The position numbers and the translations under genes were made by a program. The notes under the pieces were generated by a model, which searched no databases, was not told where the DNA came from, and saw nothing but the letters and a program-made list of their open reading frames with translations. Below, piece by piece: positions 1 through 48,018 of a stretch of DNA of 48,018 nucleotides (its first letter is position 1; each line of letters opens with the position of its first letter). The stretch covers positions 1 to 48,018 of the forward strand of contig JNEN01001267.1 of NCBI GenBank assembly GCA_000697355.1. Direction: 5' to 3'. Source of the DNA: Syncephalastrum monosporum B8922 (taxonomy: Eukaryota; Mucoromycota; Mucoromycetes; Mucorales; Syncephalastraceae).

Positions 1-49
1 CCCCCCCCCACAGCTGCTTCAGCGCCAACAATAAACGATAGTGGAAATC

Positions 50-76
50 CAGTACTTCTTATTTTGGGACACTTTT
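50..76. repeat. Possible transposon terminal repeat
   Basis: The sequence starts CAGTACTTC and runs into a TTTTGGGACACTTTT block right next to the stop codon of the DDE transposase fragment. CAGT starts and GGGAC-type ends are usual for Tc1/mariner/IS630 termini, so this may be the outer end of the element. I found no matching inverted copy on the far side of the Fanzor gene, so the call rests on position and composition only. Confidence 0.25.
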
Positions 77-566
77 AAAGAGGTAGCTTGTTCAGACAAT
101 CTTCGATTTTTGCAACAGAGTAGCGACAAAATCCTTGAATATCCGCAATGAGCACTTGCCTACATGCGTCTGCAATACGCGACGACAGTGTTTCTTCATC
201 AAGAAGCCTTTCACGCTTAAGCTTGCTCTTGCAAACCATCCAAAATTGTTCGATTGGGTTTAGTTCGGGAGAATACGACGGGAGATACACGCATTTATAA
301 CCACGGTTCTCAATGGTCTTGCGAATATCAGTTGCCATATGTATTGGGGCGTTGTCCATAATGATGTTGCTGCCGTGCATCCGTGGATGACGGTCGAGGA
401 TGTCTAATGTGTGGACAATAAAATTGAAATAATGGCCCGTTACGGTGCCTGATCGTTTCGTGGTCGCTGATCCAGCTGTTTTGCGCTTCTTGGATGGTTG
501 ATACGGTCTGCGCAGCTTAATGTTTATCACACCAAAAGCAGATATAGCACCAAGGATAGTTGTCGT
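75..566 (-). pseudogene. DDE_3 transposase fragment (Tc1/mariner/IS630 type)
   Basis: This is the C-terminal half of a DDE superfamily transposase. The catalytic-core signature is clear: NIIMDNAPIH carries the second aspartate, followed by YLPSYSPELNPIEQFW with the terminal Glu and the NPIE-FW block, then a helical tail. The frame is open for about 164 codons. It reads back past the first in-frame valine through TTILGAISAFG, which is typical sequence upstream of the second Asp, and is then stopped by TAG at 567-569. The first catalytic Asp and the N-terminal helix-turn-helix are missing, so the gene is 5'-truncated and cannot be active. It lies back to back with the Fanzor remnant, probably inside the same element. 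Confidence 0.88.
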
Positions 567-594
567 CTATGCCCTGATAATCTAGTAACCATGA

Positions 595-1858
595 AGTATA
601 TATGGTGCTATAATTATTGAGCTCTCATCACATGCACTGCAGAGCGCGATGGGGTTCGTCTTCGACATCACGACCAAGGCTATTGCCACAGGGGACACAA
701 TCAAGCTTTCCAAGCGCGCCTACCACTGGAAGCTCCGCAAGCCCGTTCCTGGTACGACACTACCCGCCTATACCCCCGGTACATCTTTCAGGACAGACGG
801 GATTCGCCTTCTCCAAACTTTTACTAATTGGGTCAAGAAGCGGGAGGTTCACGGAAAGGAGCACTACCCAGACATCCTCTCGTTCCTGACAACGGACGCA
901 TCGAAATCTGTAAAGACCATTATCGGTATGGATTTCGGCGAAGTCTGCCCAGTAGCCTCTTTCGCCATGCCTGTCTGTCAAACAAGCGAGAAAAAGGGTA
1001 TCCAGATCTACGTTCGCCATCAAGAGATCCATGGCAAGACCAAATGCAATGCTCACTGGTTGGAGGACAGGAAAGACCGCCTAGGCATGCATCAAATCGA
1101 AGCAGAAATTTCAAGGCACGCCAAGGGTACAAACCAGCGGGACATCATGGGGAAATTGCGTTCTCCCAAGAAAATGGGCGAAGGGAACAGATTCGCGGTT
1201 TCTACACGAGTGCCTCTGTTGCACGCAAGTCCTGGACCACGCAGAGGTCTATCCGATCGCAAGTAGACCGCACTTGCAACCTGTTGCTAGGCACTGCGAA
1301 AAGAGTCGGTGAAGCAAACCGGGGCAACACGGGTATACTTGCAGTCCTTTATCAAGTGATCAACGGTGAGACACGCCACATCGCTTTTATGGCACGTGCA
1401 ATGTCCTTATTGTAGCTGGCCTCGACGGACAAGGCGGTAGTATTCCAAGAAAAGGCGCCATGTCACCGATGGACACCAACGTTCTGAGCGCACTGACACG
1501 CCATGCCAAGCAGCACGGATATCCATTGGTACGAACCAATGAATTCTGTACCAGCCAAGTCTGCCCACATTGCCTGCAAGAGGGCAAGCAGGTGTGCACC
1601 GTGTTCCCGCTCAAAAACATCATTCGTGTAAAGATGTGTCTGGAATGCAAATACTACTTCCACCGGGATGGAATGGCTGCACATAACATGGCCTTGGCGG
1701 CGGATGCCCTCCTAAGGACGGGCCAAAGGCCCAATTGCTTTATCCCGCCTTTTCTACGCGTCGACACCGAACATGGAGACAGCTCCCGGTCCCGCAAAAG
1801 GAAGAAATCAGGAGGTGGCGCCACCACATCCCGTTCAGACAGAAGAAGAACAGTATGA
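595..1858 (+). pseudogene. Fanzor (eukaryotic TnpB-like RNA-guided nuclease) pseudogene
   Basis: The remnant covers about 400 residues over three frames. Frame 1 (from about 595) carries the RuvC-I motif IIGMDFGEVCPVASFA, with its Asp codon at 931-933. Frame 3 takes over near 1175-1185 and gives the helical piece FYTSASVARKSWTTQRS. Frame 2 takes over near 1385-1400 and gives NVLIVAGLDGQ (RuvC-II region), a zinc ribbon with CPHC at 1562-1573 and CLEC at 1637-1648, and RuvC-III HRDGMAAHNMAL with its Asp codon at 1667-1669. RuvC split around a C4 ribbon with RD..AA.N is the OrfB/TnpB/Fanzor signature. The N-terminal wedge and recognition region is missing, and there are at least two frameshifts. 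The canonical RuvC-II Glu is not obvious; a GLDG sits there. Fanzors are known to ride in mariner-type elements, which fits the adjacent DDE fragment. Confidence 0.78.
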
Positions 1859-1930
1859 GCCAGTCATCAGACAGCTGGCTCGGGCATTTTGCCCGTATAG
1901 AGTTTCTATAAATATAGACCTCTTTTTTTT
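1857..1930 (+). ncRNA. Candidate omega RNA (Fanzor guide scaffold)
   Basis: Three hairpins stand shoulder to shoulder starting at the Fanzor stop codon. Hairpin 1 pairs 1857-1863 (GAGCCAG) with 1875-1881 (CTGGCTC). Hairpin 2 pairs CGGGCA at 1881-1886 with TGCCCG at 1890-1895 over a 3-nt loop. Hairpin 3 pairs TATAGA at 1896-1901 with TCTATA at 1905-1910 over a 3-nt loop. A run of T follows at about 1921-1930. In TnpB and Fanzor systems the guide scaffold is transcribed from the 3' end of the nuclease gene into the element end, so position and structure fit. The inference is structural only; no consensus from sister copies was available. Confidence 0.4.
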
Positions 1931-2122
1931 TGTCGGATGGGTGCAATGATGATGCCCCCCGCTATGATTGTAATCATGCTTTTTTATATCATTGTATACA
2001 TGTATATATCGAGAATTGTGGGAGACTAAGAAAGAAAAGAAAGGCAGATAGCTGATGCAGAATGAAGAGAGAGAGAAGAAAGAAGGAAATAGATAAAGAA
2101 TGAACGAGATGATGCAAACCAC
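1931..2122. other. Intergenic, 3' region of GMP synthase
   Basis: Purine-rich and AT-rich DNA between the Fanzor element and the GMP synthase stop codon, which lies on the minus strand. I see no gene here. The transposon's right-hand end may lie in this stretch but was not located. Confidence 0.5.
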
Positions 2123-3855
2123 TTATTCCCACTCGATCGTGGCCGGGGGCTTGGAGCTGATATCATAGACGACGCGGTTGACGCCCTTGACTTCGTTGAT
2201 GATGCGGGAGCTGATGCGCTTGAGGCAGACGAACCATTCGGCGCTGGAGCAGATATCGGCAGTCATGAAATCCTTGGTCTCGACGGCACGGAGAGCAATG
2301 ACCTGCTCATAGGTACGCTTGTCACCCATGACACCGACGGCCTTGACGGGCAGGAGCGCGGCATAGGCCTGCGAGATCTGGCGGTAGAAGCCGTTCTTCT
2401 TGATCTCCTCAATGTAGATGTGATCGGCAAGACGCGCAATGTCGACCTGCTCCTTGGTGACCTCGCCAAGGACACGGATGGCAATGCCCGGGCCGGGGAA
2501 GGGGTGGCGCCAGACCAGCTCATCATCGAGGCCGAGGATACTACCGAGGGCACGGACCTCGTCCTTGAAGAGCTCGCGGAGGGGCTCAATGAGCTTGAGC
2601 TTCATGTCCTCGAGGAGACCGCCGACGTTGTGGTGGGTCTTGATGGTCGCGGAGGGACCCTTGAAGGAGATAGACTCGATGACGTCGGGGTAGAGCGTGC
2701 CCTGGAGCAAGTATTCGATCTGGCCACCGCACTCCTTGTCGATCAGAGCGGCCTCGGCCTCAAAGACTTCGATGAAGGTGTTGCCAATGATCTTGCGCTT
2801 CTTCTCGGGGTCGGTGACGCCCTTGAGACGGCCCAAGAACAGGTCGGAAGCCTGGCTGACCTTGATGTTGATGCCCATCTTGTCGCCGAGCATCTTTTGT
2901 ACGAGCTGGCACTCGTTCAGGCGCATGACGCCGTTGTCGACGAGGATGGCGTGGAAACGGTCGCCGATGGCCTCGTGCATGAGCTTGGCAGCCACGGTCG
3001 AGTCAACACCACCAGAGACGGCGCCAACGACACGGCCGGTGGGGCCGACGATGCTGCGGATGCGTTCGATCTCCTTGTCAACGAAGGATTCCTACAAGAG
3101 AGAGAGAGAGAGGAACGGTCAGACACAGTCGATCATATCGTGTTTTAGCTTACCATAGTCCAGCCGGCCTCGCACTCACAGATACCAATGACGAAGTTCT
3201 TGAGGAGGGCCTGGCCATCGACGGTGTGGGTGACCTCGGGGTGGAACTGGATACCAAAGAAGAGCTTCTCGTCGTGGGCGACAGCGGCAAAGGGAGCGGT
3301 GCGCGTGTTGGCAATGACGCTGAAGCCGGGAGCAGCAGCGGAGACCTGGTCACCGTGACTCATCCAGACCTGGCATAGACGGGTGAGAAATTATTACTGA
3401 AAAAATAGAAAACTTTTTTTCCTGGCTACCTGGATCTCGCCCTCGAGACCATCGAAGAGCCTATCAATGAAGGGGTGGTTGGGGTGCTTGACAATGTTGA
3501 GCATGGCGTGGCCATACTCGCGGTGCTCGCAAGCCTCGACCTTGCCACCCATGTGGATCGTCATTTCCTGCAGACCGTAGCAGACGCCGAGAATGGGGAC
3601 ACCGGCATCGAACACGGCGGGGTCAACACGCGGGGCGTCCTGGTCATAGACGGAGTAGGGCGAGCCGGAGAGGATGATACCCTTGGGCTTGAAGTGGAGG
3701 TCGGCCATCTTTTGGGTGCACGGCAGCAGCTCACAGTAGACGCCGAGCTCACGGATACGGCGTGTAATCAAGTGAGAGTATTGCGAGCCAAAGTCGAGGA
3801 TAAGGACGGTATCGTACAGCTGGTTGACTTGCGTCACCTTTTCTTGGCTCGTCAT
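2123..3855 (-). CDS. GUA1: GMP synthase (glutamine-hydrolysing)
   Basis: Converts XMP, glutamine and ATP to GMP, the last step of guanine nucleotide synthesis, in the cytosol. Exons are 3430-3855, 3154-3369 and 2123-3091, giving 536 aa, the usual length for the family. The class I glutamine amidotransferase domain has nucleophile Cys92 in GVCYGLQ and His185/Glu187 in QFHPEV. The ATP pyrophosphatase domain opens with the P-loop SGGVDST at about 240-246. The C-terminal dimerisation domain ends in PPATIEWE. Exon joins restore the family sequence, for example [13 protein letters not shown] and GWTM-ESFVDKE. Donors are GTAGCC and GTAAGC, and acceptors are CCAG and GTAG. The start is MTSQEKV, directly before the amidotransferase strand. 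No frame damage is seen. Confidence 0.98.
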
Positions 3856-4542
3856 TGTGCGTGTGATTTAGAGAAAGAAGTTGTGGAAGGGGTGTCAAAG
3901 ACGGAGGGGTTAGAATGTCAAAAAAAAATTGTGGTCTCGCATTATTATAAGCCACCCAATTTTCATGAGGGAGGATGGGCGAGCGGTGCCTTTTTGTGTG
4001 TGTGGGATGGGAGATGAATTTTGTGTTTTGAATGCCCGTTCGGTCGCTCATGACAGGGCGCAGAAAGAAAGGAACTTTAGACAATAACGTTGAGGATCTT
4101 CGCTTTCTCTTTGGCTCGCTCGTCTGCGGCTGGGATCCAAGGGGAAAGAGAGAAAGAAAAGAGAAGACAAAGGATGATTGTTTATAACGAGACGAATTAT
4201 TAATAAAGTGGCTGCACGGGGAGGGCGTACGACATGGGCAGTACCACCCAGCGTGACCTTATTTCTAGTTTGCCAGTGACGGTCTTGATTGTAAATTGTA
4301 AATGAGCCGTTCAAGAGGTCCTGCCTTACTTGGCTAGCCTTCTATGGACAAACCGTGCGCACGTCACACAAACTTCATTCCCTTTTTCTTTCACTTACCC
4401 CTTTCGCGCCATTCTATTCCTCCCCTTCCTCCACCTGCCTTTTCCTTGAAAGTCTCCCGCGCGCCCTCGCTGTTTTTTTTTTCTTTTTGTTCCTTTCTCC
4501 GGATGCTTGGTTTGATTTGTATATCATTCATACATACCGTGT
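3856..4542. other. Upstream region of GMP synthase
   Basis: Contains the minus-strand promoter and leader of GMP synthase and pyrimidine-rich DNA. No coding sequence with family or codon support was seen; short ORFs on both strands are low-complexity Leu/Phe/Ser readings. Confidence 0.5.
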
Positions 4543-5180
4543 TTACCAACATTGATTGACTATGTGTTGCGCGCCGCGTCGAATATTGGTCCAGTGCATT
4601 CCATCACTGGGTTGCTCCTGAACCATGGCATTGGCACCAAAATGACACTTGATATATGCAAGGCGTAAAAGCTCATTGAATTCCTCTTTTGGATGTAATC
4701 GACAGGTTCGTGGTGGTAGAGACGTGAAACTCGAAAAGGAAGTGCATATCCGTAGACGCGTCAAAGAACAATACTCAAATTGTAACTGACAACTTTGACA
4801 AATGGCCTGATCATGTAGTGGATGTGTATAAAAAATCAGCTCATGTAAGTCGGATGCAGTTCCCGGGTGGATTCTGGCTTCTTTGGCAGCTTCGGTGATG
4901 TTCATGCCAGTATTTTGCATCGATGAGATAAACTGCTGAACATCCTTGAGCTATACTTCCTCAACGTCCATTACATGGCTTTCGCTTAATATATAAAGTA
5001 TATATTCTATTACGTCTGTGCCTTTGTCAGATAAATGTTAAAGTTGCTTAATAATTCCACGAGCATTCGTCATTTTTATGCAAGGAACGAACAGTGCTTC
5101 CTATGTCATCTTGAACCGTCGTATCATCGACACTACCAGGAGGAACCTCCTCTAAGATATTCACCAGTGGGAGCATAATG
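4543..5180 (-). pseudogene. Decayed transposase-like relic
   Basis: Reading the minus strand from about 5176 gives a short open stretch (MLPLVNILEEVPPGS...) that stops near 5050. A second stretch from about 4970 begins MDVEEV, meets a stop, then reads LKDVQQFISSMQNTG and MNITEAAKEARIHPGTA, ending at 4543. The second block resembles the helix-turn-helix head of fungal Tc1/IS630-type transposases, in which TEAAK..GIHP-like sequence is common. Stops and the absence of any DDE motif mark it as a relic. The family assignment is tentative; it could be unrelated noise in a repeat-derived stretch. Confidence 0.3.
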
Positions 5181-5641
5181 GTAAAAAATGATGTCCATTG
5201 TGTATTTCGTTTGCAAGATATATGAGAATGTGGGTAACAATGCTGAGAAGTAAAGCATTAAAAAACCAGGAACGAAAATCACTACGATTGCATAGTGGCA
5301 TCACCTTACATTTGGGAACGAATCACAGCCAATCAAAAGTCAGCAGTAGTAAATGGGAATCAATGTAACACACAAACAGACACGCACGCACGCTACCTCC
5401 ACCTTTTTTCCTTTCTTTTTTTCCTTTCGGTCTCTTTTTACCCCTTTCCCTCCTTCGCATACTCCGCGCCTCTCGATACTTTTTTTTTTTTACCACACAT
5501 TTGGGCTCCTTTCACTCTACGCGCTAGCGACAAGACCGATCGCTTTCCTTTCTCTTTTTCCCTTCTTTCCCTTCCGGTGCATGCGCTAGAGACCTTTCTG
5601 TCCTTTCTTCGTCTACTGTCTTTAATATCAACGCCGTCCTC
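5181..5641. other. Promoter and leader of the H2A-fold gene
   Basis: AT-rich DNA grading into a strongly pyrimidine-rich leader from about 5395 to 5640, directly before the start codon. Pyrimidine-rich leaders of this kind precede several genes in the window. No coding sequence is supported. Confidence 0.45.
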
Positions 5642-8018
5642 ATGAAGGGTGAACCTACCGCCGTCGACGCTGCCCTCGAACCCTATTCACAGCCCGCTCC
5701 CACCAACGGCACCACCACCACTACCACCACTGCTACCACCACCACCGCCGCCGCCGTAACAACACCACCACCACCCTCAGCCGTTCCAACCTCAGTCCCA
5801 CCGCCGTTACCCTCCCACTCTGAGGCCCGCTACGTCTGCCATCGTGCCGCCAATGCCATCATCACAGAAGTGGATCCCTTGCGGGTATCGACCGATGCCC
5901 TGCAGGCCATCAATCACTTTCTAGACGAGTTTCTGTCCGTCCTGCTCTCATCGTCCCTGTCGCTCGATCTGTCTCGTATCAAATCGGTTGTCCTGGCGCT
6001 GTTGCCCAGCAGCCTCGGCAAGAACGCTATCGTCGAGGCCGAGCTGCAGGTCAAATCGTTTACGGAGACGAACGCTATCGACTTTGATGCGTACGAACGT
6101 ATGAGGAGCATGACCGACGAGGACTTTCCGCTCCCACAAGTACTCCTATCGCTGCGTACGCAGTGTGTGGACTACTGCACCCTTGCGGAGAAGAATCACC
6201 AGCAGCCCAACAAGTCGCTGACACCCGACCGTGAGATGCTTGTTTCACCCATCGTCGTCGTTTATATCACCACCGTCATTGAGCACATGGCAGAGTATAT
6301 CTTGACTGCCATCGCCATGACAGCCGAGCATGAGGATACCGAACACATTCGCCTCAAAGAAGTCTATCTCGCCCTGATCGATGATGTCCAGGTGGGCTCT
6401 CTCTTCCATCGTATGGACCTGCGCGAGCGCCTTGAGGTAAAACCAAAAAAAAAAAAAAATCAGAAACCACAGAAAAAAAAATACAGCACGGGCCCAGGAT
6501 AAAGTTTAGCTCAATGTATATATGCATATGTGAATTAATATACAGAAACGAACCTCTGCGTTTCACCACACCCGCGCGTCTGCAGCGTTGCCATCACCCG
6601 CACCAAGCCCCGTGACATCCACGAAGAAACATAACGCACAGCAACGTGAATCGAATCAGATCGACCCATATCTGGATTCCGCCATCAGCTACGACGACGT
6701 CGACGAGATCGACACCCCCACCAGCCCTCCCCCGAGCGGCCGGTCTTCGCACTGGCAGCGGCCCATGTCCATCCTCAGCACCAGCACCAGCACCAACACG
6801 ATCGCGTCCACCAACTCGTCTGGTAGCAAGAAGGGCTTCCGGCTGTTTCGCAAAGACACAAAGAACAGCACCCAATCCGACCCGCCTCTCCACAGCTCTC
6901 ACCAGCACAGCAGCCAAAAGCCGCTCAATACCGTCTCTGTATATAGTTCCGACTCTCCCGCCATCGATTTCGAGGACCTCATCCGGTCAGGCAATACGGT
7001 CCGCGTCTCGCTGACGCCCAACCGGCTCAAGTCGATTGAAATCACAAGTGACCACGCCCGTGATGACAGCGATAATGCCAGTTTCTTTCGAAGGAAGCTC
7101 AACAAGCGTAGCTCGCAGCGATCTGCAAAGCAACAACAGCAACAGCAACAACAGATGCAAATGCAACAACAGCAACAGCAGCAGCCCAAATCGCCACCCC
7201 TTTCCCCGACACCCCCAAAGACGAGCATGGAAAAAGCAAGCTTGGATCAGCCACGCGGGCCCAGCCTGGAGGCGCCGTCTGCACCCTTCGAGAACCCGCG
7301 CACGGCACCCAAGCCTCCCCATAAGAACTTGCGCACATCTGACCCGGCAGAACACAAGATCCGATGGAGCGATACGAACGACGACAGGCGCGGGTCGCCC
7401 AAACACTCGCTCGAGTCCTTGCCGGCCCTGAACGAGGAAGACGAGGGCGTGTCTCGGCCGACACGCCGACCACTGAAAAATCGGGTCGAGCGACCCTCCA
7501 GCATGGTCGCGAAACGCGCGTCCATGAACCTCAGCAACCGGCCCACCTCCTTCCACGAGAGCTTTGCGATGCAAGAGAACCATCCGAACCCGCTGCTCCT
7601 GCACCAGGATCCGGGCCTGGTCCGCGACAAGGTCCTCAAGTTTGAGCAGCCGCCCGCGCAGCCCGAACAGAACGCGGCCTCCTCTTCACGGAGGGAGCGC
7701 ATGCTGCACCTGCTGCGGCAGGATGCGACCACGATCGAGCAGCGCGCGTCCGTGTTTCGGCCCGCCCGCCAGGTGACCCCCGTCGAGGTCGGCGTCCAGA
7801 CCGATCCGATCGAGCTCGTCCCGCACGTCGTCGTGACCTCCGAGGGCAAGACCAAGAAGGGCGAAGGACGGCGGCCCTCGCAGTTTAGCATCCGCAGCTC
7901 GGCGAGCGAGCGAGGCGTCATTGAGGGTGATGAGGAGTGGTTCGTTCCCGATGAAGATTGGGAGGAGGACGAGCGGGAGCAGGAGCATACGCTGGTGGAA
8001 TGGCTCCTAGGCGAGTAA
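5642..8018 (+). CDS. Histone-fold (H2A-like) protein with long disordered tail
   Basis: Exons are 5642-6436 and 6546-8018 (intron donor GTAAAA, acceptor TACAG), giving 755 aa. After a Thr/Pro-rich head, residues of about 60-140 (RYVCHRAANAII...) and 201-255 form paired helical segments. The second segment, SPIVVVYITTVIEHMAEYIL then TEHIRLKEVYLALIDD, follows the histone H2A pattern of a VYL..VLEYL helix and an I..RH..LAI.ND turn. The rest is disordered: Ser/Pro-rich, with a Gln tract near 460-480, mostly basic, then an acidic C-terminus ending near EWLLGE. I do not recognise a named orthologue. The fold suggests nuclear or scaffold roles, but that is inference. The acceptor at 6545 was chosen because the nearer CAG at 6583-6585 breaks the frame. 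Confidence 0.75.
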
Positions 8019-8413
8019 AAAAGAAAAAAGAAAGAAGAGCCTCTCTCCTTTACCCTTCTTTTTTTTTTCCCTTTGTACACGACTAGCGCAAGACACATAC
8101 ACAGACAGCTGGTTCCCCCCCCCCCTTTTCTCTCAAACCATTTACACCATCATCTACTGACGCTCTAACTACTTACCACATTTACGTACTCGCCTTCGCC
8201 CCTTTCTTAAAAGTATAGTATCTCTCTGTCTCTCTGTCTCTCTCCATTGTTCACTGTGCCTCATCTCTCTCGATCTCGTCCCGCCTTTTTTGCCCGCCCT
8301 CCCTCTGCCTCCTCCCTTGACCTCGATTCCTTGTCTTTTGTTCCTTTAGCCGTACTATGTCCTCCTGAGTTCCATATCTTTCAATCATATTATACAAATA
8401 CAACCTCTATTTC
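8019..8413. other. Convergent 3' intergenic region
   Basis: Pyrimidine-rich spacer between the ends of the H2A-fold gene (+) and GET5 (-), with a C-run at 8116-8125 and CTCTGT repeats near 8222-8245. No gene was seen. Confidence 0.5.
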
Positions 8414-9120
8414 TTAATCTTTCTTCCATTTTTCCAAGACCAGTCGCGTATCGTTTTCGTTTTGCAGCTGTTCTTGCACGACGCGCTCGACGGCCGTCCA
8501 AAAAGCAGGATCCTTCAGCTTCTGCTCTGCGTCGGCAGACAAAGCGTCGGATGGGGGCGCAGGAGCACCGGGGGCAGGCGTCGGTGCTTTGGTGACCATC
8601 AGGTGAAGGACGGCGCCGTTACTGATGCTGTAGTCGCAGAGAGACTTTGTGTCTGCGAGGGCCTTGCCCTTGAGAAGCAGGCGCTGGCGGTCGACGGGTG
8701 TCTTGTTGTGTGCGTAAATGCGTGCTTTGAGGTCGGACACGGTGTCGCTTGGGTCCAGGTCGCCCACGTTGAACTGCGAGGCAGGCTTGAGGATCTTGAC
8801 CGTCACGGAGATGGTCTGTCGCGTAGATTCTATGGGCGTGTTGTCAGTCATTGTATTTGCAGACACGGGAGTCTTTCGGTTTTGGCTTTTACCGTCTGAG
8901 CCGGCTCCAGCAGCGGATGGGACGTCCTTGGATGGAGGTTGGCGCTACAGCACAAGCATGAGATGGACGGGTGTCTGCTGCATGAAATATCATTTACCTT
9001 GATGCGAAGTGGGGATGGTTCAGGACGGGTGGTATAATCGCTGCCATAGCGTACAGAGCGCGACGACAAAGTCTCGAGGTAGTGTTGTATAAAGTTGTTC
9101 TCGTCAGGTACGACCAGCAT
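8414..9120 (-). CDS. GET5: GET5/MDY2-like ubiquitin-fold factor of tail-anchored protein insertion
   Basis: Exons are 8998-9120, 8893-8944 and 8414-8829, giving 196 aa (yeast Mdy2 is 212). The N-terminal 41 residues contain NFIQHYLETL, matching the helix that binds Get4 in the family. A ubiquitin-like domain spans about 65-140 with the core RQRLLLKGKALAD. A Pro/Ala linker leads to a C-terminal helical dimerisation segment starting FWTAVERVV. Get5 with Get4 and Sgt2 hands tail-anchored proteins to Get3 in the cytosol. Taken alone, the last exon looks like a short ubiquitin-like protein starting at an internal ATG at 8851. The upstream exons restore the family N-terminus and keep phase (123+52+416 = 591 nt), so I prefer the three-exon model. 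Exon 2 is only 52 nt. Confidence 0.82.
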
Positions 9121-10171
9121 GCTGTAAAGTAATGTTTAGAAAAACGAGATACAGTAGAAAAGTGCTGTCCTGCTACGAATGTTCATTTTTTGAGCCCGCC
9201 CCTCGAGACCCTCCCCTCCTTCCCGCGCGCGTGTCTCCCAAATTAACCAAAAGAAAACGGAGGAAGAAATCCAAAGGCAATATGGGCAAGCAGCTTTGAA
9301 TTACAGCAGCAGCTACGAACTATCCATTATTTCAACTCGACAGCGCTGGAAAGCGTACATTCTCTCAAAAGCGTACATCACCCGAAAAGACAACAGGACT
9401 CTACCAAAAAGCTCGTAGGACAAAACCAGCTAACAAGAGGAGATCATAGCTAGCAAACCCTCTGCAGAGCTCATGAGGCCCCTATGCCCTTCTGTAGCAT
9501 AGGTTGTGCTGCCTACCACACAAATCACTTGCTGAAAGGCATCGAGAGAGGCGACGTATGTCTTTAATTCGCGAGATGTGCTTTATGGATGGTTCGCAGC
9601 GACTTTTGGCAGAAGCGATCTGCAGATCGCCTTGGCATGGATATCTGCAAGGTTCTATTCAACTTGGGTTGCATATGAATACTTGCATCTAATTATTTAC
9701 CCATTCATGACAGGCAGAGGCACCTTTGGATAGGCAAATAGCATGTTTGATTTCTTTCTTTTTTTCTACTGAAGACCAGCGTGGGTACCCAATGATTGGA
9801 CATACAGACAGAAGATCATGCAGACAAAAAAAAACAGAAAAAAAACATAGGTCTGGCTTTTGCTATGGCGCCATCCTTTCCACTTTTGTCCAAGGACGAC
9901 GGATCACGACCGCACAATACGACGAGAGCCTGGCCATAGCTGCACTTCTGGCCGAAACAGGTGGATACAAGGCGGCAGTAACGGCAACAGAAAAGAGTCG
10001 GCCATGCGTGATCGTGCCACGTCAGCCATACAAAGAAAAAATCAGAGCGCGATTTGGGCGGGTGTCACTCAGTGAGACACAGACACAGACATTCTTTTAT
10101 TTCGCACTCTCTCTCTCTCTCCCTCTCTGTTTCTCTCTCCCCCTCTACTTTATACACTCTATTATTAAAAT
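9121..10171. promoter_or_regulatory. Bidirectional intergenic region between GET5 and SEC66
   Basis: About 1.05 kb separates two divergent start codons. The SEC66 side ends in a CTCTCTCT-rich leader (10106-10150). The middle is AT-rich with no coding support, and short ORFs there have no family features. Whether one shared promoter or two separate promoters act here cannot be told from sequence. Confidence 0.4.
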
Positions 10172-10883
10172 ATGACCTCGCTTCTGCTGCCGACGGTGTA
10201 CCTAGGCGGCTGCATAGCGGCTATGAGTGCCTTCTCATTTGTCTACCGTCGTGTCACAGGTAACAAGAGACGAACCACGACGCCATGCCTTCAACGCCCT
10301 TTCTCATTCTGCCTTGTTGTTGCATTCTCTTTGTTTTTCAGGTGTCAAGTCGGTAGAACCTTGGTTCGGCTACAATGAGGAGAAAGAGCAATACATTGCC
10401 CTGCTGAATTCCGAGACGCCTGTGCCTGAGCATCACCTCAGGGCGGCTCTCCTGCGACGGTCGATGGAAGCCGTGCGACGGCTGGTACACGTCCAGCAAG
10501 AAAAGCCAGCGCTGCAGCAGCTGATGCGGATGGGCAACATTGGCGATGACCTCTGGCAGGACTTTACGATTGCCGAGCAGGAGACCATGATGGAGCTCCA
10601 GGACATTGTCCAGGAAGCCAACACGTACAAGCCCGGCTGGGGCCAGACGATCTTTTCGTCGGCAGCGCAGATGCTCGAGCACGAGAAACAGAAGAAACTC
10701 GCGGCCGAAATGAAGGAACTCAAGGAACACGAGGAGAAGCAGCGGATCCAGCGTCTGAAGCGCGAGGAAGAGGAAGAGGCGCGCGAGTCTCAGCGGAAAG
10801 CAAAGGAAGCCAAGAAGGCCGAGGAGGATCTTTTGCGTGAGGAAGAGGCATCCAAAACCAAACGAGGCAAATCAAAGAAATAA
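10172..10883 (+). CDS. SEC66: Sec66 (Sec71) subunit of the ER Sec62/63 translocation complex
   Basis: Exons are 10172-10259 and 10342-10883, giving 209 aa. The short first exon supplies a lumenal tip and a single transmembrane segment (LLPTVYLGGCIAAMSAFSFV). The cytosolic domain follows with PWFGYNEEKEQYIALL, ALLRRSMEAVRRL and a WGQTIFSSAAQML block, which are the conserved marks of Sec66. The C-terminus is a highly charged Glu/Lys coiled coil ending KRGKSKK. Sec66 works with Sec62, Sec63 and Sec72 in post-translational import through the Sec61 channel. The intron (donor GTAACA, acceptor TTTTTCAG) lies right after the membrane segment. Confidence 0.92.
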
Positions 10884-12307
10884 TCGACTTATCGTATAAA
10901 CCCTCTTTTTTTTTATTATTATTGTGCATACCACCATTTCAATCCATGGAGCAACCGCAGAGTAGAGCGAATTCGAGGGGAAAATGAATGACTGAGTGGG
11001 ATGTGTTACGGTAAAAAAAAGGAAAAAAAAAGATAGACATACGGCAGTGGCTATAATAGTCTGTAGGTATGCGTGTGTCTGTGTCTATGTATGTTTCTTG
11101 CTGGGCTGAGTGAGGCTATGCACAGCGGCAAGTCCGCAAAAGATGGTGTAAGTAGTAATGTCTATATATCAGCGATGCCTGCAAAAAGTCAAAAGTTGCT
11201 GTGCGCTTTAAAAAGTTGCCGTGCGCTAGCTGCTGTGGCCTGTAATAAACGGGGAGCTCAAGAGAAGAGAAAGGTAAAACAAGAAAAACACACAGGCACA
11301 GGGTGGTATAAAGGGCACACAGCTGCTACGGTGTGCCTCTGCTTATTGGCTTATTGAGTACAGCACCTGTCTGTCAATATAACGCACCGACGGCAAGTCA
11401 ACCGATAATACAGAAACATATATAAAAGTGAAAGAGAACAAACACATTGCAAGAATGCCAAGGCCAAGGGCCAAGAAACTCTCTTGGTGTGCGTGTCTAG
11501 AGAGTAATCGAAACGGATGCTTTCTTTTTGCCCATCAGCATCCACTGGAATCTTTCACTGCACCGCCGAGCATAACTTCCAGCGCTCTCATCTCCAACCT
11601 CACTCGTTTTAATCGACATTCAAAGACTCTTCCCCTTTTCGAGAAACACACCCGCGTTTCTTCTATTCCCACATCCTTCTACAACTCTGCGCGTTATGGT
11701 GTTCTGTCTAAAGCTAACCTCTACACATACGATCAAAGCGTTGCCCCCTCATGGACAGCAACCCGCTTTCTTTACAGCGTATTTCCTCTTTTTCCTTTCT
11801 CGTTTTTTATCATTTTCTTTTTTTTTTTGAGAATAGGCCCTAACGGGCCGCCAAAAATTGCCGCTGTGCTCCCGAAGAAGCACAGCAGACGGGGTATTGG
11901 TTGTAGTTTTCAACCAGCAATTAACCAGCATCAGTATAAACCTCACTTGCGTGGTTATGCCCTAGCACAAGAATAAAGAGAAATGGTTTGCGCGAACACG
12001 CCGCCTTTTTATAATTTTGCGAAAAAAACCAGTCCTCATCGGAGACGTAAAATTTTTTTCAAGTCGCGATCTGGGGAGCTGCGGAATGTCAGAGAAAAAA
12101 AAAAAGGGCGATAGAGTACGTGGGGGGATGGAATGCCTGTGCTGCGGTAAAAGGTAAAGAGAGTAAAAAAAAAAAAAAAAGAAAGAAAAGGCTTGGGGCG
12201 GATGGAGATGGTAAAAAGGGAGGCAACGCAGGCAAAAACATGCGGGGGGGGGTGTTAAGGTAGGGTATTCTTTTTGCGTATATTTTTTTTTTCGTCAAGG
12301 GCGGGCT
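10884..12307. other. Gene-poor interval between SEC66 and RdRP 3' ends
   Basis: About 1.4 kb between two convergent genes. AT-rich with several poly-A and poly-T runs (for example 11819-11829, 12165-12180) and a G-run near 12243-12250. The one longer plus-strand ORF (11428-11976) is low-complexity and has no recognisable domain. I see no RNA gene or repeat element. Confidence 0.5.
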
Positions 12308-15300
12308 TCACCGCTTAGGTGCCTCGGTGTCAATGCGCACCTGCTCGGTGCCATAGTTGGCCGGCCGCTTCGACTCCTTGACCTTTTTCACCCACGACCT
12401 GTCGATATTCATGGCCATGTACATGTACGGCACCGTCGTGTGCGCCATATGGACCTTGGCTTCCTTGGCGCGCGCGTCCGCTTTGAGCCGCCGCAGCGCG
12501 TCAAACGCCACGACGTAGCAGTATTTGGAGTACTTTTCATTGTGGATCGTTTGCCGGTACGCATAGCTGGCCTTGATGGCCTCTAACATTCTGCCTTGGT
12601 TGCCTGCCTGGTCGGCTAGGAACACGCTCGACTGCAGAGGCGTGCTCGGGATGGCTTGGTATTCGCGCGCCGTGTTCTCTTCCACCTCGAACGCGCTCCA
12701 GAACTGGGTATAATCGTAGAGAAACGGCTCGGGCTCGCGTGTCGGGTTGAACCGCGAATCCAGCTTGCTCTCCTTGAGTCGCATGAGCTCGCCGATATTT
12801 CGGGAGTGTGCCTGCAGGTGAACGTCAATCTCGCGACCGAGTGTCTGGAGATCTTTGAGCAAGACCGGGTCGTGTCGCTGCGCATGCGCGAGCATCGTCT
12901 CGTACGGCGCGGCGAGATGGTCGTCCTTGAACCTGATGTCCTCGTCGTCAAACATGCAGCGCGTGTAGCGTGTAAACTTCTCGGTCTGCTTCAGCAGCGC
13001 ATGGTACAGGTGGTCCATCGCCGTCGTGCACTTGTCTGGCAGGTCCGGGATCACGCCCTGGTTGACGTCCCGGTACGCGCTCGCTTCCTTGGTCCGCTGC
13101 CGGTTCTTCTTGTCGAGGAACCAAGCTGGCTGGGTGAGCTTGGCAAACGCGGCCCGATCCCGCCGCAGCGCCGTCTCCTTGAGGGCCAGGCCTTGCTTGG
13201 GCGCGTCGACGAGCTTGGCGCACATGTGGGAGAGGTACACCACGTCCGGGTGGTCGAGCGACGTGTGCTCGGATAACACCGTGCGCCAGTTTTCGTACAC
13301 GCCCAGCGTCGAGTCCGGAAGCAGGACCGAGATAAAGCTGCGCTGGAGCGCGACTTCCATCGCCTGCTTGTCGCGGATCCGGGCCAGCTCGTCGCGTACG
13401 CGGGTCTTGCTCTCTGCAAACGCCTCATCCGCCTTCTTTGGCGCGGGCGGCACCGGTGATCCCTGGAAAGGCTGCACGAGTCGCTGGTCCCAGCAGCAGA
13501 ACACCTATTATACCATAGTCAAGGAATAAAAATGATGAATACATACACTTCAAAGGGATGGTTCCCTGTGCTTACGATATCACCGTCATAGTCACCGCCA
13601 CCGAGCATGCTCGCCAGCGAGCGGCGGCCGTTGACCGAGCAGATCAGCACGTCCGAGTAAGACCGCAGTCCGGCGCAATCGACCGCCTTGACCTTCTGCA
13701 CGTCCGATTTGAGGCCGCACGGGTTGCGCGTGACAAGCACGTCGCCCATGATCAGACCCGCCCGTAGCCCCGTCTGCTCGTCCATCCTGCGCTTCGACAG
13801 CTGGAGAAACACCTCGCCCTCCTCCAAGGTGCCGGTGGGATCGGGCACGCACGTGACCGTGCAGGATTCAGACACCTCGATCTTGTACTTTGTCACGACG
13901 CTGCGCATCACGTCGCGGAACACGTTGGTGATCTTTTGGGCCAGGTACGGGTTCGACAGGTCAAAGCCGGCGTCCATAAGGCGGACGGCGGACTCGTGCA
14001 GGCCAACCGGCTGGCCCGAGTAGGGGTTCACCTTCCAGTAGTCCGCCGCAGCGGACGGGCGCGGCAGCGCCACGTCTTCTTCGGTGGACAGGCACTCGAC
14101 GTACTCGTCGTCCACGGCCTGCTCTCGCCAGAGGTCCTTCTCGTTGTCCTCCGCCTCCCACCGCGCGCGCATGATGGAGCCCGTGCGCGCCACCCAGTCG
14201 CGCAGGATCAGGATGTTGCGGTTCTCGGTGACGACCATGGCGAGGCGCTGCAGGTACTCGTCGAGGATCTCAAGGAACACGGCGGTGGGCACGCCGCCCG
14301 AGGCCATGCACTGGATGAACTGAGTGTTGAGGTTGGACGGGTAAATGCAGATCGCGTTCTTGACAAGGTCGAATGTGTAGTGGAGCGGGTCGATGTTCAT
14401 GTCGAGCTGCGGCAGGCCCGTCTTGAACTTGTGCTGCGACTTGCGGATCTGTATAAAGTCGCCTGCGTTGAGGTCTAGCTCGGGCGCGACGAGCCAAACG
14501 CCCTTGGCGCCGCCGATGCGGCCCTGCACCGCGCACGGCAGCTCGTTTTCGTGCTGCGCGCCCATGATCTTGCGCATCGCGCCGATGCTGATCAGGCCGC
14601 AGCCGTCGGTCATGCACGTCTCCTCGCCGCCGGGCGCGCCCGAGTAGATATCGTCAATGTACTGGATCTCGTGAGGCTGGAACGTCAGCGTCGCGATGCT
14701 GTTGCTGTAGCCAAGCGACATGCGGCTCGCAAACTTGCACACCGTCATGGACCAGTTCTCGATGATAGGGATGTGCCAGTCGATGACGCTCCGGATGCTG
14801 ACGGGCTCGAGACCGGCACCCTCGGTGGCAAACAAGATCACGGTGCTGTCCTTGACAAACAAGAACTTGAAGACGCGTCCCATGAGCAGGAACGGCCTGA
14901 GGAAGAAATCCTTGTTCTGGCGGATCATGCCCGGATGGGACGACTTGGTGACCTTGAGTTCCAGGAAGCGGCTGTCGCCAAATTTGCGAAAGAAGCGATT
15001 CGAGGCGCCGATCTTGGCGGGCCGCAGCTGCAGCGCGTGTATCTTGCCATAGGACAAGGCCATGACAGCCGAGTAATGGATCGCCCGGTTCGGCACGGTC
15101 GCGGGCGGTTTCTCGAGGTGCTGCCAGACCTGGTCGGAGCAGCGTTCCAGCATGCCAAGGGTTGCCTGTTTGTTGTGCGTGCTGTACCATTGCATGAATG
15201 CCGCGTGCAGCGTGTGGGGCTGCTCATTGGCGACGCGGTACAAGCGCTGGAGGGTGTCAAAGGTCATGTCCTGCCAGTGCACACGGCAGGTCTGGATGTA

Positions 15301-15998
15301 GCGTGCGAGCTCAAACTGGGCCGTCCACGAGATGGTTTCCAGTTTCGCAAACTGGCGTGGCTGTGTGCAGAGGAGGTTGTGCGACTCGTCTGTGGTGTCA
15401 AAGGGCGAGAGGGGCGGTGTGAGGGGTGACGGGCTGCTCGAGTGCTGGACCGTTGTGCTTATGGCTGTGCTTGTTGTTGTGCTCGTCGTGGTCGTTGTGC
15501 TCGTGCTCGTGCTGACCGTCGAGCTCACGCTGTCCGACCGCACGCGTTTCGCGCCAGGGCCATCCGCGTCGCTCGCAGGCCGCTTTTTGGACGGCGATGT
15601 CAAAGTGTCGACCATCACGGCGTCTGTCACGGCGTCTGTCACGGCGTCCGTCGCTAAGACGAGAGGAAAGGAGCGGCCATGGTCAGTACGAGGTACTTTA
15701 CGCCGATCGTCCCTTCATGTTTTCCATTACTACCTTTGCAGGCACTCAGCGCGGTTGTGAGGTACTCTGTCGCGTTATCAAGGGTCTTCTTTTTACCTGG
15801 CGGCGGCTTCCACTCCAAGAAGCATCGTACGGTTTTGTTGAGGCGCATGCGATCGGTGAGACAGAGGGTCTGCATGCGCTGGATTTCCAGAGGCCATGCC
15901 TTGGCTGGCTGGCTCAGCAGCTGAATTCGGTCGCGTAGGCCAAGGTGGTTGTATATCTGCTTGCAGTATTTCACCACGTCCTTGTCCAGCTCTGCCAT
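12308..15998 (-). CDS. RNA-dependent RNA polymerase (QDE-1/RdRP family, RNA silencing)
   Basis: Exons are 15797-15998, 13576-15653 and 12308-13504, giving 1158 aa. The catalytic signature LGGGDYDGDIV (residues 752-760, DxDGD type) identifies the two-barrel cellular RdRP that makes double-stranded RNA for Dicer in quelling-type RNAi. Other family blocks are present, including QGRIGGAKGVW and NPCGLKSDVQKVKAVDC. A low-complexity Ser/Thr tract lies at about 85-120 beside basic KKRPA and KRVR motifs, possibly a nuclear signal. Exon 1 to 2 joins in phase 1 (KPPP-A-TDAV), so the true start is MAELDKDVV rather than a codon in exon 2. The second intron falls one codon after the catalytic DYDGD. Frames are intact, so the enzyme is probably active. 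It may be one of several RdRPs, as in Mucor; the paralogue is not assigned. Confidence 0.97.
15607..15653 (-). repeat. Tandem 15-bp coding repeat in RdRP exon 2
   Basis: Three near-perfect copies of a 15-bp unit (GGCGTCTGTCAC core on the plus strand) encode TDAV repeats at the start of RdRP exon 2, close to the splice acceptor. Slippage here would alter the N-terminal linker without breaking the frame. Confidence 0.6.
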
Positions 15999-16861
15999 GC
16001 TGCAATGTTGTATGGGCTGCCCGTTAAAGGTAAAGGGAAAAAAAAAGAGAAAAGGATACGGTGGGGAGTGGCAAAGAGGAGAAAATGAAACAGGTGAGCG
16101 TTACACTTCGTTCTTTCTAAGCACTTGTTTTGGCATGCCGCTCCCTACCCTCATAATGCATTGAACTAGAAAAGCGGGTGAGAACAGCGATGCATTCTTT
16201 TGTTGTGCCTTTTATTCAAACTGAGAGGTCCCCCGCTGCTTCGTTTTCCTTTTTTTCTTTTTTTTTTTTTCGACAATCTATCCCTCTTTTATCATTTTCA
16301 TGGTGTGCGTGTGCCTGACCGTAGTTGCATATCATTGATAAAAATAAGATATGGATCAAATACCGTCATAATATGCCACGCATTGTCGGGATTTGACAGG
16401 GTGCTCTTTCTTGTGATCAAAATTGACGTGTACAGTATGTGTGTGTGTGTGTGTGTGCTCTGCCTTTGTGCGCTCGACGTGTCAATCAGCTGACGAAATC
16501 AGACGCGTCGCCTCAATAATTTGTGTCACTCCGGTTGACTATTTTGTGCGTAGGATGCATATACAAAAGAGGCACACTTTACACGACCGCTTTTCCCGTG
16601 GGTGATTATCCCCTGCATCCCAGGGGGGCATCTGCAATATGTACACACATACACAGAGAGAAAGAGAGAGAGAGAATTGCATATCGCGATGCAAGGATAC
16701 TAATAGTTTTCTGGGTGTACTTGTATTGTATAAAGATACGAACGATACGTATCTATATATAATAATCTTGATATTCCGTACATCCATAATTACATAAGCA
16801 AGACACAAAAGACCCCGGTTCAATTCCCGGGCAGGGCGTCTGCCAAAGTAGACAACTTTGA
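15999..16861. other. Upstream region of RdRP
   Basis: AT-rich DNA with a T-run near 16250-16270, a (TG)n microsatellite at 16438-16457 and a GA-rich tract at 16660-16674. A T-arm-like CCCGGTTCAATTCCCGGG lies at 16814-16831 but lacks a partner 5' half. The stretch holds the RdRP promoter on the minus strand. No coding sequence is supported. Confidence 0.45.
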
Positions 16862-17160
16862 GACGTCAACGGTACCTGACGTCAATCTTCATCAAGGTAT
16901 CTTACCCGTGTTCTTCAGTAAATGTGAACCGCATGATGGTAAAGTAGGCCAATCAATCCTCTGAAACGCGAAAGATACCTGACGTCAATCCCTGTCAGGG
17001 ACCATATCTTTGAGCTCTTTTTCCCCATTGGTAAAACGTGGATTGCGTGATAGCTTAGTTAGCCAATGGAACCTATGAAACTTGGGAAAAAGCTCGACGT
17101 CAATCCCTGTCAGGTCCTTATCTTTTACTTCTCCTTTCCCATTGGCACAGCCGGCCCGCA
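16862..17160 (+). promoter_or_regulatory. Tandem CRE/CCAAT repeat array
   Basis: Three degenerate direct repeats of about 103-115 bp begin at GACGTCAATC boxes at 16878, 16981 and 17096. Two copies contain the perfect CRE/ATF palindrome TGACGTCA (16877-16884, 16980-16987); the third reads CGACGTCA. Each repeat also carries CCAAT boxes or their complement ATTGG (near 16951, 17029, 17061 and 17138) and a CCTGTCAGG palindrome in copies 2 and 3 (CCCTGTCAGGG at 16990-17000). A shorter GACGTCAA precedes at 16862. The layout resembles an upstream activating array for bZIP and CCAAT-binding factors. It points to the TATA box at 17307 and the spliced unit downstream; no binding data are available. Confidence 0.55.
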
Positions 17161-17306
17161 TTCTTGCATGAATATCGATTGACACGCGCTCTTTCTCATA
17201 AAAGGTCTTTTGTTTTCTCTCACGTCTACTTTTCTTCTTCTTCTTCTTCTTTACCCTGGTCAAGTCTTACGCTGTCAAGTATATACGAAAGGATTATAGT
17301 TACAAG

Positions 17307-17313
17307 TATAAAC
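17307..17313 (+). promoter_or_regulatory. TATA box of the putative spliced small gene
   Basis: TATAAAC lies about 150 bp beyond the CRE/CCAAT array and 90 bp before the ATG at 17397. The spacing is similar to the TATA-to-ATG distance of the zinc-knuckle microgene elsewhere in the window. Confidence 0.35.
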
Positions 17314-17396
17314 TAATAAGAAGTGCAACATAGACCACTGCATTCCCTCAAAGTCCCTCTGCCACCGGTTGCCCGCGCCCTACTGCACCGGTGTGC

Positions 17397-17762
17397 ATGA
17401 TAGTAAGTTGTCGCGTCAATAGTACATGGTCTTGAACATCATTAACCTTTTTCTGTTGTATACTTAGCTTGCCGTCTTCTTCCTCGCTTCTCCTCCTGTC
17501 TTCTCTTCCGCTCGCGCCTCTTTCACCTCCTTTCCGCTTGCTGTCCTTCCATCAGAGGTTTTTTTTCCGCTTTTTCCTCTGCCCGTAAGTGAAACAGATT
17601 CAGGTCTATGCAATGAATATGAGACATTAACGCACGTTTCAGTTCCGCTCCTTTCTCGCGTCTCCTTTGCGTCTCTTCCTCTCCGCCTCCTCTACCTTTC
17701 TTCTTTCCCGCTTGCGACCCACTAGCCGGCGATGGTGGCCACCGTTGAAAACAACTTTATAG
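17397..17762 (+). CDS. Putative spliced small secreted or hydrophobic protein, or spliced ncRNA
   Basis: Strong introns are visible: ATGATA|GTAAGT to TACTTAG|CTTGCC, and CTGCCC|GTAAGT to GTTTCAG|TTCCGC. Joining 17397-17402, 17468-17584 and 17643-17762 gives 80 codons with both junctions in phase 0 and no internal stop. The product begins MILAVFFLASPPVFSSARAS, which looks like a cleavable signal peptide, and continues Ser/Leu/Phe/Pro-rich. Exon 2 is pyrimidine-rich and open in other frames too, so the reading frame is less certain than the splicing. The upstream CRE/CCAAT array and TATA box support a transcribed unit. It may instead be a spliced non-coding RNA or a leader with more exons downstream. 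No family is recognised. Confidence 0.35.
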
Positions 17763-18205
17763 ACATCGCCCTAGCGCCAAATGTCTGCTCCCCGCCCACC
17801 GCTAAGTGTTTTGCAACTGGGTAATGCGCCACTGTGACTCAAACGTGTATTCAGCTCAGGTGAGGCGGCGGCCGCGCGCCGTGAGCGCGCATCAACGACC
17901 CCACGCCGGTATGTATATTAAAAATGAAGGATAGTCCACGAGAACTGATTTCGGAACGAAATTTCGTAGGCTAGTTAAAGAGAGATCATAAAATAAAAAT
18001 AGAGTATGTGTGGACGTGGGTGTGAGTGTGTAAGCGAGTGAATAGAGAACGGGAGATGGTAAGGAAAGAATTAAAAGAAAAACTTTATACAGGACGTCAT
18101 AAGAGAGGTCGTGGGTTGGTGTGATAGTCTGTGGTGTATGTATGGTTTGCAAAAGGAAATGGAAGTCAACGGAAGAAAAGAAAAGAAAACAAGAGAAAGG
18201 CATTA
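17763..18205. other. Intergenic region before the SDS3 stop
   Basis: Includes a GC-rich patch at 17858-17890 (GGCGGCGGCCGCGCGCC) and AT-rich DNA after it. It may hold the 3' part of the putative small transcript. No further coding sequence was recognised. Confidence 0.4.
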
Positions 18206-19922
18206 CTAGGACACGAGCGTGTAGCGCTGACGTTTGGATGGCTGCGTTGTCATGTCAGCCTGTTTCCGTCGCGTACCCACCGCAGAGGGCGACGATCGAC
18301 TGACAGCCTAATCATACACAATAAAAGCGGATCCAATCCCACATCAGTCAGTATGAGCCCATATCCCTGATGCAACCCTCGGGTCCCTTTTTCTCCCTTC
18401 CTCTTCTTCTTGCTGCATTTACCTGGCGAATCTGCATCAAGTCGGCTTCAATCTCGGCTTCGTTTTTCGCGTGGAGGGCATGCATGGGCGTCGTCATTTG
18501 CGAAGCCGGCTGCAAGCGCCTTTTGGGCTTGGGTGATTTCTGGAAAAGCAGACCATCCAGCTCCGCGGCAGCGCGGGTCGTGCGCACCTGGCGCCGACCC
18601 CGAGCCGACATCAAGATCGCGTCCGCCGATAACGTCAGGTCTGTGTCCTTATTCTCCCGTACCAGCTTGCGCTTCTCTTCGATCTTGGCCAGCACCGCTT
18701 TTTCGAGCACGGCCTTGGCCGCCGCCCGCTCTTCGTCGGCGCGCTGCAGCGCGTCGTCATACCACGCCTGGGCCTGCTGCATCTTGTACCGGTGCTCGAG
18801 TGAGGCCTTGTAGATATCCGCCTCTCGCTCGCGTTCGAGATCGGACACCGCGTCCTCGAAAACGAGATGGTGGTCCCCTTTTGTACGGTCAGCCCTATTG
18901 TGTGGTGTACCTTTTTTTTTTTCTGTTTTACCATGTTGAATCTCCGATAGCTCGTCTTGCAGCTTTTTAAGCTTTGCCTGATAAATGCTGTGTGTAGAAT
19001 TAAACAAATTAGAGAAGCGATCAGACCACCCATACATAAATGAGAAGAGCTTCTTTTTTCTCTCTTTTTTTTTTGTTTTTAATTTTTGTGATATACTTAC
19101 GCATCGCAGTGTTCTTCGAATTCAGATTCAATGGAGCGTAAACCGTCGTTGACGAGTGCATGCTGCTGTCCCTTGTGGTCGGCATCTTCTACAACATCAT
19201 TTTCAGCAACCCCCTAAAAAGGCAATCATCACGCCCTCTTGTCTTTTTTTTTTACCTGCTTGCCAAATCAATGGCGATGGCTCATCTGGGTCGTAGCGGT
19301 AGTACATTTCTTTTTTGGGCAGATGACGATCGGCTGTGAGCGTGGGCACCGGCGTGGACGACGCACCACTCATCGGCTTCTTGTTTGACGTTGCGAACGC
19401 AGAGGAAGACGAAGACGAGACAACAGCCTTGGACGGGGATTGTTTCGGCTGCTGTGGCTGAATGGATTGCATCGGCGTACTGGGCGTAGACGTAGACGTA
19501 GGCGTAGGCGATGACACCGTCGCACCTGTGGAAGAAAGAAGCGACGGCTGAGCAGGGTGGGATGCGAACGTGCTAGCGACGGACATAGTAGGCGGGCGAG
19601 GCAGGTTGAACGCATCCAGCTCACGCATAGACGCCGTAGGATGGCTGCTGTGCCTGAAAGGCAGACCGGAAGAAGCATGGCTGCTAGTTGAAGTACTGCC
19701 GCCATGGATAGGATTCACTGGAGCAGTAGTGGGCTGCTGCTGCTGCTGTTGGTTGTGGTGGTAGTGGTAGTGCTGCTGCTGCTGCTGTGGAGAATGGTTT
19801 GGAAAGGAGAGCGGGGGCAAGGTACGCTTGAACATGGGAGGCGATCCGATCGGCGGAAGAGCAAAGCGGGTCGGTGGCGAAGAGGGCAATGGCGGAGGTG
19901 GCAATGGGCGTTCAGAGTACAT
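18206..19922 (-). CDS. SDS3: Sds3-like subunit of the Sin3-Rpd3 histone deacetylase complex
   Basis: Exons are 19256-19922, 19101-19188, 18932-18987, 18423-18877 and 18206-18307, giving 455 aa. The first 220 residues are disordered (Pro/Ser/His/Gln-rich). The Sds3 coiled-coil domain then follows: IYQAKLKKLQDELSEIQHG, LEHRYKMQQAQAWYDDALQR, then a Lys/Glu-rich helix AVLAKIEEKRKLVREN, a basic RGRRQVRTTR patch and the closing NEAEIEADLMQIRQ. This order matches human SUDS3 and yeast Sds3, which hold Sin3 and the deacetylase together at chromatin. The short last exon (33 codons) was found by splice sites alone and ends KRQRYTLVS. Intron 3 (18878-18931, 54 nt) is in frame and stop-free, so retention would only insert 18 residues. 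Acceptor of exon 2 is GTTGTAG, chosen by phase. Confidence 0.85.
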
Positions 19923-20121
19923 TGGGGATTGTGATATATATGACAGACAGGACAGACACAACGAAGCTCTAGGAACTAGTAGAAGAAAATGTAGAGAGAA
20001 AAAAAGAGGAGGGTGCACGACGGGGAAGGGGGAGAGCGAGTACAGTCAAGAGAGAGAGAAGAGAAGGGAGGGGGGAGGCAAGATAACGAGACTGCTGCCT
20101 TTGTAAAATCAAATAAAAAGA

Positions 20122-20157
<36 letters not shown>

Positions 20158-22061
20158 GCGTGTGCAAGAAAGGGAACTCCAGCAGACAGCCGTGCAATGC
20201 GGGGTTATGAAGTCCAGAAAGCTTGCGTCGACGCAGTCTACTCTAATTCATTCCATGTGTACCTACCTATATCTTTTTTTTTACCGTGCTCCCGTGACAC
20301 ATACTTTTAAAAAAAGAACGACAGTAACATGTCAATGTCAATTACTTTTGTTCCGGATAACCAAAGACAAAGTTTTGTCCCTATCATGCTCAAACGGTGT
20401 CGTTTTCGTATTTTCATCTTGTCGTCGTCTTGTCCCTTTTTCTCCCTTTCGGCGATCTGTCGCCCGGAAACGCAAAAAAAAGTCCGAAAAATAAAATAAG
20501 CGATGATCGCTGCATTTCTTTTCTCTCTTTGGATCGACACACCACACGGTTTTTCTTTGACCAGAAAAATGAATGAGGCGATCATCCATGCATATTGCAC
20601 ATGAGATGCTCCAGCTCTGTTGTCCTGAACATAGATATACATATATAGTGTGACATGGCGAATCCGCCGGTTTTGTGCAATCTCTCATTTCACAAGACAC
20701 GCTTGTTGTGATCACGAGTCTTGTCTCCGCTTTTCAAATTGAACTGCTCTGCATAAACAATTGGATGGGTCGATCCCATAATTGCAATCTTGTGCGCTCA
20801 TGGGCCTCTTTCTTATTTTCTACACGACACGCACACATAAAACAAAAACACAAATTGCCATTTCGCATTTTGGCACAGTCCCATCCACCGAAGCCTCAAC
20901 TGATAGTCGACGAGAACAAACACATGGATGCGGTCGTTGTCTATCTCACTCCCATATCCTACTGCGCTTTCTTAGCTCTAGCACGTGACACGTAACACGA
21001 GTCATGAGCCTCTTCATGTTATAGGCTCATAACATTTTTCTTTTTTCGTAGAACCACAAGCACGCCTGCCTTTGCCACGTTACTTGTCCGTGCTTTGACA
21101 GAACACCATTACACATGGAGGTTTGCATCATGAATGGGCTCCTGCGAAGGTCCCATGGATGGATGAGTCGTGTCTGTACATGGTCTGTGAGTAAAGTAGG
21201 CAGCACCCCCTGAGAAGCTGGAAAGGAGAAAGAAACAGGAAGTATGCATTTCCTCTCTCTTTCCTGTCACATAACGCCCCAGAAGCACCGGTGCATTACG
21301 CTCATACGCTCATATGATTCCCATCACGCTGGGCAGATGCCAGCCCATGTGTGGCCGCGAGCACGGGCTATCAATCTTACTGTAACTTTTTGGTGAGAGA
21401 AATCTAAAAGCCAGCAAAATGCGACACGCCTCCATTTGTACGACACCAGGCTGGGACGCTGGTATGTGTGGCGCGCAGGAAGGAGTGAGGCGAAAATGCA
21501 AGCATTCATATAACTCATTTTGTTCTATCCCATTCTCTGTTGTTCTTTTAACTCCATACAGTAAACGACGACTGCACGGGCTACTGTAGCAGCTGCAGGT
21601 CGGTGTGCCTCTCTTTTTGGGTCACCCCGCGCCTGTACATTTAGCCGAGCGGGCACTGAATAAAAGGTTGCCAGAAAATTTGGGGAAGCCCATAGTCGTG
21701 GGAGACATCCTTTCGAAATGTGCTTACCGGTCAACTTGCCGGAAAACGTGTCCAGCGAGAAAAAAGTCCGACGATGTGGAGCGCAAAAACATTTTGGAGG
21801 CCCAATCATGACTGCCACACGCGATTGGTGCATCGTATATGACCTTTATATTTGATTTTTAAAGGCGGACTCCTGTACGTATGCACGCCAATGATATTAT
21901 TCTTATTCGAAGACCCTGTCTGTCTTATACAAAGTCCAATTACGTCTCCTGAAAACCGGAGGTTCGAACCCATAGGTTGAATGTCCTTCCGGTGGAGAGT
22001 ATGACAGCACCCTGCATCCTGCCTCTTTTTGGGGTTCAATCGGCCCGAACTTCTTTTTCTG
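19923..22061. other. Gene-poor interval with SDS3 promoter
   Basis: Purine-rich SDS3 leader near 20000-20090, then a (GT)n microsatellite. Further on the DNA is AT-rich with scattered homopolymers. A perfect 8-bp hairpin (ATGAGCCT/AGGCTCAT) lies at 21004-21030. I found no gene with domain or splice support and no RNA gene. Confidence 0.45.
20124..20165. repeat. (GT)n microsatellite
   Basis: About fourteen GT units followed by interrupted GCGTGT units. It lies about 200 bp upstream of the SDS3 start codon on the minus strand and is likely to be length-polymorphic. Confidence 0.9.
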
Positions 22062-22098
22062 TCCGAAACAAGAATTCAAAACCTCCCCTTGTTTCGGA
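22062..22098. repeat. Perfect 11-bp inverted repeat
   Basis: TCCGAAACAAG at 22062-22072 and its exact complement at 22088-22098 flank a 15-nt loop. It lies just upstream of a T10-C-A24 homopolymer block (about 22191-22226) and the Gypsy relic. It could be a transposon end or structured RNA; no gene context decides. Confidence 0.6.
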
Positions 22099-22640
22099 TT
22101 CATTCTTTCGCGGTTTCCTTTCTGTCAATTCCGAACCAAAGAAAGTGATGTTTTTGCTTGATAAAACTCTGTGTGACATGGGCGTGCCCGCCCTTTTTTT
22201 TTCAAAAAAAAAAAAAAAAAAAAAAAGAACCGCATCACCCCTTCGGGGTTCACTATGGCTGCAGGGCAAGCAGTAGCTAATTCAGTTTTGATTGTTATAT
22301 CCGAATCCGTGGAACTTCATTACAAGCATGCGCTCTTGCTTGATGAGGTCCGTGATGACTTTGGCCTGTGTCAGCGCGACAAATCGCTCGTTTTTTCCTT
22401 GACAACTACGTGGAGGGACGGCTACGGGTCTTTACGTAAAGCAAAAAAAAGAGCTGCGGAAGCTGTATCCGAGAACACAATGGACACAAAAAAAGGGGGG
22501 GACCTATTACCTCACGAAAGGACTCTCCTAATATGTTATATTGTTGACTACTACCATGGAGTGAGACTACCACCACATGGGTATGTTTTAGGTGTAAAAT
22601 ACGAATGGAGTTGTAAAAGGGGAGAGAATGATGGAAGTAT

Positions 22641-23134
22641 ATGGTAAAGCAAGGCTTATCGATGACGATGCTGGTTAATGCGTTCCGAGTACTCATGAAT
22701 TCACTCGTGGCAGTTCGATTCTCATACGGCTGGCATGTGTTGTCCTTAGAACAACTTTTCCATCAGATTTTCCTGGCGAATTGCCTGGTATACCGCACTC
22801 AAACAGCGACAACGAGTTCGTGAACGATCCGATGAAGCGTATAAAGATAGTTGACGGTTTCGACCACATGAGTGGAATAGTATTTGCGGCAATCGAAGAA
22901 CAAGCCGAAGCAGTAACAAAAAAGCAAAGGAGCCGTTTCGATCATCGGCATGAATTGATTGAGTTTCCCGCGGACAGGTACGCCATGAAACGCGTCCTAC
23001 AACATAATGACGCGTACATGGCATATGGAAGCCCATACATTGTTGTGCACAAAACAAAAGGGAACACCTGCATTCTCAAAGATGAAACCGGAGACCCATT
23101 ACCTATCGACAAACCACCGTCTCATGTGGAATGA
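22641..23134 (+). pseudogene. Ty3/Gypsy retrotransposon pol relic (integrase C-terminus)
   Basis: The frame ending at 23134 reads SGIVFAAIEEQAEAVTKKQR, RFDHRHELIEFPADRYAMKR, then GSPYIVVHKTKGNTCILKDE and a TGDPLPIDKPPS tail. This is the post-integrase region of Gypsy pol, where intact copies read H.LIEFP..SYVM.R followed by YEGP(Y/F)TVV.KT.G..YVLKD. Upstream, in another frame from 22641, FRVLMNSLVAVRFSYG continues the element after a frameshift near 22775. No reverse transcriptase or RNase H motif and no LTR pair was seen, so only the 3' end of pol survives. Confidence 0.55.
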
Positions 23135-26129
23135 CCAAGTGCATTCTTCACAAATAGAACCCGGCTGTGGATATGCCTGATCAACAAGTGCTTAAGGAAG
23201 GGTGCCCATTGCTCTACTCTCGGCCATGGACCCTTCGCACTCACTTACAGTCAGAGCACAAATCAGACTACCGACCTCATCTAGAAGCCCACATCATTGC
23301 AACACGAAGGAACCAAGTATGTCCAAAAGGGCGAAAAGCAGCATGAACGCGTTATCGAGTATTTTGCATGTCCCCCTTGCACTCTCGCAAAACATTGAAG
23401 CATGCTGTCGATAGGCACGTGTCATTTCTACCAACGCAGCCATTTGACATAGGGCAACTTGCCATTACCGATGATCATAGTCATAGCGACAGCAGCAACG
23501 GCAGTGTTGATGACAGCGGTGATAGCAGCAATGGCAACAGCGCTACCCTCACTAGAGCTCCATGTACTTCAGGACATCGCTGGTTCTGCTCTAAAACCCA
23601 GACGCCTTTCCTATTTGCATGGTGTCTCATTTGGTGGCATGGCGTTTGAACCGCCCCCGTGCCCATGCATAATTGACTGGCTGGATGTCTCACATGCCCT
23701 TCTAAACGTGCAATGTTTGCTGCGGGATCACCAGTAGAAGCTGTCCCTGGGAGACCATTTGCCATTAGTTCAGCCGCCACGAACATCCTGTTCTTCATCC
23801 TCGACGGTGGCCACACTTAACATGGATCTGCTCAACAGTATCATCAGGAGCATCAGGTCGGCGTACAGGATCAGCCGCTCAGGATTGCCCATTTGGGTTA
23901 ACAACGTCCTGCCAATCCAAAATGATTTGGCAGTGGTGCAGTTCACGTCGATAGAGCTGCAGACCGATGGACACTCTGCGTACCGACGCACGAGAACGAC
24001 GCGTATCGGACATGATCTGTAATCGTGTCCGAAAGCTGGCCCACCACCTCCCTGAAGGAAAGCTTGAACGAGTTCGACCTATCGACTGGACGCATGGAGC
24101 CCTTCCTCGGTGACTTATTCGATGACCCTGAACACGAGCTTTTCATTGCGCTGGACCAGTGAGATTGTCGTGTAGGTGTGAAAAGTCAAACGACCTTTCC
24201 GACGGCACTCCTGACTTCTGCGGAAAACAGCCCAAAGCTCTCCCATTTTTGCTGAGTCAATTCAGTTTCGGCCACTGTAAAAAGAAAAAAAGGCCTTGGG
24301 CCGGCCACGGGAGATATATTCCGAATCAAACGGTTGTAACCCATCTCTCACGCTCTGCTTCCTGTAACTTCGATAACGGAAGGCCGCCAATCCAATTCCC
24401 GAGTATAGATAGACAACAATAAACTACCAATATCCGCACGTCAGGCGTCGTTTCCGTTCCGAGCCTAATTACTGCTCGTAGCCATCCGTGTCAACCGTCC
24501 TTCCCCGTCGAGGACTTTCTCGAAAGCAGACGGTGATACAAAAATAGAAGAGAAAGGGCTGTGCACGATCGCACGAACCGCAGCAGGGCCCCCATGTATA
24601 TTCAGCGCACGCGAGCGGATTGTACCACACAAAAAAAAACATTGGTAGCCCAAGAACAACAAAAAATGGCGCAAGACGTCAGAGCTACCGAATAGGACCG
24701 GAAGAGACACGTCGTGCGTTTCGAAATGGTGAGGGAAGTGTAGCGTCATTTTTTTTCAGTTGCCGTCATCTATACACTACATAGGGTAGTGTGAGTCATT
24801 TTGCTTATGATGCACGTATAGGGACAAATGCCTGATGCGCATATAAACATAAAACATATTGGGATTCTGAGAAGAAACACAACGGACGAACGTAAACAAA
24901 GGCAACCCATGCCTAAGAATTTTTTTTCTCGTGTTGTACTGTGGTCATGGTTAAAGCTATGATTCTTCTGTCAGACAAACACCTTCCGCGGAAGTCAAAC
25001 CCTGTGTCCACCCGATTTACTGTACCCTGTATAACCTTGGGTACATGATGGGCAAGCAAAAAAAATAAATTAAGGAACATAGTGTATTATGGTAATAACG
25101 TGTGGTAGCATGTGGCAGTAACCTAGCACTGCAGCCGAAGCAAAAAAGCGCGGGCAATCTGCAAGCATAAATGCATTAGAGCTATTTAGAGCGAATTTTC
25201 GTTGTTCTTTTGTTGCGGAGACTGCCAAAAGGAGGGTTATATGATCGAAGCATTGCGATTCGTGGAAAACCTAAAGTCAGAGTCGGGTCACGACGAAGCG
25301 GGCCAGGTTACAGCAGCGACCGAATGGAGTGATTGGAAAGTATGATATCATGACAGGCAGAGAAACAATGGTACGCCACGTGTACTTTCCTTTTGGCGCG
25401 CCGATTTCGTTCAGTGCAAGCCGAAGCAAGTAGATATGAGACACAAAGGAAAGGCTTGGAAACAAAGTTAAGTTATGTGGTTGTGCAGGCTGGTGGTGGC
25501 TTCTCTCTTCTTTTTTCCTTTTCCCTGTGGCGATAAATATAGCATTTGGGTTTTGAGGCTTTGAATGTTTGCTGACACGGTCGTGATGTGAAGCTGTGGT
25601 AATACGATTGTGTACCTGGGACCCCTTTTTTTAAAAAACATATTGCCTAATTCAACGAGAAACGGTGCTGTGGATGAATGGGTAAGGGGAAGAGAAGATC
25701 GGAAATTTAAGCGGGCGAAAAGAAGGAAAGGGCGGGCTGGCTAGGATGAGGGCAAATGGAAAGCCGCGAGCGCACAATCTAAATGAGCACGAAAAAAAAA
25801 AAGTGATTACAGTAGAATTATAGTAGTGAGACTCAATAGCTGCTGTTTATTTCGCTTAATTACCCATATTGCGTAGCCGACCATTTGTGTGGCGAGCAGG
25901 GATTCGTACGCGTCATGTAGCACACCACATAAAAATAAAAGCCCGCTCGTAATGAAGCGGTGTGACAACTTCGCCACGTGCTGTCCGGGCAAACAAAGAT
26001 CGGCGACACCAAAAAATTGCTCTGCTATTTATTACGGATTCCAAATCGGGCAAGTTGAGATTCCATACTTTTTCTCTCCCCCCAAACCCAACCACAACCC
26101 CCCCCTTCTTTCTGGCCCTTCGGTTCGTG
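23135..26129. other. Repeat-derived gene-poor stretch
   Basis: Probably includes further decayed retroelement sequence up to about 24420, since many short ORFs with no domain follow directly on the Gypsy relic. From 24420 to 26130 the DNA is AT-rich with homopolymers and shows no gene, RNA gene or conserved repeat that I can support. Confidence 0.4.
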
Positions 26130-26139
26130 TATATATAAA
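26130..26139 (+). promoter_or_regulatory. TATA box of the zinc-knuckle microgene
   Basis: TATATATAAA lies 101 bp before the start codon at 26240, followed by a CTTTTTTTTTTCTC pyrimidine tract as in other strongly expressed fungal genes. The good promoter layout is one reason to accept the short ORF as a gene. Confidence 0.55.
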
Positions 26140-26239
26140 CCCTGCACCTTTGCTGTTCCGTATTCCGTACACAATAAGTCTTTTTTTTTTCTCTACGCCT
26201 TTTTTTACGTCTCTAAACACCAACGCTCAATTCCTAATC

Positions 26240-26396
26240 ATGTCTGACGGAAGATGCATCCATTGCGGTCAAAAAGGCCACTACTCTATGTACGTATCTA
26301 CACACTTGATAGTTTAATCCAGAAGCACATACTGACTTGCTTGCCTTCTTTTTTTGCAGGATGTGCCCCAAGAAGCCCAATGCAGCCTCTACTTGA
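26240..26396 (+). CDS. 28-aa CCHC zinc-knuckle microprotein
   Basis: Exons are 26240-26289 and 26360-26396 (donor AT|GTACGT, acceptor TTTTTTTGCAG|G). Splicing creates a perfect retroviral-type zinc knuckle, CIHCGQKGHYSMMC (C-x2-C-x4-H-x4-C), which the genomic frame alone does not contain because the last Cys lies in exon 2. The product ends KKPNAAST, 28 aa. A TATA box and pyrimidine-rich leader precede it. An alternative donor 6 nt downstream (TAC|GTATCT) would lose the last Cys and give a longer 54-aa product, so the first is preferred. CCHC knuckles bind single-stranded nucleic acid, often RNA; the role here is unknown. It may be a domesticated gag fragment or the first part of a longer gene with unseen exons. 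Confidence 0.5.
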
Positions 26397-27772
26397 ACAA
26401 GATGAACAAGCAGCTTCTTAAGCAATGCTCTTTTGAACTATCTTATTCTGCTCTCTATTGAATCAGTATCCGCGGACGGTTTCCACGGATTGGCGCGACA
26501 TCTGCGAACAGCCTCTTTGACGAGGGAAGGCAATCTCTCTCGAACTCGGACATCTACGCTCAACTCAAGCATCACCATCACCACCATCACCATCACCACC
26601 TCCTCTTCCTCTTCCTCCTCCAACAACACCAAACGCACGCACACACAGATTTTCCTACGCCTATGTCTACAACAACATGACAGGCCGGCTTTTTTAACTT
26701 ATTCCTCCTCCTCTCTCTCTCTCTCTCAAACTCCCTTTGACTCCTTATTTCCCTTTCTTAATGGCGACAGAAGATTCTTTTTATGCTCAAAAGTACAGAC
26801 ACAACCTATGTAATTCCCTTTTTTATTTCCACGATATATACATTGCTACTACATTGATCCTGTATACTCTCTATGTACAAAACCACTCAATTCAATATAC
26901 CGCATATGCATTGAAACAGCCCCTTCAATACTCAGTTCGCGTTATTTTTGTTCTATGTTTGTGGGATTTTCTTGTTGTCAACAAGCCCGCGCAAAACAAA
27001 CACCCCTTACTTCAGGGGATAGGGATATGAAGAAAGCCTAGAAAAGGGGTTTAAACGTCATATCATATCAAAGGTAGATATCCATCACTCCTATGTGCAT
27101 AAAGCACGGATCGATGTCATCAATGATTAGGGATGCATTGGATCGACATCTATGCTTTTCATCCAACAGGGGTCGCTCTCCGAGAGAACAAACGGGGAGT
27201 GGAGTGGAGTGGAGATGGGGGATTAGCGGGATGCGTGTGCCAAGCCCAAGTTAGGATGTTCCCCTTGGGGGAATGTCGGCGACAAACAGCGAAAGGTTGA
27301 GTTGAGTTGCACAATCCAAGCAGTCTATCTCGCTGGGCTTGACGTCATAAAAGACAAACTAACCTTTTTGCGCTCCAAGAAGACGTCCTCGTCCAACATA
27401 ATGGAACTAAGAAATATCGGCTGGGATACGAGGGATTACTTCCACACGACCCCAGTACTTGATCGTGTGGTACACGGCAACCAATTTCCGGATATCCATT
27501 CCCAATAAAGAGCCGCAGACCAAGTCGTACGTGGTGCAACGCTTCGTACAGATGACATTTGACTCGTTATTAGGATGAAAGGTTGAGCCGACTCGTTCGT
27601 CCTAGGCTCATGAAGAGGCTGAAGAGGAAAGCACAGGAAGGGAATTATAATTGGCGCATTCAGGGGCATTCACCAAAATAAATAGAGTCAGCCGCGCATG
27701 TCCATTGGGCGGCAAAGTAAAAAGCCACTTGAACCCCTAGGATTGGATATCATTTTCCTCTTTATACTGACT
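26397..27772. other. Intergenic region before CGI121
   Basis: Holds a CAC/CAT-rich simple repeat (about 26567-26600), CT-rich tracts (26700-26730) and GGAGT repeats near 27198-27215. The first few hundred bases may be the 3' UTR of the microgene. ORFs through the simple repeats are low-complexity. No gene is supported. Confidence 0.45.
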
Positions 27773-28492
27773 ATGCAAAGTCATACGCTGGAGTTATACC
27801 CGCAACGTACCGCTCACGTTGCTTTATTCCGAAATGTGGAGAACGCGGCCGAGCTTAGAAAAAGACTCATCTCCCAAGATGCTTCTCTGACTTGCGCGCT
27901 CATCGATGCATCGGTTATCCTCGAACCCCTTCACGTCCTGCTCGCCGTCAATCGCGCGGTCGCTGACGAGACACACCAACAGCTCAAATCACACAACGTT
28001 TACTCTGAGATTGTCTGTGGTCTCTCACCTGCCACCAACGTACGCTATCCTTGCATACCTGATACATAAATTCAATTCAACTCACACGCTTCTTAGATTG
28101 CCCAAGCACTGCGGCGGTTCGGCATAAACGACGACACCAAAAACTTGGTGGTCGTTGTACTCGGAGGCGAGGCGACAGAGGTAATAGAGAATAGTTAGAA
28201 TACGCGTGTTATTCCTCGCTCCTGACGATAGCTGTCTGATTTGAATGGTAGGTGGAGAAATACATGCGCGACACGGTTAAAGGCGACCTGGTTCCGCTTG
28301 CCGAAGTGGACCAGCTCAGAAATCTTCCTCAGATCAAAAAAGTAATTAAGTCCCTTCCCCCCCCCAAAGCTCTTATACTGATGAACATCGGCTGATAACA
28401 TCATCTTTGGATAGTATTATCAACTCAACAATGCCGATACCGACCACCTGATGCCTCTCGTTGCTAGCGCCATGGCTCTCAAGGGCTTGTAA
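27773..28492 (+). CDS. CGI121: Cgi121/TPRKB subunit of the KEOPS (EKC) complex
   Basis: Exons are 27773-28039, 28097-28180, 28252-28341 and 28415-28492, giving 172 aa, as expected for the family. All joins are in phase 0. Signature stretches include VALFRNVENAAELRKRLI, CALIDASVILEPLHVLLAVN, YSEIVCGLSPATN then IAQALRRFGIND, and a LVVVVLGGE strand. Cgi121 binds the kinase Bud32 and the tRNA 3' end within KEOPS, which makes the universal t6A37 modification of ANN-decoding tRNAs, with a further role in telomere maintenance in yeast. The start was set at MQSHTLEL, which aligns with family starts; an in-frame extension upstream has no support. The 3' end faces the APH gene with a 65-bp gap. Confidence 0.93.
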
Positions 28493-28557
28493 AGAAAAAG
28501 CACTAAACGAAACGAGACTGTACATAATAATTATCTTTTAGCTTTTCTACTAAAACA

Positions 28558-30269
28558 TTAAAGCTTGCTGTTGACCACATCGCCTCCATCTACAATCTCG
28601 AGCGCTTCGAGCGTCACGGGCTCAAACTGGGATGCGTAGAATTGGGCGATTTTGGAGGTTGTCTGTCCCGATGCCAGGCGAGCCGCAATACCCTGGAGAA
28701 TGACAGCCAACTATTTTACATATTTTCTGTTGTATGAGTTTTCATCCTTTCGTGGTGGTTACAGCATCATCGGACTTACTCTAAAAAAGGAAAAGCAAAT
28801 CACGAATAACCAATTCTCGATAGGGTACGGACGCTGGGCCTTGGCACAGTAGACTTGCATGAGCTCTTCGAGACCCGGAATGGGCAAAGGCTCAGTGGAA
28901 CCTTTGAAGCCGACCATGACGCCCGGGATACCAGGAAAGTAGAACGGATTCAGCAGGTTGGCCAAATCGGACAACGGGTGCCCAATCGTGGATAGTTCCC
29001 AGTCGAGGATACCGATCACGCGAGGTTCGGTAGGATGATAGATCTACGGCACCGAGAATGTTTAGTATAAAGATTGCCCTACCTTGCCCTTACTCTGGAT
29101 TGGCACCTTACCAAATTGTCAATCTACAGGAGGAGGTCACACGGTGTAGAGGCCGCATGTGAGCTTATCGCATAAAAACGTAGAATTGGTGCTGATGTCA
29201 TCTATATATATCTATTCTTGCCTTGTAGTCGCCGTGTACGAGCGTCGCTTCATCCTTGACCTGATTGCGCGAGAACCAGGCAAGGAGCTCCTTCAAACGC
29301 GGAAGCTCGCCCACAGGTTTGCCGTTCTTGTCTGTAACAGCCGCCTGCGCGCCCGACACCTTGGAGAGGGACTTGATCTGGCGTTCGTAGAAGCCATGGT
29401 CGCGCCCGTAGTCGCCGAGACCCACCGCTTTAAAATCGACCGTATGGAGTTTCGCCAATGTCTCGAGGGCAGAGTACCAGCTACGACGAGAGTGTCAGCA
29501 GAAAATCACAAACACGGATATCTTGGCTAACCATTTCTTTCGGTCTTCCGGCTCCAGGGACAGGAACCGGACGTCGGTGAAAATGCGGCCCTCCAGAAAC
29601 TCCATCACCTAACCACGCGTTAAAATTTTTTGCTTTCTTTCCCGGTTGCAGTGGTCACTTGCATAGAATGGGGTGCCAATGACAGCGTTATCTTCGCAAA
29701 GTGCATATACTTTGGGGACAGGCACGTCGGTGTGGTCACCGAGAGCCTTGATGATGCGGTACTCTCGCTCGACTGCGTGAGCAGTGCGCGACAGCAGCTT
29801 TCCTGGCGGCTTCTTGCGCAACACGTAGCGCTTCTTGCTATTCTTTCACATCAGATTAGAGACTCGTGTCTTTTATACATGGGAAATAGCGTACGTTCCG
29901 TCGATGAGGAGATAAGTCGGGTTGGACTGGCCGGCGTTGAACTGCTTGATTTCGAGTGGCGCTACGAAGCCGGGTACGTGTGCGGCCAGGTACGACTCCA
30001 GGGAACCAACATTGAGCTCATTCCTATTTCCCGGCGACTCATGTCAGAATCTATACTCGTCGACGCACCTTCCCGATTAACCATCACTGTGCATTGCGCT
30101 GAAAGCACAAATCCAGTCTATAGTTTTATATATGGGATGTTCCTCTTCCACGCTCTGCGCTCTCCACCACTGCCTAGCAGTTTCTTTCTCTTGACTATAT
30201 GCAGGTCCACAGACGAGAGACTCACCCTTCACGGACGGCCGAGGTGGACTGACCGTCGTCTTTTGACAT
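28558..30269 (-). CDS. Peroxisomal APH-fold (ACAD10/11-type) phosphotransferase
   Basis: Eight exons: 30226-30269, 29895-30023, 29663-29837, 29532-29608, 29222-29480, 29112-29123, 28780-29043 and 28558-28710, giving 370 aa with every phase closing. It has the aminoglycoside-phosphotransferase kinase fold: [11 protein letters not shown] loop, [15 protein letters not shown], hinge [12 protein letters not shown], catalytic loop HGDYKIDNL (224-232) and metal-binding [19 protein letters not shown] (Asp246). ACAD11 N-domains of this type phosphorylate hydroxyacyl-CoAs before dehydration. The protein ends NSKL, a canonical PTS1, so it is inferred to be peroxisomal and to act in oxidation of hydroxylated fatty acids. 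Two introns use GC donors (29220-29221, 29661-29662), and one exon is only 12 nt. Confidence 0.92.
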
Positions 30270-30458
30270 GGAGCAAATAAATGAAAGAAGGGAAAGAAGG
30301 GACGAGGAGGGTAAACAAGAATATCACATGGACCGTGGGTCTCTATTACACATGCATCAACCCTATTTTCATCTTCAGCACACACACAAGTCCGTCCGAC
30401 AGTAGTAGGCATTTCCTGGTGACAGTTTCCTCGCCGCTTTGCACGTTGTTCAGTAAAC

Positions 30459-30902
30459 ATGCATCCAGGCTTCAAAAGTCGCGTTCTTTACTTTCTAAAG
30501 TATTACGCACGAGCTGTCACCCTAAATCATAAATTACAAGAAAACCTTTATAGATGATAGGTTTTCTCACTATGTATCGTCGAGCCTAGCTGATGCATGT
30601 TTCGAGGCAGATCAGCTGTCAAATAAGCGTTTGCACTAGAAAGCCTCTCGATAACAGACTGGATAGTCCGACAGTATTCGCTCTGCCTAACGCTATTTTC
30701 AGGTCTTCACGATAGATTATACCTTGCTGGACACAGTGCCTCTCAGCTGGAGCATGACAGACGTATACTGTATGCAGAATGTGCCCAGCTTTCAAAAGAC
30801 AGCGTAAGTACTTTCCAGGCGTTTAAAGGAGTCCTTTTTCAATCTTTTGTTCCTTCTCGTTATCTTACTGGACAGGAAGTCAGTAGAGACGATGCCTTTT
30901 GA
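30459..30902 (+). CDS. Unrecognised 78-aa spliced protein
   Basis: Exons are 30459-30499, 30561-30628, 30703-30803 and 30876-30902; lengths total 237 nt and all junctions keep phase. The product reads MHPGFKSRVLYFLK, then FSHYVSSSLADACFEADQLS, LHDRLYLAGHSASQLEHDRR and ILYAECAQLSKDSEVSRDDAF. It is probably all helical and amphipathic, with no transmembrane segment, and such small helical proteins often serve as complex subunits. The first two introns have less typical donors (GTATTA, GTTTGC), so the 5' half is less sure than exons 3-4 (donor GTAAGT, acceptor GGACAG). An alternative frame through exon 3 is also open, but its start is not found. It is divergent from the APH gene about 190 bp away. 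Confidence 0.55.
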
Positions 30903-31238
30903 GTCGACAGTTCATTCATTGCTCCAGGCGGATGATACGGACGGGATTGATCCACATCACACGGATAGACTAGCATAGGGGAGAGACAGAGAGAAAAGGG
31001 GGAAGATCAGGAAGAGAGGCGTGCAAGAAGCCAATGGTTGGTCAGGGTTGGGATGGACGAGAAAGGAGAGGGCGAATGGAGCGATCGACGTGTTTAGCTG
31101 GTTGGATGCCGTTTATGTTACACAGAATTTGTTGCGCTCTGCCTTCTGCACGCATGGCAGCTGCCATTGGCAAACATTGGCTGCCCGGTTGCTGGTGTCC
31201 TTTTTCTTCGTTTCCTCCCCGTCCTTTTTACAATCCCA

Positions 31239-32618
31239 ATGACAAAATCTATAGAAGAGCAAGATTCTCTTATCAAAGAACTCCAGGCAGAACTTGCAGA
31301 GAAGCATCCCGCTGCTCCGCACCAAGAAGTATACTGTCCTATCATGAGTGTCAACGCTTTATTTATCTCTTCTTGCGTTTAGTACCTGCGCCAGTTTCTC
31401 ATTGCGCGCAGCTGGAATGTCGTACGTTTATGGCTTTCACCATCCCACCATTACCATACAATACCATAATGTAGCACACCATGCTCATTGCACTTCACAT
31501 AGAAAGCGGCCAAGGAGCAATTGGACAGCACAATGGCATGGCGAAAGGAGAATGCGGTCGATGAGCACCCGGTAGCGACCGCAACCAACAAACTGCCGCT
31601 GCTGTACCCGGTGCGCGGATTTGACTCTCTGCCAGACAGCAACCTCGAGAATGAGGCCGGTATCAGCGAATCGGTATTGCGCGTGTATCGTTGGATGGGC
31701 GGCAGCTGCCTGCACAAGACGGACAAAGACGGGTGCCCCATATATATAGAGCGCCTTGGCTACCACGCTGCCAAGGAAATCGCCAAGAACACAACAGCCG
31801 AAGAAGTGTCCCAATACCACATTGGCTGCAATGAGTTCCTTCACCGTGTCGTCATGAAGGACTGCTCCCGCAAGGCAAACAAGACCATCAACCGCGAAAC
31901 CGTCATTTTTGACTGCACCGGCATGGGCTGGCACCGTACGTCATGATTATTATATTATAGAAGGGAAAAAAGGGGGTGCCCCCCACTCCACTCACACGCG
32001 GATTATACCTCTGTCCATATTTATTTATATCTATGCAGAGTTCCATATGCCCGCACTACAGTACATTCGCGCCATCTCGGACACGGACCAAAGATATTAT
32101 CCCGAAACCTTGAATCGCCTCTTTTTGGTCAATGCGCCTTCCGCGTTTGTCATGGTCTGGAAAATCGTCAAGGGCTGGCTTGACCCGGGTGTAAGTCTCA
32201 TCGCAATTCTGTCTACAAACCAACTCAACGCAACTCACACATCCATTGTCTTCTTACAGACCATCGACAAAATACAGATCCTTGGCAAAGATTACAAGCA
32301 AGTTCTGCTGGAGCACATTGAAGCCGAGAACTTGCCTGACTTTTTGGGTGGCACATGTACCTGCGACCACATGCCGGGCGGCTGCGTCCCTTCACAGAGT
32401 ACGCCACATCATTCCCCTTTTTTTCTTGTCCTTTCTAGCGCATGAACCGTATCATCTGATCAACTCTGTGTGTTTGTTTTGTAGTCCTTAAGAATATTCC
32501 TGTCATTGAGGCCCAGGAACACAACGGAAAGACCGTTCGCGCATACAATGACGATATCATGGAAAAAGCCAAGACCGACGAGGCTATCCGAGGTCCTGGC
32601 TTCTTCGACCACTGGTGA
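31239..32618 (+). CDS. SEC14-like CRAL-TRIO lipid-transfer protein
   Basis: Exons are 31239-31328, 31383-31421, 31503-31935, 32039-32190, 32260-32398 and 32485-32618, giving 328 aa. The CRAL-TRIO N-domain appears as YLRQFLIARSWNVKAAKEQL. The lipid-binding domain has CPIYIERLGYH, a TVIFDCTGMGWH strand, then YYPETLNRLFLVNAPSAFVM, VKGWLDPGTIDKIQILGKD and NLPDFLGGTCTCDHMPGGC. These are diagnostic of Sec14-type phosphatidylinositol/phosphatidylcholine transfer proteins that couple lipid metabolism to Golgi and plasma-membrane signalling. Introns are 54-103 nt with good sites, and the short 39-nt exon 2 splits the N-domain. The start MTKSIEEQ is the first ATG in frame before that domain. No damage is seen; the paralogue (Sec14 versus Sfh) is unresolved. 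Confidence 0.93.
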
Positions 32619-32734
32619 TTAGATAGAGACACGACGTAATAAATTATCATGATCATGTTGGAAACCAAAAAAAAAAAAAAAAAAAAGAATCCAGGGAACA
32701 TGTGATGGAAATCGGTTTCTTTTATTTTATATGA
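32619..32734. other. Short convergent spacer with A-run
   Basis: Only 116 bp separate the stop codons of the SEC14-like gene (+) and SPP1 (-). It includes an A-run of about 20 nt at 32668-32688. The two 3' UTRs probably overlap. Confidence 0.6.
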
Positions 32735-35164
32735 TTACGATGCATGATGAACGATCGTTCCGTTTTCCATGAAAGCCATGTTTTTGGCACTCGCGTTCTC
32801 TCGCCGCAGGCGCATTCGGGCCTTGATGTGCTGGCGTTCCCGGTTGAGACGGGCCAGCGCCGCCACCTCCAGCACCCGGTCCTGCTCAATCTCGAGTGTC
32901 TTGAGCTGCTGCCAGCCCTCATGGCGCAAACACTTGCCTAGCTTCGGACAGATGGTGTAGTTCGTCAAGGAAGCCGGCACCGTCTCCTTCTCATCTTCCA
33001 AAAAATCAAGGCGCACGCCGCCTTCGGCCGCCTCGTCCAGCGAGGCCGACCGCACCACGCGCCACATCTGACTCGGACACACCAGGCGCGAATCGAAGCG
33101 GCATTCTTTCTTGGTATCCACGTCGCGCAGTCTCTCCATGACCCTGTCGAGAAAGGCTCTGCGGCGCTCGACGACCGCGACACGGTCCCGAATCGCATCC
33201 CGTTCGCGACGCATCGCCTGGAGTCGGGCCTGATCATCCCGGTCGACCTGGAGGTTGAGCTGGCTCTTGGCGCAGGTCGTGTGCACCATAGCTTCCAGGG
33301 TCTGACTGCCAAGGGTCGACAGCTTACGCCGGGCGACAGCCAGGCCACACTCGGGCGAGCAGTATTTTGATTCGCGGCCTTGGGCTTTGCTGATGCGCGC
33401 CGGGTGCTGGCACGCGTCGTTGGCACAGGCGGGTTTGTACGTCGATGTCTGTCCGTCTAACACAGTCCCCGATGGGTCAGTTCATGGAACACAGGATCAG
33501 GCACGCTGCTTTTTTTTTTTTTTGTCGTTTAGCTTACCAGATGAGCATTTATCACAGAAAAAGAGGTCCAGCCACTCGCCGCGCATGCGATCCAGCCCCA
33601 CGCATTCACCGTGATACCAGTCCTGGCAGCCATCGCACGGAAGCATATAGCGCGGCGAGACGAAAGGCGTTTTGCAGACACAATAAAGCCGGATTTCCTC
33701 TTTGGCGCGCTTCATACCCTTTTTGGCACCTGCAGGAAGAGCTGCCGTCGCCGCGCCTGCCTTGGTGTCGCGCCGTTTGGCAGCCGCCTCGCCTGTCTCG
33801 GACTTGGGCGGGCGACCTCGCTTTTTGCCCTTCTTGGTCAGGCCTGGCTCGGGTGTGCTGCTCGGATGAGTGGTGATGATCGAGGTGCCAGCGCTCGGCG
33901 GGGGTGACTAGAAGAAGGAGTGGAGTTGGGGGGGGTATGCGTTCAGTTATTTTTCTTCTTTGTTCGTGTTTCTTTTTGTTCCTTGTCTTATGCAAGGGAT
34001 GATCTGGTTACGTACGTTCTCAACACCTTTTTCGTTCCGGACTTCCAAAGCTTTTTTGGAAGGCCTGCCTTTTTTGGCGGATTTGACGGGTTTGGGTTGT
34101 GGCGGTGGCGGCATCCTCTGTGGCACGGTATCGAGCGGCGTGGGAGGGTCGTACGCGTGGCGCATGCGGGGGTCCGAGGTATAAAGGCCGGTGCCGGCTG
34201 GCGGCTGGTCGAGCAGCATGTCGATGGGGAAGCTGCGCTTACGCGACTTGTGACTGGAATAGGGGGGTGTATCGGGTTGGTAGTTATAATACATGTAGGT
34301 GGAGCTGGAGGAGGAGGTGGTGGAGGTGGACGACGAGCCGTTGGTAGGGTACGTGTACGTGGGTGCAGGAGCAGCAGGGCGGGCCAGCTGGGTGGTATAA
34401 GCATACGGGTCTGAATAGGGCGGCTGCTGGTGCGCAGAGGCATTGATGAATTCATGCTGGAAATGCGGAGCTGCGTGAGGAAATGGAGGTGGATAGGGAT
34501 GCTGGGGTGGTTGCTGTACACTGGTGTTGGGAGTATGGGCAGTATTCATAGTACTCATAGTGTTCATAGTGTTCATAGTATTCGTAACACGCGTGGCATC
34601 CGTAGTTGCCGATGAAGACGACGCGGGGGACTGTACGGGGTCGTATACGTAAGGATGGAGCCGCTCGGTGCTGCCATGGTCGAGCGGGGTCTCCACGGGC
34701 TGCCACTTGAGTGCGTTGGCGTCGTTGGTCTTCTCCTTGCGTTTGCGGTGCGGCAGACGCTTGGGAGGTTGTTTATCGCTGGGACTGCCATTCACATGCG
34801 GTGTCGCGTCTGAAGTCCGCCGAGTATCCCACGAGAGCACGGCGTCGGTCGTGGCCGACTGGGAGGGCCGCCCTGGGTCTTTTGCAAACGGGCGATGGGC
34901 TTCATTGGCCGGCGGCGGGGGTTGCAAGTACGGCGGGCTGTGGAGAGGCCCTTCGAGGGCAGGATCACGGCCGTTGTGCGGTTGCTGCTGTGGGTGTTCA
35001 GCCGGAGCGGGATTGAGCATAGCACCGATGTCCAGGGCTCGTGTGTTCCGAGCCGGATCGGGCGGATCGGTATTCTTGTGTGGGATTGAGTAAGGCATGT
35101 CTGGGTAGTAGAGATCAGCAGTCGGCCAAGCATGCACGCTTGGGGAGGGTTGTTTGCCGGACAT
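32735..35164 (-). CDS. SPP1: PHD-finger COMPASS subunit (Spp1/CXXC1 homologue)
   Basis: Exons are 34016-35164, 33538-33907 and 32735-33456, giving 746 aa. After a 383-residue disordered Pro/Thr/Met/Tyr-rich region come two AT-hook-like motifs (KKGRPSKK near 368 and KKRGRPPKSE near 408). A PHD finger follows at about 457-506 (LYCVCKTPF, MLPCDGCQDWYHGECVGLD, FFCDKCSS). Then comes the Spp1/Cfp1-specific second zinc cluster (CANDACQHPARI, SKYCSPECGLAVARR) and a coiled-coil C-terminal domain with ICPKLGKCLRHEGWQQL. Spp1 reads H3K4me3 and belongs to the Set1/COMPASS H3K4 methyltransferase. The vertebrate CXXC DNA-binding finger is absent, as in other fungi; AT-hooks may stand in for DNA contact (inference). 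The start is the ATG of MSGKQPSPS. Confidence 0.92.
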
Positions 35165-35614
35165 GCACACGTGGCTCTCTTTCTTTCTTTAACGGACAGA
35201 AGAGAGAGTGAGGGTGTGTGGGTATGGGAGGAGCCACTCTTGAGTATAGAGCAGAGTAACTACGGCTGGGTACGTCAAGTAGAATATACTGTATAGTACA
35301 CTATAGTATAGTATAGTATAGTATAATGTAATAAGATTATATATATAAAGTCGTCCGTGACTGAGGGAAGAGCGGCCGCAAAAGAGGGGAGGGGTTGTGT
35401 CCTCCAGTTTCTGCCATGCTTTCTCGTTTTGTAATTGTGTGACGGCCATTAGCCGTTTCGGGTCATTTTCATTTCATGCTCTCTTACCCCCATCCACCCA
35501 CACTGAAACTAAGTAGCGTACGTAGAAGAAAACGTTCATTAAGCAGCGTGTAATAATTATTGGTATTGTAAGATTAGATGGTCGGGTCGGTATCGCTTCG
35601 TTTCTTTTCGTTGT
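35165..35614. other. Intergenic region between SPP1 start and membrane-protein stop
   Basis: Contains the SPP1 promoter (minus strand) and a (TATAG)n microsatellite at 35302-35325 with a longer TA-rich tract to about 35346. No coding sequence is supported. Confidence 0.5.
35302..35325. repeat. (TATAG)n microsatellite
   Basis: Roughly five TATAG units about 140 bp upstream of the SPP1 start codon, embedded in TA-rich DNA. It may serve as, or overlap, the TATA region of SPP1. Confidence 0.8.
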
Positions 35615-37800
35615 TTACGAATAGCGTGTCGAAGTGCGTGGGCACTGATTGAGCCATTGCGAGTCGTCTGTTCTTTGACGCCGCACGCATTCGGGTGGCG
35701 TCGCGCCCACCCGTTCGTCCATATCACTTGCTTGTTCAAAACTTGGCTGCTGTCGGGGGATGACGGGCGGCGGCGGTGGGGGCAGAGGCATATGCTGGTG
35801 CTGTTGCGTCGCCCAGTCCTGGCTCCAGTCCCGCTCTGCTCCTCCTGGCGTCCCATTCGACTCGCTGACACGCGCAAGCGACCCGCCGGAGCTTTGGCTC
35901 GTTGTTTTCGTGTCACTCGGCAGATTCTGGGAGACCAACGTAGCCGTCGACGGTGTGAAAACTGGAGGTGCGGGCTGCTCATATGGGCGCTGATAGTACG
36001 TCGTCGGTTCCTGCGGCAACGGGTCGGATGGGGCCGGTCCCGAAGGCGGCGGTGGCGGTGGCGGTGGTAAACTGTAAGCGGTGCGGCTAGCGTAACCTAG
36101 CGACTCCTGTTGCTGCACACCTTCTGTCATCGGCACCACGACGGATTCCTTGGTGTCATAGTCGTAATCGCTCGAGATATTCGAGACTTGCGTCAGCAAA
36201 TGCGGCGGTGCCTGGTAGTTTTCGAATTGATTGCTGTTGCCAGGCTTCGGGTTCGAAAGGAACTCGTGCGAGGCCCCGTTGATGCCTGTCATGTTGCTGT
36301 TGCTGACCGTCGGCTTGGGATGGAAAATAAGGATCACGAGAAACCATGCAACCACGGTGGTGATATTGACTTTAAAAAAAGTTTTCAGTATACACACATT
36401 CAGTTGAGAAGGGATACGCGACGTACTGTTACAAATCAGGATATCAGCCGAGAACTTGTGCGTGTTAAGCATCTTGCGTGCCGTCAGACCATCCACGCTG
36501 AGCAGAATGAAGCTGGTTGACGCGATAAACACGACAAGAGACAAGATGAAATTCAGTTCCTGAAAATAGCGTATCTTGTGCGCGATGCTTCTCGAGTTGT
36601 TCGATTCACGTGTGCTTGCGAGCAGTTTTTGGAAACGGAAATGAGAGCTGATGCCCAATAACGCCACAATCATATTTTCTTCAATATAAAAGTTAGATAA
36701 GCAAAAATCGTCTTTCCTCTCCCCTTGTACTTACGGCAGGCATACACAAGCTCCGGGATAATTTCCTTGTAAGTGGAGGGATATACGTCGCGCGAGAAGT
36801 TATACTGCAGTACAGGAAAAATGATAATGCTCACAACAGTCCTAAATACGGCGTGGGTTAGGATATCGTCGCTGTATTCCAGAGTCCACCTTACCAGCCA
36901 ATGTAGAACTTGAACTCTCTGCTGCTCATGAAACTTGCTTTTGCCACCGAGTTAGCCAGGTAGTTCCAAAAGCATTGGAGCAAAAGCAACGTTCCGCTGT
37001 ACATAAATGAAAAAAAAAAGGTCATATGATGAGTTATCTACTTGCATGAAAGCGGCGGCCTACTGCTTACGTCTGAAGCGACATGCCAATGCACAGACTG
37101 TAGTCTACATGAGCTGAAAATTAGTCTTCGCTTTTCAGGGGTACAATCAAAGGGGCCATTGTCCGGGGAAAGGACGGGTTGGATGAGGAGAAGTGCCGAG
37201 GGAGAAGGTATCAACGATAAGAGGAAAAGAAAGGGAGCGAAAGAAGTAGGAAACATGCTCTAGGGCAATAGGATAAAAGAGAGGACAGAAAGAGAAGGTA
37301 CACAGCGTGTTTGAGGGGAGTGGCAAATCAGTGTGTTGCACTTGCCTGTGGGAATAACAAGGCTCCTGTCCGCCTGAGTCCACATTTGTTCCGGCTTGGT
37401 GATGATGTTACCAAAGATGGACGCAAACCCTTCTTCATACTTGATTTTGCATGATGTGATATCTACACAGGACGCAAAAGTGGGTTGGTTTTCTAACAGA
37501 CAAACAAACAAACAAAAGCGATTCTGTGTATATACCATAGTAGAGTTGAAAGGGTATCATTATAGCTATGAGAAGGGTAACTATACTTTTGAGCTCGCCC
37601 TGCTTGAAACGCGAAGGCTTAAAGCACTCGAATTTGTCGAGCGTCCCCACGCGATACAGGAACCATACGTAAAGATATACCACCGAGACAGCACGTTCTA
37701 TTGATCAGAAGAGTCAATGCGGCAAAATGGTGAGCTAAGCAGCACGTCGATCAAGAAGTAGGGCCGTACGTAAAAAGCTGAAATCGCTAAGGTGTGTCAT
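35615..37800 (-). CDS. Seven-segment membrane protein with proline-rich cytosolic tail
   Basis: Eight exons: 37770-37800, 37536-37697, 37346-37462, 37071-37104, 36996-36895, 36735-36841, 36427-36678 and 35615-36369; total 519 aa. Hydrophobic segments in order: VVYLYVWFLYRV, SIVTLLIAIMIPFQLYY, a long YSLCIGMSLQTGTLLLLQCF region, FYIGWTVVSIIIFPVLQY, VYACQNMIVALLGIS, FILSLVVFIASTSFILL and ITTVVAWFLVILIF. The last 190 residues are a soluble Pro/Gln/Ser-rich tail. Short N-terminus, seven segments and a long tail give a receptor-like topology, but I recognise no GPCR family motif and assign no function. The intron at 37345 uses a GC donor (ACAG|GCAAGT), one exon is 34 nt, and the last intron (36370-36426) is stop-free in frame. 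The function could equally be a transporter or scaffold. Confidence 0.82.
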
Positions 37801-40079
37801 GACTCGTACTATACGTATGTATGTATGCGTATGTGGTGGGGTAGTGGAGGAGGAGTGGTGGGGAGAGAGAGAGAGAGAGAGGAAAAGAGAGAAGTACGTT
37901 CAAGTAGTCGGCTCAGAAAAAAGATGACCACGCAACGCAGTAAGAGCTCATACACATGTCCCATCATGGGCGTAGACACAAACGACGCATCTAATTTCCG
38001 TCTTGGGCCTGCCCCTTTCCTGTCCACCCCCTCTTTTCGCCCCTCTCTTTTGCCCTGACTCAAACCCCAACTCAGCAGGAGCTCAGAAGATGAAAAGGAG
38101 GAGGCGTCCTCTCTCGTCAGCAGAGGACCTCGCCTTTGTCTTAATTCTATAATCTTATTCATTTCCGCCCGCTCATTCGAGCTTAGTTTTCTAACTTTGC
38201 TGATGGTGCATTTCTCTGCATAAAAAAATCTAATTCGCCTGTTTCCCTTTTTCTCGTTTTTGCATTTTTCTTCCTATTCAACTGCGTATAGAACCATGGC
38301 AGAGACACAACACACAACGTCACACGGGTACCCAGGAGTTCAAGACTACCTGAACTGGTAGTGCCTCGTGGAGGATAGGACAAAAGTGATGAAGGGACAA
38401 ACCGTGGGTGTTACCTCCTGCTGTTTGCTTTTGGACTATATGCAGTGTGGAGGGCGGAGCACAACAATCTATGCTCAGGAGAACGTTCAACGAGGAATAC
38501 CATACAAGGAATGAGGAAGTAGCGTCCTATGACGTGTGAATGTTTTGAAAAAACTACAGTAATACAAAACCGACGCGACTAGTCCTCGCCTTGTACATCA
38601 TTCTAGGACTCGCAGAGGATAGTGCATTTATATGTATCAGCGCCAGTGCTCATAATGTGTCATGGTACTCATGCAGTCTGACCGGTCTGTGGGGGATTCG
38701 GAGGGGCCGAAGTGCCCGATTAGATCAGGCAGAAGAATAAATCGTTGATTCGCTAATGATTAATGAATTTCTGCGTGTAATAGATCTTCATAGATACTTG
38801 TGCTCATAGCTTAGAGAAGACAAATAGATAGGATTATGAGGCGTGATCTGCAACCGTATTTATCTTTACCGATGGACCGCGCCTAAACAAGGTTGGGACG
38901 AATAGACTTTCGGGATGCTTATGGATCTCAATGCTTTATGCTGTATTCTCCTCTTTAAACAGGTACAGTCTAGAAAAAAATTACGGAAGGATATTTGTGT
39001 TACTCCCGGAATGATCCATCGCCAATCGATCAAAAGCTACTCCTATAATACTGCCACCAATTTCCTATTTATGTGCTCTTATTGTTTATTGTACCGATGT
39101 AAATGGGGTTTTACGCCTTTTTTTTTTTTACCAGCCAATTAGTCAGCACCTATCCTGCAACATTGCTTGTATGCACCACACTCAAAATTCATATCACTCA
39201 CAAAGCGTCAGGTCTCACGGACTATGTCCAACGAAATGCATGATCTGAATTTTCAGAGGTATCTTTTTGTCCACCCTATTGCAGGAAGATGTACCTCGTC
39301 ATATCTTGATCAAGATCATGTACGCCATGCTTGCCCCTTCCCATATTATATATTGTCCTTAGCATAATTATCGAGATCTATGGTATGTGCTCCTGTCCAT
39401 CACATAGAAAATGGCACGTAAAGCTATCAGCTCTGGAAACATCTAGAAAGGGTCTTGATCGCTCCAAAAAAAAAATGGTTTCACCCATCAAGGCATCATG
39501 CTTTATAATTGTTATATGCTTGAGATACAATTCTTCATACAAGAAAAAAGCTAGGCATACTTACATACCATTATTAATAGCTTTTTCTGTAGTCTACACT
39601 TTCGCCATGTGATTACCTTTAAGAAGGAGGTTTTGGGTAAATGCAGAGCTCCGTGCCCCGAGTATATGCATGCTGGGTTACCATTGAGCTTGTTGAAAAA
39701 GCGCCCTTTTTGATAGAAATGTCGAGGAGACATGTACATGGCAGAACTTGGTCCAAGGTATCGACACACATTTACAATTGGATGATCGTAGACCCTGCCT
39801 AGTCAGGGGGGGGGACCGTTCTTATTCTATTTTATTCTTCTCGACAAGTGCTATAAGGATACTCTCCTCCCTTTCTTGTATCTTAAAAAAATTGCACAGA
39901 CATGCGTTCGATGATATAAAGGAAAAATTGGTAGATGGGGGCCTAACCATTGATGCCAACTCTAGCATGTAACCTCTTCCCATGTTTGACAGGGTTTCCG
40001 AGAATTTTGTTGTTTCACTTGTCCCGGAAACGCAATGTGAAAAAAAGTGGGAGTGTGCCCAATAATTTATTTTTATTAT
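37801..40079. other. Gene-poor interval of about 2.3 kb
   Basis: The first 350 bp are the likely promoter of the membrane-protein gene, with a (GA)n tract at 37865-37882. The rest is AT-rich, with a G-run at 39807-39814 and A/T-runs (39120-39130, 39468-39475). No domain, splice-supported gene, RNA gene or clear transposon motif was found. Confidence 0.45.
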
Positions 40080-41190
40080 TTACACGCGCGAGTTGCTCTG
40101 GATCGCACCACCATCGACAACGATGGTAGCACCGGTGGTATAGTTACCAGCGCGCGAGGACAGGTAAATGCAAGTACCTAAAAAGTAAGGAGGATTTTGT
40201 CAACGAAAAAGGTGAATGTAAGGCAAGGAAAAACGCCTTACCAGCAACATCCTCAGGCGTGCCGACACGGCCAACGGGAACCGAAGCCTTGATCTCGTCG
40301 CCATGCTTGCGCAGGGTCTCGGCCATCATCTTGGAGGGGAAGGAACCAGGCGCGATGGCGTTCACAGTGATCGACTCTCTGCCGAGACGACCGGCCAGAT
40401 GTCGGCTCATGTGGTGCACAGCAGCTTTGGAAGCCGAATAGGCGTAGCTCTCGAACTTGGGGACCTATCAAACCGTGTAAGGAACGGCTGATTCACATTG
40501 TTTTCAATTCAAGGAGTATCTTACAGTGACACCGTTGATGGAGCCAATGTTGATGACGCGGGAGGGGTTCTCCTGACTGGCCTTGGCGCGCAGCAGAGGC
40601 AAGCAAGCCTGGGTGAGGGCGAACACGCGGTTGACGTTCAGGTTCATGACCTTTTGGAAGGCGGCCTCGGGGTATTCGTCCAGCGGGGCACCCCAGGTAG
40701 CGCCAGCGTTGTTGATCAAGACGTCGAGGTCTAAATAATGATCGGTTATTATGCATAGGCCGATGGGATCCTTTTTAAAATACCACTCACGGGACTCATG
40801 CTTGGAAAGACCCTGAACGAGCTTCTTGATATCCTCGACATTTTGCAGGTCAGCTGGTAGAGCAACACACTTGCCAGGGCCCATAGCGCTCAACTTGGCG
40901 GCCACCTAATCCATCATGCAATGCATATATTAATATATTTCCCGTCTTCTCTTCACGTCTTATCATCACAAATCTGTTACCTCATCGCAGGCCTTGGCAG
41001 AGCGGCTGCTAATATAGACCTTGGCGCCCGCTTGAACGAAGCCCTGTCGCCCGGAATCTCGTCAGTGAACGAGAGTCTGGATCGCGACGATCGAGTCACT
41101 TACAGTGGCAATCATTTCACCAATGCCGCGCGAGCCACCAGTAACGAGTACGACCTTGTCCTTGACGCTGAAAAGAGCTTCAATATCCAT
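40080..41190 (-). CDS. Short-chain dehydrogenase/reductase (RhlG/FabG-like)
   Basis: Six exons: 41104-41190, 40981-41043, 40791-40905, 40525-40730, 40242-40464 and 40080-40177, giving 263 aa, the normal size of a classical SDR. Motifs are complete: VLVTGGSRGIG (cofactor glycine motif, 17-24), basic SSRSAKACDE after the second strand (suggesting NADP(H)), LINNAGA (95-98), IGSING with Ser152, YAYSASKAA with Tyr166 and Lys170, VNAIAPG, and a closing TGATIVVDGG. The whole reads most like fungal and bacterial 3-oxoacyl reductase or RhlG-type SDRs, which reduce ketoacyl or sugar-lipid substrates; the true substrate cannot be read from sequence. The start MDIEALFSVKD is a short leader directly before the first strand. 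C-terminal NSRV is not a standard peroxisomal signal. Confidence 0.95.
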
Positions 41191-43455
41191 CGTTGTGAGT
41201 GAAAAAGAAGAGTGAGAAACACTGTGTATTTCGGCTGACACACTCGTTTTTAACGTGCTTTCGGCTGAGATTCAAAGACTTCCCCGCACCACTCGCAAAT
41301 GGAAGCCTTTCATTTAAGATTACAAAAGCTTTACATCCATTTATCATGAGGTTAGATAGTGCATAATAATCAGGGATATATGCTCACTTGAGCTTAGTAC
41401 GGCTATACACAGCACTGCTGTCAAGTATCGCTTTCGGTTCCTACTCGTGCTGGATATGCACATTTAAACGTACTCAATTCACACATAAAATCCACCCATT
41501 TGCCTGCTAGCCAGATTCAGCTCAAGCTTTGTACATACCATTGGGCAGTTGAGCCCAATTATTTATTCTGCCTCTGTTGGAGCATGTTACGGCAACGGCA
41601 AGCGAGTGACTGCAGTCTGCGCTCATTTTCTATGGTAAATGTTTGTATTGGCTTCTCGCCTGTTTCCTAGATAGTACTCAAGGGCTCGAGGCTGACGCGT
41701 AATGTCCTTGGTTCGAGGTCGAAGCATCGGCTTGGGCTACACCTAAAATATACGTCTTCCTCGGCTGCACAATCGTCCGGTGGCGGATGGCGTCTGCCCG
41801 TGGCAGCCTGTTCTGTGCAGCCTCCATCATATATTTATGTTTGATGTCTGGCGATTGCCTATGCAGTAGCGATCTTCAAAGACGTTGTATTTTATATCTG
41901 AGTATACGTCAGGGGCAAGCCCATATTAGAGGAGTCGCCTGAATATTGACAACCTAAACCTGGTGCACTAACAAATGTACCCACACGTAGCCGGAGAGCA
42001 CTAAAGTGCATTCCATTGTCTTTGCCGGACTCCCATTGACTACCTTTAACCCCGTACAGATACCGCGTATTTTTCTCAAAATAATGACACCCGGGTGCGT
42101 TATGGGGGTTTGGATAGCATTATAACACAATAACACTCTATTACTGAAGACATTAAGTAGCGTCGACCACTGCAGGAGGTTCTTTCTTTGACCATGCCAT
42201 ACTGCGTTTCAAATTTATATGAAACGCAGACATAGGTACAGTTGGTCGTAAATTCACTCCTTTTAATCCCGTTTGTGAAAGCTCATTGTAGTTAATCGTC
42301 AGACTCACGGGGTATACAGTGCAATATATAATATACAGTATACAGTGTGTATGATGGCAGCTGATCATTGTAAAAGTGCATTGGAGGATGGCAACATATT
42401 TGATTAAAATAAGCGTGTCGTTGTTATAAGAGTGGTGATCAGGTCACAGCATTGTGCCATTAAGCTGGGTGAAGTGCGTGGGAATCGCGTCGACGTGGTG
42501 GTTGTTCGCGCTGATACGGTGCTATAAGGTAAAGTAGTCAGCTCATGAATGAATGACACTTTATTTGTTGATGAAAAGAAAGCGATGGAGCAGAGCAAGT
42601 GATCTAAATGGGTCTAAAGTGGTGTAAACGGGTCTATAATAGTTTAGAGGACTTTTTGTAATAAGAAGGATACTGCCGAAATGGGCTATTTTTACTATAA
42701 AATTAACCGTGCTATGTTGACTAGTCGGCCAGGGCGTCTGATCAACGTTCGGAAGGTTACAGGTTCGAATCCCGGGTTCGGGCCTGTTAGGATGTTAATT
42801 TGGGACGCCAAATGCATCTGAAGTCCGATTGGGGTGGCTTCCATAGGGACGGAAGCACCTCAGTTGGGCTAGCCTTCTGCACAAATTTATCATGAATTTT
42901 CGTATGCTTCTTTTCTTCTTCTTAAGCGCTTTACTTGCACTTGGAGAAGATGAAGGCGCGCTCTTATGACGCTTACGGTGCTGCGCCAGCCAGTCAATTA
43001 CTTCGCCAGGTTAATTCTCCCGTGCGAAGCGTATCAAACGAACGATCGAAGCGAGTTAACACGCCGACCAAGAAAAAAAAAGTGTATCTACTCAAACTGT
43101 GAGCCTTGGGAGTGCGTGGGATAGTGTTCATGATACGAAGAAACTTCTGCCATAGTCGCTGCTGATGATGTGCTTTACCCAGGGCGCAATGGCGGCGTCT
43201 ACCAGAAGAGAATAAAGGGACGGCACCAGTGAGCAGAGCATCGACCTGGTAACCTGGTAATACATGATCTGCCTAAAGTGCAGGAACGTAAAGTGCAGAC
43301 ATCTGATGATTGGCGAGGCAGGCACACCAGCTGAAGTAATCACAGCATTTTAATTGGCTGTCAAACCCAAAGCTGCTCTTTGCCTTTTTTATGCCGCCAA
43401 GAAAGTCTTTTCGTTTTCGCTTTCTTTTGCTTAAGCAACTCTTATTTATCGTGCC
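41191..43455. other. Gene-poor interval with a tRNA-like relic
   Basis: Contains the SDR promoter, AT-rich DNA with TATAC-rich stretches near 42310-42350, and the tRNA-like segment at 42727-42784. No coding region is supported; the short ORFs lack domains and splice context. Confidence 0.45.
42727..42784 (+). pseudogene. Degenerate tRNA-Val(AAC)-like sequence or tRNA-derived SINE head
   Basis: A good B box GGTTCGAATCC lies at 42762-42772. Before it, TCTGA (42737-42741) pairs with TCGGA (42749-42753, one G-T pair) around a 7-nt loop TCAACGT, which would place anticodon AAC. The flanking AGGGCG and GGAAGGTTAC resemble tRNA-Val spacing. The D arm is truncated, loop position 33 is C instead of T, and the T-stem is mismatched, so it cannot be a working tRNA. 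GGCC at the 5' side and GGGCC at the 3' side may be acceptor remains. Confidence 0.35.
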
Positions 43456-45000
43456 ATGACCGTACCGTCTGCCCCACCCTATGAAGATCTGGATGCATCC
43501 TCGCTGACGTTCCTATGCTCGGTCGATAAGGTCGAACTTGCTGTGGTCAGGGACAAGACGACGCATGTGTTGGGCAGCGAAGCGTGTGTCGATGTGTATA
43601 TCACGGCCAACCCGGCGATGCCCCAGCAGGCCATTGTCGTACAGTGCTCTTACGGCGAAGAGAACACCGAGACCATTGTGCTCGTGTCTCGCTCCAAGGC
43701 ATGGCTCGAGAACGAGACCGTCCTCGTCTTCCCCAAGCCAGACGGCTCTTCGTTTGCCCTCGACTGCCGGTAAAGCACAAAAGGATAACAAAAAAAAAGT
43801 CGAATGGGCAACAGTGGGTCTTACGATTGTCATGCAGGGACACAGATCCAGCCATCTTCAAACTGTTCCAGGACATTTTGACATACTTTATTCAGTATGA
43901 GAATCGACACCACATGCGCAACACACTCGCCTATATCGACCCTGCTTCGTGCGAAGTGACGCACGTGATTGCCAACAATGTCCAGCTGGACTATGACCAG
44001 ACCAGCAGCGTCCAAGAAAATGAAAGCCACGAATGGATCGATGAAGAAGATTTTGTCAAGGATCGCGAGCAGGCGGCTGGTCAAAAGCTGCCGGTCATGA
44101 TCGAAGGCGTTGACCCTTCGGTATGTCTATGGATAATTATTATCACGTGAAGTAAATTCTCATGAATTTGATTCTTTTTTGTAGGGTGAAACAATGCAAG
44201 TCAAGTTACTGTATCGCACGAGCAGCGCGGTTGTGGCGGGGTCAGACTGGGTCGCGCACGGATTGATCCTCACCGGCCAAAGCCTCGCCCACGCCATTGG
44301 TCGCAGCAGCAAAAAGTATGAGGATCAGCTCGAAACGCCCGAGCAGCCCTGGACCATGTCCGATACCGAGCGCAAGATCGTCGACGCCGTCCACAGTGCC
44401 ACCTCCGCCATCAACTCAAGTAGGTGCCACTCACTCGACCAATGTGCATAGTTGATCTGACCATGTCTCTTACTCTATCGTATCAAAGGAGCCAACAGTT
44501 TCCTGGAGCGGGCCATCTCGGCCGCCGTCGCAGGTGTGCAGTCTCTGACCGACACACCGCCTACGCAGGATGCAGCCGCTCGGGCCTCCAGGCACCTCGG
44601 CGTCTCGGCACTGCAGGCCGCTGGAAGAATCCTCGAGGGCGCGGCCACCGCTGCCGGCACCGTCCTCACCACCTCGAGGGACAGCTTTGTTCATCTGATT
44701 TACAAAAAGTATGGCCAGGATGCAGGGTACCTTGCCGAGCGAGCCATGGGCTCCACGTCTCATCTTGCCGAGGTGCTCGTCTACTTTGATGCGCGTGGCA
44801 TCTCGCGGCGCGTGATTACAGGCAGTGCCCGTGAGTATTCCAATCAACATCAACAAAACAAAGAACAACAGCAGCAGCAGCAAGAGATGACCGAGCGCGA
44901 GGTCATGTTCGAGAACCATGCCATGTTGGAGCCCCCTTACACGGGCGAACCTTCCACCTCATCTGCACCCGAGAAACCACCCCGTCAAGTCAAAAACTAG
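43456..45000 (+). CDS. Spartin-like senescence-domain protein
   Basis: Exons are 43456-43769, 43838-44120, 44185-44419 and 44489-45000, giving 447 aa. The N-terminal half is beta-rich (PSAPPYEDLDASSL, VDVYITANPAMPQQAIVVQC) and ends in an acidic linker. The C-terminal half fits the senescence/spartin domain: SDWVAHGLILTGQSLAHAIG, then a long Ala/Gly/Ser amphipathic region ISAAVAGVQSLTDT, ALQAAGRILEGAATAAGTV and a HLAEVLVYFDARGISRR close. In animals spartin binds lipid droplets and promotes their turnover; plant members are senescence-associated. A role at lipid droplets or endosomes is therefore inferred. Near 44831 a strong GTGAGT donor and a CAAG acceptor at 44884 could remove 54 nt of Gln-rich sequence in frame, so a five-exon form is possible. 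No MIT domain is seen. Confidence 0.82.
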
Positions 45001-46602
45001 CGCCCTTGTCTATCTCTCTCTTTCCCATATCATATCATACTCTCTATTAATCATACTTCATATCATATCATATCATCATTCATATCATACTCTCTATTAA
45101 AAAAATGTTGAAGACTTCTCTCCGAAAATTCATAGTAAAAATAGAGCTGTGACGTGTCTTTTGTGACAATGTTATCTACAGTACATAATGTATATGGTAT
45201 GCTTATCTGCATACAGATAAAGAAAGCCTTGAACATGATCTTCACTCAATGTTCCTATGGGCGACTTACTTCGAAGCCCCCCAACGAAGGGGTCTGGGCC
45301 TTGGCCCCAGCTAGCTTATGACGAGGACAGGAGTGATCCGAAGTCCAAGTGTAGGTTGTGATGACCCGAAGCCGCAGGCGAAGGGGCTCAGCCGCAAAAG
45401 ACGCAGTTTGAAGGGGTACGAATGACCGCAGCAAAGAGATCGCGAAGCTGGGTGTCTTATGGAATCATATCATACACCGACGGCCAATACGAATTTTTAC
45501 ATGTTCCAGCCTGATATGAAACCATAAAGTTTGACCTATACACTGCTCTACCAAAGGTATACGTGGCTGTCATAAGCTGACGTATAATGTATGACTATAT
45601 GCTATCATCCCATACGATGACTCGGCTGTATTTACTCTTCATACCCCTTGATTTTGCGAGAGCTGTTTGACATAGAGAATGCAGATTGTAATGTAGGGGA
45701 AGTGGGCACTCGTAATCAGACTTAAAAGTCAAGTGAGACTCAAAGATAGTTGTTCTTTATTCACCAGCACTTCCACCTTGGTTATATATAATTTTACGAT
45801 TCCTCTTGTTAACCTTGTATCCAGTGTTGTCACACTAAAGCTGATATCCTCCAGGCATACGTGTACTCAGCCTATATGTGTGGGAAGCTCTAGGTGTGAC
45901 AAGACCGGACCTCGGAACGTAAGTCAAATAGCTGTGGAGCCGTCAGGCATGGATTAGCTACGTCTATGACAAGAATAATATACCGCTTGAATCCTACATA
46001 TGTCAGGCTGAAGGTGGAAAAGCCCATAGCAAGGATGATCATATTTAACCAGCTTTTCCACGGACGCGAAGCGTAAACGAGGGTATGGGGCTGGCTCCAT
46101 CTAGCGGTGGGAGTGGACTAGAGCGAGCGAATATTAAGTGGAGGGGTGCAGACTCGTAGCCGTAGACGAGGGGATCACTCACATTCGAAACATAGGTCGT
46201 AGATTCACGTCAGATCATGTTCATGAAAATATATACTGTATAATACAGTATGAAGCGTCTCCAGAGATACATTTCTTATTGTTGCGCTGTATTAGATGGC
46301 GAAAGCGGCCCCGTTTGCGTCTCGACATTGAATTCGTGATCTATATGAGATATGAAGCGAGTAACTTCCTATAGCCGGAGGGTTCATCAGTGTCTGTTTC
46401 TGACCTCAACTTTTTTTCCTCAGCTCAACGTATGTGAATACGGGCAAAATTTCTGAACCCAACAGAGATAAGCTGGTCCAAGTCTCAGCGTTTTGATCAC
46501 TGTTTTCGTTTCAACGTCATTATCATTCTATTTCTTCGTTTCTTTTCTCGACACACATCTTATCCGCATTCATCTCTTTTGTCTTCTCGCATATTGGCAA
46601 CT
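45001..46602. other. Repeat-bearing intergenic region
   Basis: Starts with the 3' UTR of the spartin-like gene and its duplicated ATCAT-rich segment. It then carries GC-rich CGAAGCC...CGAAGGGG motifs (45272-45292, 45367-45386) and a diverged copy at 46155-46173 in otherwise AT-rich DNA. The final 100 bp are pyrimidine-rich leader before the next ORF. No gene is supported. Confidence 0.45.
45031..45100. repeat. Direct repeat of 20 bp with TATCA microsatellite
   Basis: CATATCATACTCTCTATTAA occurs exactly at 45031-45050 and again at 45081-45100, with ATATC pentamers between, immediately downstream of the spartin-like stop codon. This is a recent 50-bp duplication in a 3' UTR, probably by slippage. 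Confidence 0.85.
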
Positions 46603-47982
46603 ATGGCCCCGCGCAGAAAAACTCGCCAAAACGTTACTGATTCGACATTCAAGCCTCTACCTGTCTCATTGAAAGCCGGAACCTCTGCGACAGCATCCTC
46701 CGCATCAGCGTCTGCGCCTTCAACGGCATCAGGATCCACATCCAAATTGACCGAGGAAAGAGCAATCGACTTATTACACCAAGCGTTCGACAACAAGCTC
46801 AAGGCAATCATCCGATCGCTTAAAGTATCTTCTGAGCCCACAGACGAGAAAGAGATCGAGAAGATTACGAAAGCATGCAATAAAAAAAGACAGCAACTGC
46901 TGAGCATGAAGACGATGCCACATGGACTCCTTGACACAGCTGACGATATCGGCAGCTTGAAACGAAGGTCGACGCATATTTTTTTTCAAAATCACAAGCG
47001 ATACGCTCCTAGCGTGCTCTGGAAAAGATTCGTAAATGACAACTTTGATCGGATCCATGAGTCTACCCCTGTCAGACAAAAGCAAGACTTGCCCAAGTCA
47101 CAGACGCCCATTGACATTGAATACACCAGAACTTGTACGACGACTATCAGTAGCATACTACGAAAAGACATGGACGAAGCCACCCGATCGACCATCAAAA
47201 ACAAACTCCTAGAAGCTATGGAGTATATTTCGGACGACATCAATGACCTTGCGCTACTTGTTTTGGCGACTATGATGCATCTCGCAAGCCCGACGGACAA
47301 CCCCTTTCCATTGCAGGATTCACTGCCAGCAGATATAAGGACGATAAGGGTGATGCGGCCACCAGAGCATACTTTCACAGAAAGCGATGATCTCATGAAG
47401 CTTTTCGGGCCTGAGCATTTATCATCTGTTAACACATTCTACCTCGGGCATGATAGACACAACCGCAATAAGCATCCGGAATGGACCAAACTTTTACCTT
47501 ACGAGCAGCAAGATTTTCATCGAACTCAACCTTCAAAAGAAGGCATGTCTTATGCCCTGACTCAAGCTGTCCAGCGCTATGCTCCGAACCTGAAAAATAT
47601 GTGGTCCCCACAGACAGTGCGGAAGATGCTCTTTTCCCTCAGAAAGGCATGGTTCCAATTAATATTGTTTCCCAAGCCCGACGACAAACCCGACGACAAG
47701 CCCAAAGAACAGAGACATGAAGCCGAGAGCAGTCAAAGAAGCGACAAAAAAGAAGAATTAGTGAAACTGAAACGACGAAGATACCAAGAGCAGAAAAAAT
47801 TGCGCAAGGCTACCAACAACTACATGGACCCCATTCAACTCGAGAACCGTCAAAGATATCAGTTGCAGCTTGAGCGGTCGAACGAAAACTTGCAGAAAAT
47901 AGAACAACGAATAGAAGAAATTGTTCAAGAAAAGGTAGAAGGCACATCTATCAATATGCATACATACATCTACGGTAGCTAA
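46603..47982 (+). CDS. Intronless 459-aa ORF of unknown family
   Basis: A single uninterrupted frame from MAPRRKTRQNV to a TAG at 47980-47982. The N-terminus is basic, then Ala/Ser-rich low complexity to about residue 50. A helical domain follows (AIDLLHQAFDNKLKAIIRSL, KKRQQLLSMKTMPHGLLDTA, APSVLWKRFVNDNFDRI). A central conserved-looking block comes next (DINDLALLVLATMMHLASP, DDLMKLFGPEHLSSVNTFYL, NLKNMWSPQTVRKMLFSL). The C-terminus is charged with KPDD repeats and a coiled coil (LERSNENLQKIEQRIEEIVQ). I recognise no known domain, catalytic motif or zinc finger. All other sizeable genes here have introns, so the lack of them, plus the repeat-rich surroundings, suggests a mobile-element or retro-origin ORF. 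A partner gene may lie beyond the window edge. Confidence 0.75.
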   Translation: MAPRRKTRQNVTDSTFKPLPVSLKAGTSATASSASASAPSTASGSTSKLTEERAIDLLHQAFDNKLKAIIRSLKVSSEPTDEKEIEKITKACNKKRQQLLSMKTMPHGLLDTADDIGSLKRRSTHIFFQNHKRYAPSVLWKRFVNDNFDRIHESTPVRQKQDLPKSQTPIDIEYTRTCTTTISSILRKDMDEATRSTIKNKLLEAMEYISDDINDLALLVLATMMHLASPTDNPFPLQDSLPADIRTIRVMRPPEHTFTESDDLMKLFGPEHLSSVNTFYLGHDRHNRNKHPEWTKLLPYEQQDFHRTQPSKEGMSYALTQAVQRYAPNLKNMWSPQTVRKMLFSLRKAWFQLILFPKPDDKPDDKPKEQRHEAESSQRSDKKEELVKLKRRRYQEQKKLRKATNNYMDPIQLENRQRYQLQLERSNENLQKIEQRIEEIVQEKVEGTSINMHTYIYGS

Positions 47983-48018
47983 TGAATTACTGAAAATGCA
48001 ATGACATCAAGAAGGCTA

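Follow-up and report, generated by a model that had tools for sequence, protein, structure and literature searches.

A dead Fanzor1-type gene, probably split by a later DDE-bearing insertion, and relatives that appear to be FEN1/XPG-Fanzor fusions

The window, that is, the whole stretch of DNA analysed here, is an entire contig of 48,018 bp (C186) from a genome of 27.5 Mb in 198 contigs. Its introns and the Fanzor type agree with a fungal origin. Two gene remnants lie side by side at its left end (Table 1). On the minus strand, positions 75-566 matched the DDE_3 profile (PF13358) with 70.8 bits (E = 1.4e-19, cut-off 28.6); the fragment spans profile positions 54-145/146 only, and the N-terminal part is absent. 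On the plus strand, positions 1370-1858 matched Cas12f1-like_TNB (PF07282) with 41.2 bits (E = 1.9e-10, cut-off 26.3). Pfam hits on opposite strands thus confirmed the original prediction of a DDE_3 fragment adjacent to, and divergent from, a Fanzor/TnpB-like gene. The assignment of that gene also held, as its TNB domain scored above the cut-off and its core could be aligned with relatives. Profile support for the frames at 649-1858 was nevertheless uneven: frame 595-1266 had no Pfam match beyond a chance one below the threshold (E = 0.38), although it aligned to the Fanzor core of relatives, with 41% identity to the copy on contig C179.

Table 1. Features at the left end of the window (positions in bp; handles beginning with C are contigs of the same genome)
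Feature	Position	Strand	Basis
Right arm (outer end) of a putative ~5.6-kb inverted-repeat insertion	1-595		100% to C107:64386-64980
DDE_3 (IS630/Tc1-mariner type) transposase fragment	75-566	minus	Pfam PF13358
Insertion junction, inverted-repeat arm/Fanzor gene	595-596		Breakpoints relative to C107, C162 and C94
3' part of the disrupted Fanzor intron, ending in CAG	596-642	plus	Comparison of C162, C107 and C179
Fanzor1-type RuvC/zinc-ribbon gene	643-1858	plus	TNB profile and alignment
Fanzor core, first part, with RuvC-I Asp (DFG, codon 931)	643-1200 (end approximate)	plus	41% to the C179 core
72-bp LTR-retrotransposon RT/RNase H fragment in the Fanzor gene	~1327-1398	plus	Without counterpart in C162 and C94
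Fanzor core, second part	1399-1858	plus	TNB 41.2 bits, motifs and alignment
Fanzor element, conserved right end with two or three hairpins (candidate guide-RNA scaffold)	1857-1910	plus	Fold and shared end motif

Genome searches returned at least 26 TNB hits and at least 39 hits with the core protein, which merged into at least 40 Fanzor loci; at least 70 DDE_3 hits merged into at least 63 loci. Two of the Fanzor loci were cut by contig ends (C24, C156) and two lay less than 2 kb from one (C173, C176), so their surroundings were visible in part only. Under random placement of the 40 and 63 merged loci listed in 27.5 Mb, 0.20 Fanzor loci would be expected within 1 kb of a DDE_3 locus, and the probability of at least one was 0.18. 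Because chance alone would produce such a neighbour this often, the adjacency by itself is weak evidence.

When window positions 1-2100 were searched against the genome, the matches split cleanly at a junction. Positions 1-595 were 100% identical to C107:64386-64980 on the reverse strand, and the long matches on the Fanzor side began at 597 (C162, 94%) and at 594 (C94, 85% and 80%). Neither C162 nor C94 had a DDE piece in front of its Fanzor match. In C162, both halves of the Fanzor gene were joined, unbroken across the junction, through a predicted intron that begins GTGAGA after ...PPEKK. C107 showed the N-terminal half of a Fanzor gene of the same kind, ending ...PAENK, after which came a splice-like GTTGG and then DDE sequence. 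Comparison of the predicted intron borders gave EEGK/GTAAAG...CAG/SAVSFVLDIG for C179 and CAG/SAMGFVFDIT for the window; here and below, splice sites and introns are predictions from sequence (GT-AG). Identity to C162 was 91.6% over 1210 bp for the C107 flank, which holds the N-terminal half, and 94.4% over 735 bp for the window core, and this similar divergence counts for one split gene. Most likely, C107 carries the first half of the gene and the window the second.

The nesting is the reverse of that originally predicted: a DDE-bearing insertion lies inside the Fanzor gene, and not a Fanzor gene inside a DDE element. We give hardly any credence to the earlier view that the gene is the cargo of an IS630/mariner element and is moved by its DDE transposase. 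The two genes are adjacent in the window, and Fanzor1 with a mariner transposase has been documented in other genomes (PMC3627910). However, the junction falls within the gene, whose other half is on C107, and the DDE tip sits in the Fanzor intron, not beyond the ends of the element. A DDE_3 hit within 10 kb was found at one of the 40 merged Fanzor loci listed, the window locus alone (the C94 locus has one at 10-20 kb), so that sister copies lacked the DDE gene, the outcome that had been named in advance as refuting the prediction, in 39 of 39 cases, several of them near contig ends. The window did not show a DDE gene and a Fanzor gene within one TIR pair flanked by TA duplications, as would mark a mariner/IS630 element, and the junctions inspected revealed neither a shared TIR nor a TA duplication.

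The structure of the insertion was deduced largely from C107 (locus L061, 64386-69336), which continues 4.9 kb past the junction and holds the other arm and the interior. There, 65047-65911 formed a 99% inverted repeat of 69336-68472, position 69336 being the contig end, and 65970-66031 recurred inverted at 68473-68412 (92%). The window starts within sequence that is a ten-G run on C107. By arm symmetry, ~66 bp are missing between the end of C107 and the first base of the window, and the same symmetry is the basis for the putative placement of C107 next to C186. The insertion would then measure ~5.6 kb, with two ~1.6-kb arms and ~2.4 kb of interior. The arms would bear the DDE piece at the outer end together with 5.7 copies of a 108-bp tandem repeat; two interior frames scanned on C107 had no Pfam match. 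The assembly would break within the second arm, and so the first half of the gene would be left on C107 while the second half opens the window.

Since C107 and C186 were assembled as separate contigs, in a genome with many Fanzor copies, they might instead represent two separate copies, struck at the same intron position by copies of the same DDE-bearing sequence. This would require two insertions at the identical base. The gene halves are moreover complementary, and the second arm of C107 leaves the contig end in the right orientation, so that we regard two independent hits as improbable and prefer a single split gene.

No target-site duplication was visible at the 595 junction beyond the arms. 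The arms start with TTCATGG and finish with CCATGAA, and because of this a palindromic CATG target duplication may be present. The arm tip was not found elsewhere in the genome. With no target duplication seen and a tip found nowhere else, the insertion may have arisen either by transposition or by break repair.

The genome contains four near-perfect inverted DDE_3 pairs (C107:64386-69336, C94:46594-52115, C117:97869-101958 and C73:213667-217095). Overall, their arms measured ~0.7-1.6 kb, mostly at 99% identity or above, with spacers of 1.5-4.1 kb; for the C94, C117 and C73 pairs, the arms were 693-1015 bp long and 99.4-99.7% identical. The interiors of the C94 and C73 pairs matched each other at the protein level. 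We considered whether the arms might be TIRs of a common transposon family and rejected this, as the four tips differ and the C117 arm begins inside a longer DDE frame, which leaves no shared TIR. Two of the four pairs (C107, C73) reach a contig end, as might be expected if palindromic or chimeric reads had produced the inverted repeats as an assembly artefact. The 1.5-4.1-kb spacers, however, were not palindromic in self-comparison, and the window connects its arm to the fitting second half of the Fanzor gene; an artefact is thus very improbable.

Catalytic signatures persist in the window copy (D 931, alternative E 1541, D 1667). Its second core part holds the alternative RuvC-II Glu in NEFCTSQVC (codon 1541), a zinc ribbon and the RuvC-III Asp in FHRDG (codon 1667). 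The RuvC-I and zinc-ribbon pieces are in different frames, and this disruption, together with the 72-bp insert, bears out the prediction that the copy is dead. The insert was 92% identical to C67 and to C179:212124, and its source frame on C67 matched RT_RNaseH with E = 5.9e-35. Two GCAA words flank it, a setting reminiscent of the filler DNA that break repair leaves.

The classification as Fanzor was examined against published features. TNB scores were 41.2 bits for the window, 38.3 for C179 and 20.1, below 26.3, for the C94 piece. In Fanzors, a rearranged RuvC-II Glu occurs six residues before the zinc-finger CxxC (PMC10711439, Yoon 2023). This Glu was found in the window (NEFCTSQVC) and in C179 (NEYCTSQIC), and C94 had NGF instead. 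The same source places DPG at RuvC-I 'near exclusively' in Fanzors (PMC10711439), whereas the motif was DFG in the window, C94 and C162, and DCG in C179, C173 and C176. As DPG is described as a strong tendency, we keep the gene as Fanzor-type, with reservation. Searched against the PDB, the core profile had two hits at E up to 0.1, SpuFz1 and PpFz1, each weak (E = 0.09); the Fanzor part of C179, as a single full sequence, had none.

The prediction that intact relatives would exist was borne out as far as better-preserved copies are concerned, with stop-free core frames of 399 aa on C179, C173, C164 and C176, though none was shown intact from end to end. Likewise, the suggestion that sister copies be aligned to find the element ends yielded a fixed right end but no complete left end. 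C173, C24 and C176 were 98.6-99.1% identical to C179 over their shared parts, and all four ended together at GGCTCGGGCAATATGCCCGTATATAGTTTCTATA, after which the flanks diverged. C164 and C156 behaved likewise, and C94 and C38 stopped 11 bp short of that end, at GTATA. In the window, the right end falls at 1910, 212 bp past the 3' end of a GMP synthase gene on the opposite strand. Two pattern searches found the right-end motif at nine sites (the window and eight others), all nine beside a Fanzor core, and the reversed-pattern controls gave 0. Folding of sequence 1790-1915 was more favourable than that of any of 200 shuffled versions (z = -3.8). The hairpins showed no compensatory changes in six sequences, with pairing not above shuffles, and so covariation does not demonstrate a guide-RNA role.

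The left ends varied. C162 starts ~140 bp inside a stretch common to C179 and C164 (98%), and both of these extend left beyond that start. The outer part of their left stretch is shared by C154:614609-615418, where there is no Fanzor gene. C154 was tried as an empty site and rejected, because it ceases to match C179 at a point 5' of the element, and the sequence that follows is unlike the right flank of C179. No TIR was found in the Fanzor copies studied, whose left ends are incomplete; the right flanks are TA-rich, and for the same incomplete ends an 11-12-bp ATAATTNNNN(N) target duplication was not seen. A Helitron partner was also rejected, as the right-end motif occurred at no site without a Fanzor core. 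The Helitron profile PF14214 had seven genome hits; the nearest Fanzor-type hit lies ~7 kb off on C191, and this TNB hit is outside the core list of the present Fanzor subfamily. Nei-Gojobori ratios for the core of recent copies were 0.34 (11 changes) and 0.35 (18), small samples with distant pairs saturated, and give a hint of constraint.

Upstream of the Fanzor region, C179 has a frame starting MGVKNLHYH. When this was spliced at predicted GT-AG sites, 399 aa ran in frame into the Fanzor part, with one frame break further downstream that C173 lacks. A genome search with the 399 aa gave at least 12 merged XPG-like loci among the matches listed. Six of the 40 listed Fanzor loci (C179, C164, C162, C166, C16 and C17) had an XPG-like locus just upstream on the same strand, against 0.05 expected. 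The other 34 had no adjoining XPG-like hit, four of them (C24, C156, C173 and C176) being at or near contig ends; six listed XPG-like loci had no Fanzor alongside. C166 belongs to a distant lineage (45% identity in the XPG-like part, 36% in Fanzor), which argues that the pairing is not just a recent duplication. No XPG-like hit was listed on C107, the other half of the window gene, so the 5' part of the window copy has apparently been lost as well.

Seven acidic residues (D37, D110, E200, D202, D222, D224 and D289) were invariant in all three copies compared, C179, C164 and C166, the first two of which are 97% identical. We take these to be the FEN1-type catalytic positions. The XPG_I profile matched all three with 19.3-22.3 bits (best E = 1.7e-4), below the curated cut-off of 24.9. 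Against the PDB, an XPG-like profile placed EXO1 on top, weakly (E = 0.033), and phmmer with the XPG part alone had a single chance match. The Nei-Gojobori ratios of the XPG part were 0.61 and 0.43, from alignments whose edges run into introns. XPG-like relatives were also sought in viral contigs; 103 pattern matches (alignment A1) were obtained and none was confirmed.

Intron phase and start codons bear on whether the two parts form one gene. In C179, six consecutive predicted introns preserve the frame from XPG into Fanzor. On the Fanzor side, 135 open codons precede the first Met of the frame, with no start upstream, and this stretch is partly conserved in C162, so that an upstream exon is needed. 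In C179, the continuity of the frame across introns and the missing start codon point to one gene, encoding an N-terminal FEN1/XPG-like nuclease joined to Fanzor, and some of the better-preserved relatives appear to be built in this way. The two parts might instead be neighbouring genes of one element: a stop codon is encountered when C179 is read beyond its predicted exon-6 splice site, and C162 has two in-frame Met codons just before the Fanzor-side stretch, within a predicted intron. Set against the frame kept through all six introns and the long Met-less stretch in C179, separate genes seem unlikely, though the possibility is to be taken seriously, and a fused gene remains our preferred reading.

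The family resembles several known systems in part. In the MCi-2 Fanzor1 family of Mucor circinelloides, a ~6-kb 3' part is constant while the 5' regions vary, and the family has neither recognisable TIRs nor a transposase assigned to it (Bao and Jurka 2013, PMC3627910). It also has 11-12-bp target duplications and, in one subfamily, a partial Crypton transposase (PMC3627910). Like MCi-2, the window family has a fixed right end (at nine loci) and non-uniform left ends, with no TIR seen in these incomplete left ends; there, in contrast to MCi-2, no 11-12-bp duplication was found. The mariner-borne Fanzor1 elements PGv-1 and PUl-1, described in the same paper, carry TIRs and TA duplications (PMC3627910). 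The window shares with them a Fanzor1 gene beside an IS630/Tc1-mariner type DDE gene, but its DDE piece belongs to an insertion that struck the Fanzor gene afterwards. The RuvC and zinc-ribbon core is like that of the Spizellomyces punctatus and Parasitella parasitica Fanzor1 proteins (PDB 8gkh, 9cf0), from which the family differs in its weak profile match (E = 0.09) and in DFG/DCG at RuvC-I.

Likeness to the FEN1/EXO1/XPG nucleases consists of an MGIKGL-like N-terminus, an XPG_I-like block, a GND motif and seven acidic residues in the expected order. The domain differs from those enzymes in that its Pfam score stays below the threshold, its two aligned lineages share 45% identity, and it lies in line with Fanzor. 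The words XPG and FEN1 do not occur in PMC3627910. In the structure paper (Cell 2024, PMC11423790), XPG and flap are absent and FEN occurs just within a name. Virus genes are called 'Fanzor flap endonuclease homologs' in a preprint (PMC11071296), with no fusion described in that passage. In the literature searched, which did not include one relevant domain survey, no description of a Fanzor-XPG fusion was found.

We therefore consider it very probable that a dead Fanzor1-type gene was split by a later DDE-bearing inverted-repeat insertion; some of its better-preserved relatives appear to be FEN1/XPG-Fanzor fusions. Window positions 596-1910 would be the 3' half of the gene of a dead Fanzor1-type element. 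After the element arrived, the ~5.6-kb insertion, with ~1.6-kb near-perfect inverted arms, would have struck the intron between the N-terminal domain and the RuvC core, a few bases in from its border. The DDE_3 fragment would belong to the arms of this later insertion and is not known to take part in mobilising the Fanzor element. As in characterised Fanzors, the product of the family may be a nuclease guided by RNA read from the right end, and its FEN1-like part might, speculatively, trim flaps at the cut or during copying.

A further proposal is that a FEN1-like flap nuclease and an RNA-guided Fanzor are combined in one polypeptide, and that the fusion itself drives spread as a transposase-free, RNA-guided selfish element. 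All sites found with the right end were next to Fanzor cores, and the DDE_3 and Helitron profiles revealed no transposase partner, which is why such spread may be envisaged; we nonetheless think it doubtful. An empty or target site would be cut under RNA guidance, and the FEN1-like part would trim the flaps that result from copying into the break.

Fanzor1 in mariner elements is already published (PMC3627910), and a Fanzor-DDE link as originally proposed would therefore not have been new. The FEN1/XPG-Fanzor relatives are the more interesting lead. If made as one protein, they would pair, in nature, a programmable nuclease with one that processes flaps. If true, the fusion would make testable the long-standing question of what TnpB/Fanzor does for its element, and several well-preserved copies in a single genome would make such a test practical.

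Several minor features of the Fanzor copies were also observed. Many copies lie at or close to contig ends (C176, C173, C24, C156, C186, C3, C40, C86 and C46), which reflects either assembly breaks caused by the repeat or a subtelomeric position of the copies. The copy at C162:54191-61077 (L069, L071) is a mosaic, its 5' 3.1 kb being 86% identical to C179 in DNA and its core just 43% in protein, a difference that suggests that element lineages have recombined. C162 lacks a counterpart to window 1455-1840. Further Fanzor lineages (L002, L006, L008, L003 and L007) have other N-terminal regions, several in similar copies, and no XPG-like hit was listed near them. An ~89-bp repeat in the left portion of the Fanzor element (C179:181835-181923) recurs at no fewer than 24 further places, often with an inverted partial second copy 100-200 bp away, in a MITE-like arrangement. 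At C158:206223-206942, two Fanzor core fragments touch in inverted orientation.
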